DNA from: an uncultured Pelagibacteraceae bacterium
GTDB taxonomy: Bacteria > Pseudomonadota > Alphaproteobacteria > Pelagibacterales > Pelagibacteraceae
DNA: 64,000 bases
Direction: 5' to 3'
Assembly (NCBI GenBank): GCA_902594255.1
Contig: CACJLN010000005.1
Span: 1-64,000, forward strand
A program made the position numbers and the translations under genes. Under the pieces are notes generated by a model. The model was given only the letters and a program-made list of their open reading frames with translations. It was not told the DNA's origin and did not search any database. Positions 1-64,000 of this stretch are shown here, in pieces; within the stretch, counting starts at the first letter, position 1; every line of letters starts with the position of its first letter.

Positions 1-492
1 TTCCAGCCCGATGATTTATTTCACATAGATAATATGGATTCTCATAACAAAGAATTTAGTTTATATTTTAAAGGCAGAGAAAAATCTATTTTAGCAAGAG
101 GTGAGGAAAGTAATTATATAAACGATTATCCAAAAGATCTGTATATTTACAATTATTCAACTAAGTCATCTTCTCCTCTAATTTCTTATGATTGGTTTCC
201 ATCTCAAGCAAAATATTTTTTACAGGAATATGATTTTCCAGTATTTCCTGATGATTTTGCATATTATTTATTAGAGGATGACAAAACATTGGTGATGATT
301 AGTGCAGTAAAAAGTTTAAATGCAAATTTTAAGTATGATATCAGTAAGAAAAAATTAGAACTCTATCCCACTACAGGAAAGTTTGACTTTATAATTTCAT
401 CATTTTCAAAAGATTGTGGGTATTATAAATTTAAAGATAATTACAAATGTAATATCTACAAACCATTAATTTCTAGTAATTTGATTAATTAA
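1..492 (+). CDS. hypothetical protein, C-terminal part (reading frame open to the window edge)
   Basis: The frame of ORF 34..492 stays open upstream to base 1 (FQPDDLFHIDN-MDSHNKEF...), so the ATG at 34 need not be the true start. No family recognised. Confidence 0.5.
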   Translation, partial: FQPDDLFHIDNMDSHNKEFSLYFKGREKSILARGEESNYINDYPKDLYIYNYSTKSSSPLISYDWFPSQAKYFLQEYDFPVFPDDFAYYLLEDDKTLVMISAVKSLNANFKYDISKKKLELYPTTGKFDFIISSFSKDCGYYKFKDNYKCNIYKPLISSNLIN

Positions 493-1402
493 CTTGGGTA
501 AATGCTTCAGCAAATTTTTCGGCATCAAATAACTGAAGGTCGTCCTCTTTTTCACCTAAGCCTAATGCAATAATGGGAAGTTTATATTTTTTAGCTAATG
601 CTAAAAGTATGCCACCTTTTGCTGTTCCATCTAATTTAGTCATTACAACACCTGTTATAGGAATTATTTTATTAAATTCTTCAACCTGATTAATTATATT
701 TTGTCCAGATGTAGCATCTAAAACTAAAATAACATTGTGGGGCGCTTCATTATCAATTTTTTTTATAACATTTGCTATTTTTTTGTATTCTTCCATAAGA
801 TTTTTTTTATTTTGAAGTCTGCCGGCTGTATCTATTAATACTTGATGAAAATTATTGTTAATTGCTTTTTCAACTGCCTTATATGCCACCGATGCGGGAT
901 CAGCACCTTGAGAAGATTTAGTAATTGAAACATTAATTTTATTTGCCCAATTTTCTAGTTGTTCAATTGCTGCTGCTCTAAAAGTATCTGAGGCTGCAAA
1001 CATAACTTTATTGCCATTAGATTTTAAAATTTTACCAATTTTACCGATAGTTGTCGTTTTTCCAACTCCATTAACTCCTGAAACTAAAGTTGAATTAAGT
1101 TTTTCTTTTTTCTCAAAAAATGAGTTATTCTCTAAAGGTTTCATTAAAGAAATTATGTACTCTTTTAAAATATAATTTATCTCACTAGTTAGATCTTTGT
1201 TTGGATCGATTTTTTTATTCGAAATAATTTCTTTTATTTCTGATGCAGCTTCTAAACCTACATCTGATTGAATCAAAAATTCCTCTATTTTATCTAAATT
1301 TTTATCATCTATCTCTTTTTTTATTATTATTTCTTTTAGACCGGATGTAAGTGCAGAAGCGCTTTTTTGAAAGCCAATTTTAAATTTATCAAAAATTCCC
1401 AT
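485..1402 (-). CDS. ftsY: signal recognition particle receptor FtsY
   Basis: SRP GTPase NG domain: GVNGVGKTTTIGKIG, DTFRAAAIEQL, DTAGRLQ, TKLDGTAKGG, GLGEKEDDLQLFD. Confidence 0.96.
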   Translation of the reverse strand: MGIFDKFKIGFQKSASALTSGLKEIIIKKEIDDKNLDKIEEFLIQSDVGLEAASEIKEIISNKKIDPNKDLTSEINYILKEYIISLMKPLENNSFFEKKEKLNSTLVSGVNGVGKTTTIGKIGKILKSNGNKVMFAASDTFRAAAIEQLENWANKINVSITKSSQGADPASVAYKAVEKAINNNFHQVLIDTAGRLQNKKNLMEEYKKIANVIKKIDNEAPHNVILVLDATSGQNIINQVEEFNKIIPITGVVMTKLDGTAKGGILLALAKKYKLPIIALGLGEKEDDLQLFDAEKFAEAFTQVN

Positions 1403-2226
1403 TATAGTTTGATTTCAATTTCCTCTACATCTGATACAGGACCTTTCATATGTATTGAATTTTTTGCATCAATCCATATCGACAATTTTCCTGTCGAAAA
1501 TTCTATATCTGTTTTATTTTCTGTTAAATTATTTATCTTACCAGCAAATGCAGTTGCGCAGGCAGCAGTACCACATGCCTTAGTCAATCCAGCTCCTCTT
1601 TCCCAGACTTTAACTTTAATCAAATCTTTATTTATTACTTGAGCAATTGTGACATTACATTTTTCTGGGAAAATTGAGTGATTTTCAATTTCCGGACCAA
1701 TTTTTTTAATATTGAAATCGTTTAGTTCATTAACAAAAAAAATGATATGTGGATTCCCGACATTCACTGCAGTGCCACCAATATGCTCTTTATCATTTAT
1801 ATCAAGAATTTTAATATTTAAATTTCTTGTATCTAATTTTTCCAACAAGGGTATTTCACTCCAATCTGTTTTAGCTTTACCGATTTCTGTTGTAACAATC
1901 TTATTTCCTAAAATTTCAGACTTTAACAGTCCAGAAAATGTCTTCAAAATTATAGTTTTGTTATCTGTTTCTTTTGAAATGAAATTAGCAATGCATCTTG
2001 TTCCATTACCACATGCTCCTGACTCTCCACCGTCAGAATTAAAAAATTTCAAGTATGCATCAGCTGAATTATCGTTTTCTATCAAAATCAATTGATCGCA
2101 ACCAATAAAACTTCTATCGCAAATTTTAATTATCTGCTCTTTATTTAAATTGGTAATTTTTTGTCTATTATCAATAATTACAAAGTCATTACCTAAACCA
2201 TCCATTTTAAATGCTTTAATGTTCAT
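1402..2226 (-). CDS. dapF: diaminopimelate epimerase
   Basis: MDGLGNDFVIID, GACGNGTRC, WERGAGLTKACGTAACA motifs with both catalytic Cys. Confidence 0.96.
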   Translation of the reverse strand: MNIKAFKMDGLGNDFVIIDNRQKITNLNKEQIIKICDRSFIGCDQLILIENDNSADAYLKFFNSDGGESGACGNGTRCIANFISKETDNKTIILKTFSGLLKSEILGNKIVTTEIGKAKTDWSEIPLLEKLDTRNLNIKILDINDKEHIGGTAVNVGNPHIIFFVNELNDFNIKKIGPEIENHSIFPEKCNVTIAQVINKDLIKVKVWERGAGLTKACGTAACATAFAGKINNLTENKTDIEFSTGKLSIWIDAKNSIHMKGPVSDVEEIEIKL

Positions 2227-2268
2227 ATATGTTTATTTAACTTATTTATTGACTTTTTGAACCTCTAT

Positions 2269-2377
2269 TATAGTTTGTGGCAGTTTCCGCAAAAACGTTA
2301 AATTTGCGGTGTCTTTGGAAACAAAGAGATCGACACTAGTCTGCGAGGGTTCGCCCACTAGTGCGATTACTGTTGGG
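2269..2377 (+). ncRNA. putative structured leader RNA / ncRNA upstream of ffh (three hairpins inside a closing stem)
   Basis: Read directly: CCGCAAA(2287-2293)/TTTGCGG(2303-2309); TCTTTG-GAAA-CAAAGA(2312-2327); ATCG-A-CACTAGT(2329-2340) ... GGG-TTCG-CCC(2347-2356) ... ACTAGTG-CGAT(2357-2367); outer GGCAGT(2279-2284)/ACTGTT(2369-2374). TATAGT at 2269-2274 could be a -10 box. Confidence 0.75.
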
Positions 2378-2387
2378 TGTAATAAAT

Positions 2388-3746
2388 ATGTTTGAAAATT
2401 TGACTAATAAATTTGAGGAAGTTTTTTCCTCTTTAAAAAAAGCACCATCACTAGATGAAAATCAAGTAGATGAGGGATTAAGAGGTATTAGGCAGGCCTT
2501 GTTAGAGGCAGATGTATCTCTTGAAGTTGCAAAAGACTTCATCGAAAAAGTAAAACCAAAAGCTCTAGGTAAAGAAATTATCAGATCGACATCCCCTGGA
2601 GATATGGTTGTGAAGATCGTTTATGACGAATTAGTCAGTTTGCTTGGTGAAAAAAATGATGATGTAAATCTCAACGCAGTCCCGCCTGTACCAATGATGT
2701 TGGTTGGACTTCAGGGCTCTGGTAAAACTACTACAACTGCTAAACTAGCAAGGTATCTAGAGAACACTAAAAAAAAGAGAGTAATGATGGTTAGTTTAGA
2801 TATCTATAGGCCTGCTGCACAAGAACAATTAAAATTATTAGGTGAACAAAATAATATTATAACTTTACCGATAATTGAAGGTCAGCAACCAAATGAAATT
2901 TGTCAAAGAGCTTTAAGTGCTGCAAATTTAAATGGCGCAGATATAATTCTATTTGATACCGCTGGTAGAACTCAAATAGACTTGCAGATGATGAGTGAAA
3001 TTAAGCAAATTGAAAATACTATTAACCCTGCAGAGATATTTCTTGTTGCAGATTCATTAACAGGACAAGTGGCAGCGTCCGTCGCAAAAGAATTTAAAAA
3101 CACTGTTAACCTCTCAGGAATAATCTTAACTAGAGCAGACGGAGATGCAAGGGGTGGAGCAGCAGTGAGTATGAAATTTGTGTCACAAGTACCAATTAAA
3201 TTTTTAGGTATTGGTGAAAAAATTGAAAATCTTGAATTATTTCATCCAGATAGAATAGCAAATAGAATTCTTGGTATGGGAGATATCATATCTCTTGTAG
3301 AAAAAGCAGCTGAGGATTTAGGTGAGGAAAATATAAAGAAAGCTGAAGAGAATTTAAAAAAAGGTCAATTTTCAATGCAGGATTATTTAACACAATTAAG
3401 ACAGATGAAAAAAATGGGAGGAATAGAAGGTGTGATGTCATTTATGCCTGGTGTATCTAAGGTTAAGTCCCAAATGGAAGCTGCTGGTATAGATGAAAGT
3501 GTTATCACTAAAAACGAGGCAATAATTTTGTCGATGACCAAAAAAGAACGAGAGAATCCAAAAATAATTAATGGTTCAAGAAAAAAAAGAATTGCTAATG
3601 GCTCTGGTACAGATCCAGCCACTATCAATAAATTGCTTAAACAATTTAAAATGATGTCAGAAATGATGAAAAAAATGTCAAAGGGAAATCTGAAAGGTAT
3701 GTCTGATAAAGGAATACCACCAGAGCTATTTAATCAATTAAAATAA
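2388..3746 (+). CDS. ffh: signal recognition particle protein Ffh
   Basis: GLQGSGKTTTTAKLA, DIYRPAAQEQL, DTAGRTQ, TRADGDARGGAA, Met-rich M domain. Start placed at the MFENLTNKF ATG rather than 2361, which lies inside the leader hairpin. Confidence 0.97.
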   Translation: MFENLTNKFEEVFSSLKKAPSLDENQVDEGLRGIRQALLEADVSLEVAKDFIEKVKPKALGKEIIRSTSPGDMVVKIVYDELVSLLGEKNDDVNLNAVPPVPMMLVGLQGSGKTTTTAKLARYLENTKKKRVMMVSLDIYRPAAQEQLKLLGEQNNIITLPIIEGQQPNEICQRALSAANLNGADIILFDTAGRTQIDLQMMSEIKQIENTINPAEIFLVADSLTGQVAASVAKEFKNTVNLSGIILTRADGDARGGAAVSMKFVSQVPIKFLGIGEKIENLELFHPDRIANRILGMGDIISLVEKAAEDLGEENIKKAEENLKKGQFSMQDYLTQLRQMKKMGGIEGVMSFMPGVSKVKSQMEAAGIDESVITKNEAIILSMTKKERENPKIINGSRKKRIANGSGTDPATINKLLKQFKMMSEMMKKMSKGNLKGMSDKGIPPELFNQLK

Positions 3747-3757
3747 AAGGAGAGTAA

Positions 3758-4213
3758 ATGTTAAAGTTAAGGTTATCAAGAGGTGGCACAAAAAAAAGAC
3801 CAGTATACAAGTTAGTTGTTGCAGACAGTAGGTTTTCAAGGGATGGAAGATTTATAGAAAAGGTAGGTTTTTTTAATCCGTTACTTCCAAAAGAAAAAAA
3901 AGAGAGAATAGGACTTGAAGCTGAAAGAATTAAATATTGGTTGGGTCAAGGAGCAAAACCAACTACAAGAGTTGCAAGAATTCTAGGAGAAAATGAGTTA
4001 ATGCCTATGCCTGTTAACGGAAATAATCCTCAAAAAGCTATTCCAAAAAAAGATAGAAAAAAAGAAGCATCAACAGAAGCCAAAAAAGAAGAAGCTCCTA
4101 AAGCAGATGCAGCACCAGCAGCAGAAGCAAAAAAAGAAGAACCTCCTAAAGCAGATGCAGCACCAGCAGCAGAAGCAAAAAAAGAAGAGGCTTCAAAAGG
4201 GGAAAAAAAGTAA
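3758..4213 (+). CDS. rpsP: 30S ribosomal protein S16 with repetitive Lys/Glu/Ala-rich C-terminal extension
   Basis: MLKLRLSRGGTKKRPVYKLVVADSRFSRDGRFIEKVGFFNP; preceded by AAAGGAG Shine-Dalgarno; follows ffh. Confidence 0.97.
   Translation: MLKLRLSRGGTKKRPVYKLVVADSRFSRDGRFIEKVGFFNPLLPKEKKERIGLEAERIKYWLGQGAKPTTRVARILGENELMPMPVNGNNPQKAIPKKDRKKEASTEAKKEEAPKADAAPAAEAKKEEPPKADAAPAAEAKKEEASKGEKK
4094..4189 (+). repeat. two near-identical 48-bp tandem units (16 aa each) in the rpsP 3' end
   Basis: 4094-4141 gctcctaaagcagatgcagcaccagcagcagaagcaaaaaaagaagaa versus 4142-4189 cctcctaaag...aagaag: about 46/48 identical; encodes APKADAAPAAEAKKEE / PPKADAAPAAEAKKEE. Confidence 0.95.
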
Positions 4214-4227
4214 TTTAAAAAATCATC

Positions 4228-4914
4228 ATGTTCCAAGCTCAAGTATTTACTTTGTACCCAGAATTTTTTCCTGGCCCTCTTGCTAAAGGCCTGTATGGAA
4301 AAGCTCTATCTAATAAGTTATGGAATTTGAATGTTGTAAATATAAGGGATGCAGCAACAGATAAACATAAAACTGTTGATGACACTCCGTATGGAGGTGG
4401 AACAGGAATGTTACTTAAACCAGATATATTAGCAAAATCGTTAGACCAAAGAGTAAAAAAAGATGAAAGAATTTTTTATTTATCACCTAAGGGAAAAAAG
4501 TTTGACCAAAAATTTGCAAAAGATTTATCAAAAGAAAAATCTATCTCTCTAATTTGTGGTCATTTTGAAGGAGTTGATGAGAGAGTTTTAGATACAAGAA
4601 ATATAGAGGAAATAAGTATAGGAGATTATGTTTTGTCTGGTGGAGAAACTGCTGCATTAGTTGTGCTTGATACCATTTTAAGACTTTTACCTGGTGTACT
4701 AGGAAATAAAAAATCTGCAATTGATGAAACCTTTGAAAATGGTCTTTTAGAGTACCCCCAATATACAAAACCTCAAATTTGGGAGGAAAAACCAGTACCC
4801 GAGGTATTATTATCTGGAGATCATGCTAAAATTAAAGACTGGCGTTTATCTCAATCTGAGGCTATAACTCGCGACCGAAGACCAGATTTGTGGCAAAAAT
4901 ATAAGAAAAACTAA
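4228..4914 (+). CDS. trmD: tRNA (guanine-N1)-methyltransferase
   Basis: YGGGTGMLLKPD, CGHFEGVDERV, EISIGDYVLSGGE motifs; rpsP-trmD-rplS synteny. Confidence 0.96.
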   Translation: MFQAQVFTLYPEFFPGPLAKGLYGKALSNKLWNLNVVNIRDAATDKHKTVDDTPYGGGTGMLLKPDILAKSLDQRVKKDERIFYLSPKGKKFDQKFAKDLSKEKSISLICGHFEGVDERVLDTRNIEEISIGDYVLSGGETAALVVLDTILRLLPGVLGNKKSAIDETFENGLLEYPQYTKPQIWEEKPVPEVLLSGDHAKIKDWRLSQSEAITRDRRPDLWQKYKKN

Positions 4915-4929
4915 TTGAACAATTATAGA

Positions 4930-5505
4930 ATGAAAACAATCGAGGAAATAAATCAACATAATGTTAAAAAAATTCTATCAGAGAAAAAAATTCCTGATTT
5001 TTTTGCTGGAGATGTAGTTAAAGTAGGTGTCAGAATTACAGAGGGTAAAAAAGAGAGAATACAGTTCTTCGAAGGCGTTTGTATTGCAAAGAAAAATAGA
5101 GATTTGAACTCGTCATTTACAGTCAGAAAAATTTCATTTGGAGAAGGTGTTGAAAGAACTTTTCCACTATATGGGACTGTGATTGACTCTATTAAAGTAA
5201 TCCGTTCAGGCAAAGTCAGAAGAGCAAAGCTTTACTACCTAAGGGATAGAACAGGAAAATCAGCAAGGATTGCTGAAAAAATAAGAAAAAAAATTGGCAT
5301 TGATATTGATGTAAAGCCTGAAACGGTAAATGAGGAAAATCTTGCCCCAACAAATAAAGAAATTGAAACTGAGATAAATATAAAGGTTGTGTCAACATCG
5401 GATGAAAAAAAAGAGGAAACTACTAAAAAAGAACCTCAAATAGATGCACCTAAAGCTGATATTAAAGCAGAAAAAAAACTTGAAAATCCCTCAGAAAAAA
5501 AATAA
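4930..5505 (+). CDS. rplS: 50S ribosomal protein L19 with acidic/Lys-rich C-terminal extension
   Basis: [32 protein letters not shown]...[46 protein letters not shown]. Start probably ATG 4930. Confidence 0.96.
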
Positions 5506-5514
5506 TTTTTTTCT
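5493..5514. other. A/T-only hairpin spanning the rplS stop, next to the leuC start
   Basis: AGAAAAAAA-ATAA-TTTTTTTCT: 9-bp perfect inverted repeat with 4-nt loop, ending 2 nt before leuC ATG. Confidence 0.5.
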
Positions 5515-5516
5515 CA

Positions 5517-6920
5517 ATGCCCAATACTCTTTACGATAAAATTTGGAACGATCACCTAGTAGATCAACAGGCTGATGGAACAGCTTTATTGTTTGTTGAT
5601 AGGCATTTGGTTCACGAAGTAACTAGCCCACAAGCTTTTGAAGGTCTAAGAAATTCAAATAGGAAAGTTAGACATCCAAAACTTACTCTAGCTGTTGCAG
5701 ACCACAATGTACCAACAACTGATAGATCAAAAGGAATATCTGATAAAGAGTCTAAAATTCAGGTAGATACATTAGAAGCAAATTGTAAAGAGTTTGGTAT
5801 TAAATTATTTGGAATGGGTGATAAGAGACAGGGTATAGTTCATATAATCGGACCTGAGCAAGGTTTTACGCAACCAGGAACAGTAATTGTTTGTGGAGAT
5901 AGCCATACAGCGACACACGGTGCCTTTGGATCTTTAGCTTTTGGAATTGGAACATCAGAGGTAGAACATGTTTTGGCTACTCAAACATTAGTTCAAAAAA
6001 AAGCAAAAAATTTTAGAATTAATGTAGAAGGTAAACTACCATTAGGAGTAACATCAAAAGATGTAATTCTTCAAATAATAGGAAAAATTGGAACAGCTGG
6101 TGGAACTGGATGTGTTATAGAATATGCTGGAGATCTAATTAGATCTTTGAGTGTTGAGCAAAGAATGACTATTTGTAACATGACTATAGAAGGTGGAGCT
6201 AGAGCAGGATTGATTGCCCCTGATGAAAAAATATTTAAATATCTTGAGGGCAAACCTATGTCACCAAAAGGAAAAAATTGGGAAAATGCTTTGGGATATT
6301 GGAGAAATTTAAAGTCAGATGATGGAGCAAAATTTGATAAAGAAGTTAATTTAAAAGCTGAAGAAATTTTACCAATGATAACTTGGGGGACTTCTCCACA
6401 AGATGTAATCACGATAGATGGCAAGATTCCCAACCCTCAAAATGAAAAAAATGAAGATAAGAAAAATTCATTAGAAAGAGCGCTAAATTATATGGGCTTA
6501 AAACCTAATATGGCTGCAAAAGATATTAAAATAGATAAAGTTTTTATAGGAAGCTGCACAAATGGTAGAATTGAAGACCTAAGAGAGGCTGCGAAAATTC
6601 TTAAAGACAAAAAAATAGCCTCCCACGTTCATGCGATGGTCGTTCCTGGATCAGGTTTAGTAAAAGAGCAAGCGGAGCAGGAAGGATTGGATAAAATATT
6701 TGTTAACTCAGGTTTTGAATGGAGGGAACCAGGTTGTTCAATGTGCCTAGCAATGAATGCTGACAAATTAAAACCTGAGGAAAGATGTGCATCCACTTCA
6801 AATAGAAATTTTGAGGGAAGACAAGGTAGAGGTGGAAGAACACACCTTGTCAGTCCAGGCATGGCCGCTGCAGCAGCAATATCTGGTAGTCTTGATGATG
6901 TGAGAAAGTACCAAAATTAG
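5517..6920 (+). CDS. leuC: 3-isopropylmalate dehydratase large subunit
   Basis: [64 protein letters not shown] (FeS Cys). Confidence 0.97.
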
Positions 6921-7526
6921 ATGCAAAAATTTAGCACACTTAAAAGTATTCCGGCATATTTACCGATTGTTAATATTGATACTGATATGATTATCCCTAA
7001 ACAATTTCTTAAAACTATTAAAAGAACTGGGTTAGGTAAAAATTTATTCTTTGAAATGAGATATGATGATAAAGGTAAAGAAATTAATGAATTTATTTTA
7101 AATAAAACTCCATTTAATAAATCAAAAATTTTGATAGCTGGGAAAAATTTTGGATGTGGCTCTTCAAGGGAGCATGCACCCTGGGCATTGTTAGATTTTG
7201 GTATTACTTGTGTGATTAGCTCAAGTTTTGCTGATATTTTCCACAACAATTGTTTTAAAAATGGAATTTTACCAATCATTCTTAATGATGATAAAATTAA
7301 AGAATTATCAGAGTATGCTAATAGAAAAGAGGAAATTTTTGTAGACCTTAATGAGGAAAAAGTAATTTATGGAAATAACGAAGTTATATTTAAAGTAGAC
7401 CCATTTAAAAAAAAATGTCTATTAGAGGGCTTAGATGACATAGCGTTATCACTTAATAAATCCAAAAAAATTGAAAATTTCGAAAAAGACCTTAAAAGTC
7501 AAAAGCCATGGATCTTTAATGATTAA
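6921..7526 (+). CDS. leuD: 3-isopropylmalate dehydratase small subunit
   Basis: [47 protein letters not shown]. Confidence 0.97.
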
Positions 7527-8625
7527 GGTTAAAAAAAGAAAAATATTATTATTACCAGGTGATGGTATAGGCCCCGAAGTCATTGGTGAAGTTAGAAAGA
7601 TAATAAATTGGTTTAATGACAAAAAATCTTTAGATTTTGAAATTGATGAAGATTTGGCTGGAGGATGTTCTTATGACAAACATGGAACCCCAATTACTGA
7701 TGAGGTATTTTATAAAGCTTTAGAGAGCGCTGTTATAATGTTAGGCGCTGTTGGAGGGCCAAAATGGGATCAAGTTGAATTTTCTAAGAAACCTGAAAGA
7801 GCTCTTTTAAAATTAAGGAAAGAGTTGAAACTTTTTGCTAATTTAAGACCAGCAATATGTTTTAAACAGTTAGTCGACGCATCAACTTTAAAACCAGATG
7901 TTGTCTCAGGTTTAGACATTATGATTGTCAGAGAACTTACTGGTGGAATATATTTTGGAGAACCTAGAGGTATCAAACCAATAGAAAATGGTGAGAGAAA
8001 AGGAATTAATACGCACTCTTACACTAGTAGCGAAATAATCAGAGTCGCTCGTATTGCATTCGATTTAGCAAAAAAAAGATCAAATAAAGTCACATCTTGT
8101 GAAAAATCAAATGTGATGGAAGCAGGTCAGCTTTGGAAAGAGGAAGTTCAAGCACTTCATGAGAAAGAGTATAAAGATGTTGAGTTAAGCCATATGCTAG
8201 CAGATAATTGTGCAATGCAATTGCTTAGAAATCCTAAACAATTTGATGTTATTGTGACGGATAATTTATTCGGTGATATGTTGTCCGATCAAGCATCTAT
8301 GTTGACTGGATCATTAGGTCTTTTACCATCTGCATCTCTAGGAGCCAAAAATAATGAGGGAGAGATGAGAGCAATGTATGAGCCAATTCATGGATCTGCA
8401 CCTGATATAGCAGGTAAAGGTATTGCAAATCCGATTGCAACTATATTAAGTTTTGCAATGGCTTTGAGATACTCCTTAGACCTGGATAAAGAAGCAGAAT
8501 CTTTGGAAAAAGCTGTTCAGAGTGTACTAAATGAAGGATTAAGGACAAAAGATATTTTATCTAAGGGAATGAAAGAGATATCGACATCACAAATGGGTGA
8601 TGCGATTATTTCAAAATTGCAATAA
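7519..8625 (+). CDS. leuB: 3-isopropylmalate dehydrogenase
   Basis: [68 protein letters not shown]. Start at MIKVKKRK overlaps the leuD end by 8 bp. Confidence 0.97.
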
Positions 8626-8651
8626 CTAATTATTTATTCTAAAATTAAAAT

Positions 8652-10418
8652 ATGCCTAGCTATAATGCACCAGTCAAAGATATGATGTTTCTATATGAGA
8701 AACTAAGGGATAATAAAAATTATAATGAATTAGAGAAATATAAAGAAGTTACCTCAGAGTTAGTAAAGGATATCTTAGAGGAAGCTGCAAAAATAAATCA
8801 AAATTTAATTTTACCTCTTGCAAAAGCTGGAGATGAAAATCCAGCTATATTAGAAAATGGAGTAGTAAGAACACCCCCAGGATATAAAGAAGCTTATAAG
8901 AAATATATCGAGGATGGTTGGACTTCGTTATCTTGTGATCCAAAATACGGAGGACAAGGTATGCCTAGAACAGTGAGTGCATTTTTTGATGAAATGTTAT
9001 CTTCAGCTAGTCTAGCATTTAAACTTTATAGTGAATTATCACTTGGTGCCTACAATTGTATTCACCACCATGCCCCAGATGAAATTAAAGATAAATATCT
9101 TCCAAAAATGGTTGAGGGAAAATGGAGTGGCACTATGTGTTTAACAGAACCAGTTTGTGGAACGGATTTAGGTTTACTTAAAACAAAAGCTGTAGAGCAA
9201 CCCGATGGAACATACAAAATCACTGGCCAAAAAATATTTATTACATCTGGTGATCATGATTTAACAGAAAATATAATTCATCTTGTAATAGCAAGAGCAT
9301 CAGATTCACCGAAAGGTACTAAGGGAATAAGTTTATTTTTAGTCCCAAAATTTATTGTAAAAGAAGATGGAACAATTGGCGCTAGAAATGGAATATCTAC
9401 AGGATCAATAGAGACAAAAATGGGTATTAAAGGTTCAGCTACTTGCGTTTTAAATTTTGATGATGCAACTGGAATTATGATTGGTCCTAAAAATAAAGGA
9501 CTAAGTCAAATGTTTACAATGATGAATTTAGAAAGAATTGTCGTTGGAATTCAAGGTTTAGGAATTTCAGAAATTGCTTATCAAAATTCATTGAGTTATG
9601 CCAAAGAGAGAAAGCAAGGAAAAAGCAACAATAATAAATCGCAAAATGGAAATGCTGATGCAATTATTGAACATGCAGATATACGTAAAACATTGTTGAA
9701 CATGAAATCTATAATTGAGGGAGAGAGAGCATTATGTTTCTGGTTATCACAACAAACTGAAGTAAGTTTAAATCACGATGATCAGAAAATAAAACAAGAT
9801 GCTTCAGACATGGTCTCATTAATGACACCTGTTGTAAAATCTTTATTTTCAGATTTAGGAATGGAGATTACAAGCGATGCAATGCAAATTTTTGGTGGGT
9901 ATGGCTATACTAAAGATCAAGGTATAGAGCAATTATATAGAGATAACAGAATTACACCAATTTACGAAGGAACAAATTCTGTTCAAGCTGCTGATTTAGT
10001 TTTTAGAAAATTATTAAATAAGAATGGAAATATAATAGATAAATTTTTAGATTTAGTTAAAACTGAAACAAATTCAAATAACGAAAAAGTCAAGCCATTT
10101 ATAAAAGAATTTAATTATTATTTAAATGTACTTAAGAACTTTAGTGATTGGACTATTCAGAGATTAGAAACCAATAAAGATGATGTAAGCGCAGCTGCGA
10201 ATGATTATTTAAAAACTCTTGGCTATATATCATTAGCATTTTCATGGATAAAAGTTCTTAATATAAGTTTCAAAGACTATGAGGAGAATAGAAAATTTTA
10301 TGATGACAAAATAAATACTGCTAAATTTTATTTTGACAAAGTGCTACCAAGAGCTGAACAACATTATAAATCTGCAATTACCGGAAGTTTAAATATAATG
10401 AACTTCAAATTTAGTTAA
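8652..10418 (+). CDS. dmdC: acyl-CoA dehydrogenase; probable 3-methylmercaptopropionyl-CoA dehydrogenase (DmdC-type)
   Basis: Acyl-CoA DH motifs (MCLTEPVCGTDLG, KIFITSGDHDLTENIIHLVIAR, QIFGGYGYTKDQGIEQLYRDNRITPIYEGTNSVQ) and adjacency to an acyl-CoA ligase and dmdA. Confidence 0.85.
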   Translation: MPSYNAPVKDMMFLYEKLRDNKNYNELEKYKEVTSELVKDILEEAAKINQNLILPLAKAGDENPAILENGVVRTPPGYKEAYKKYIEDGWTSLSCDPKYGGQGMPRTVSAFFDEMLSSASLAFKLYSELSLGAYNCIHHHAPDEIKDKYLPKMVEGKWSGTMCLTEPVCGTDLGLLKTKAVEQPDGTYKITGQKIFITSGDHDLTENIIHLVIARASDSPKGTKGISLFLVPKFIVKEDGTIGARNGISTGSIETKMGIKGSATCVLNFDDATGIMIGPKNKGLSQMFTMMNLERIVVGIQGLGISEIAYQNSLSYAKERKQGKSNNNKSQNGNADAIIEHADIRKTLLNMKSIIEGERALCFWLSQQTEVSLNHDDQKIKQDASDMVSLMTPVVKSLFSDLGMEITSDAMQIFGGYGYTKDQGIEQLYRDNRITPIYEGTNSVQAADLVFRKLLNKNGNIIDKFLDLVKTETNSNNEKVKPFIKEFNYYLNVLKNFSDWTIQRLETNKDDVSAAANDYLKTLGYISLAFSWIKVLNISFKDYEENRKFYDDKINTAKFYFDKVLPRAEQHYKSAITGSLNIMNFKFS

Positions 10419-12035
10419 ATGAGTCATTACGATACCAATCTAGAAAAAAATAATGCAAATTATGTTCCTTTAACTCCTTTAACTTTCATCAAAAGGGCTA
10501 AAGAAATTTATCCAAATTATGAAGCTGTAATATATGAAGATCGAAAATATTCATGGAGCGAGGTCTATAAACGGACTGTTAAATTTGCGAGCGCGCTAAA
10601 CAAAATTGGCGTTAAAAAAGGTGACACTGTTTCATTTTTAGCTTTCAACACTCCTGAAATTTTTGAGGGTCATTATTCTGTGCCAATGACAGGGGCAGTT
10701 TTGAATACAATTAATATAAGATTAGATGCTAAAACGATTGCTTATATTTTAGATCATAGTGAAGCGAAAGTATTAGTTGTAGACAGACAGCTACATATAG
10801 AAGTTAAGAAAGCGTTAAGTGTTTTAAAAAGAAAAATTACCATCATTGATATTGTTGATAAATTTGCTGATCAATCTAAGTGTGAAAAAATTGGCGATTT
10901 AGAGTATGAAAGTTTTTTAAATACTGGTGATGAGGATTATGACTGGAAAATGCCAGAGGACGAGTGGCAAGCAATATCTTTGAGTTATACATCTGGAACC
11001 ACAGGCAACCCTAAAGGGGTAGTCTATCATCACAGGGGATCATATTTGATGTCTACTGGAAGTGCTGTTGCATGGAATATGCCTAATAGATTAAACTTTT
11101 TGACTATTGTGCCAATGTTTCATTGTAATGGCTGGGGGTATCCATGGACTGTTCCAATGTTAAATGGAAGAACGATTTGTCTAAGAAATATCGATATAAA
11201 AAAGATATTTGAATTAATTGATAAATATAACGTTACTCATTTTGGTGGCGCTCCTATTGTATTAAATATGATTACAGGTGCTCCTGAAGCTGACAGAAAA
11301 AAATTAAAACATAAAGTTTATGTACTCACAGCTGGAGCTCCTCCCCCAAGCATTATATTCAAAAAAATGAAAGAGCTTGGATTTGAGGTAATGCATGTTT
11401 ATGGATTAACCGAAACTTATGGACATGTCACCCAATGTGCATGGAATGATGAATGGAATAACTTTGATGAGGAAAAACAAAACGAAATAAAAGCGAGACA
11501 AGGGGTAAGGTACCCTAATACTGAGGGAATATCAGTGATGGATCCAGAAACAATGAAAGAAGTGCCCAAAGATGGAAAAACAATTGGCGAGATTATGATT
11601 AAAGGAAATGTTGTGATGAAAGGGTATTTCAAGGACAAAGATGCAACCAATAAAGCTATGGACGGTGGATGGTTTCATTCTGGTGATTTAGCAGTAATGC
11701 ATTCTGATGGTTACGTCAAAATTCAAGACAGATCTAAAGACATAATTATTTCAGGAGGAGAAAATATATCGTCAATAGAAATAGAAAATACTTTAGCAAA
11801 GCACCCTTCGGTTTCGATAGCTGCAGTAGTTGCTAAGCCTGACCAAAAATGGGGTGAGGTTCCATGTGCGTTTATTGAATTAGTAAAAGATAAGCTAGCT
11901 ACTGAGAAAGAATTAATCAGTTTTTGTAAAGAAACCCTTGCCGGATTTAAAGTTCCAAAGCAAGTTATTTTTTGTGAGCTACCAAAAACTTCGACTGGAA
12001 AAATTCAAAAATTTGAGTTAAGAAAAAAATTTTAA
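10419..12035 (+). CDS. dmdB: acyl-CoA synthetase; probable 3-methylmercaptopropionyl-CoA ligase (DmdB-type)
   Basis: AMP-binding motif SLSYTSGTTGNPKGVVYHHRG, VYGLTETYGH, GWFHSGDLAV, DRSKDIIISGGENISSIEIE; dmd context. Confidence 0.85.
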   Translation: MSHYDTNLEKNNANYVPLTPLTFIKRAKEIYPNYEAVIYEDRKYSWSEVYKRTVKFASALNKIGVKKGDTVSFLAFNTPEIFEGHYSVPMTGAVLNTINIRLDAKTIAYILDHSEAKVLVVDRQLHIEVKKALSVLKRKITIIDIVDKFADQSKCEKIGDLEYESFLNTGDEDYDWKMPEDEWQAISLSYTSGTTGNPKGVVYHHRGSYLMSTGSAVAWNMPNRLNFLTIVPMFHCNGWGYPWTVPMLNGRTICLRNIDIKKIFELIDKYNVTHFGGAPIVLNMITGAPEADRKKLKHKVYVLTAGAPPPSIIFKKMKELGFEVMHVYGLTETYGHVTQCAWNDEWNNFDEEKQNEIKARQGVRYPNTEGISVMDPETMKEVPKDGKTIGEIMIKGNVVMKGYFKDKDATNKAMDGGWFHSGDLAVMHSDGYVKIQDRSKDIIISGGENISSIEIENTLAKHPSVSIAAVVAKPDQKWGEVPCAFIELVKDKLATEKELISFCKETLAGFKVPKQVIFCELPKTSTGKIQKFELRKKF

Positions 12036-12048
12036 GAACATATTTTAG

Positions 12049-13158
12049 ATGAAAAGTTACCCAATTACAAAATCGAGAAGAGTAAGGAGTACACCTTTTA
12101 CATCTAGAATAGAAAAACAAGGAGTTACAGCTTATACAGTTTATAACCACATGTTATTACCAGCTGCATTTGGCTCAATAGAGGATTCATGTGAACATCT
12201 TAAAAAAGATGTGCAAGTTTGGGATGTAGCTGCTGAGAGACAAGTCGAAATTTTTGGTGAGGATGCAGCAAATCTTGTACAATTAATGACTTGTAGAGAT
12301 TTATCGAAATCAAAAATAGGGAGATGCTATTATTGTCCAATAATAGATGATAACGGCAACTTAGTAAATGATCCTGTAATTTTAAAGTTGGCTGAAAATA
12401 GATGGTGGATTTCAATAGCAGACTCAGATGTTATATTTTTTGCAAAAGGTTTAGCTGCAGGTAATAATTTTAAAGTTGAAATTTTCGAACCTAATGTTGA
12501 TATCATTGCTATTCAGGGACCAAAATCATTTGCTTTGATGGAAAAAGTTTTTGGCAAAAAGATAATAGAATTGAAGTTTTTTGGTTTTGATTATTTTGAT
12601 TTTAAAGGAACAAAACATTTAATTGCAAGATCTGGGTGGTCAAAACAAGGTGGTTTTGAGATCTATATAGAAAATACAGAGTCAGGCCTAGATTTATACG
12701 ATTATTTTTTTGAAATTGGTAAAGAGTTTAATTTGAAACCTGGATGCCCAAATCTTATAGAAAGAATTGAAAGTGGTCTTCTTTCTTATGGAAATGATTT
12801 TGACAATAACGACAATCCTTTTCAATGTGGTTTTGAAAAATACGTCAATTTAGATTCTGAGGTGACTTTTTTAGGAAAAGAAAAATTAAAGAAAATAAAA
12901 AAGGAGGGAATAAAGCGAAAATTAATGGGTGTTCACCTTGAAACGGATAAAATTAGTTTAACCAAATCTTTAAAGATTACAGATAATGAGGGTAACCTGA
13001 TGGGTGAGCTAAGATCTGCTTGTTATTCTCCTCATTTTAAAGAAGTTATAGGAATTGCAATGATTAATGAGCCATACTGTAAATCGTCCGTAAAGGGCAA
13101 GTTAAAAATTGATGGAAATTCCGTTAGTGTTAAAGTTTGCGATTTACCTTTCATCTAG
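12049..13158 (+). CDS. dmdA: dimethylsulfoniopropionate demethylase DmdA (GcvT-fold)
   Basis: [34 protein letters not shown]...[12 protein letters not shown]...[32 protein letters not shown]...[30 protein letters not shown] closely resembles Pelagibacter DmdA as recalled. Confidence 0.93.
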
Positions 13159-13172
13159 TATAAAAGCTAGAT
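13153..13172 (+). other. small inverted repeat at the dmdA stop / asd start junction
   Basis: ATCTAG-tataaaag-CTAGAT; 6-bp stem with 8-nt loop; overlaps dmdA stop and abuts asd ATG (13174). Confidence 0.45.
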
Positions 13173-13173
13173 C

Positions 13174-14181
13174 ATGAATATTGCAATAGTAGGAGCAACA
13201 GGAAATGTTGGTAGAAAAACTTTAGAACTTCTTGAAAAAAGAAATTTATCTATTGATCATTTATATTTGGTTGCTTCCTCAAAAAGTTCTGGAAAAAAAA
13301 TAAGTTTTAAAGGAAAAGACCATGAAGTTTTTGACCTAGAAACCTTTGACTTTTCTAAAGTAAAAATATCTTTTTTTGCTGCAGGAGGAATTATCTCAGA
13401 AAGATTTGCAGAAAAAGCAGCAAAACATTGTTTAGTTATTGATAATTCAAGTTATTATAGAATGGATCCAGATGTACCTTTAGTTGTTCCACAAGTAAAT
13501 TCTAATGATTTGAAAAAAATAAAAAAAAATATTATAGCAAATCCAAACTGCTCGACAGCTCAGTTAGTAATTGCTTTAAAACCATTACATGATTTATTTG
13601 TAATAAAAAGAGTAGTCGTTTCTACATATCAATCAGTATCAGGTGGTGGTAAAGCACCTATGGATGAATTAATTGAACAAACAAAATTAGTTTTAAGTAA
13701 AAAAAAAGTTAAATCCGAAAATTTTACTAAACAAATAGCATTTAATGCAATTCCTCATATTGATGTATTTTCGAATGATGGTTATACGAAAGAGGAATTA
13801 AAAATGAGCAACGAGACAAAAAAAATTTTGGATGATAAAATTAACTTGACAGCAACATGCGTGAGATTACCAATATCTGTATCTCATTCTGAGTCAGTTA
13901 ATTTGCAATTTGAAAAGCCATTTTCTCTAGAAAAAGTAAAAGAGGCACTAAATGACTTTGAAGGTTGCAAAGTGATAGATCAAAGAGAAGATGGTGGATA
14001 TATAACACCTTTGGAGGCAGAAGGAAAAGACGAAACGTTTATTTCAAGAATAAGGGAAGATCATACGATTAAAAATGGATTAAATCTTTGGATTGTTTCT
14101 GATAATCTTCTAAGAGGCGCGGCTTTGAATGCAGTAGAAATAGCAGAAAGATTAATTAAAAATAATTTTTATGGAAAATAA
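13174..14181 (+). CDS. asd: aspartate-semialdehyde dehydrogenase
   Basis: IAIVGATGNVGRKTLELLE, PNCSTAQLVIALKPLHD, VVSTYQSVSGGGKAPMDEL. Confidence 0.95.
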   Translation: MNIAIVGATGNVGRKTLELLEKRNLSIDHLYLVASSKSSGKKISFKGKDHEVFDLETFDFSKVKISFFAAGGIISERFAEKAAKHCLVIDNSSYYRMDPDVPLVVPQVNSNDLKKIKKNIIANPNCSTAQLVIALKPLHDLFVIKRVVVSTYQSVSGGGKAPMDELIEQTKLVLSKKKVKSENFTKQIAFNAIPHIDVFSNDGYTKEELKMSNETKKILDDKINLTATCVRLPISVSHSESVNLQFEKPFSLEKVKEALNDFEGCKVIDQREDGGYITPLEAEGKDETFISRIREDHTIKNGLNLWIVSDNLLRGAALNAVEIAERLIKNNFYGK

Positions 14182-14554
14182 AGAACCTTTATCACCTCAT
14201 ATTCAGATTTATAAGTGGCATATTTCATCATTGGTATCTATCTCACATAGAATAACAGGAATAATTAATATAATTGTAATTACCTTTATTTGTTTGTTAG
14301 CTTCTCTCCTTGTTCTTGGTCATAATAGTTATGAAATGATTAATTTATTTTTAATTTCAAAAATAGGAAAATTTTTTATTCTAGGAATCACATGGTCTTT
14401 TTGTTTTCAAGTTTTAAGTGAGATTAGACATTTAATTATGGATTTGGGTTACGGGTTTGAACTAAAGACAACAAAAATAACTGGTTTAATTGTTATATTT
14501 GGATCAGTATTGTTAACTGTGGTTTTTTTTTTAATTGCAAAAAATTTTTTATAA
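14171..14554 (+). CDS. sdhC: succinate dehydrogenase cytochrome b556 subunit
   Basis: PLSPHIQIYKWHISSLVSISHRITG and HLIMDLGYGFE motifs; upstream of sdhDAB. Confidence 0.93.
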   Translation: MENKEPLSPHIQIYKWHISSLVSISHRITGIINIIVITFICLLASLLVLGHNSYEMINLFLISKIGKFFILGITWSFCFQVLSEIRHLIMDLGYGFELKTTKITGLIVIFGSVLLTVVFFLIAKNFL

Positions 14555-14555
14555 A

Positions 14556-14879
14556 ATGATTGACGCAACAAAAAAATGGATTTTTTTAAAAATTAGTGGC
14601 GCAATATTAGTTCCGTCAATGTTATGGTTTATTATAAATTTTATAAAAATTTATGACCAAGAATATTCAGTTATGGTTAATTTTTTTGCAAACCCGTTGT
14701 CTAATTTTTTATTTAGCTTATTTATTATTAACGCGTATTTCTTTTCTGCTTTGAGTATTAGTGAGGTTTTTGAGGATTATATTAAAAATGAAAAAATCAA
14801 AAATGTCGCAAACAGACTTTTATATACATCAGCAGTGGTAATTCCTTTAATTACAATTATATTAATAAATAATTTATGA
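14556..14879 (+). CDS. sdhD: succinate dehydrogenase hydrophobic membrane anchor subunit
   Basis: Small 3-TM protein between sdhC and sdhA; start [15 protein letters not shown] chosen just after the sdhC stop. Confidence 0.85.
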
Positions 14880-16651
14880 GTTCATATAAAATAATAGATC
14901 ATGAATATGATGTAGTAGTATTGGGAGCTGGAGGCTCCGGTTTGAGAGCTGCTGTTGGTTTGAGTGAAGCTGGCTTAAAAACTGCATGTATTTCAAAAGT
15001 TTTTCCTACAAGAAGCCATACGTCTGCTGCTCAAGGTGGTATTTCTGCTGCTCTTGGAAATATGGGTGAAGATGATTGGCGTTGGCACATGTATGATACT
15101 GTGAAAGGAGCTGATTGGTTAGGCGATCAAGACAGTATTGAGTATTTGTGTAAAGAAGCACCTAAAGCAGTTATAGAGTTAGAAAAATATGGAGTTCCTT
15201 TTAGTAGAACAGAGGACGGAAAAATCTACCAAAGACCATTTGGTGGAATGACTAAAAATTATGGTAATGGAATTGTTCAAAGAACTTGTGCAGCTGCAGA
15301 TAGGACTGGCCATGCAATTTTACATACTTTGTATGGACAAGCCCTGAAACATAAAACAGAGTTTTTCATAGAGTATTTTGCATTAGATTTACTGATGAAA
15401 GATGGTGAGTGCAAAGGTTTAATTGCATGGAACTTAAATGATGGAACTATTCACAGATTTAGAGCTCACTCAGTAATCATTGCTACAGGTGGTTATGGCA
15501 AAGTTTACTATTCTGCAACTTCTGCACATACTTGTACTGGTGATGGAAATGCTATGGTTTTAAGAGCAGGATTACCATTGCAAGATATGGAATTTGTACA
15601 GTTTCATCCAACTGGAATATATGGTCATGGAACACTTATAACAGAAGGAGCAAGAGGTGAAGGAGGATATCTTACGAACTCTAAAGGTGAGAGGTTTATG
15701 GAAAGATACGCACCTAAAGCTAAAGATTTGGCATCTAGAGATGTAGTAAGTAGATCAATGTCAATAGAAATAAATGAAGGTAGAGGAGTTGGAAAAGATA
15801 AAGACCACGTCCATCTAAATTTAAGTCACTTAGATAAAGAGGTTATAGAAAGTAGATTACCAGGGATAACAGACGCTGCAAGATTATTTGCTAACGTAGA
15901 TGTAACTAAAGATCCAATTCCAGTAGTACCAACTGTACATTATAATATGGGTGGAATTCCAACTAATTATAAAGGCGAGGTTCTAACAGTTAATGGCTCT
16001 GAAAAAGTAGTTCCAGGTTTAATGGCAATAGGTGAAGCAGCATGTGTTTCAGTTCATGGCGCAAATAGACTAGGTTCTAACTCGTTAATCGATCTTGTAG
16101 TTTTTGGAAGAGCAGCCGCAAAAAGAGCTGCAGAAGTGATTAAGCCAGGAACACCTCACGAAGAAATTGGAGAGTCTGAAACGCAAAAATGTCTTGATAG
16201 GTTTGACAGAATTAGGAATGCGGATGGAGAAATAGGGACTGCAGAACTAAGACTATCAATGCAAAAAACAATGCAATCGAAATGTGCGGTTTTTAGAACT
16301 GAAAAAACACTTAAAGAAGGGGTTGACGAAATAAGAAAAACTTATGATGGATTAGAGTCTTTATCCGTAAAAGATAAATCATTAATATTTAACACTGATC
16401 TAGTTGAAACTTTAGAGTTTGATAATTTAATTAGACAGGCAGTTGCAACTGTAGACTCAGCCTATCACAGAAAAGAAAGTAGAGGAGCTCATGCAAGAGA
16501 GGATTTCCCAAAAAGAGATGACGATAAATTTATGCAACATACTCTTGCCTGGTGTAATGGCAAAGAGACAAAAATAAGCTATCGTGAAGTTCATAAATCA
16601 ACATTGACTAATGATGTACAATATTTTCCTCCACAAGAGCGAGTTTATTAA
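14876..16651 (+). CDS. sdhA: succinate dehydrogenase flavoprotein subunit
   Basis: [33 protein letters not shown] (covalent FAD His), [20 protein letters not shown]. Confidence 0.98.
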
Positions 16652-17430
16652 TGGTTCAATTAAATTTACCTGAAAATTCAAAAGTTAAAAAAGGTAAATA
16701 TTTTAAAGACACAACAGGTTCAAAAAATCTTAAAAAAGTAAACATTTATAGATGGGACCCATCCTCAGGAGAAAACCCAAGAATTGATACTTATGAGGTT
16801 GATATGGATAATTGTCCCTCAAAAGTGCTTGATATTTTAAATAAGATAAAAAATGAGATAGATCCAACTCTAGCATATAGAAGATCCTGTGCACACGGAG
16901 TTTGTGGTTCATGTGCAATGAACATGGGGGGTAAAAATGGCCTTGCATGCACAACACCGCATGCAGGAATAGAGGGTGATATTGATATTTATCCTCTGCC
17001 TCATTTAAAAGTGAAAAAAGATTTAATTGGTGACCTAGATGGTTTGTACAAACAATATAAGTCAATCGAACCTTGGTTAAAATCAAACTCTAAATCAGAA
17101 ACAAAGGAAATTTATCAATCAAAAGAAGATAGAGCAAAGTTAGATGGTGCTTATGAGTGTATAATGTGTGCATGTTGTTCAACGTCATGCCCTAGCTATT
17201 GGTGGAATGGGGATAAATATTTAGGTCCAGCTGTTTTACTACAAGCTTATAGATGGATTATAGATAGTAGAGATGATGAAAGACAAGCTAGGTTAAAAAA
17301 GGTTGCTGATGAGCTTAAACTTTATCGTTGTCATACAATTCTTAACTGTACAAGTGCTTGTCCTAAAGGATTAAACCCTGCAAAAGCTATAGCTGAAATA
17401 AAAAAAATGTTAGCAACAGCTAATATTTAA
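16651..17430 (+). CDS. sdhB: succinate dehydrogenase iron-sulfur subunit
   Basis: [58 protein letters not shown] clusters. Confidence 0.98.
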
Positions 17431-17470
17431 ACAATAGACTAACAAGTATTTTTACTCTAAAAGATCGTTC

Positions 17471-19928
<2,458 letters not shown>

Positions 19929-19931
19929 ATA

Positions 19932-21092
19932 ATGAATATACATGAACATCAAGCTAAACAGATTTTAAAAAAATTTGGTGTAACAGTTCCGGAGGGAGTA
20001 TTTGGATTAACAGTCGAGGAACTTTTAGAGAAATGCAAGTCATTAAAAACAAATAAGTACGTTTTAAAAGCCCAAATTCATGCAGGTGGTCGAGGAAAAG
20101 CTGGGGGCGTTAAAATTTTAGATAATTTAAGTGAACTTGAAAAATCAGCAAAAGAGCTTTTTGGCAAGAAATTAATAACACATCAAACAGGACCAGAGGG
20201 ACGGGAAGTAAAAAGACTTTATGTTGAGGAGTCATCAAATATCGACAAAGAATTTTATTTATCTTGTTTGGTAGACAGAGCGTCTTCAAAAATTGCCTTT
20301 ATTTCTAGTGATCAAGGTGGAGTGGATATTGAGGAAGTGGCAAGTAAATCGCCTGATAAAATTTTAACAACTAAAGTTGAATTAAAAGAGGAAATTTCTG
20401 ATGAAGAGTGTGAAACTATTATTAAGATTTTTCAATTAAAAGGAAATTCAAAAAATGAGGCAATTTTTTTGATTAAATCTATTTATAAAATGTTTGTTAA
20501 AACAGATGCAAATATGGTTGAAGTAAACCCTTTAATTCTTACGAAAGAAGAAAAAATTATTTGTTTAGATGCTAAAGTAAATTTTGACAGCAATGCTCTT
20601 TTTAGGCAACCAGAAATTTTAGAATTAAGAGATTTGAATGAAGAAGAACCTGCAGAAATTGAAGCTAGCAAACATGATCTAGCATACATAAAATTAGATG
20701 GAAATATTGGATGTATGGTTAATGGTGCTGGTTTAGCTATGGCCACAATGGACATAATTAAACAATATGGAGAAGAGCCAGCAAATTTTTTAGATGTAGG
20801 AGGAGGAGCCTCTAAAGAAAAAGTTTCTGCTGCATTTAAGATTATTTTGTCTGATAAAAATGTAAAAGGAATTTTGATTAATATTTTTGGTGGCATTATG
20901 AGATGTGATGTCCTCGCTCAAGGTGTAGTGGATGCAGCAAAAGAAATTAATATTGAAGTTCCACTAGTTGTAAGATTAGCTGGTACAAATTTTAAAGAGG
21001 GTAAAGAAATTTTAGATAATTCAGGTTTAAAATTAATTTCTGCTGAAAACCTTGACGATGCAGCAAAAAAGATTGTTGAGGCTATAAAATAA
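19932..21092 (+). CDS. sucC: succinyl-CoA synthetase beta subunit
   Basis: [48 protein letters not shown]. Confidence 0.97.
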
Positions 21093-21968
21093 ATGTCAGT
21101 TTTAGTAAATAAGAACACTAGACTAATTTGCCAAGGTTTTACTGGTTCACACGGTACTTTTCATTCTGAACAAGCTATCAAATACGGAACAAAATTAGTT
21201 GGTGGCGTTACTCCTAAAAAAGGTGGTCAAAAACATTTAGGATTACCTGTTTTTAATACGGTGAAAGAGGCAAAAGATGCTGAGAATGCTAATGCTTCTA
21301 TGATTTATGTGCCAGCTAAATTTGCAGCTGAAGCAATTATTGAGTCAATTGATGCATCAATTGAACTGATTGTTTGTATAACTGAAGGAATTCCCATCCA
21401 AGATATGTTAAAAGTGAAACAAAGATTATCAAAATCAAAAAGTAGATTAATAGGTCCAAATTGCCCAGGAATTATTACTCCAGAGGAATGTAAGATTGGA
21501 ATAATGCCAGGTAATATTCATAAAAAAGGAAGTGTGGGAATAGTATCAAGATCTGGTACTTTAACTTACGAAGCAGTTGCTCAAACCACTGAAAATGGTT
21601 TAGGCCAATCGACTTGTATTGGAATAGGTGGTGATCCTATTAACGGTACAAATTTTATAGATTGTTTAGATTTATTTTTAAATGATGAGGAAACACAGTC
21701 TATACTAATGATTGGAGAAATTGGAGGAACTGCAGAAGAAGAAGCCGCAGACTTTATAAAGAATCATAAAATAAAAAAACCAATTGTTGGATTTATTGCT
21801 GGTATCACAGCTCCACCAGGAAGAAGAATGGGTCACGCTGGTGCAATAATTTCTGGAGGCAAGGGGGGTGCAGAGGAAAAGATGAAAAAGATGGAGGAAT
21901 GTGGAATAACTATGGCAAACTCACCCTCAAAAATTGGAAAAACATTGTTCAATAAATTGTCTAATTGA
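21093..21968 (+). CDS. sucD: succinyl-CoA synthetase alpha subunit
   Basis: [58 protein letters not shown] (phospho-His). Confidence 0.97.
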
Positions 21969-22000
21969 AAAATTTTCCGCTAGGTTTATATTGATTACAA

Positions 22001-24874
22001 ATGTCTTCTTCTAAAAATTTCGAATTAAAGAAAACAGATTTCTTAAGTAAATCAAATAGTACATTTATAGATGAGATGTACATGAAATTTGTAAATAATG
22101 ACCCGTCATTACCTAACAGCTGGAGAAGCTATTTTAATGAAATTGGAGATGAATTTGAAACCATTGTTGATGAGATTAATGGTCCATCTTGGAGTCCAGC
22201 TAAAAAATTTTCTGTAAGTCAATCTCAAGTTCAAAATAATGAAAATAATTTTAAAGATAACCAAGACTCAGTTAAGTCAAATGCAAACTCAATAAAAGCT
22301 GTTGCCATGATTAGATCGTATAGGCAACGAGGGCATTTAATTGCTAAATTAGATCCTTTGGGCATGTTAAAGTCTGAGTATTTAGACGAACTTCACCCGG
22401 AATCTTATGGATTTAAAAAAGAGGACTATAACAAAAAAATTTTTTTAGACGGTGTAATAAATAAAGAGTATTCAAATATAAATGAAATATTGGCTTTTTT
22501 AAGAGAAAAATATTGTGGTTCGCTTGGTTATGAATACATGCATATCTCTAATCCTACAGAAAGAAAATGGTTTAGAGACAGAGTTGAAAAAAATGATGAC
22601 TTTAAATTTACTCAAAATGGGAAGGAAGCAATCCTAAATAAATTAATACAAGCAGAGGGTTTTGAAAAGTTTTTACATACTAAATATGTGGGAACAAAAA
22701 GATTTGGTCTTGATGGAGGCGAAAGTTTGATACCCGCACTTGAACAAATAATTAAGATTGGGGGACAATCAAATATCAAAGAAGTTAAAATTGGAATGTC
22801 ACACAGAGGTAGATTGAATGTATTAGCTAATGTTTTACAAAAATCTTATAAAAGAATATTTAATGAATTTGCAGGTGAAATAAGCTCAAAATCAGAGGAT
22901 GATACTGGAGATGTAAAATATCACTTAGGAGCTTCTTCAAATAGAGAGTTTGATGGAAATTCAGTTCATGTAAGTTTAACTGATAACCCTTCACATTTAG
23001 AGGCAGTAAATCCAGTTGTTTTAGGCCAGACAAGGGCTAAGCAATTTTTTCATAAAGACAAAGAGAGAAAAAAAGTAATTCCAATTTTAATTCATGGAGA
23101 CGCTGCTTTTGCTGGACAAGGAGTTGTAGCAGAGTGTTTTGCAATGTCAGGACTACCAGGACACAATACAGGTGGAACCATTCATATTATAATTAATAAT
23201 CAAATTGGTTTCACCACAAGCCCAAGATTTGCTAGATCATCCCCGTATCCCTCAGATATTGCTAAAATGGTTGAAGCTCCAATTATTCATGTTAATGGTG
23301 ATGACCCAGAGGCTGTGGTTTATGCAGCAAGAATCGCTACTGACTTTAGGTTAAAATTTAACCGAGATGTTGTTATTGATTTGATTTGTTATAGGAGATT
23401 TGGACACAATGAGGGTGACGAACCATCATTTACTCAACCATTAATGTATAAAAAAATACGCTCTCATCCATCCGCAATAAGAGTTTACGGTGAAAAATTG
23501 GTTAATGAAAATTCAATTTCTAAAGAATTTTTAGACGCTTCAATTAAAAAATTCAAAGATTTGTTGGATGAGCAATTTAAAAATGCAAAAAATTATAAAC
23601 CAAAAATTGAGTGGTTTGAGGGAACCTGGTCTAGATATAAACCTGATGAAGGAAAAGATAAAAGGGGGGTTACAGGGTCAGATTTAAAAAAGCTGATAGA
23701 GATTTCAGAAAAAATTAATTCAATTCCAAAAGAGATTAATATACACAAAACTATATCAAAAATTCTAGATATTAGAAAAAATAACGTTTTAAAAGGAGCA
23801 GAAATCGACTGGTCCACAGCAGAGTCCTTAGCCTTTGGTTCACTTTTAGAGGAAGGCTATCCTGTTAGATTAGTTGGCCAAGACACTGGTAGAGGAACAT
23901 TTAGTCAAAGACATTCTGTTTTAAGAAATCAATTGGATAATTCAAGATATATACCTTTAAATAATATTTCAGAAAGACAAAAAAAATTTGAGGTTGTTGA
24001 CAGTTTTTTATCTGAACTAGCAGTTTTAGGTTTCGAGTATGGTTACAGTTTAGTAGAGCCAAATACACTTACAATTTGGGAGGCTCAATTTGGTGACTTT
24101 GCAAATGGTGCACAAGTAGTAATTGATCAATTTATCGCCTCTGGAGAAAGAAAGTGGTCAAGAGCATCTGGCTTAGTTATGCTACTGCCTCATGGATATG
24201 AAGGTCAAGGACCTGAACATTCTTCTGCAAGACTAGAAAGATTTTTACAACTGTGTTCAAATGATAACATGCAGGTTATGAACTGTACAACTCCTGCAAA
24301 TTATTTTCATGCATTACGAAGACAAATGCACAGAGATTTTAGAAAACCATTAATTATAATGACACCAAAATCACTATTACGACACAAACACTGTACATCA
24401 AACTTAGAGGATTTTAGTAAAAAAAATTCATTTCATAGAATTTTATGGGATCATGCTATGGATCCAAAACTAAAGGGTTTCATAAAGCTGAAAAAAACAA
24501 AAAAAATAAATAAGGTAATTCTTTGCTCAGGAAAGATTTATTTCGATCTATTAGAGGAACGAGAAAAATTAAAAAGAAATGATGTGGTGTTTTTTAGAAT
24601 TGAACAACTCTACCCATTTCCTGCAAAAACGCTAGCTGAAGAGCTTAAACCCTACTCAAAAAATGCTAATTTTTATTGGTGTCAAGAAGAGCCTAAAAAT
24701 ATGGGTGCATGGTTTTCTGTTAGAGATTATATACAATGGACATTAGATAATATTAAGGCTAGTAATAATATGATTTCTTATATTGGAAGAAGTCCTGATG
24801 CATCACCAGCAACAGGATATTTAAAGAGACATATGTCACAACAGCAAGAAATTCTGAAGAAAGTTTTTGAGTAA
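22001..24874 (+). CDS. sucA: 2-oxoglutarate dehydrogenase E1 component
   Basis: [92 protein letters not shown]. Confidence 0.98.
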
Positions 24875-24875
24875 A

Positions 24876-26144
24876 ATGAGTGAAAAAATTTTGGTTCCAG
24901 TACTTGGCGAAAGCATTGTAGAGGCAACAGTCTCTAAATGGTTAAAAAGCGAAGGCGATGCAGTTGAAGCAGATGAGCCTATTGTAGAATTGGAAACAGA
25001 TAAAGTAAATTTAGAAGTCCCCTCTCCCGCCTCAGGTGTTTTAGATAAGATAATTTCCAAAGATGGTTCTGTTGTTGAAGTTGGTGCTACTTTAGGTTCA
25101 ATATCTACAAATGGCGAAATAATAAAAAAGGACGATGTTAAAGAGACAAAATCTATAGAACCTAATGTTGAAGAAAAAAAAGAGGAGTTATTTATCTCCC
25201 CAGTCATAGAAGATAAAAAAGAACAAGATAATCAAAATTTAGATGAGCCCCTAATATTAACGAAACAAATTGAAGAACCTAAAAAAAATTTAAATTTATC
25301 TCCAGCAGTTAGAAAAATTGTAAGTGAGAATAAAATTGATATTAAAAATATAAAAGGCTCAGGAAAAGATGGCAGAGTTTTGAAAGGTGATTTGATTGAT
25401 TTAATGGGAGTCAATCCACCTCCGTCAGAGAGAAAAATTAAATATGGTCAAGAAGAGAGAATCAAAATGACCAGGCTGAGACAAACCATAGCAAAGAGAT
25501 TAAAACAGGCACAAGAAAATGCAGCTTTATTAACTACTTTTAATGAGGTCGATATGACTAATATAATGGATATAAGAAAAGAAAATCAGGAAGATTTTCA
25601 AAGTCGTTATGGGATTAAACTTGGGTTTATGTCCTTTTTTGTTAAAGCGTGTGTCGTTGCGCTGAAGAATTTTCCAGCGGTAAATGCTGAGATAGAGGGT
25701 GATGAAATTATTTACAAAAATTATTACAATATAAGTTTTGCAGTAGGAACTGATAAAGGATTAGTCGTCCCAGTTTTGAAAAATGCTGATGAATTATCTT
25801 TTGCAGATATTGAAAAAAATATTAAAGATATTTCAGAAAAAGCAAGAGAGGGAAAACTGACTATAGAAGACCTCCAAGGGGGGACTTTTACCATAAGCAA
25901 TGGAGGTGTTTATGGCTCGATGTTGTCTACCCCAATATTAAACTTACCTCAGTCCGGGGTATTAGGTATGCACAATATAGTCGACAGACCAACAGCAATT
26001 GATGGAGAGATAAAAATTAGACCAATTATGTATTTAGCTTTGTCATATGATCACAGAATTATAGATGGAAAAGAGTCAGTCTCTTTTTTAAAAATGATAA
26101 AAGAAAATTTAGAGGATCCAAGGAGATTATTTTTAGATATTTAA
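24876..26144 (+). CDS. sucB: dihydrolipoyllysine succinyltransferase (2-oxoglutarate dehydrogenase E2)
   Basis: Lipoyl domain [20 protein letters not shown], peripheral-binding domain, catalytic [19 protein letters not shown]. Confidence 0.97.
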
Positions 26145-27545
26145 ATGGCAGAAAAATTTCAAGCAGTTGTTATAGGAGGTGGCCCTGGAGGTTATGTTTG
26201 TGCAATTAGACTTGCACAGTTAGGTCTGAAAACCGCATGTATAGAGTCTAGAGGTTCATTAGGTGGAACTTGTTTGAATATAGGCTGTATACCATCTAAG
26301 AGTTTGCTTAATTTATCTGAAGAATTTCATAAAGTTAAAGATTTATCAAATAAAGGGATTGAGGTTGGACAGGTAAAATTAAATTTACCAAAAATGATGA
26401 AGAGCAAAGATAAAGCGGTTACAGTTTTGACCAAAGGTGTGGAATTTTTACTTAAAAAAAATAAAGTTACTTACTTTAAAGGTACTGGAAGTTTCAAATC
26501 AAAAAATGAAATTCTGATTAAAGATAGTGAGAATAAAGAAACACATGTAGAAGCAGATAAAATTATAATTGCAACAGGTTCCTTACCTGTATCTTTGCCA
26601 GGCGTAAAATTTGATGAAAAAGTTATTGTATCCTCAACTGGTGCATTAAAATTAGAGCAAGTTCCAAAAAAAATGGTTGTAGTTGGAGGAGGATATATTG
26701 GTCTTGAGATGGGATCAGTCTGGTCCAGACTTGGAACTGAGGTTCATGTGGTTGAGTATTTAGATCATATTACACCTGGTATGGATAAAGAAATTTCAAC
26801 GGAGTTTATGAAAATTCTTAAAAAACAAAAAATAAATTTTCATTTGCAGCACAAAGTAGAACAAATTAAAAATAATAGCATAAATGCAATAGTTTCCACA
26901 TCAGATAAAGAGGGTAAAAAAAAGGATTTTGACTGTGACGTTGTTTTAGTTTCAGTTGGCAGGAAACCAAATACAATTGGATTAAATTTAGATAAAGTAA
27001 ATATTGATTTAGATAAAAAAAATAGAATTAAAACAGATAAAAACTTTAAAACAAATCAAGATAACATTTATGCGATAGGAGATGTAATAGCTGGACCTAT
27101 GCTAGCGCATAAAGCAGAAGATGAAGGTATTGCTGTTGCAGAAAATATAGCAGGTCAATCAGGACACGTAAATTACGATACTATTCCAGGAGTAATCTAC
27201 ACCACCCCAGAAGTTGCTTCTATTGGAAAAACAGAAGAACAACTTAAAGAATTAAATATAAAATATAAAATTGGTAAATTTTCATTTATGGCTAATTCCA
27301 GAGCAAAAGCGATTGATGATGCAGAGGGATTTGTAAAAATTCTAGCAGATGAAAAAACTGATAAAGTATTGGGTGCACACTTAATTGGTCCACATGCAGG
27401 AGAATTGATCGCTGAAATTGGTGTTGCAATGGAATTTGGTGCTAGCTCAGAGGATATTGCTAGAACTTGCCATGCACATCCTACTTTCTCTGAAGCGGTA
27501 AAAGAAGCAGCATTATCTGTAGATAAAAGGGCAATACACTCTTAA
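26145..27545 (+). CDS. lpd: dihydrolipoyl dehydrogenase
   Basis: VIGGGPGGYVCAIRLAQLG, GGTCLNIGCIPSKSLL, GGGYIGLEMGSVW, C-terminal CHAHPTFSEAVKEAAL. Confidence 0.97.
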   Translation: MAEKFQAVVIGGGPGGYVCAIRLAQLGLKTACIESRGSLGGTCLNIGCIPSKSLLNLSEEFHKVKDLSNKGIEVGQVKLNLPKMMKSKDKAVTVLTKGVEFLLKKNKVTYFKGTGSFKSKNEILIKDSENKETHVEADKIIIATGSLPVSLPGVKFDEKVIVSSTGALKLEQVPKKMVVVGGGYIGLEMGSVWSRLGTEVHVVEYLDHITPGMDKEISTEFMKILKKQKINFHLQHKVEQIKNNSINAIVSTSDKEGKKKDFDCDVVLVSVGRKPNTIGLNLDKVNIDLDKKNRIKTDKNFKTNQDNIYAIGDVIAGPMLAHKAEDEGIAVAENIAGQSGHVNYDTIPGVIYTTPEVASIGKTEEQLKELNIKYKIGKFSFMANSRAKAIDDAEGFVKILADEKTDKVLGAHLIGPHAGELIAEIGVAMEFGASSEDIARTCHAHPTFSEAVKEAALSVDKRAIHS

Positions 27546-27567
27546 AATTTTTTCATATTATTCGTAT

Positions 27568-29523
27568 ATGAAGTTTCCGATTCTTTTACCAAATATTTTT
27601 AATTATCCATTTACTTATGAAAGTGATTTAAAATTAAATATTGGAGACTTTGTAGAAGTACCTTTTGGGAAATCAAAAAAAACAGGTGTGGTTTGGGATA
27701 ATTTCGAAGAAAAGAAAAATAAAGATTTTAAAATTAAAAGAGTAATAAAAAAACTTGATGTTCCAAGACTGAATGAAAATATTGTAAAATTTTTAAATTG
27801 GTTTTCAGAGTATAATATTGTGCCAAAAGGTATGGCGCTAAAACTTGCTTTATTGAGTGGCCAAACTGCACACAAGTTCGATATAAAGTTTTATAAAAAT
27901 TTCGACTCAAAGATAAAAGATTACCCTTTAAATTTAACAAAAGAACAAGAGGACTCATTAAATCAAATAAATAAATATAATCAAAAATTTAATGTCCACG
28001 TGTTACAGGGTGTGACAGGCTCAGGAAAAACGATCGTGTACTTCGAAGCATTGAAAAAAATTTTAAAACGGGGATATCAAGGTTTGATAATGCTACCAGA
28101 GATTGGTTTAACGAACCAATTTGAAAAAAAATTTCAAGAATTTTTTGGCTTTTCACCAGCGATTTGGCATTCGGGAATCACAAAAAAAAATAGAGAAATA
28201 ATTTGGAGTGGGATTATTAATAATAAAATAAAAGTTGTTATAGGAGCAAGATCATCATTATTCTTACCATTTAAGAAGCTAGGACTAATTATAGTTGATG
28301 AGGAACACGACCAGTCTTATAAACAAGATGAGGGAATAATATATAATGCTCGAGATATGGCTATTTCTAGGGCATTGTTTGAGAATATACCAATAAATTT
28401 AGTTACAGCAGTGCCATCAATTGAAACATATGAAAATATAAAAAAAAAGAAATACACTTGTTCACAATTGAATCGCCGATATCAAAACGCTTCTTTGCCT
28501 AACTATGAAATAATTAATTTAAATAACGTAAAGTTAGGTAAACAGTCTTGGCTTTCTAAAAATATAATTGAAAAAGTTAATCATCATTTAAAAAAAAAAG
28601 ATCAAGTTTTATTTTTTTTAAATCGAAGAGGCTTTTCACCTAATGTTTTTTGTATCAAATGTTTAAGCAGTTATTCATGCCCAAATTGTTCTATTAATCT
28701 TGTATACCACAAAAATAAGAATAATCTCTTATGTCACTACTGTGGTTTCAAGTCTTCTTTGATAAAAGATTGTTCAAAAGGTAAAAAATGTGATTTCAAA
28801 TTTACAGGACCTGGTGTTGAAAGAATTTCTGAAGAAGTTAAAAAATACTTTCCATCAAAAAAAATTGAAATTTTTTCGAGCGACACAATGAATAAAAAAA
28901 GTTCGGGAAATATACTTGAAAAAATCGTAAATAAAGAAATTGAAATTTTGGTTGGCACCCAATTGATTTCAAAAGGTTTCCATTTTCCAAATTTAAATTG
29001 TATTGTTGTGGTCGATATTGATTTATCATCACAAGGACACGATCTAAGAGTAGCAGAGAAAAATTTACAGTTATATCATCAATTATCTGGAAGAGCTGGG
29101 CGAGCAGGTAATTCTTCAACTGTTTATTTTCAAACTTACAATACAAATAATAATATGATTTTAGACATAACAAGCAATAACCCTCATGTTTTTTTAAACA
29201 AGGAAATAGAAATTAGAAGAAAAAATAATCTACCTCCTTTTCAAAGATTTATTTCTTTAATCTTAACTGGTGAAAATAATATTAAATTAGAAAAAGAAGC
29301 TCTAAATTTTAAGAGTTTCATCGTGAATAAAATTAAAGGTAAAGTTTTAGGACCAGTCAGTGCTCCTATATTTAAAATTAAACGGAAATATAGAATTAGA
29401 TTATTAATACGTGGCCAAAAATCTTTAAAATTGCAAAATTCTCTAGCTTCAGTAATCTATAATTATAAATTTCCCTCAGGAATAAAACTTTCAGTTGATG
29501 TTGATCCAATTAGCTTCAATTAA
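27568..29523 (+). CDS. priA: primosomal replication protein N' (PriA helicase)
   Basis: GVTGSGKTIVYFEAL, IVDEEHDQSYKQDEG, zinc-binding CIKC..CPNC..CHYC motifs, GTQLISKGFHFPNLNCIVVVDID, LSGRAGRAG. Confidence 0.95.
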   Translation: MKFPILLPNIFNYPFTYESDLKLNIGDFVEVPFGKSKKTGVVWDNFEEKKNKDFKIKRVIKKLDVPRLNENIVKFLNWFSEYNIVPKGMALKLALLSGQTAHKFDIKFYKNFDSKIKDYPLNLTKEQEDSLNQINKYNQKFNVHVLQGVTGSGKTIVYFEALKKILKRGYQGLIMLPEIGLTNQFEKKFQEFFGFSPAIWHSGITKKNREIIWSGIINNKIKVVIGARSSLFLPFKKLGLIIVDEEHDQSYKQDEGIIYNARDMAISRALFENIPINLVTAVPSIETYENIKKKKYTCSQLNRRYQNASLPNYEIINLNNVKLGKQSWLSKNIIEKVNHHLKKKDQVLFFLNRRGFSPNVFCIKCLSSYSCPNCSINLVYHKNKNNLLCHYCGFKSSLIKDCSKGKKCDFKFTGPGVERISEEVKKYFPSKKIEIFSSDTMNKKSSGNILEKIVNKEIEILVGTQLISKGFHFPNLNCIVVVDIDLSSQGHDLRVAEKNLQLYHQLSGRAGRAGNSSTVYFQTYNTNNNMILDITSNNPHVFLNKEIEIRRKNNLPPFQRFISLILTGENNIKLEKEALNFKSFIVNKIKGKVLGPVSAPIFKIKRKYRIRLLIRGQKSLKLQNSLASVIYNYKFPSGIKLSVDVDPISFN

Positions 29524-29628
29524 ACTAAAAAAAAGTCATTTTGGACGAATGTGTTGCTTGAACAGTATTTGGTCATATGCTAATTAAATCGTGTTTATAT
29601 AATTAATAATCAAATCTTAGGCAACAAA

Positions 29629-30186
29629 TTGAGTAGTAATAAAGGATTTTCTGACACATCAGCTAATAGATATTCTTTAGCTTTATATGAACTAGCTAGT
29701 GAGTCCGATTTACTCGAGAACATTGAGAAAAACTCATCTGAACTAATAAATTTGATTAATATTAATGATGAGTTCAATAAACTTATTAAAGACCCAACAG
29801 TAAGCCAAGATAATTTGACTAACATTATAAATAAAATATCCGAAAACTTTAAATTAGAAAATTTATTTAAAAATTTTTTATGTTTTTTGGTTAAAAAGCG
29901 AAGATTTTTTTATATAGAACAAATTCTTAAAAGTTTTGAAGAAATATGTTCTGAAAAAAGAGGCGAGATTAAAGCAGAAATTAAATCCGCAAAACAACTA
30001 TCTGAAACTGAGATTAACAAAATTACTGAAGAACTTTCAAATAATTTTAAATCAAAAATAAAATTAAACTATAAGTACGACCAAAGTTTGATTGGTGGCT
30101 TGATTGTGCAAGTAGGAAGTACAATGATCGACACTTCTATAAAAAATAAATTACAACAAATAGAAAATAAGATGATAGAGGCATAA
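29629..30186 (+). CDS. atpH: ATP synthase F1 delta subunit
   Basis: [34 protein letters not shown]; first gene of atpHAGDC; TTG start. Confidence 0.93.
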
Positions 30187-30187
30187 T

Positions 30188-31723
30188 ATGGAAATTAATC
30201 CTTCAGAAGTAACAAAAATATTAAAAGAGCAAATTAAAAACTTTGGTGAAAAAGCAGAAATATCTGAAGTAGGTCAAGTTTTGTCTGTTGGTGATGGAAT
30301 AGCAAGAATTTATGGTTTGGATAATGTTCAGGCAGGAGAAATGGTTGAATTTTCTGATAGCTCTAAAGGAATGGCTTTGAATTTAGAGAGCGAAAATGTA
30401 GGTGTTGTGATATTTGGTGACGATCGAAATATTAAAGAGGGAGATGTTGTTAAAAGGACAGGAAGTATTGTGGACACTCCAGTTGGAAAAGAGCTACTGG
30501 GTAGAGTAGTCGATGGCCTTGGAAATCCTATTGATGGAAAAGGAGCTCTTGATAAATCTGTAAAAAAAAGCAGAGTAGAAGTTAAAGCGCCAGGAATTAT
30601 ACCAAGACAATCGGTAAGTGAGCCAATGCAAACAGGCTTAAAATCAATAGATAGTCTAGTACCAATTGGAAGAGGACAACGTGAACTAATCATCGGAGAT
30701 AGACAAACAGGAAAAACGGCTGTTGCTGTTGATACAATTATAAACCAAAAAAAAATAAACGAGTCTGGTGATGAGAAACAAAAACTTTATTGTATTTATG
30801 TCGCTATAGGACAAAAAAGATCAACCGTTAGACAAATACAGAAAACTTTAGAAGAAGCAGGCGCAATGGAATATACAACAATTGTTGCTGCAACAGCTTC
30901 AGATTCAGCGCCACTACAATTTTTAGCCCCATATACAGGTTGTGCAATGGGTGAATACTTTAGAGATAATGGAATGCATGCCTTAATAATTTATGATGAT
31001 CTATCAAAACAAGCTGTCGCTTATAGACAAATGTCATTAATTTTAAGAAGACCTCCGGGAAGAGAGGCTTACCCAGGTGATGTATTCTATTTACATAGTA
31101 GACTACTTGAAAGGGCTGCTAAGTTAAGCGATGAACATGGCGGTGGGTCCCTAACAGCTTTACCTATTATTGAAACGCAAGGGGGTGATGTCTCCGCATA
31201 TATACCAACTAATGTAATATCGATTACAGACGGGCAAATTTTTTTGGAAACAGAATTATTTAATCAGGGTATTAGACCTGCAATCAATGTTGGTTTGTCA
31301 GTTTCTAGGGTTGGGTCTGCTGCCCAAACTAAAGCAATGAAAAAAGTTTCTGGATCTATGAAACTAGAATTAGCTCAATACAGAGAAATGGCAGCATTTG
31401 CACAATTTGGTTCCGATTTAGATGCTTCAACACAGCAACTTTTGAATAGAGGCTCTAAATTAACAGAGCTTTTAAAACAAAATCAATTTTCTCCTATGAC
31501 AGTTGCAGAACAGGTAATTTCGATATTTTGTGGAGTAAAAGGTTATTTAGACGATTTAGATTTAAAAGAAATTGTAGACTTTGAGAATAAAATAATTGAA
31601 AGCTGTAAAGCTGATCAACCTGAAATCATAGAGGCAATTTTAGGTTCTGGGAAATTAGATGATGATACTGAAAAAAAATTAATCGATATAATAACTAAAT
31701 TAAAGAAAAATTTTAAGTCTTAA
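30188..31723 (+). CDS. atpA: ATP synthase F1 alpha subunit
   Basis: [68 protein letters not shown]. Confidence 0.98.
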
Positions 31724-31729
31724 TAATTT

Positions 31730-34025
<2,296 letters not shown>

Positions 34026-34026
<1 letters not shown>

Positions 34027-34418
34027 TGAGTGAGGAATTCAAAGTAGAAATAGTCAATCCCGAGGCGTCTTTTTTATCAAAAGAGGATGTTACGGAAGTA
34101 ATAGTTCCTGCATTTGAGGGTGAAATGGGAATACTTAAAGATCATATTTCTATAATTTCTTTTTTAAAACCAGGTATATTAATAATTTATACTAAGTCTG
34201 GTGAGCATAAATTCTACGTAGAGGATGGAATATTTGAATTTAAGAACAACAACTTATCCGTATTAACAAGCTCAATTTTTGATTTAAAAAAAATAGAAAA
34301 AAGCATGTTAATGAATTTGATTAAATTAGCAGAGGAAGAGGCTAGTAAAGAGGATATTGACGATCAATCGAGATTTTTAATTGATCAAAAAATTGAAGTT
34401 TTGAAATCGCTTAATTAA
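34026..34418 (+). CDS. atpC: ATP synthase F1 epsilon subunit
   Basis: FKVEIVNPEASFLSKEDVTEVIVPAFEGEMGILKDHISIISFLKPG; follows atpD. Confidence 0.95.
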
Positions 34419-34887
34419 TTATTTTCTTAACTTTATCTTTAATTTCCGCATATACGTGACTTTTAAAGTCTACTGCTACATCGGTTATCATATCAAGATC
34501 AATCCATTTCCATTCTAAAAATTCAGGTTTTTTTGTTTTAATATTTATATCTTTGTCATCACCTAAATATCTCATTAAAAACCATTTTTGTTTTTGACCT
34601 TTATATCTTCCTTTCCAAATTATACCCAGTAAATGATCAGGGAGTTCATATGTCATTGTGCCATCAATTTCTTTAATGAGTTTTACATTTTTTATACTTG
34701 TTTCTTCTTCAAGTTCTCTATATGCAGCGGTTAAAAAATCCTCACCCTTATCGACTCCACCCTGAGGCATTTGCCAATAATTTTTAGGATTATCTATTCT
34801 TTTTGCTACAAAAACTTTGTTCTTATTATTTAAAACAACAATACCTACTCCATTTCTTAAAGGTAAATTTTTAAATTTTTCTTTCAC
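34411..34887 (-). CDS. rppH: RNA pyrophosphohydrolase (Nudix)
   Basis: LRNGVGIVVLNNKNKVFVAKR..YWQMPQGGVDKGEDFLTAAYRELEEETSI Nudix box; ctpA neighbour. Confidence 0.94.
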   Translation of the reverse strand: MKEKFKNLPLRNGVGIVVLNNKNKVFVAKRIDNPKNYWQMPQGGVDKGEDFLTAAYRELEEETSIKNVKLIKEIDGTMTYELPDHLLGIIWKGRYKGQKQKWFLMRYLGDDKDINIKTKKPEFLEWKWIDLDMITDVAVDFKSHVYAEIKDKVKKIIN

Positions 34888-34888
34888 C

Positions 34889-36025
34889 TTAACCGTTGAG
34901 TAGTTTAATGGCGTAGTTTAATTGGTTATCTGTTTCTGTTTTAATTCTAAATTCATCAGTTTCTTCTGCAATTTCAATATCTGGAGAAACACCTACTTCT
35001 GAAATGGATTTCCCTGAGGGAAGATAATATTTAGCTATCGTTAACCTAATAGCTCCATCATTTTTTAAAGGTATTATTGATTGCACCGATCCTTTTCCAA
35101 AACTGTTTTCACCTAAAAGAATTGCTCTTTTATGATCCTTTAAAGCACCTGCTACAATTTCAGAAGCTGAGGCCGAACCATAATTTATTAATACAATTAA
35201 TATTTTTCCATTTGTTAAATCACCTTTTTTAGCAAACCATTTTCTATTTTCAGAGGCTTTTCTACTTTTTGTTGATACTATTTCTCCATTATCTAAAAAA
35301 AAGTCAGAAATTCTAATTGCTTGAGATAGAAGACCACCCGGGTTGTTTCTTAAATCTAAAATATATCCTTTTACATTTTTATTTTTTTCTAAATTTTTGA
35401 TTTGTTTTTCTACTTGGTCATCACTATTTTCATTAAAAGAAGTTAATCTTATATATCCAATATTTTTTTCTAACAAGTCTGCTTTTACAGATTGGATTTG
35501 TATTATTTCTCTCACAATTTTAAATGTAAGAGCTTTTCTCTCACCTCTTCTCCTAATTGTTAGTTCAATTGCTGAACCAACTGGACCCCTCATTAAATCT
35601 ACTGCCTCACTCAAAGATTTTCCTTGAACTTGGATTTCATTTATTTTGACAATATAGTCTCCTGCTTTAATACCAGCTTTAGAGGCTGGTGTATCGTCAA
35701 TAGGTGATATAACTTTTACAACACCAGACTCCATAGTTACTTCGATACCAAGTCCACCAAATTTTCCACTTGTTTCAGTTTGCATTTCATTAAAAACTTC
35801 AGGCGACATATAAGCCGAATATGGATCTAAAGACTGGAGGAGTCCGTTTATAGCAGAGTCCATACTTTCGGACTGATCAATTTCATCAACATATTCTTTA
35901 TTAATTTTTTCAAGAACTTCACCAAACAAGTCAATTTTTTTATAAATGTTTTGTTCAGATGAATTTACAAGTGGAAAAAAAAATAAATTTAACAGAATGA
36001 TTATTATAAAAAATTCTTTTTTCAT
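34889..36025 (-). CDS. ctpA: C-terminal processing (carboxyl-terminal) S41 protease
   Basis: PDZ domain (FGGLGIEVTMESGVVKVISPIDDTPASKAGIKAGDYIVKI) and S41 catalytic region GSASASEIVAGALKDHKRAILLGENSFGKGSVQ; N-terminal signal peptide MKKEFFIIIILLNLFFFP. Confidence 0.95.
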   Translation of the reverse strand: MKKEFFIIIILLNLFFFPLVNSSEQNIYKKIDLFGEVLEKINKEYVDEIDQSESMDSAINGLLQSLDPYSAYMSPEVFNEMQTETSGKFGGLGIEVTMESGVVKVISPIDDTPASKAGIKAGDYIVKINEIQVQGKSLSEAVDLMRGPVGSAIELTIRRRGERKALTFKIVREIIQIQSVKADLLEKNIGYIRLTSFNENSDDQVEKQIKNLEKNKNVKGYILDLRNNPGGLLSQAIRISDFFLDNGEIVSTKSRKASENRKWFAKKGDLTNGKILIVLINYGSASASEIVAGALKDHKRAILLGENSFGKGSVQSIIPLKNDGAIRLTIAKYYLPSGKSISEVGVSPDIEIAEETDEFRIKTETDNQLNYAIKLLNG

Positions 36026-36396
36026 TATATTATCAATTTTTCTTTCGGGATTAATTCTGCCCACATTTTTTCTAACTCATAAAATTTTCTTTTTTCAGGA
36101 TGAAAAATATGAATTACTATATCAATACCATCTACTAATTTCCATTCGTTACTATCTTTACCCTCAATTTTGGAGTCTTTAATACCATTGTCTTTTAGTT
36201 TATCTAAAACTTGCTCTGACAAAGATTGAATATGTCTAGATGAGGTGCCACTGGCTATTATCATATAATCAGCCATAGAACTTTTATGTTTTAAATCAAT
36301 ACTGACTATATCCAATGCTTTATTGATATCTAAGATTTGTATTATGATTTCTTTGAGCTCTGATATTTTATCCATTAAACACTTAAACTTTATCAA
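36025..36396 (-). CDS. rsfS: ribosomal silencing factor RsfS
   Basis: DIVSIDLKHKSSMADYMIIASGTSSRHIQSLSEQV, EGKDSNEWKLVDGIDIVIHIFHPEKRKFYELEKMW; nadD neighbour. Confidence 0.95.
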   Translation of the reverse strand: MIKFKCLMDKISELKEIIIQILDINKALDIVSIDLKHKSSMADYMIIASGTSSRHIQSLSEQVLDKLKDNGIKDSKIEGKDSNEWKLVDGIDIVIHIFHPEKRKFYELEKMWAELIPKEKLII

Positions 36397-36911
36397 ATTT
36401 TTCTTAATTTAGAAGATGAAATATTGACTTTATTAAATTCGATAAATTTAAGATTATTCTTTAACCTTCTAAATGTCATAGAATTTAAAGATTTTTTTTT
36501 ATATCCATGGCGGTCAAAAACTAAAATATTACATTTTTGTAAAATTGATTTCCATTTGTACCATTTATGAAAATTAATTAAATTATCTGCACCCATTATA
36601 AAGTAGATATCATATTTTGGTTTCTTAGTTAGGTAATTAATTAAGTCGAAAGTTTTATTTGATTTAATTCTGTCTTCGTAAAACTGTACCTTAATAGATT
36701 TATTTTTTCCTATTAATTTTTTACAAAATTTAATTCTATCTAAAACTTTTATTTTGCTTTGTTTTTTAAAAGGGTTTTTTTTTGTAATTGCCCATATAAT
36801 TTTTTTAAGTCTAAATCTTTTTACTGCTTCTTTAGATATAGCTAGATGGCCTTTGTGGGCAGGATCAAATGAACCACCTAAAATTCCGATTCTTTTTTTT
36901 TTTGAATTCAA
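36393..36911 (-). CDS. nadD: nicotinate-nucleotide adenylyltransferase
   Basis: RIGILGGSFDPAHKGHLAISKEA, IMGADNLINFHKWYKWKSI, SSSKLRK. Confidence 0.94.
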   Translation of the reverse strand: MNSKKKRIGILGGSFDPAHKGHLAISKEAVKRFRLKKIIWAITKKNPFKKQSKIKVLDRIKFCKKLIGKNKSIKVQFYEDRIKSNKTFDLINYLTKKPKYDIYFIMGADNLINFHKWYKWKSILQKCNILVFDRHGYKKKSLNSMTFRRLKNNLKFIEFNKVNISSSKLRKI

Positions 36912-36912
36912 A

Positions 36913-38162
36913 TTATTTCCTTATTTGACCTTTACTAGTGACTTGATATTTGTGGGAAATAAGTTGATTAAGTCCAACTGGTCCCCTTGGTGGAAGCGTG
37001 CTAGTTGAGATTCCCACCTCACCACCAAATCCAAACTCACCTCCATCTGCAAATTGCGTTGAAGTATTGTGCATAGCTATTGAGCTTTTTACTTCATTTA
37101 AAAATTTTTTTGCTGATTTTCTGTTTTGAGTAATAATACAATCTGTATGCATGGTTCCGTATTTGTTAATGTGCACTATAGCTTCATCTATATTTTTTAC
37201 TGACTTCACAGATACAACAGGTGATAAATATTCTTTTGACCAATCTTTTATAGAAGCCCTCTGAATTTTTTTATCATAAAGTTTTCTGATCTTATTATCA
37301 CCAATAATTTTACATCCGTTTTCTTCTAAATTTTTTAAAATTTTGTTTCCAAATTTCTTAATTATTTTTTCATGTAAAAGAATTGTCTCAGTTGCTCCAC
37401 ATATTGCGGTGTTTCTCATTTTAGCATTTTGAACTATTTTATTTGCAATTTTTGGATTTGCATTTTTATCTACATAAGAATGACAAATACCTTCCAAATG
37501 ACCAATTGTTGGAACAGATGACAAATTCTGCACTTTTTTAACTAAACCTTTCCCACCTCTTGGAATTATTACATCAATAAATTTACTCATTTTTTGTAGA
37601 AGGAAATCAACAACACTTCTTTTTTTTAGTGTTAAAAACTGAACAAAATTCTCATCTACGTTATTTTTCTTTAGTGATTTTCTAAAGAATTTTGTCAGAA
37701 TAAGATTAGAATAGTATGCTTCAGATCCACCTTTTAAAATTACAGCATTTCCAGACTTAAAACACAATGATGCAACATCTGCTGTAACATTAGGTCTACT
37801 TTCGTATATGACACCAATTACACCAATAGGTATAGATACTTTTGATATCACCAAACCATTAGGTCTTTTCCACTTTTCTAAAACAACATTTGTAGGATCC
37901 TTTAAACTAATAATTTTTTTTATAGAATTGGTTATCGCAATTATTTTTTTATCATTTAATACCAATCTTTGGATTAAATTATCTTTAATACCTTTTTTAT
38001 AGGCATTCTTAACATCTTTTTTATTTTCATTAATTATCAATTTTTTGTTTTTTATGATTAGAAGTCGATAATCTTTCAAAACTTTGTCTTTTTTTTTTGT
38101 ACTTAACCTTTTATTAACTGCTTTTTTTGATTTTTTTCCGATATTAGTTAGTAGCTTTTTCA

Positions 38163-38163
<1 letters not shown>
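36913..38163 (-). CDS. proA: gamma-glutamyl phosphate reductase
   Basis: GVIGVIYESRPNVTADVASLCFKSGNAVILKGGSEA, PRGGKGLV, GEFGFGGEVGISTSTLPPRGPVGLNQL. Confidence 0.97.
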
Positions 38164-40251
<2,088 letters not shown>

Positions 40252-40269
40252 CTATTTTGAGTTGTAATA

Positions 40270-40524
40270 TTAATTGGGTTTTACTGAAACAAAAGTTCTA
40301 TCGGATTTTGTTTTTTTAAAAACAACTTTACCTTTTATTACTGAAAAAATTGAGTGATCTTTTCCCATACCCACATTTTTTCCTGGAAATATTTTTGTAC
40401 CTCTTTGTCTTACAATTATGTTGCCGGGAATAACGTTTTGACCACCATATTTTTTTACACCAAGTCTTCTGCCGGCACTATCTCTACCATTCCTTGATGA
40501 TCCACCAGCTTTTTTTGTAGCCAT
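40270..40524 (-). CDS. rpmA: 50S ribosomal protein L27
   Basis: [58 protein letters not shown]. Confidence 0.98.
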
Positions 40525-40535
40525 ATTTTATTCCT

Positions 40536-40934
40536 TTATTTCTTCAATTCCTTTTTCGCAGGATCTTTTTTTGTTGGTTTAGAAATTTTCTCAGCTTCAG
40601 ATAAAATTTTACCATCTTTTGAAAAAATTTTATTTATTCTAATCATAGAATATTCTTGTCTGTGACCATTTTTTCTTCTTGAATTTTGTCTTCTTCTTTT
40701 TTTGAAAATAAGTACTGTTCTATTTTTACTATTTTTTATTAAGTTTGCCTCTACTTTGGCACCTTGAATTGTTGGTGAACCTATTTCTATAATTTTATTA
40801 TCACCATATGCTAATATATCATTAAATTCAATTTTAGTGTCAGATTTCGAACCTGGTAACTTTTCAATTTTTAAAATTTCGCCAGACTTCACTTTGTATT
40901 GTTTTCCACCTGTTTGTATAACTGCGTATGACAT
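40536..40934 (-). CDS. rplU: 50S ribosomal protein L21 with Lys-rich C-terminal tail
   Basis: MSYAVIQTGGKQYKVKSGEILKIEKLPG...KKRRRQNSRRKNGHRQEYSMIRI. Confidence 0.97.
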   Translation of the reverse strand: MSYAVIQTGGKQYKVKSGEILKIEKLPGSKSDTKIEFNDILAYGDNKIIEIGSPTIQGAKVEANLIKNSKNRTVLIFKKRRRQNSRRKNGHRQEYSMIRINKIFSKDGKILSEAEKISKPTKKDPAKKELKK

Positions 40935-40955
40935 AAATTTGATTTTTTATGTGGC

Positions 40956-40983
40956 AATATAGTCGGGGCATTTCTTTAGTCAA
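40956..40983 (-). promoter_or_regulatory. sigma70-type promoter for the rplU-rpmA-obgE operon
   Basis: On the minus strand: TTGACT (40983-40978), 16-nt spacer, TATATT (40961-40956), about 20 nt upstream of rplU ATG. Confidence 0.6.
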
Positions 40984-40992
40984 GCTTATTAA

Positions 40993-41712
40993 CTAAAAAT
41001 TATCCTTTAAATCTCTTAATTTTGAAAAACTCTCTAAATCTTTTGCTTTAAGAAATATATTACATTCTAACTCATCAGCTAAGGTACTCGGTATAGTTGG
41101 CAATGCATTTTTAAGTTTTCTATTAATTTCTAGGATTTTATTTTTTAATTTTAAATTACTAGAGTCATTGGCAATACAAAAATTTGAGTTTTGTAAAGTA
41201 TATTCATGGCCACAATATATTTCTGTATCATTTGGTAATGACTTAATTTTTTTAAGTGAATTAAACATCTGTTCATAGGTTCCTTCAAAAATTCTTCCAC
41301 ACCCTAAAGAAAATAGAGTATCACCTGTGAAAATTTTTTTTTCTTTAAAAAAATGAAAAGCGATATGTCCAGATGTATGACCTGGAACATGATAAATTTT
41401 TGCTTCAAAATTATCTTGTTTCCAAATTTGGTTGTCCTCTAGAGATATATCAATCTTGGGTATACGATTTTTATCTCCAATAAATCCAACTACTTCACAA
41501 TTATACTTTTTTTTTAATTCAAGATTTCCACCTACATGATCATAATGATGGTGTGTATTAAGAATAAATTTTAAATTTATTTTTGACTTATCAAGATAAT
41601 TGATTATTGGTGTAGACTCGCCAGGGTCAACAACACAAGCAGTTTGATTTTCATCATCAATAATTAAGTAGCTATAATTATCCTGCAGACATTTAATAAT
41701 TTCAATTTTCAT
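40993..41712 (-). CDS. gloB: hydroxyacylglutathione hydrolase (glyoxalase II)
   Basis: NTHHHYDHVGGNLELK, VPGHTSGHIAFHF, FTGDTLFSLGCGRIFEGTYEQM, YCGHEYTLQN. Confidence 0.95.
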   Translation of the reverse strand: MKIEIIKCLQDNYSYLIIDDENQTACVVDPGESTPIINYLDKSKINLKFILNTHHHYDHVGGNLELKKKYNCEVVGFIGDKNRIPKIDISLEDNQIWKQDNFEAKIYHVPGHTSGHIAFHFFKEKKIFTGDTLFSLGCGRIFEGTYEQMFNSLKKIKSLPNDTEIYCGHEYTLQNSNFCIANDSSNLKLKNKILEINRKLKNALPTIPSTLADELECNIFLKAKDLESFSKLRDLKDNF

Positions 41713-42309
41713 TTATTTTTCTATTAAAAATATCCCAAGTTCTCCAAATAAATTTTTAAAAATAAGATTTAAGTTATTAATATCAGAAACGTTCCCATTA
41801 ATTAACGCTAAAGATTTAAAAATTTTAAAGTTAATAATCTTAGAAAATTTAACAAAATCTTTTATAGTACACATGTGAATGTTTGGTGTGTTATACCAAT
41901 CATGAGGCAAAGAGTTTGTAATTGGCATTGTTCCTTTAAATAATAAATTTAATCTTACTTTCCAATGTCCGAAATTTGGAATAGTTACTATAGCTCTGTT
42001 GCCAACTCGTAAAAGTTCTTTAATTACTATCTCAGGATTTATAAAAGCTTGTAAAGTTTGTCCAAGAACAACATACTCAAAAGAGTCATTTGGAAATTGC
42101 TTTAAATCAAGTTCTGCATTCCCCTCGATAACTGTAAGCCCCTTAGCAATACAAGTTTGTACTTTTTCTTTTGAAATTTCAATTCCCCTGATGTTGACAT
42201 TTTTATTTGTCTTTAAAAATTCCATTAAAGTTCCATCATCACATCCTACGTCAAGAACTTTTGCATTTTTTTCAATTAGATCTGAAATAATTTTATATTC
42301 TGGTTTCAT
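41713..42309 (-). CDS. metW: methionine biosynthesis protein MetW
   Basis: VLDVGCDDGTLMEFL, GIEISKEKVQTCIAKGLTVIEGNAE, VTIPNFGHWKVRLNLLFKGTMPITNSLPHDWYNTPNIHMCTIKDF; overlaps metX. Confidence 0.94.
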   Translation of the reverse strand: MKPEYKIISDLIEKNAKVLDVGCDDGTLMEFLKTNKNVNIRGIEISKEKVQTCIAKGLTVIEGNAELDLKQFPNDSFEYVVLGQTLQAFINPEIVIKELLRVGNRAIVTIPNFGHWKVRLNLLFKGTMPITNSLPHDWYNTPNIHMCTIKDFVKFSKIINFKIFKSLALINGNVSDINNLNLIFKNLFGELGIFLIEK

Positions 42310-43430
42310 GAGAGCTTTTCTGCATAAGATTTATCTAAAAAATTTTTAAGAGTTTTTAAGAAATCTGGGACATTAAGCAAAAAAGAATCGTGGCCTTTAT
42401 CAGACTCAATTTCAACAAAACCTACATTTGCGCCAATTGCGTTTAAGGCAATTACAATGTCTTTATTTTCTTGTGTTGGATAAAGCCAATCTGAGGTAAA
42501 AGATATTATGAAAAATTTTGCTTTAGTATCTTTAAAAGCGTCTGATAGATTGCCATTAAATTGTTTTACTAAATCAAAATAATCCATGGCTCTGGTAATA
42601 TATAAATAGCTATTTGCATCGAACCGGTCTACAAATACTGAACCTTGGTATCTAAGGTAGCTTTCAATTTGAAAGTCAGCGTCAAAACCAAATTTTAAAT
42701 CATCTCTTTCTTGAAGTTTTCTGCCAAATTTTTCCTGAAGCCCTTTTTTTGAGAGATAAGTGATATGTGCAGCCATTCTAGCAACCGCTAATCCTTTATC
42801 AGGTGCAACGTTTTTTGAATTATAATTTCCATCTGACCAATTATGATCTGCTGCAATGGCTTGTCTGCCAAGTTCATTAAAAGCAATATTTTGAGCTGAA
42901 TGACTTGAAGTACAAGCAATTGGTATTGCTGTTTTCGTTTTATCAGGATAATTACTAATAAATTGTAGGACTTGCATTCCACCCATTGAACCACCTACAA
43001 TTGAAAAAAGTTTTTTTATTCCAAAAAAATCTAACAAATTAATTTGTGCATTTACCATGTCATTAATTGTGATAACTGGGAAATCTGTCCCATAAATTTT
43101 TTTTGTCTTGGGATTTTCATGGCTAGGCCCAAAAGACCCCATACATCCACCTATTACATTTGCACAGATTACAAAATATTTATCTGTATCTATCGACTTA
43201 CCCGAACCTACTGCGTAAGACCACCAACCATCCTTTTTGGTCACTGGATTTATACCTGTTACAAATTGATCACCAGTTAAAGCATGAAATACCAAAATCG
43301 CATTATCTTTTTCATTATTTAGTGAACCATAAGTTTCATATGCTAACGGAAAATTATTAATAGTCTGACCACAATCTAATTTGAGTGGTTTTTCAACGAT
43401 CAACGTTTTTATATTTTGTTTAATATCCAT
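42306..43430 (-). CDS. metX: homoserine O-acetyltransferase
   Basis: VFHALTGDQFV, DWWS-like GWWSYAVGSGKSIDTDKYFVICANVIGGCMGSFGPSHENP, GGSMGGMQVLQF, DGHDSFL-like SDKGHDSFLLN. Confidence 0.96.
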   Translation of the reverse strand: MDIKQNIKTLIVEKPLKLDCGQTINNFPLAYETYGSLNNEKDNAILVFHALTGDQFVTGINPVTKKDGWWSYAVGSGKSIDTDKYFVICANVIGGCMGSFGPSHENPKTKKIYGTDFPVITINDMVNAQINLLDFFGIKKLFSIVGGSMGGMQVLQFISNYPDKTKTAIPIACTSSHSAQNIAFNELGRQAIAADHNWSDGNYNSKNVAPDKGLAVARMAAHITYLSKKGLQEKFGRKLQERDDLKFGFDADFQIESYLRYQGSVFVDRFDANSYLYITRAMDYFDLVKQFNGNLSDAFKDTKAKFFIISFTSDWLYPTQENKDIVIALNAIGANVGFVEIESDKGHDSFLLNVPDFLKTLKNFLDKSYAEKLS

Positions 43431-43463
43431 AATAAAAGCTGAAAATTGAATTGTGAGAAAAAA

Positions 43464-43516
43464 ACTTTTTTAGCGGTTTTTTTAAAGCGCTCGCAATTCA
43501 GGTAAATCAGCGCGGG
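43464..43516 (-). promoter_or_regulatory. SAM-II-type S-adenosylmethionine riboswitch in the metX 5' leader
   Basis: Minus-strand CCGCGCTGATTTACCTGAATTGCGAGCGCTTTAAAAAAACCGCTAAAAAAG matches the SAM-II pattern recalled from memory (CGCGCUGAUUUAacc...AUUGCaAGCGCg...GCUAAAAAGG): GCGCT/AGCGC stem plus pseudoknot strand GCTAAAAA; located immediately upstream of metX. Confidence 0.9.
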
Positions 43517-43519
43517 TTT

Positions 43520-43548
43520 TTTGTACAAGAACTTAATTAGTATGTCAA
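43520..43548 (-). promoter_or_regulatory. sigma70-type promoter for metX
   Basis: Minus strand TTGACA (43548-43543), 17-nt spacer, TACAAA (43525-43520); the expected TSS falls at the 5' edge of the SAM-II aptamer. Confidence 0.7.
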
Positions 43549-43622
43549 TTTTAAAAAAATATTTTAACTAATACTATGTAAAAAATTGTTATTTTATTTA
43601 TAAAGGGGCTTAAATTTAAAAC

Positions 43623-44708
43623 ATGACAATTATAAAATTTAAAAAATTCAATATTGAAGCTTATGAGCCTGGTAAATCAAGTATCAGAAATTTTAAAGAA
43701 ATTATAAAACTTTCTGCTAATGAGTCTGCACTTGGTGTGAGTGCTAGAGTAAAAAAGATTCTATCACCAAAAAACCTAAAACTATTTAGGTACCCAGATG
43801 GTAAGTCTGACATATTAAGGAATCAAATTTCCAAAAAATTTAATTGTGATAAAGAAAAAATTATTTGTGGAGCAGGTTCTGATGAAGTAATTCAAATGCT
43901 ATGTCAGCTTATTTTAAACCCTAAAGATGAGGTAATTGTTCCAAAATTTAGTTTTTTGATGTACAGAATTTATGCAAAAATAGTCGGTGCCAATGTTATT
44001 TTTTCAAAAGAAAAAAACTTCAAAGTTTCTGTTCCAGAAATAATTAAAAAAGTTACTAAAAAAACAAAAATTGTTTTTTTAGCTAATCCAAATAATCCAA
44101 CTGGCACTTATTTATCAAAGTTAGAATTAATTGAATTAAGAAAAAAACTAAGAAAAAATATTTTATTAGTCATTGATGATGCGTATGCTGAATATATGAA
44201 AAATAAAGATTATAAATCCGGCTTAGATTTATTTAAAAACAAACAAAATGTTTTTATATTAAGGACGTTTTCAAAAATTTATGGGTTATCATCTTTAAGA
44301 ATAGGTTGGGGTTACGGATCAAAAAAAATTATTAAAGCTTTAAATGACATAAAGCCTCCTTTTAATGTCAATGAGGTTGCTCAAAAAGCTGCTGTAGAGT
44401 CACTTAAAGACAATAAATTTATATCTCGATCAGTTAATCATAATTTTTTTTATGCAACAAAACTAAAACATTTTTTAAATAAATACAAAATTAGCTCTAA
44501 TAAAGTCTCTGCTAATTTTTTGTTATTGAATTTTGATAAATGTAAAATTAATGCTAAATATTTTTATGAAAAATTAAAAGACACTGGAATAATATTAAGA
44601 TCTACAGAGAATAGCTATAAGATAAAAAATATGTTGAGATTAACTGTTGGTTCAAAAAAAGAAAATTTAAAATTCATGAAAACAACTGAAAGTATATTTA
44701 AGAAATGA
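43623..44708 (+). CDS. hisC: histidinol-phosphate aminotransferase
   Basis: KLSANESALGVS, RYPDGKSDILRNQI, FLANPNNPTGTYLS, RTFSKIYGLSSLRIGWGYG. Confidence 0.93.
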   Translation: MTIIKFKKFNIEAYEPGKSSIRNFKEIIKLSANESALGVSARVKKILSPKNLKLFRYPDGKSDILRNQISKKFNCDKEKIICGAGSDEVIQMLCQLILNPKDEVIVPKFSFLMYRIYAKIVGANVIFSKEKNFKVSVPEIIKKVTKKTKIVFLANPNNPTGTYLSKLELIELRKKLRKNILLVIDDAYAEYMKNKDYKSGLDLFKNKQNVFILRTFSKIYGLSSLRIGWGYGSKKIIKALNDIKPPFNVNEVAQKAAVESLKDNKFISRSVNHNFFYATKLKHFLNKYKISSNKVSANFLLLNFDKCKINAKYFYEKLKDTGIILRSTENSYKIKNMLRLTVGSKKENLKFMKTTESIFKK

Positions 44709-45604
44709 AAAAGATATTTATTATAGGCTGTGGTCTGTTAGGCTCTTCTTTGGTTAGAAGAATTGCAAAAAAAAAATTAGCAAAAAAAATTTCTATTTAT
44801 GAAAAATCTAAATCAAATATTATTAAAATTAAAAAATTAAAATTACCGGTTAAATTTGCTAAAACACTAAAAGATGGTGTATCAAACTCAGATTTAATAA
44901 TTTTTTGCACTCCTATGAGTGAATATAAAAAACTTATTTTAAAAATTAATAACTTCATATCACCAAACACAATTATAACTGATATTGGTTCTGCAAAAAT
45001 GAATTCATCAAAAATAATTAAGAAATTTTTAAAGAATGGAATTAATTGGATTCAAAGTCATCCTATAGCAGGATCTGAAGTGAGTGGACCAGAACATGGC
45101 AAAGAGAATATGTTTGTTGATAAATGGTGTGTTTTGATTAAAGACAAAAAAACAAATCCTAAACATCTAAGATTTTTAAACTCTTTTTGGAGAAAAGTTG
45201 GCTCAAAAACTGTTTTAATGAGTTCTGAAAAACATGATCAGATTTTTTCAATTACAAGCCATTTACCTCATTTGATAGCTTATAATCTAGTTAAATCTGC
45301 AAAAGATTATGAAAAAAAAATAAAATTAGATCTTATCAAATATAGCGCTGGGGGTTTAAGAGATTTTTCAAGAATCGCAGCATCTAATGAAATTATGTGG
45401 AGAGATATTTTTTTTGATAATAGTTATAATATATCAAAAACAATCGATATTTTTGTAAAGAATCTAAAAGATTTTAAAAAGGATATTCAATTAAAAAAAA
45501 ATAAATCAATTATCAATAAACTCATTAAAGCAAAAAAAGTTAGATCCCAAATAATAAAATTAAAACAAGATATTAATAAACCTGATTTTGGTCGGTCTAA
45601 TTAG
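44705..45604 (+). CDS. tyrA: prephenate dehydrogenase (TyrA-type)
   Basis: IFIIGCGLLGSSLVRRIA, TDIGSAKM, SHPIAGSEVSGPEHG, ITSHLPHLIAYNL; 4-bp overlap with hisC. Confidence 0.92.
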   Translation: MKKIFIIGCGLLGSSLVRRIAKKKLAKKISIYEKSKSNIIKIKKLKLPVKFAKTLKDGVSNSDLIIFCTPMSEYKKLILKINNFISPNTIITDIGSAKMNSSKIIKKFLKNGINWIQSHPIAGSEVSGPEHGKENMFVDKWCVLIKDKKTNPKHLRFLNSFWRKVGSKTVLMSSEKHDQIFSITSHLPHLIAYNLVKSAKDYEKKIKLDLIKYSAGGLRDFSRIAASNEIMWRDIFFDNSYNISKTIDIFVKNLKDFKKDIQLKKNKSIINKLIKAKKVRSQIIKLKQDINKPDFGRSN

Positions 45605-47144
45605 ACTCAATTATTGATTTTATATTTTTAAGATAATCTTTGTACCGGTCAGAGGATTTTACAGCTGTTTTATAAATTGGCTTTCTTGCTTGTATAGAAC
45701 TTGCTGTTTTGATAGCTCTTTCATTTTTATGATGGTTTAAACAATTATCATCCCATTTTAACTCACAAAAATTTAATAATTTTCTTATTTCAATTTCACT
45801 ATTTTCAACAAGTTTCGAATATTCAATATCGTAAATAATTTCAGGAAATTTTTTTTGGAAAAAAGTCATAAGGTCTTCGTATAATTTGTAAAATTGAGCG
45901 ATATCCTCAAGGTCATTAGTAAATGGCATAGCATTTGAAAAATAATTTTTAAAATTTGACCAAATAATATCCATAGGATCTCTTTTACAATTTATTATTT
46001 TCGCATTAGGAAAAATATATTTAATAAAACCAATAAATCTAAAATTAAGTGGAGCTTTATCAGTAAATATCTTGGATGAGTTATTGTAATTTGAAATTCT
46101 CTCTAGATACTTTTTTTTACAATCTATAATTAAATTATGAATTTCTTCGATATTTAATTGATTATTTTTTTCAAATTTTTGAAAAAATTTCCTTACTTCT
46201 TTTTCTAAAAACGGCAATTCGCCTCCTCCAAATACCTCTTGATGAGAAGACAAAATTTGCTCAACTAATGAAGTTCCAGATCTGGGCATCCCAACTATAA
46301 AAATTAATTTTCTAGAGTTTTCTATATTTGGAATATTTAAATTTTTGTAATTAAAATCTTTAATATTGATAAAGTTATTTTTTTCCTCTTGAATTTTATA
46401 ATTTGTCTTTTTTTTAATTATGTTGTTTCCATGTGAATAATTTTCGAAAGATTTTTCGTAATCTTTAATATCTTCAAAATATTTTCCTAGAGAAAAATAT
46501 AAATTAGATTTTTGTATTTCATTTAATTTAATATTTTCTAATTTATCTTTAATATTGAGATAATGTGGATGGTTATTTGTATATTTTGTCATGAGTGATA
46601 AAATTCGATCCGCGTCAGTAAATTTTGGATTTAATTCTAAAATTTTTTTTAGGCACTCTGAAGATTTTTCAAATTCCCCCAAGGCCTGATAATTAATTGC
46701 TAAATTGAAATATGGTTCGATTAATTTATCATTGATTTTTAAAATTTTATTAAAATACTCGACAGCTGACTTATTTAAATTAAGATAACCTTTAAGATTT
46801 CCTAAATTATTCAAAATACTTATATATTTTGGTGCTTCAGCTAAACCTCTCTTAAAATAAGTTTCTGCTTCCTTAAAATTACTTAGTTTAAAATGCGATA
46901 GGCCAATATTATTTAAAAAATGAGGATTTTTGGGATTGGCCTTTAAAGCTATCTCCATTATTTCTACAGATTTATCATTTTGACCTAAACTTTGATAAGA
47001 GAGGCTTAATAAATTGAACAGCACCTGATGTTTTCTTTTTTTAAGTAAAATTTTTGACTCATCTACAACTTCTTTAAACAAACCTAATTTTAGTTTGTTA
47101 GTTAAAATTTCAACTTTCTTTTGTAATTCTATATCATTAAGCAT
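45597..47144 (-). CDS. tetratricopeptide-repeat protein with C-terminal sulfotransferase domain
   Basis: Multiple TPRs (NPKNPHFLNNIGLSHFKLSNFKEAETYFKRGL...) then 5'-PSB loop IFIVGMPRSGTSLVEQILSSHQEVFGGGE and KIINCKRDPMDIIWSNF. Confidence 0.9.
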   Translation of the reverse strand: MLNDIELQKKVEILTNKLKLGLFKEVVDESKILLKKRKHQVLFNLLSLSYQSLGQNDKSVEIMEIALKANPKNPHFLNNIGLSHFKLSNFKEAETYFKRGLAEAPKYISILNNLGNLKGYLNLNKSAVEYFNKILKINDKLIEPYFNLAINYQALGEFEKSSECLKKILELNPKFTDADRILSLMTKYTNNHPHYLNIKDKLENIKLNEIQKSNLYFSLGKYFEDIKDYEKSFENYSHGNNIIKKKTNYKIQEEKNNFINIKDFNYKNLNIPNIENSRKLIFIVGMPRSGTSLVEQILSSHQEVFGGGELPFLEKEVRKFFQKFEKNNQLNIEEIHNLIIDCKKKYLERISNYNNSSKIFTDKAPLNFRFIGFIKYIFPNAKIINCKRDPMDIIWSNFKNYFSNAMPFTNDLEDIAQFYKLYEDLMTFFQKKFPEIIYDIEYSKLVENSEIEIRKLLNFCELKWDDNCLNHHKNERAIKTASSIQARKPIYKTAVKSSDRYKDYLKNIKSIIESN

Positions 47145-47881
47145 TATTCGATATGTATTGGTTTTAATTTTGTATCCTTAAATATTTTATTGATAGTTTT
47201 TTTTATGTTCATTATCAAAACCTTTTTTTTTGGGCCGTAGGCATGTATTAAGTTTTTTTTATTTAGACAATATGCGATGTGTCCTTTCCAAAAAATAATA
47301 TTTTTTTTAAAATTCTTTCTATTAGAAATTTTTCTAAGATATTTTAATTGGTCTTTTGTATCTCTAGGAAAAAAAATTCTATTATAATAAAAGAAGATTT
47401 GTATTAAAGCAGAACAATCAATACCCTCAGATGATTTTCCACCCCATAAATATTTGACATTTAAAAACAATTTTAGAATTTTTACTAAGTTATTTTCTGA
47501 ATGATTAATTTTTTTGGTGTCAATAATTTTTACCCATTTATTTTTTTCGAATTCAAAAAATTCTTTCCTCTTATTAGTTACTGAAATTCCTGAGCCAAAA
47601 TATAAAAAATTTTTTGTTTGAAAAAATTTATTACCCTTTTTTTTAAATATTCTTGACTTGAGTTTACAAATTTTATTCGTCGGTTTAAATTTTTTAAGAA
47701 ATTTTTGACTCTTAATAAAACCAGTATAATTATCGTATTTAGTTTTAATTTTTACCCAGCCTTTACTTTTTGATAAAATTTTGAATTTTTCGCCATACAG
47801 AATTTGAGATGTTACCTCTGATTTCAAAAAAGGTCGCGAATTTATATTCCCAATCGATTTATTAAAAAAATTATTTTTCAC
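47144..47881 (-). CDS. SH3-like domain + NlpC/P60-type cell-wall peptidase
   Basis: N-terminal SH3 repeats (SRPFLKSEVTSQILYGEKFKILSKSKGWVKIKTKYDNYTGFI); YLWGGKSSEGIDCSALIQIFF (Cys), WKGHIAYC, HAYGP. Confidence 0.88.
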   Translation of the reverse strand: MKNNFFNKSIGNINSRPFLKSEVTSQILYGEKFKILSKSKGWVKIKTKYDNYTGFIKSQKFLKKFKPTNKICKLKSRIFKKKGNKFFQTKNFLYFGSGISVTNKRKEFFEFEKNKWVKIIDTKKINHSENNLVKILKLFLNVKYLWGGKSSEGIDCSALIQIFFYYNRIFFPRDTKDQLKYLRKISNRKNFKKNIIFWKGHIAYCLNKKNLIHAYGPKKKVLIMNIKKTINKIFKDTKLKPIHIE

Positions 47882-49262
47882 TAAGTTTGAGTTTATTTTT
47901 CATTATCCACAATATAATAAGAGATGGAATTACCATTAATGCCGTTAATATAAAAAATATACCCCAGTCACCATTTAACCAGTCTACAAGGGCTCCTGAA
48001 GATGAAGCAAGGGTTGTTCTTCCTGCAGTACCTATTGATGCTAACAGTGCATATTGGGTTGCAGTATAAGTTCTGTCCACTAAAAGAGAAATAAAAGCAA
48101 CAAAAGCAACAGTTGCAAACGCAGCAGCTATATCATCAAAAATGACAGCTAGGGCAAATAAGATTTCCGATTTTTCAGACCAGGCTAAAACACTAAATAA
48201 AAGGTTGGTACTTGCCATAATAATCCCAGCCATAAACATTGCTTTTAAAACTCCTGATCTTATAACAAACAAACCTCCTAAAAGAGTGAATACTACCGTT
48301 GTTATCCATCCTAGAGTTTTAGAATAAATAGCGATATCAGATTTGCTGAAACCAATTTCTTTGTAAAAAATTATCGACATTCTTCCAAGAAAAGCCTCAC
48401 CTACCTTGAATAGAAAAACAAAACCAAGAATTCCGATTGCAATAGAAAAACCATTTTTTTTAAAAAAACTAATTATAGGACCACTAATTGTTCCTCCAAT
48501 CCATATCAAAAATTGTGAGAAAAGATTTTCATTTCCAAGTTGATTTGAGATTAATTTATCATTTTCTTTTTGTTTAGTTTGTCTTTCGTTACCACCTCTT
48601 TCATTTATGAACATCAAACCAATATTCATAAAAATAATTAAGATACCTAAAATTAAAAATGTTAATTGCCAATAATTTTCAAATCCTCTGTTCTGTAAAA
48701 ATTCAGCAGAAAATAAAGAGATTACACCTCCAAGCTTATAACCACTCCACCAACCAACCACAGCCATTGCTGCACCAGCTGCCATTGATTTCCCCTCATT
48801 TTCTCCGATTTGTTCAATTCTTAAAGCATCTACAGTTATGTCTTGCGTGGCGGATGCAACAGCAATAATTAATCCTATGGAAATTACAAAAGCTAGATCG
48901 AGTTTTGGATTAGAAATACTCCACAAGATAAGTGAAAATAAAATAATAATTTGCATTAAAACTATCCACCCTCTTCTATGACCGACTTTTTTCGTTAAAA
49001 AAGGTATTTGTATTCTATCTACTAAGGGCGCCCACAAATAATTAAAAGCATAAACTCCAAAAATTAAGCCTGCCCATCCTATTGTTGATCTACTAAGTCC
49101 ATCTTCCTTTAACCACAAGCTAAGGCTGCTTCCAATTAATACCCAAGGGAAACCTGAAATTGCGCCTAATAACAAAATCTTTAACATTCTTCGATCAAAG
49201 TAAATGGAGAAAGTTTTTGAAAAAGGCTGTTTTTTAAATTCTATCATTATTAATTTCTCCAA
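47871..49262 (-). CDS. MFS permease, AmpG-like (muropeptide transporter family)
   Basis: Multi-TM MFS; LLLGAISGFPWVLIGSSLSLWLKEDGLSRSTIGW, GLIIAVASATQDITVDALRIE, ALLASIGTAGRTTLASSSGALVDWL. Confidence 0.85.
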   Translation of the reverse strand: MEKLIMIEFKKQPFSKTFSIYFDRRMLKILLLGAISGFPWVLIGSSLSLWLKEDGLSRSTIGWAGLIFGVYAFNYLWAPLVDRIQIPFLTKKVGHRRGWIVLMQIIILFSLILWSISNPKLDLAFVISIGLIIAVASATQDITVDALRIEQIGENEGKSMAAGAAMAVVGWWSGYKLGGVISLFSAEFLQNRGFENYWQLTFLILGILIIFMNIGLMFINERGGNERQTKQKENDKLISNQLGNENLFSQFLIWIGGTISGPIISFFKKNGFSIAIGILGFVFLFKVGEAFLGRMSIIFYKEIGFSKSDIAIYSKTLGWITTVVFTLLGGLFVIRSGVLKAMFMAGIIMASTNLLFSVLAWSEKSEILFALAVIFDDIAAAFATVAFVAFISLLVDRTYTATQYALLASIGTAGRTTLASSSGALVDWLNGDWGIFFILTALMVIPSLIILWIMKNKLKLSEK

Positions 49263-50689
49263 AAAGATGGTAAAAATAAAACTAATATTGCAAATAATTC
49301 TAATCTACCTAGGATCATGCCTAAAGATAGGATCCATTTAGATAGATCAGGTAAAGATGAAAAATTACCATTTGGACCTATCTCTGAACCAAGTCCTGGC
49401 CCAACATTAGAAATTGATGTTGCGGCCCCAGAAATTGCTGTAACAAAGTCTAGACCAGTTAAAGAGAGTAAAGCAGTTAAAATGAGGAAAATCACAAAGT
49501 AAAAAAATATAAAAGAAATTATAGATGAAATAAATTTTTCATCAATTGAACTTTGGTTATATTTTATAATGAATACTCCTTTAGGATAAATTATCTTTTT
49601 TAGTTGATTAGTTATAAATAAATATAATATTTGAAATCTGAAAATTTTTACACCACAAGTTGTTGATCCTGCACATCCACCAATAAACATTAAAGACAAG
49701 AATACCAATAAAGAAAAACCGCCCCAGTTATCAAATTGCGCATTGACGTAACCAGTTCCAGTAAGAATAGATATTACATTAAAGAATATTGAACGTATGT
49801 CATAAGAATCTGGATTATTGAAAATTAGATACAATGATAAAATTATAATACTTATGAATATTACTTTAAAGAAAGTTTTTATTTGAGTATCTGAAAAAAA
49901 GATATCTTTGTTTCCATTAATAAATTTAATATACGAAATAAATGGCAGACTGCCTAAAATTATAAAAATTATAGCTGAAATTTCAATTGCTAAACTATCA
50001 AAAAAACCGATTGACTCATTGTAATTCGAAAATCCGCCAGTGGCTAAAGTAGTCATTGAGTGGGTTATGCTGTCAAAAACACTCATCCCGAACCCATAAT
50101 AAGTTAACGCACACATTGTTGTTAGAGCTGAATAGATATAGATTAACCTAACAGCGATTTCTTTTGATTTAGGAAGCACTTTTTCAGAAGAGTCGTTACT
50201 TGAAATTTTAAACAATTGCATACCCCCCACATTCATTATTGGCATAAGCGTTATTGCCATTATAATTATACCGATGCCCCCTAACCATTGAAGTATTGCT
50301 CTCCACAAAAGAATACTTTTTGGCATATTTTCTAAATTCGCAATGACAGTTGAACCAGTGGTAGTAATGCCAGACATACTTTCAAAAAAAGCATTGGTAA
50401 ACGAGAAACCTAGATTTGAGAAAAAAAAAGGTAAAGATCCAAAAACGGCTACACTTAGCCAAGATAAAGCAGTTAATAAAAAAGCTTGTTGTAAATTCAA
50501 TTTATTTTCATGATCTAGATTTGATAAGAAAAACAATGTACCAAAAATAATTGTTACTATAGAGGCGCCAAAAAAAGACGAGTCAATCTCTTGATAAAAA
50601 AATTGAGCTATTATTGGAATGAACATAAAAATTCCAAGAATTATCTGTAATATTCCTAACGTAAAAAAAACTGTTTTATAATTAGACAT
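49250..50689 (-). CDS. trkH: potassium uptake protein TrkH
   Basis: FFESMSGITTTGSTVI, LQWLGGIGIIIMAITLMP, SMTTLATGGFSNY, FIGGCAGSTTCGVKIFR pore loops. Confidence 0.93.
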   Translation of the reverse strand: MSNYKTVFFTLGILQIILGIFMFIPIIAQFFYQEIDSSFFGASIVTIIFGTLFFLSNLDHENKLNLQQAFLLTALSWLSVAVFGSLPFFFSNLGFSFTNAFFESMSGITTTGSTVIANLENMPKSILLWRAILQWLGGIGIIIMAITLMPIMNVGGMQLFKISSNDSSEKVLPKSKEIAVRLIYIYSALTTMCALTYYGFGMSVFDSITHSMTTLATGGFSNYNESIGFFDSLAIEISAIIFIILGSLPFISYIKFINGNKDIFFSDTQIKTFFKVIFISIIILSLYLIFNNPDSYDIRSIFFNVISILTGTGYVNAQFDNWGGFSLLVFLSLMFIGGCAGSTTCGVKIFRFQILYLFITNQLKKIIYPKGVFIIKYNQSSIDEKFISSIISFIFFYFVIFLILTALLSLTGLDFVTAISGAATSISNVGPGLGSEIGPNGNFSSLPDLSKWILSLGMILGRLELFAILVLFLPSFWRN

Positions 50690-50777
50690 TTTGAAAAGAG
50701 ATTATTTTATGGTAAATAAATTTCAACTCTATAAGAATAAACTTAACCACTAATATTAGATTATATTTGAATTATTC

Positions 50778-52340
50778 ATGATTAAAAAAGAGAATTTAGA
50801 CAAAACAAGTGCTTGGCCGTTTGTTGAAGCAAAAAAAATACTTAGAGAGAGAAAGTCTATTATTGAAAAAAAAGGAAAAATTACTCTGCAAACAGGTTAT
50901 GGACCTAGTGGTCTTCCACACATTGGAACTTTCGGTGAAGTTGCAAGAACATCAATGTTAGTTAATGCTTTAAAACATTTAACCGATTTTCCAACAGAGA
51001 TAATTACATTTTCAGATGATATGGATGGTCTTAGAAAAATACCGGACAATGTGCCAAATAAAGAAATTTTAGAAAAAAATCTTCATAAATCTCTGACACA
51101 AGTCCCAGACCCTTTTAACAAATATGGTAGTTTTGGTGAACACAATAATGAAAAACTAAAAACTTTTTTAGATAATTTCAATTTTAAATACGATTTTAAA
51201 AGCTCTACTAAACTCTATAAATCAGGTTTTTTTAATCCAACTCTAGAAATCATTTTAGAAAATTATGAGGGGATTATGAATATTATTTTACCTACACTTG
51301 GTAAGGAACGACAAAAAACTTATTGTCCATTTTTACCAATTTGCCCAGATACGAATCACGTTTTAGAAATTCCCATGAAAGAAATTAATAAAAAAAAGTC
51401 AGAGATAATATTTGATAATAATGGAAAAGATTTAGTATCTAGTATTTTAGATGGTCATTGTAAATTACAATGGAAAGTTGATTGGGCAATGAGGTGGTTT
51501 GCTCTCGATGTAGACTTTGAAATGTATGGAAAAGATTTAATAGAAAGTGCAATATTATCAACCAAGATAATTAAATTAATTGGAAAAAAAAACCCATCAG
51601 GTTTTGCTTATGAGCTTTTTTTGGATGAAAAAGGCGAGAAGATCTCTAAATCAAAGGGTAATGGAATAACAATAGAACAATGGTTAGATTACGCTTCTCC
51701 AGAGAGTTTATCACTTTATATGTACCAAAATCCAAAAAGAGCAAAAAAACTTTACAATAAGATAGTTCCAAAAGCTGTTGATGAATATCTTGAGTTTATA
51801 GAAAAAGCTAAAACTCAAGATGAACTTCGGTTATTGATGAATCCAGTTTGGCATGTTCATAACGGAAAAGTTCCTAAAGAAAACATGATTATGTCTTTTT
51901 CAATGTTATTAAACCTCGTTGAAACAAGTAATGCTGATAATAAAGACCTTTTGTGGAAGTTTGTTAAAAAATATAAAATAAATATCTCTGAAAGGGAACA
52001 CCCTATATTTAATAATTTAGTCGGATATGCAATAAAATATTTTAACGATGTGATTAAAAGTAAAAAGAAATATAAAATACCTGATGAAAAAGAAAAAAAG
52101 GCATTAATGGCTTTAATTAAAACACTTGATGGATGTAACGACAAAATGTCTCCAGAAGATATCCAAACGTTAATTTATTCAACTGGAAAAGATAACGGAT
52201 ACTCAGAAAATTTAAGAGATTGGTTTAGATTGATATATGAAGTTGTTTTTGGAGACGAAAATGGTCCTCGAATGGGTTTTTTTATAAGTTTTTTTGGTGT
52301 TAAAGAAACAAAAGATCTTATAATAAATAGAATTAAATAA
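50778..52340 (+). CDS. lysS: lysyl-tRNA synthetase, class I
   Basis: TGYGPSGLPHIGTFGEVART (HIGH), FLDEKGEKISKSKGNGITIEQWL (KMSKS). Confidence 0.95.
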   Translation: MIKKENLDKTSAWPFVEAKKILRERKSIIEKKGKITLQTGYGPSGLPHIGTFGEVARTSMLVNALKHLTDFPTEIITFSDDMDGLRKIPDNVPNKEILEKNLHKSLTQVPDPFNKYGSFGEHNNEKLKTFLDNFNFKYDFKSSTKLYKSGFFNPTLEIILENYEGIMNIILPTLGKERQKTYCPFLPICPDTNHVLEIPMKEINKKKSEIIFDNNGKDLVSSILDGHCKLQWKVDWAMRWFALDVDFEMYGKDLIESAILSTKIIKLIGKKNPSGFAYELFLDEKGEKISKSKGNGITIEQWLDYASPESLSLYMYQNPKRAKKLYNKIVPKAVDEYLEFIEKAKTQDELRLLMNPVWHVHNGKVPKENMIMSFSMLLNLVETSNADNKDLLWKFVKKYKINISEREHPIFNNLVGYAIKYFNDVIKSKKKYKIPDEKEKKALMALIKTLDGCNDKMSPEDIQTLIYSTGKDNGYSENLRDWFRLIYEVVFGDENGPRMGFFISFFGVKETKDLIINRIK

Positions 52341-53392
52341 TGTTTTCAAATTTAAGATCTTTAATTTTTAAACTAGATCCAGAGATAGCGCATAGTTTAG
52401 CAATAAAATCATTAAAATTGAATTTTGTTCCAAATATTTTAGATTCGAATAAAGATAATGATTTATTTAAAACCAAATTATTCAATAAAGACATAGCTAA
52501 TCCGATCGGAGTAGCAGCTGGATTTGATAAAAATGCTGAAGTTTATAATTCATTGTTCAAGCTTGGATTTGGTTTTGTAGAAGCTGGTACCGTTACCCCT
52601 CTAAGACAATACGGCAATCCTAAACCTAGAGTTTTTAGACTAGTAGAGGATGAAGCCTTAATAAATAGATTAGGTTTTAATAACTTAGGTGCAAAAAATA
52701 TTGCTGATAGGATTTTATCAAACAAACAGATCGGCTTACTTGGAATTAATATTGGTCCTAATAAAGATACAAATGATAGACACAAAGACTATATCGAATG
52801 TTTAAAAGCTTTTCATAGAATTACTGATTATATTACAATCAACATTTCATCTCCCAATACAGAAGAGCTTAGAAATTTTCATGACCAAAATAAATTGAAT
52901 GAATTACTAAAAATTATTAATAATGAAAAAACAGTCCTTAATTCCAATATTCCAATTGTTGTTAAGATTTCGCCTGATATAAAGGATCAAGAAATACCCA
53001 AAATATCTGATGTTCTTTTAAAGAATAATATAGAAGCAGTAATTCTATCTAATACATCAGATTCGACTAGAGATGAACTAAATGATATTCAAAAACATCA
53101 AAAAGGTGGCCTTTCAGGAAAACCAATAGAGGAAAAATCAACAAAATTGATTGAAAAATTTTATGAAATTATAGGTGAAAAAATTAAAATCATTGGTGTT
53201 GGGGGAGTAGACTCAGGAATAAGCGCTTATAAGAAGTTTTTGGCCGGAGCAAGTTACATCCAACTTTATACAGGGATGGTTTTCAGAGGACCTAATATTG
53301 TGAACTTAATTAAAAAAGAGCTAAAGGAATTGATGCTAAAAGATGGAGTTAAGCACTTTAGTGAAATAATAGGAAAAAAAACAATTTCTTAA
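52340..53392 (+). CDS. pyrD: dihydroorotate dehydrogenase (quinone-type)
   Basis: [89 protein letters not shown]. Confidence 0.96.
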
Positions 53393-53403
53393 AATATATA
53401 AAC

Positions 53404-53432
53404 TTGACGCCTTAGAAATCTCTCTTTATATA
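53404..53432 (+). promoter_or_regulatory. sigma70-type promoter for rpmB
   Basis: TTGACG (53404-53409), 17-nt spacer, TATATA (53427-53432), about 12 nt upstream of rpmB ATG. Confidence 0.55.
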
Positions 53433-53444
53433 CTCGTTGTAATC

Positions 53445-53759
53445 ATGTCAAAAAAATGTGAACTCACTGGTAAAATTCCTCTTAAAGGTCACAACGTAAG
53501 TCACGCAAATAATAAGACAAAAAGAAGATTTTTACCTAATTTAAAAAAAGTTAAGTTTACTAGTGAACTTTTAAAAAGGAGCATGAAACTTACAGTCAGT
53601 AATGCAGGTGTAAGATCTGTTGACAAAAAAGGCAGTTTTGATGAGTTTCTTAAAACTGTTAAAAATAAAAACTTATCACCAAGATTAAAAAAATTGAAAA
53701 AAAATCTGCTTATAAAATCTCCATTTCAAAAAAAACAAGTTCAATCTAAAACAACTTAA
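53445..53759 (+). CDS. rpmB: 50S ribosomal protein L28
   Basis: [38 protein letters not shown]. Confidence 0.97.
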
Positions 53760-54307
53760 TGAAAAAGATATTTTTAATACTCTCATTTTTAATGGGAGTT
53801 GTTGTATTAGCTTCCAATTATCTGGTACAATTTCCCATTAACCATTATGGCTTAAATGAAATTTTAACTTATGGAGCATTTAGCTATCCTATTGCTTTTT
53901 TGATAACAGATTTAGCCAATAGATCATTTGGTAAGGTAGTCGCTAGAAAAATAGTTTATATTGGTTTTGCAATTGGTATTAGTTTTACCCTTTTATTTTC
54001 AACAAATTTTGCAGATTTAATATCCATTAGGATTGCAATTGGATCGGGTACGGCATTTTTAGTTGCCCAGTTATTAGATGTTCAAATTTTTGATAAATTA
54101 AGGCAAAAGAGATGGTTTGTTGCACCTCTAACTTCATCATTGGTAGGCTCGACAGTTGATACATTTATATTTTTTTCAATTTCTTTTTATGGAACAGGTG
54201 TTCCCTGGGTCACCTTGTCTTTAGGAGATTTAAGTGTAAAAATTTTTGTAGCATTGGTAATGTTAATTCCATTCAGATTGTTATTAAAAACACTTAAGCC
54301 AGTTTAA
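53759..54307 (+). CDS. VUT/YhhQ family transporter (queuosine precursor transporter-like)
   Basis: GAFSYPIAFLITDLANRSFG, VAQLLDVQIFDKLRQKRWFVAPLTSSLVGSTVDTFIFFSISF. Confidence 0.85.
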   Translation: MKKIFLILSFLMGVVVLASNYLVQFPINHYGLNEILTYGAFSYPIAFLITDLANRSFGKVVARKIVYIGFAIGISFTLLFSTNFADLISIRIAIGSGTAFLVAQLLDVQIFDKLRQKRWFVAPLTSSLVGSTVDTFIFFSISFYGTGVPWVTLSLGDLSVKIFVALVMLIPFRLLLKTLKPV

Positions 54308-55263
54308 TTTTTTAACAGGAATTTCAAAGATAAAATTTTATAAACTAATTTAGCTACTAAAAAATTGTAGGAATTGAATCCTTTTATCGGCGCAAGTTCA
54401 TTAACATCAGCTCCAACAATATTTGAATTTTTTGTGGCAATTTTTATAATGTTTAATGCTTCGTCCCATAATAAGCCACCAGGCTCAGGAGTTCCAGTTG
54501 CAGGCATAATACTTGAATCTAAACCATCAACATCGAAAGTTAGATAAACAGTTTTATTTTTTATAAGCCTTTTAAACTTTTTAAAATCCCACTTTGCCTT
54601 ATCTTTTGCCCAAAAAATGTTAATCCTAGACTTGTTTTTTTTTAAAAATTGTATCTCTTCCTGAGATATATTTCTAATTCCAAATGAAATTATCGATACA
54701 TTTTTATAATCTAAACATCTTCTCATAGCTGATGCATGTGAAAATTTCTCTCCGTTATAATTTTCTCTTAAATCGGCATGAGCATCAAAATGTAAAATAC
54801 ATATTTTTTTATATTTTTTTACAAATGGAACAATGCACCCTGCGGTAATTGAGTGTTCTCCGCCAAGTGTCATGGGAAAAAGTTTTTTTGTTAACAATCT
54901 ATTATTTATATCTGCTATTTTTTTTAAGGCTTTTTTAATGTTTTTATCGATTTTAAAAAATTTTAAAGTTTTTATTCCAATTTTTCTATAAGGCTCACAA
55001 TTTAATTCTTCATCGTATAATTCAACTTGATGTGAGGCTTTAATTATTTCTTTTGGACCATTTTTAGTTCCACCACCATAACTTACAGTTTTTTCTAAAC
55101 CGAAAGGAACTATTACAACTTTTTCCTTTAAATTAAATTTATTATCTATCCCTAGAAACCCTTTTTTATTTGAAAGATACTGCAAGGTTTTATCCAAAAA
55201 TTTTCGTAAAGTTTTTTCTGTCTCTATTTTTCCATGCGCCTTTGTGATAAGCATCACTTGCAA
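54304..55263 (-). CDS. speB: agmatinase/arginase-family ureohydrolase (start uncertain)
   Basis: TLGGEHSITAGCI, ILHFDAHADLRENYNGEKFSHAS, SFGIRNISQEE, LTFDVDGLDSSIMPATGTPEPGGLLWDEAL. The first ~22 codons overlap the upstream gene; a TTG at 55197 is an alternative start. Confidence 0.88.
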   Translation of the reverse strand: MQVMLITKAHGKIETEKTLRKFLDKTLQYLSNKKGFLGIDNKFNLKEKVVIVPFGLEKTVSYGGGTKNGPKEIIKASHQVELYDEELNCEPYRKIGIKTLKFFKIDKNIKKALKKIADINNRLLTKKLFPMTLGGEHSITAGCIVPFVKKYKKICILHFDAHADLRENYNGEKFSHASAMRRCLDYKNVSIISFGIRNISQEEIQFLKKNKSRINIFWAKDKAKWDFKKFKRLIKNKTVYLTFDVDGLDSSIMPATGTPEPGGLLWDEALNIIKIATKNSNIVGADVNELAPIKGFNSYNFLVAKLVYKILSLKFLLKN

Positions 55264-56233
55264 TTAAAGGTAATACGCTGGTTGCCTCTGCAAAGACCAT
55301 TTGCTCTTTTGTAATATCGACTTTACCCCAGGAACTAGCTTCTTTCAAAGTTGAACTACTACAAGCACCATCTCTTGAATCTGCAACAGTAATTTGGACT
55401 GCATATTTGTGCATTTCAACTTCTTTACCTAAAAGTTCTGCACATATAACTGTATCCTGAATAAAGTTTTTTGGCACACCACCACCAATCATAAATAAAC
55501 CCGAACTTTTTGATTTAATCTTTATTTCAGTCAATTCTCTAAATTCCCTTATCGAGTCTATTGTAATATGTTTTTTAGGGTTTTTTTCTTGATGGATTAC
55601 TAAACCAAAACCAGCACTAGAATCAGTAAAGGCTGGACAAAATATTGGTACATTGTGATCAAAAGCAGTTTCAATCAATGAGTCTTTTTTGATAGAATTT
55701 TTTTTAAGATATTTACCCATTTCATGAATAAACTCTCTTGATGTATAATTTCTAGGATCTAATCCATCAGCAATTTCACAAATCTTTTTATCACAAATTT
55801 GTAATTCATCTTCATCAATGTATGTGTCATATATTCTATCAATATAATTTTTTCTCAGTTCAGTGTCGTCTTGAAATTGGGAACCTTGATAATGTTTAAA
55901 TCCTAATGCCTCAAAAAAATCCATATCAATTATTGATGCTCCAGTTGCAACAATTGCATCTACCATATTGTATTTCACCATATCTCTGTAGATATGCATG
56001 CATCCCGCTGCAGAGGTAGAGCCTGCTAATGTTAAAAAAATTGTACAATCTTTATCTTTTATCATTTGATTATATATTTTAGCGGCATTAGCGGTCTCTC
56101 TTGAAACAAAAGACATTTTTTCCATTGAGGCTATAATTTTTTGTGAGTCAAAGGAAGTTATATCAATGTGTTGGACAGGATTTTTTAAGAAATCTTTTTT
56201 ACTGTTATGACCAAATTTTTTATCTTCTGACAT
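55190..56233 (-). CDS. deoxyhypusine synthase-like protein (probable homospermidine/polyamine-forming enzyme)
   Basis: LTLAGSTSAAGCMHIYRDMVKYNMVDAIVATGASIIDMDFFEALG, IGGGVPKNFIQDTV, DSRDGACSSSTLKEASSWGKVD (catalytic-Lys region); flanked by ODC and agmatinase-like genes. Confidence 0.88.
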   Translation of the reverse strand: MSEDKKFGHNSKKDFLKNPVQHIDITSFDSQKIIASMEKMSFVSRETANAAKIYNQMIKDKDCTIFLTLAGSTSAAGCMHIYRDMVKYNMVDAIVATGASIIDMDFFEALGFKHYQGSQFQDDTELRKNYIDRIYDTYIDEDELQICDKKICEIADGLDPRNYTSREFIHEMGKYLKKNSIKKDSLIETAFDHNVPIFCPAFTDSSAGFGLVIHQEKNPKKHITIDSIREFRELTEIKIKSKSSGLFMIGGGVPKNFIQDTVICAELLGKEVEMHKYAVQITVADSRDGACSSSTLKEASSWGKVDITKEQMVFAEATSVLPLIASDAYHKGAWKNRDRKNFTKIFG

Positions 56234-57417
56234 TAAGCAACCAATGTAGCTTTATTAACATCTTTATCATAAAGCGTCATAATTGGTTGGTCCTCTACTT
56301 CATAAATTTCGTCTGAAAAGAATCCATTAAATTGTGTTCTAAAAGTTAATCCGTAAGCCCCTAGTTGCCCAAGCTCAATATAATCATTTTCTTTAATATT
56401 GTTTGGAAGTAAAAAAGGACCCTTCATATAATCCATACTGTCACAAGTAGGACCATAAAAATCAAACGACGTCAATTTTTTGGAAATAATTTTGCTTGAG
56501 CTATCTTTAATCATTTTAGATGGAAAAACTATGTTTGGAGTTCCAGCATCAAAAAGTGTTCCATAGGTTCCATCATTTATATAAAGTTTTTGTTTCTTTT
56601 TTAGATTAACTCTCACTATGGTAGATCCACTTTCTGCTACTAGGGCTCTTCCAGGCTCACAAATAATTTCTGTCTTATCATTTAATTTTAAATTTTCTAA
56701 ACTTTTTTTAATTTCATTTAGATAATTATTTAAAGACTGTGGAATTAAGTCAGGGTATATCGTGGGAAAACCACCGCCAACATTGATATAATCAGGAATA
56801 ATTTTAGTTTTTTTAATGATATTTCCAATTTCAGTGATACCTTTGTGATAAGAAATAGGATGCATGCACTGAGATCCAACATGGAAACTTAACCCTATTT
56901 TTTTCGCGTATTGTTTTACTAATCGTAATAATCCTACCGCTTCAGAATTTAAGGCTCCAAACTTTTTAGATAAATCTATTTCTGCGTGTTCATTCGATAC
57001 AGCGACTCTCACAAATAATTCAAGATCTTTAGCGTTATTTGTGTTTTTCATAATCTTAATAAGTTCATCTTTAGTATCTAAAGCAAATGTCTTTATCCCA
57101 TATTTAAAGTATGCTTCGAATATACTGTTTTTACTTTTTATTGTGTGCATATAAGAACATTTAGCTGAGTGGCTAAATTCTCTTACAGCTTTTATTTCCT
57201 CTATTGAAGCTACATCAAATTGTTTTATTCCACTTTCAATAAGAGTTTTAATTACTTCTTTATGAGGGTTTGTTTTTACAGCGTATAATATCTCACCTGG
57301 GAAATTTTTTTGAAAGTACTTAGAAGCGGAAAGAATAGAATTCTTTCTTATACAGTAGACTGGTTTGTCAGGTTTCAGTTGAGTTACTAATTCTTCAACC
57401 GACTTAAATTTTTGCAT
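56233..57417 (-). CDS. ornithine/lysine decarboxylase, alanine-racemase-fold (type III) family
   Basis: EILYAVKTNPHKEV (PLP Lys), FHVGSQCMHPISY, EPGRALVAESGSTIVRV, FYGPTCDSMDYM, LGAYGLTFRTQFNGF. Confidence 0.92.
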   Translation of the reverse strand: MQKFKSVEELVTQLKPDKPVYCIRKNSILSASKYFQKNFPGEILYAVKTNPHKEVIKTLIESGIKQFDVASIEEIKAVREFSHSAKCSYMHTIKSKNSIFEAYFKYGIKTFALDTKDELIKIMKNTNNAKDLELFVRVAVSNEHAEIDLSKKFGALNSEAVGLLRLVKQYAKKIGLSFHVGSQCMHPISYHKGITEIGNIIKKTKIIPDYINVGGGFPTIYPDLIPQSLNNYLNEIKKSLENLKLNDKTEIICEPGRALVAESGSTIVRVNLKKKQKLYINDGTYGTLFDAGTPNIVFPSKMIKDSSSKIISKKLTSFDFYGPTCDSMDYMKGPFLLPNNIKENDYIELGQLGAYGLTFRTQFNGFFSDEIYEVEDQPIMTLYDKDVNKATLVA

Positions 57418-57563
57418 TTAAAATGCCCCCTAAAAAAAATTTAATAAAAAAAGTCTTTTTATTTAAAAAACTTTAGTAATTTCAGCAGTTAATTCATTAG
57501 TTAATTAATGTAAAGCAAATAATGGCCTATTGAATTGTGGAAAAAAATATCCATATATAATCC

Positions 57564-58127
57564 ATGAAAAATGAAGCACCATTACAAAACTTGGCTGATT
57601 TCGACAATAAATCCTTACTTATTGTTGATGACGATAATCCTTTCAGAGAAAGGTTGGCACGAGCTATGGAAAAGAAGGGTTTTGAGGTTATTCAAGCTGA
57701 AGGTGTAAAAAAAGGCATAGATACAGTCAAATCTAAAAAACCAGGTTTCGCGGTGGTAGATCTTAGGTTGGGAGATGGAAATGGATTAGAGGTAGTTAAA
57801 GAAATCCAAAATACCAATTCATCTAGCAGAATTATAATGTTAACTGGTTATGGAAATATTCCAACAGCAGTAGCTGCTATTAAAGAAGGGGCGATTGATT
57901 ATTTAGCAAAACCAGCAGATGCCGACGATGTTGAAAAAGCTTTGTTAGCCGATCCGTTAAAAAAAGCGGCTCCACCAGAAAATCCAATGTCAGCAGACAG
58001 AGTAAAATGGGAGCATATTCACAGAGTGTTTGAATTGTGCAATAGAAACGTATCCGAAACAGCTAGAAGATTAAAAATGCATAGAAGAACTCTTCAAAGA
58101 ATTCTTTCAAAAAGATCCCCTAAATAA
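57564..58127 (+). CDS. regA: RegA/ActR/PrrA-type redox response regulator
   Basis: SLLIVDDDNPFRERLARAMEKKGFEV, VVDLRLGDGNGLEVV, IMLTGYGNIPTAVAAIKEGAIDYLAKPADADDV, Fis-type HTH NRNVSETARRLKMHRRTLQRILSKRSPK. Confidence 0.95.
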   Translation: MKNEAPLQNLADFDNKSLLIVDDDNPFRERLARAMEKKGFEVIQAEGVKKGIDTVKSKKPGFAVVDLRLGDGNGLEVVKEIQNTNSSSRIIMLTGYGNIPTAVAAIKEGAIDYLAKPADADDVEKALLADPLKKAAPPENPMSADRVKWEHIHRVFELCNRNVSETARRLKMHRRTLQRILSKRSPK

Positions 58128-58671
58128 ATTTTCTAAATTTTAAAACATACTTGGAAATAACTGTAAGCAAAACAATCTTAAATAATTCTGCTAATAAGAA
58201 TGGTGTTACTCCTAATTGAAAAATAGGTTTATCCCAACCTATTAGAGTTCCTAGCCACAACACCCCTAAGATATAAATTATTGAAACTGCTACTACTAAC
58301 TTAATAAAAATAATAAAATAATTATCTTTGATTTTAACAAACGAAGCTAAAAAACTAGCAAAGATGAATCCTATAAGGTAGCCCATAGTAGGGCCAGTGA
58401 AATAAACTAAACCCACACCTCTTTCAGGAGAATTAGAAAAAACTGGCAATCCTAAAACACCCTCTATTAAATATAATCCAACTGTAGAAATTGCGATTTT
58501 GTATCCAAAGCAGACACCTAAAAATAAAACCATAAAGGTTTGCATTGTCATAGGCACTGGATAAAAAGGTATTTTAATTTTTGCAGAGATTGCGAGCATT
58601 ACTGAACCAAAAAAAATTACAATTACTGATTTAATTATTTGTGTGTGAGTATTTTGCTTTATAAGGTCCAT
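58120..58671 (-). CDS. bioY: biotin transporter BioY
   Basis: IKIPFYPVPMTMQTFMVLFLGVCFGYKIAISTVGLYLIEGVLGLPVFSNSPERGVGLVYFTGPTMGYLIGFIFASFL. Confidence 0.94.
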   Translation of the reverse strand: MDLIKQNTHTQIIKSVIVIFFGSVMLAISAKIKIPFYPVPMTMQTFMVLFLGVCFGYKIAISTVGLYLIEGVLGLPVFSNSPERGVGLVYFTGPTMGYLIGFIFASFLASFVKIKDNYFIIFIKLVVAVSIIYILGVLWLGTLIGWDKPIFQLGVTPFLLAELFKIVLLTVISKYVLKFRKFI

Positions 58672-58717
58672 AAAAAATAATACTCTTATTTCAATACATA
58701 ATCTATATTTATTTATA

Positions 58718-61492
58718 ATGAGTAAAATTCAAAAATCTGATCATTTTTATCTGATTGATGGCTCAGGTTATATTTTTAGGGCTTATTATGCTTTACCACC
58801 TTTAACACGTAAAAGTGATGGACTGCCAACCGGTGCTGTAAGTGGATTTTGCAGTATGTTATTTAAATTATTAGAAGACTCTAAATCAAATCAAAATAAA
58901 CAAAAGCCCACACACTTTGCAGTTATTTTTGACTCAGCAAGAAAAACTTTTAGAAATGAAATTTACCGTGACTATAAAGCGAACCGATCTGAAGCACCAG
59001 ACGATTTAGCTCCACAATTTGAATACATTAGAAAATCTGTTTTGGCATTTAATCTACCTTCAGTTGAGCTCGCCAACTATGAAGCAGATGACCTTATTGC
59101 AACCTATGTAGACCAAATTTTAAAAAAAGGTGCAAATGTTACAATTGTATCTTCAGATAAGGATTTAATGCAATTATTCAAAAAAAATGTCCGAATTTAT
59201 GATCCGATGAAAAATAGATTTATTTCTGATGAAGATGTACAAAAAAAGTTTGGAGTAGACTCTTCAAAAGTAATTGATGTTCAGGCTTTAGCTGGAGACA
59301 GCAGTGATAATGTTCCCGGTGTGCCTGGTATAGGAGTAAAAACAGCAGCAGAATTGATAAATAAATATGGAAATTTAGAAACACTTTTAAAATCTGTTAA
59401 TGAAATTAAGCAGAATAAAAGAAGAGAAACAATTATTGAGAATAAAGACAAAGCATTAATTAGTAAGAAATTAGTTACTTTAAAAAATGATGCTCCTGTA
59501 GACAGATCTTTAACAGAGTTTCAATTAAAGGAAATCGATAAAGACAAACTTTATAAATTTTTAAGAGAAATGGAGTTTAATAGATTGTTAAGCTCAGCAA
59601 TTTCAGCTTATGGTGAACCGAAACTTACCTCAGAAAAAGATATTGTTAAAACCGACGAAAAACAAAAAGCTATAGATAGAAAAAAATATTATTTAATAAC
59701 AAATCTTGACGAAATCGACAGCTGGATTAAAGAGGCTGAGGAAGCAGGAGAAGTGGCTGTAGATACAGAAACCAATTCCCTTGATCCTCATCAAGCAGAT
59801 CTTATTGGAATTTCACTTAGTTCTAAAATTGGTAAAGCTTGCTATATTCCTGTAGGGCATAAATCAAAAAAAAATATTGATAAAGATCAAACATTAAAAA
59901 AACTTAAACCTTTGCTCGAGGACCCGAGTATAAAAAAAATAGGGCAAAATATTAAGTTTGATTTCATTGTGCTATTTAAACACGGTATTGAGATTACATC
60001 TATGGAAGATACCATGCTTATGTCGTACGTGTTAGACTCTGGTAAAAATAGACACAATATGGATACTTTATCCGAAATTCATTTAAATCATAAACCGATA
60101 GCATTTAAAGACTTAGTTGGTACTGGAAAAAAAGAAATTAATTTTAGTTTTGTTGATTTAGAAAAGGCCAAAGATTATGCAGCAGAAGACGCTGATGTTA
60201 CTTTTAGATTATATAAAAAATTTAATAAAAGTTTGAAAGACGAGAAAATGATCAATATTTACGAAACATTTGAAAAACCAATGATAAAAATTTTAGCTGA
60301 TATGGAAATAGAAGGTATTAAAATTGATAATGATTTTCTTAAGACTCTGTCTTCGAAATTTGGGAAAAAAATTGAAAAAATTCAACGTGAAGTTTATAAA
60401 ATATCAAAAAAAGAATTTAATATTGCATCTCCAAAACAGCTTGGTGAGGTTTTGTATAATGATCTTAAGATTTCAGACTTAAAAAAAACCAAAAAAGGAA
60501 GCTTTGCAACTAGTGCATCAGTATTAGAGGATTTAGCTTTTAAAGGCCATAAGTTTCCACAATTAGTTTTAGATTGGAGGCAAATCTCAAAATTAAAGAA
60601 TACTTATTCGGACACTCTTCCAGAGCATATTAATCCAAAAACTAAAAGAATACATACCTCCTTTTTACTGGCAGCGACTACAACAGGAAGACTAGCTTCA
60701 AGTGATCCAAATTTACAGAATATTCCCATAAAGTCTGAGGACGGTAAGGATATTAGGAAAGCATTCATTGCAGAAAAAGGTCTCTCTTTAATTTCAGCAG
60801 ATTATAATCAAATTGAAATGAGAATTTTAGCTGATTTAGCTGATGTTAAAGAGTTAAAAAAAGCTTTTAGAAATAACGAAGATATTCATTCTTTAACAGC
60901 TAGTCAGATATTTAATATTGGTATCAATAAAGTTAATGAAGATCAAAGAAGAAAAGCAAAAGCAATAAACTTTGGTATTATTTACGGTATCTCTCAATAT
61001 GGGTTAGCTAAACAAATAAATGTATCTAACCAAGACGCTGAGGAATTTTTGAATGCATATTTTGCTAAGTTTCCAGAAATAAAATTATATATGGATAAAA
61101 CAATCAAATTTTGTAGAAAAAGTGGTTATGTGAATAATATCTTCGGAAGAAAATCTCATTTCATAAATATTAATGACAAAAACTATAATGTTAGAAACTT
61201 CCAAGAACGTGCAGCCATAAATGCTCCAATTCAAGGATCTGCGTCTGAAATTATGAGATTGGCGATGATCAGGCTTGACAAAAGACTTAAAGAGCAAAAA
61301 AATAAAAAAACGAAAATGTTACTTCAAATTCATGATGAGCTTATTTTTGAAACTTCTAAAGAAGAAGTGAAAAGAATCAGCAAAATTATAATAGAAGAAA
61401 TGTCAAGCGTAGTTAAAAGCGAACAGCACTCATTTTCAATACCATTAACTGTAGATTTGAATATAGGTGATAATTGGGGTGAACTTCATTAA
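58718..61492 (+). CDS. polA: DNA polymerase I (5'-nuclease, 3'-5' exonuclease and polymerase domains)
   Basis: YLIDGSGYIFRAYYALPPL; VAVDTETNSLD, NIKFDFIVL, YAAEDADVTFRLY; LISADYNQIEMRILADLA, RRKAKAINFGIIYGIS, LLQIHDELIFE. Confidence 0.97.
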   Translation: MSKIQKSDHFYLIDGSGYIFRAYYALPPLTRKSDGLPTGAVSGFCSMLFKLLEDSKSNQNKQKPTHFAVIFDSARKTFRNEIYRDYKANRSEAPDDLAPQFEYIRKSVLAFNLPSVELANYEADDLIATYVDQILKKGANVTIVSSDKDLMQLFKKNVRIYDPMKNRFISDEDVQKKFGVDSSKVIDVQALAGDSSDNVPGVPGIGVKTAAELINKYGNLETLLKSVNEIKQNKRRETIIENKDKALISKKLVTLKNDAPVDRSLTEFQLKEIDKDKLYKFLREMEFNRLLSSAISAYGEPKLTSEKDIVKTDEKQKAIDRKKYYLITNLDEIDSWIKEAEEAGEVAVDTETNSLDPHQADLIGISLSSKIGKACYIPVGHKSKKNIDKDQTLKKLKPLLEDPSIKKIGQNIKFDFIVLFKHGIEITSMEDTMLMSYVLDSGKNRHNMDTLSEIHLNHKPIAFKDLVGTGKKEINFSFVDLEKAKDYAAEDADVTFRLYKKFNKSLKDEKMINIYETFEKPMIKILADMEIEGIKIDNDFLKTLSSKFGKKIEKIQREVYKISKKEFNIASPKQLGEVLYNDLKISDLKKTKKGSFATSASVLEDLAFKGHKFPQLVLDWRQISKLKNTYSDTLPEHINPKTKRIHTSFLLAATTTGRLASSDPNLQNIPIKSEDGKDIRKAFIAEKGLSLISADYNQIEMRILADLADVKELKKAFRNNEDIHSLTASQIFNIGINKVNEDQRRKAKAINFGIIYGISQYGLAKQINVSNQDAEEFLNAYFAKFPEIKLYMDKTIKFCRKSGYVNNIFGRKSHFININDKNYNVRNFQERAAINAPIQGSASEIMRLAMIRLDKRLKEQKNKKTKMLLQIHDELIFETSKEEVKRISKIIIEEMSSVVKSEQHSFSIPLTVDLNIGDNWGELH

Positions 61493-61542
61493 TTAAATTT
61501 GATTGCCCAAATTAGAACAATTTAGTATTTTTATAATGCGCT

Positions 61543-62250
61543 ATGCATAAACAAGTAATCGCATTAATAGATGATGATCGTAATATTTTGACAAGTTTAA
61601 GTATTGCGTTGGAGAAAGAAGGATTTAAAGTTCAGACATATATCGATGGTGAAAGTGCGCTAATAGGTCTAACAAGAACACCCCCTGATCTTGCAATAGT
61701 CGATATTAAGATGCCTAAAATGGATGGTGAAGAGTTACTAAAAAAATTAAGAAAAAAAACCTCTTTACCAGTAATTTTCCTAACATCCAAGGATGACGAA
61801 ATTGATGAGTTGCTTGGATTAAAATTGGGTGCTGATGATTTTGTAAAAAAATCAGGAGGTTTTTCTATTAAAGTGCTCATTGAGAGAATAAGAGTTCAAC
61901 TTAGAAAAAAAGATTCTAAAGACTCTATTGAAGAAAATAAAAGTATTATATCTCATGGAAAACTAAAGTTGGACCCATCCCAACTTGAATGTGAATGGGA
62001 TGGTAAACAGTTACCAGATAAATTAACAACCACTGAATTTTTGTTAGTTAAAGAATTGGCTAAAAGACCTGGAATTATCAAAGAGAGAGGACAATTGATG
62101 GACATAGCCTATAGGGAAGATACAGATATTGAAGATAGAACAATAGATAGTCACGTAAAAAGAATTAGAAAAAAATTTAAAAAGGTTGATCCTGAATTTT
62201 CAGCTATTGAAACAAGATATGGGAGTGGTTATAGGTGGAATGTTAGCTGA
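61543..62250 (+). CDS. chvI: ChvI-type OmpR-family response regulator
   Basis: IALIDDDRNILTSLSIALEKEGFKVQTYIDGESALIGL, VDIKMPKMDGEELL, wHTH REDTDIEDRTIDSHVKRIRKKFKKVDPEFSAIETRYGSGYRW. Confidence 0.94.
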   Translation: MHKQVIALIDDDRNILTSLSIALEKEGFKVQTYIDGESALIGLTRTPPDLAIVDIKMPKMDGEELLKKLRKKTSLPVIFLTSKDDEIDELLGLKLGADDFVKKSGGFSIKVLIERIRVQLRKKDSKDSIEENKSIISHGKLKLDPSQLECEWDGKQLPDKLTTTEFLLVKELAKRPGIIKERGQLMDIAYREDTDIEDRTIDSHVKRIRKKFKKVDPEFSAIETRYGSGYRWNVS

Positions 62251-63791
62251 TGTTCAACAAAATACTTAAAGATTTATCTATTCTAAAAAAATTTCTATTT
62301 ATTAATTTAATTTTTTTTACAATTATTGGATTATTTACATTTATTTATATAAAAAATGTGCAACCAAACCTGATAAAAAAAAAATCTTCTAATCACATTG
62401 AGGTGATTAATAATACAATTAGTAATTTAACAAGACTAAATGTTAACTTTGTTGAGGAGGATATTAGACGATTTTTATTGTCTACAAGATTTTTATTTCA
62501 GAATCTTGATAGAGTAATATTCTTTGATAATAATTTAAATTTAGTCGGTGACACAGATACATTAGATCTGGATCCTAGATCATTTTCTTCAAGACTTGAT
62601 ATTATAGAATTAGAAACTTTAAACGAGAAGAAATCAAAAGAAATAGTAGAAAAGAAAAATATTGATATTGGAAAAAAAAAAACAGTTTCTTTAAATGAGG
62701 TATTGTTAAATTATTCTACTTCAAAGGATTTTGGGATTCCATTTACATTCACTCAAGAAGAATTTAATAAATTCAAATTAACTACCATCAAAAATGTAAT
62801 GCAAAATGGTAAAAATATTGGTTATTTAGCTATAAGCGAAAATGCTAATGATATAAAAGCGGCGATTGATGAGAGAAAAACTTTTATCATTAGAACTGCA
62901 ATTGCTGTAGGTATAGTGATATTAATTTTTTCTTTTGTTTTGAATAGATATTTTTTAAAACCAATTAAAAATCTAGTTAGTTATACAAAAACAATTAAAG
63001 ATAAAAAACAAAAAACAACAAATATAGACAACTTAAAACTGAGAAATGATGAGCTTGGTTTATTGTCTAGTTCTTTAGATGACATGACGCTTGAACTGCA
63101 AAAAAGAATAAGACATGCTGAAAATTTTTCTACTGATCTGGTCCATGAAATAAGAAATCCACTTGCTTCTTTAAAAAGTGCCTCAGAAATTCTACATGAC
63201 ACAAATGACATTACACAAAGGATTAAATTGATCGATATATTAAGTCATGACGTTCAAAGAATTGAAAGATTAATTACTGATTACTCTCAAATGCTAAAGG
63301 ATGAAGTTGCCTTGAGTAAGGAGAATATTAAAAAAATAGATATTGAACCGATTATTAAATCTGTTGTTGATGATTTTAATAATCTTTACAAATTAAAGAG
63401 AGGAATAAAAATTTTTTATGAAAATGACCAAAAAAAAGAATATTTTATTAATGGAATTGAGAATAGAATTGAGCAAATGATAGCAAATCTTTTGGATAAT
63501 GCAGTATCTTTTAGTGAGGATAACAAAGAAGTTTTGGTAAAAATATTTAAATCAGATAAAGATAATGTGATTGTAAATGTCCTAGATGAAGGTAAAGGTT
63601 TTATAGAAAAAGATACAAAAAAGATATTCAATAGATTTTATAGTAATAGGCCTGATAAATTTGGACAACACTCTGGATTAGGTTTGAATATAGTAAAAAA
63701 TTTAGTGGATTTACATAATGCTACAATTAAAGCTTCCAATAGAACTGACCAAAAAGGAGCTAAAATTGAAATAGAGTTCCCTCAAGTTTAA
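62250..63791 (+). CDS. chvG: ChvG-type sensor histidine kinase
   Basis: Two TMs, HAMP, LVHEIRNPLASLKSASEIL H-box, NLLDNAVSFS N-box, SGLGLNIVKNLVDLH G-box; overlaps chvI. Confidence 0.93.
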   Translation: MFNKILKDLSILKKFLFINLIFFTIIGLFTFIYIKNVQPNLIKKKSSNHIEVINNTISNLTRLNVNFVEEDIRRFLLSTRFLFQNLDRVIFFDNNLNLVGDTDTLDLDPRSFSSRLDIIELETLNEKKSKEIVEKKNIDIGKKKTVSLNEVLLNYSTSKDFGIPFTFTQEEFNKFKLTTIKNVMQNGKNIGYLAISENANDIKAAIDERKTFIIRTAIAVGIVILIFSFVLNRYFLKPIKNLVSYTKTIKDKKQKTTNIDNLKLRNDELGLLSSSLDDMTLELQKRIRHAENFSTDLVHEIRNPLASLKSASEILHDTNDITQRIKLIDILSHDVQRIERLITDYSQMLKDEVALSKENIKKIDIEPIIKSVVDDFNNLYKLKRGIKIFYENDQKKEYFINGIENRIEQMIANLLDNAVSFSEDNKEVLVKIFKSDKDNVIVNVLDEGKGFIEKDTKKIFNRFYSNRPDKFGQHSGLGLNIVKNLVDLHNATIKASNRTDQKGAKIEIEFPQV

Positions 63792-63812
63792 AGAGTTCTA
63801 TTGATTAATTAA

Positions 63813-64000
<188 letters not shown>

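Follow-up and report, generated by a model that had tools for sequence, protein, structure and literature searches.

The window analysed here is a stretch of 64,000 nucleotides from an uncultured Pelagibacteraceae bacterium. Near its start, dapF lies on the minus strand (start codon at 2226) and ffh begins on the plus strand (ATG at 2388), leaving a gap of 161 nt. A reading made earlier from the sequence alone had placed in this gap a compact multi-hairpin RNA, nested in a closing stem, and the sequence of 2269–2387 reads as stated there. The gene downstream is the first of an operon of four. The features of the locus are as follows.

2249–2276, plus strand: predicted sigma-70-type promoter, with a -35 element TTGACT (2249–2254), a 16-nt spacer and a -10 element TAGTTT (2271–2276).
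2287–2293/2303–2309, plus strand: hairpin a (CCGCAAA/TTTGCGG), 93.5% of cells paired in 51 SAR11-order sequences.
2312–2317/2322–2327, plus strand: core of hairpin b, with a GAAA loop, 96.5% of cells paired and three pairs changed on both sides.
2307–2314/2325–2332, plus strand: extended form of hairpin b, predicted by RNAalifold from the alignment.
2334–2363, plus strand: hairpin c, the published ffh motif, with an outer stem (2334–2340/2357–2363), an inner stem (2343–2346/2351–2354, GCGA/UCGC) and the loop GGGU.
2364–2376, plus strand: single-stranded tail, with a class consensus of about nnUUnnn-GUUUGG after the last stem base (column counts, 84 sequences).
2388–3746, plus strand: ffh (Ffh/SRP54; PF00448, PF02978, PF02881), first gene of the operon.
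3758–4213, plus strand: rpsP (ribosomal protein S16; PF00886), the proposed true target of the leader.
4228–4914, plus strand: trmD (PF01746), operon member.
4930–5505, plus strand: rplS (ribosomal protein L19; PF01245), operon member.

When the window was compared with Rfam using cmscan, positions 2319–2372 gave a full-length match to family RF01793, "ffh" (47.4 bits, E = 1.1e-7, model positions 1–52; gathering cut-off 35 bits). It is the sole match to this family in the whole source assembly, and cmscan returned no other family above cut-off in the window. The sequence-only reading of a structured RNA distinct from SRP RNA, tmRNA and tRNA was right. The match scores above the cut-off, lies 5' of ffh and contains a bulged, covarying hairpin with two bulge cytosines (C2341 and C2356); the RNA is a member of the catalogued family. 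Meyer et al. (2009, PMC2704228) first described this motif, drawn as one bulged hairpin, from the same intergenic region of Candidatus Pelagibacter ubique, the dapF-ffh gap, and the core of the observation is therefore already in the literature. The earlier suspicion that an ncRNA candidate had been proposed near ffh was correct. Those authors found the motif in Rhodobacterales, Sphingomonadales and Rhizobiales, in addition to SAR11, and reported it absent from Rhodospirillales and Caulobacterales. They judged it "likely cis-regulatory" with an unknown function, suggested that it might regulate ffh, saw no resemblance to the part of 4.5S RNA bound by Ffh and, citing others, noted that the transcript is detected in metatranscriptomes (PMC2704228). 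RNA-seq of Bartonella bacilliformis also lists an "ffH leader RNA" (PMC7717549), and transcription is thus documented at the level of the family. Rfam types RF01793 as an sRNA, and the one paper found to cite the accession assigns the family no function.

Folding of 2269–2390 gave an energy of -38.2 kcal/mol. Shuffled sequences averaged -26.7 (z = -3.57), and none of the 200 was equally stable. All three hairpins of the sequence-only reading recur in the fold and are conserved in SAR11. In the alignment of 51 distinct SAR11-order sequences, 94.7% of the cells of hairpin c are paired and three pairs are changed on both sides; compensatory changes across SAR11, which the earlier reading had named as the test of the structure, are thus present in both b and c. 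Class-wide, 11 of the 12 pairs of hairpin c form in 100% of 84 sequences, the exception being a variable position beside a mismatch. These sequences contain 157 cells changed on both sides, a number reached by 0 of 500 shuffles. The two stems are separated by a 2 × 2 internal loop, composed of a C2341·C2356 mismatch and U2342·C2355. The C·C mismatch is found in 83 of the 84 sequences, and the position next to it, which is A·C, C-G, A·A, G-U or U-A elsewhere, is a rare U·C in the window. The class-wide fold, GCGA-GGGU-UCGC above the C·C mismatch, contradicts a UUCG cap (GGG-UUCG-CCC) with a 6-nt bulge, as originally drawn.

Hairpin a lies outside the RF01793 model, which includes only the 3' part of hairpin b. 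The two hairpins are conserved extensions that are missing from the published single-hairpin model. Beyond SAR11, hairpin b is enriched class-wide (stems of at least five pairs in 64% of sequences versus 25% of shuffled ones), while enrichment of hairpin a is modest (stems of at least six pairs in 42% versus 24%). The extended form of b competes for bases with the 3' arm of a. In L083 and in Fonsibacter (L230 and L232), positions 2289, 2307 and 2332 read A-U-A instead of G-C-G, so that both alternative pairings are kept. This triplet change, which may be one event, is suggestive of a switch between hairpin a and extended b and falls short of proof. Two further elements of the sequence-only fold fared less well. 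The lower stem AUCG/CGAU is weak, and RNAalifold extends hairpin b instead. The closing stem GGCAGT/ACTGTT has only 56.5% of its cells paired in SAR11, with mostly one-sided changes. A pseudoknot between loop b and the tail was considered and rejected; judged by eye, it fits some GC-rich sequences and fails in SAR11 and in part of the order of genome G119 (described below).

The upstream flank carries a conserved promoter-like signal. Of 141 loci, 131 have TTGAC at a distance of 60–125 nt upstream of stem c (shuffled expectation, 7.4), and the motif is usually followed after 17 nt, the commonest spacer class-wide, by a TAnnnT-like hexamer. The TATAGT box at 2269–2274 to which transcription had been attributed is better read as TAGTTT, 16 nt after TTGACT. 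A scanner requiring 9 of 12 consensus positions did not report the promoter at 2249–2276. These elements imply a transcription start at approximately 2282–2284, some 50 nt upstream of hairpin c. Most of the 5' strand of the closing stem would not be transcribed from a start near 2283, because it would coincide with that position or precede it. No terminator-like site was found after the RNA in the window, and the SAR11 tail is not a run of U; an intrinsic terminator after hairpin c was accordingly discarded.

The RNA is present in 65 of 81 SAR11-order genomes. We built a covariance model, R1, from hairpin c and the 3' tail. It matches 185 of 289 alphaproteobacterial genomes, a count in which absences from GC-rich genomes are unreliable owing to the limits of this first-look scan. 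With RF01793, 80 of these 289 genomes are matched, so that over half of the class members recovered by the model with the tail escape the published one. The element described here differs from RF01793 as published, one hairpin associated with ffh in SAR11 and in three orders, in having two further hairpins on its 5' side, a conserved promoter, a tail and this wider distribution. It shares with the published motif the dapF-ffh locus of Pelagibacter and the same bulged hairpin.

Gene context was determined by tblastn with the proteins of the window, and only loci with enough sequence were counted. The RNA was followed by rpsP in all 99 testable loci of the class (40/40 and 59/59), and ffh was the first gene in 97 of them. 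The remaining members of the operon are less constant. In L325, L343, L346 and L364 neither trmD nor rplS lies within 8 kb, and rpsP is retained; rplS was also not found in L157 and L164, where rpsP stays (the sequence of L158 stops too close behind trmD to be informative). The distance from the RNA to the first start codon ranges between 5 and 78 nt across 60 loci and reaches 285 nt in L157, a variation that led us to reject fixed masking of the ribosome-binding site. The one gene present at every testable locus is rpsP, and the RNA is most simply read as a leader of the (ffh-)rpsP operon. The linkage of ffh and rpsP is old, so the universality of rpsP alone proves little. We also observed that the rpsP-trmD gap of the window is 14 nt (4213–4228), leaving no rimM at that place in SAR11; rimM lies between rpsP and trmD in the order of G119 (L187) and, judged by spacing, in most other loci too. 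S16 carries a long, low-complexity C-terminal extension, with repeats rich in K, E, A and P in SAR11 (window 4040–4213) and A, P and E repeats in L187 (8422–8700).

One order departs from this arrangement in an informative manner. The order of G119 comprises 18 genomes (G119, G225, G306 and G369–G383), six of them at least 90% complete, and 14 of the 18 carry the RNA directly before rpsP (L187 and L197–L209). In the 12 loci that were read, a frame beginning MxVKIRLARGG starts about 40 nt after the RNA; in L187, S16 and RimM were confirmed by Pfam. On the other side dapF is still divergent, and ffh is gone from between the RNA and rpsP. The SRP54 GTPase family PF00448, which covers both Ffh and FtsY, was above cut-off in 0 of the 18 genomes and in 14 of 14 controls; G371 has a partial match of 41 residues, below cut-off. 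The Ffh of the window, which finds FtsY as a distant paralogue in its own assembly, matched nothing in three genomes of the order, and SRP RNA was found in none of the 18. These 1.4-Mb genomes appear to have lost the whole SRP pathway naturally. Single-cell genomes deposited as "uncultured PS1 clade bacterium" (L211–L213) carry the same RNA-rpsP arrangement, and the elements of L211 and G382 do not differ in a single base. Within the order, hairpin c is 100% paired and two pairs are changed on both sides; selection on the fold therefore appears to have continued after the loss of ffh. As the RNA is kept here with no SRP detected, sensing of Ffh or SRP cannot be its function in this order, and members of the family can evidently exist where ffh is missing. 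No or very weak SRP54 matches were also seen in G137 and G237 (f59), G140 and G321 (f62/g65), G191 and G275 (f112) and G123 (f45), and the R1 scan listed no RNA match in these f59, f62/g65, f112 and f45 genomes.

The SRP RNA itself (RF00169), the partner molecule of the ffh product, was also sought. No match was found in window 1800–2800, nor at 2319–2372 even with E values up to 10. It occupies a separate locus in 49 of 61 relatives, and the possibility that the RNA is a divergent SRP RNA was rejected on this basis. RF00169 was not found in the window's own assembly (G000, 81.6% complete), probably because of an assembly gap. Pairing of the leader with helix 8 of SRP RNA (UUCCGG, CUGCU) was also abandoned; by eye, the stretches are not conserved class-wide, and the order of G119 yields no SRP RNA match.

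The co-oriented position upstream of rpsP in every testable locus and the conserved promoter of its own, as predicted, support well the status of the RNA as a 5' leader, and the cis-regulatory reading proposed from the sequence is probably right. We lean, at slightly better than even chances, toward a leader of the ffh-rpsP-trmD-rplS operon that most likely mediates feedback by S16 in cis. S16 as the most likely ligand follows from linkage and from analogy. An S16 leader upstream of rpsP, responding to S16, has been proposed in Flavobacteria (Eckert and Weinberg, 2020, PMC7247131), which makes S16 an accepted kind of ligand. That leader belongs to another phylum and is likened to ours by position and proposed ligand, not by structure; moreover, in Alphaproteobacteria ffh usually sits between the RNA and rpsP. 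In the mechanism we envisage, transcription would begin at the sigma-70-type promoter, and the leader would fold into hairpins a, b and c and the conserved tail, a fold demonstrated in b and c by covariation and in a by pairing that is conserved across SAR11. S16 in excess over 16S rRNA would then bind hairpin c at the invariant C·C mismatch and, like other ribosomal proteins acting on their leaders, lower expression of the operon in cis. The first gene, ffh, would be co-regulated and would not be the sensor. The alternative pairings of a and extended b, together with the variable start-codon spacing, suggest that control may operate through folding of the leader, transcription or mRNA stability, and not by direct masking of one ribosome-binding site. 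When R1 was searched against a SAR11 rRNA operon for mimicry of rRNA, the best hit had E = 0.23 and did not align the hairpin, which counts against the S16 reading; resemblance to the protein's rRNA site is common in autogenous leaders and is not required.

Other explanations were weighed against these data. A chance origin of the hairpins in AT-rich DNA can be set aside with near certainty, being refuted by the covariation, by the Rfam match above cut-off and by the presence of the RNA in most relatives. Feedback by the SRP, in which Ffh (or its balance with 4.5S RNA) would bind the leader and repress ffh with rpsP as a passenger, accords with the place of ffh as first gene in nearly all loci, with the possibility raised by Meyer et al. 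(PMC2704228) and with the absence of the RNA from the other SRP-less genomes. As a general function we nevertheless consider it unlikely. The RNA persists, with compensatory changes, in 14 of 18 genomes of an order that has no SRP54 match above cut-off and in which no SRP RNA was found, and it bears no likeness to the Ffh-bound part of 4.5S RNA (PMC2704228). The decisive case against an SRP role is one loss event in one order.

We regard as similarly improbable a leader that responds to RimM, TrmD or L19, or to a small molecule or general factor co-regulating translation genes. These genes share the operon in most genomes, and the ligand of a leader is often not the product of its first gene (PMC7247131); RimM or another factor may take the place of S16. 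However, several lineages retain the RNA with no trmD or rplS behind it, and the window has no room for rimM between rpsP and trmD. A trans-acting small RNA that is freed from the 5' UTR, its operon position being incidental, would fit the Rfam type and the transcript peaks in metatranscriptomes (PMC2704228) and in Bartonella (PMC7717549). This seems more doubtful still, given the unbroken linkage to rpsP, the separate promoter and the open path into the gene; no terminator-like site was found behind the RNA in the window.

What is new here is a fuller anatomy, a wider spread and a changed view of function, for a family that was itself known. No role has been assigned to it since its description in 2009, and the name suggests SRP. 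Tentatively, and at a little under even odds, we suggest that the "ffh" family is misnamed and would be an S16 feedback leader found throughout the Alphaproteobacteria, with a protein site at the C·C mismatch and a switch between mutually exclusive a and extended-b pairings, which places ffh under ribosome-linked control and which survived complete loss of the SRP in one marine order. The natural deletion of the SRP, with the RNA kept at rpsP, is a direct reason to take S16, and not Ffh, as the candidate ligand. If this is true, a single leader would couple the synthesis of SRP to the supply of ribosomal proteins in most Alphaproteobacteria, and the order of G119 would offer a model for life with no detectable SRP.
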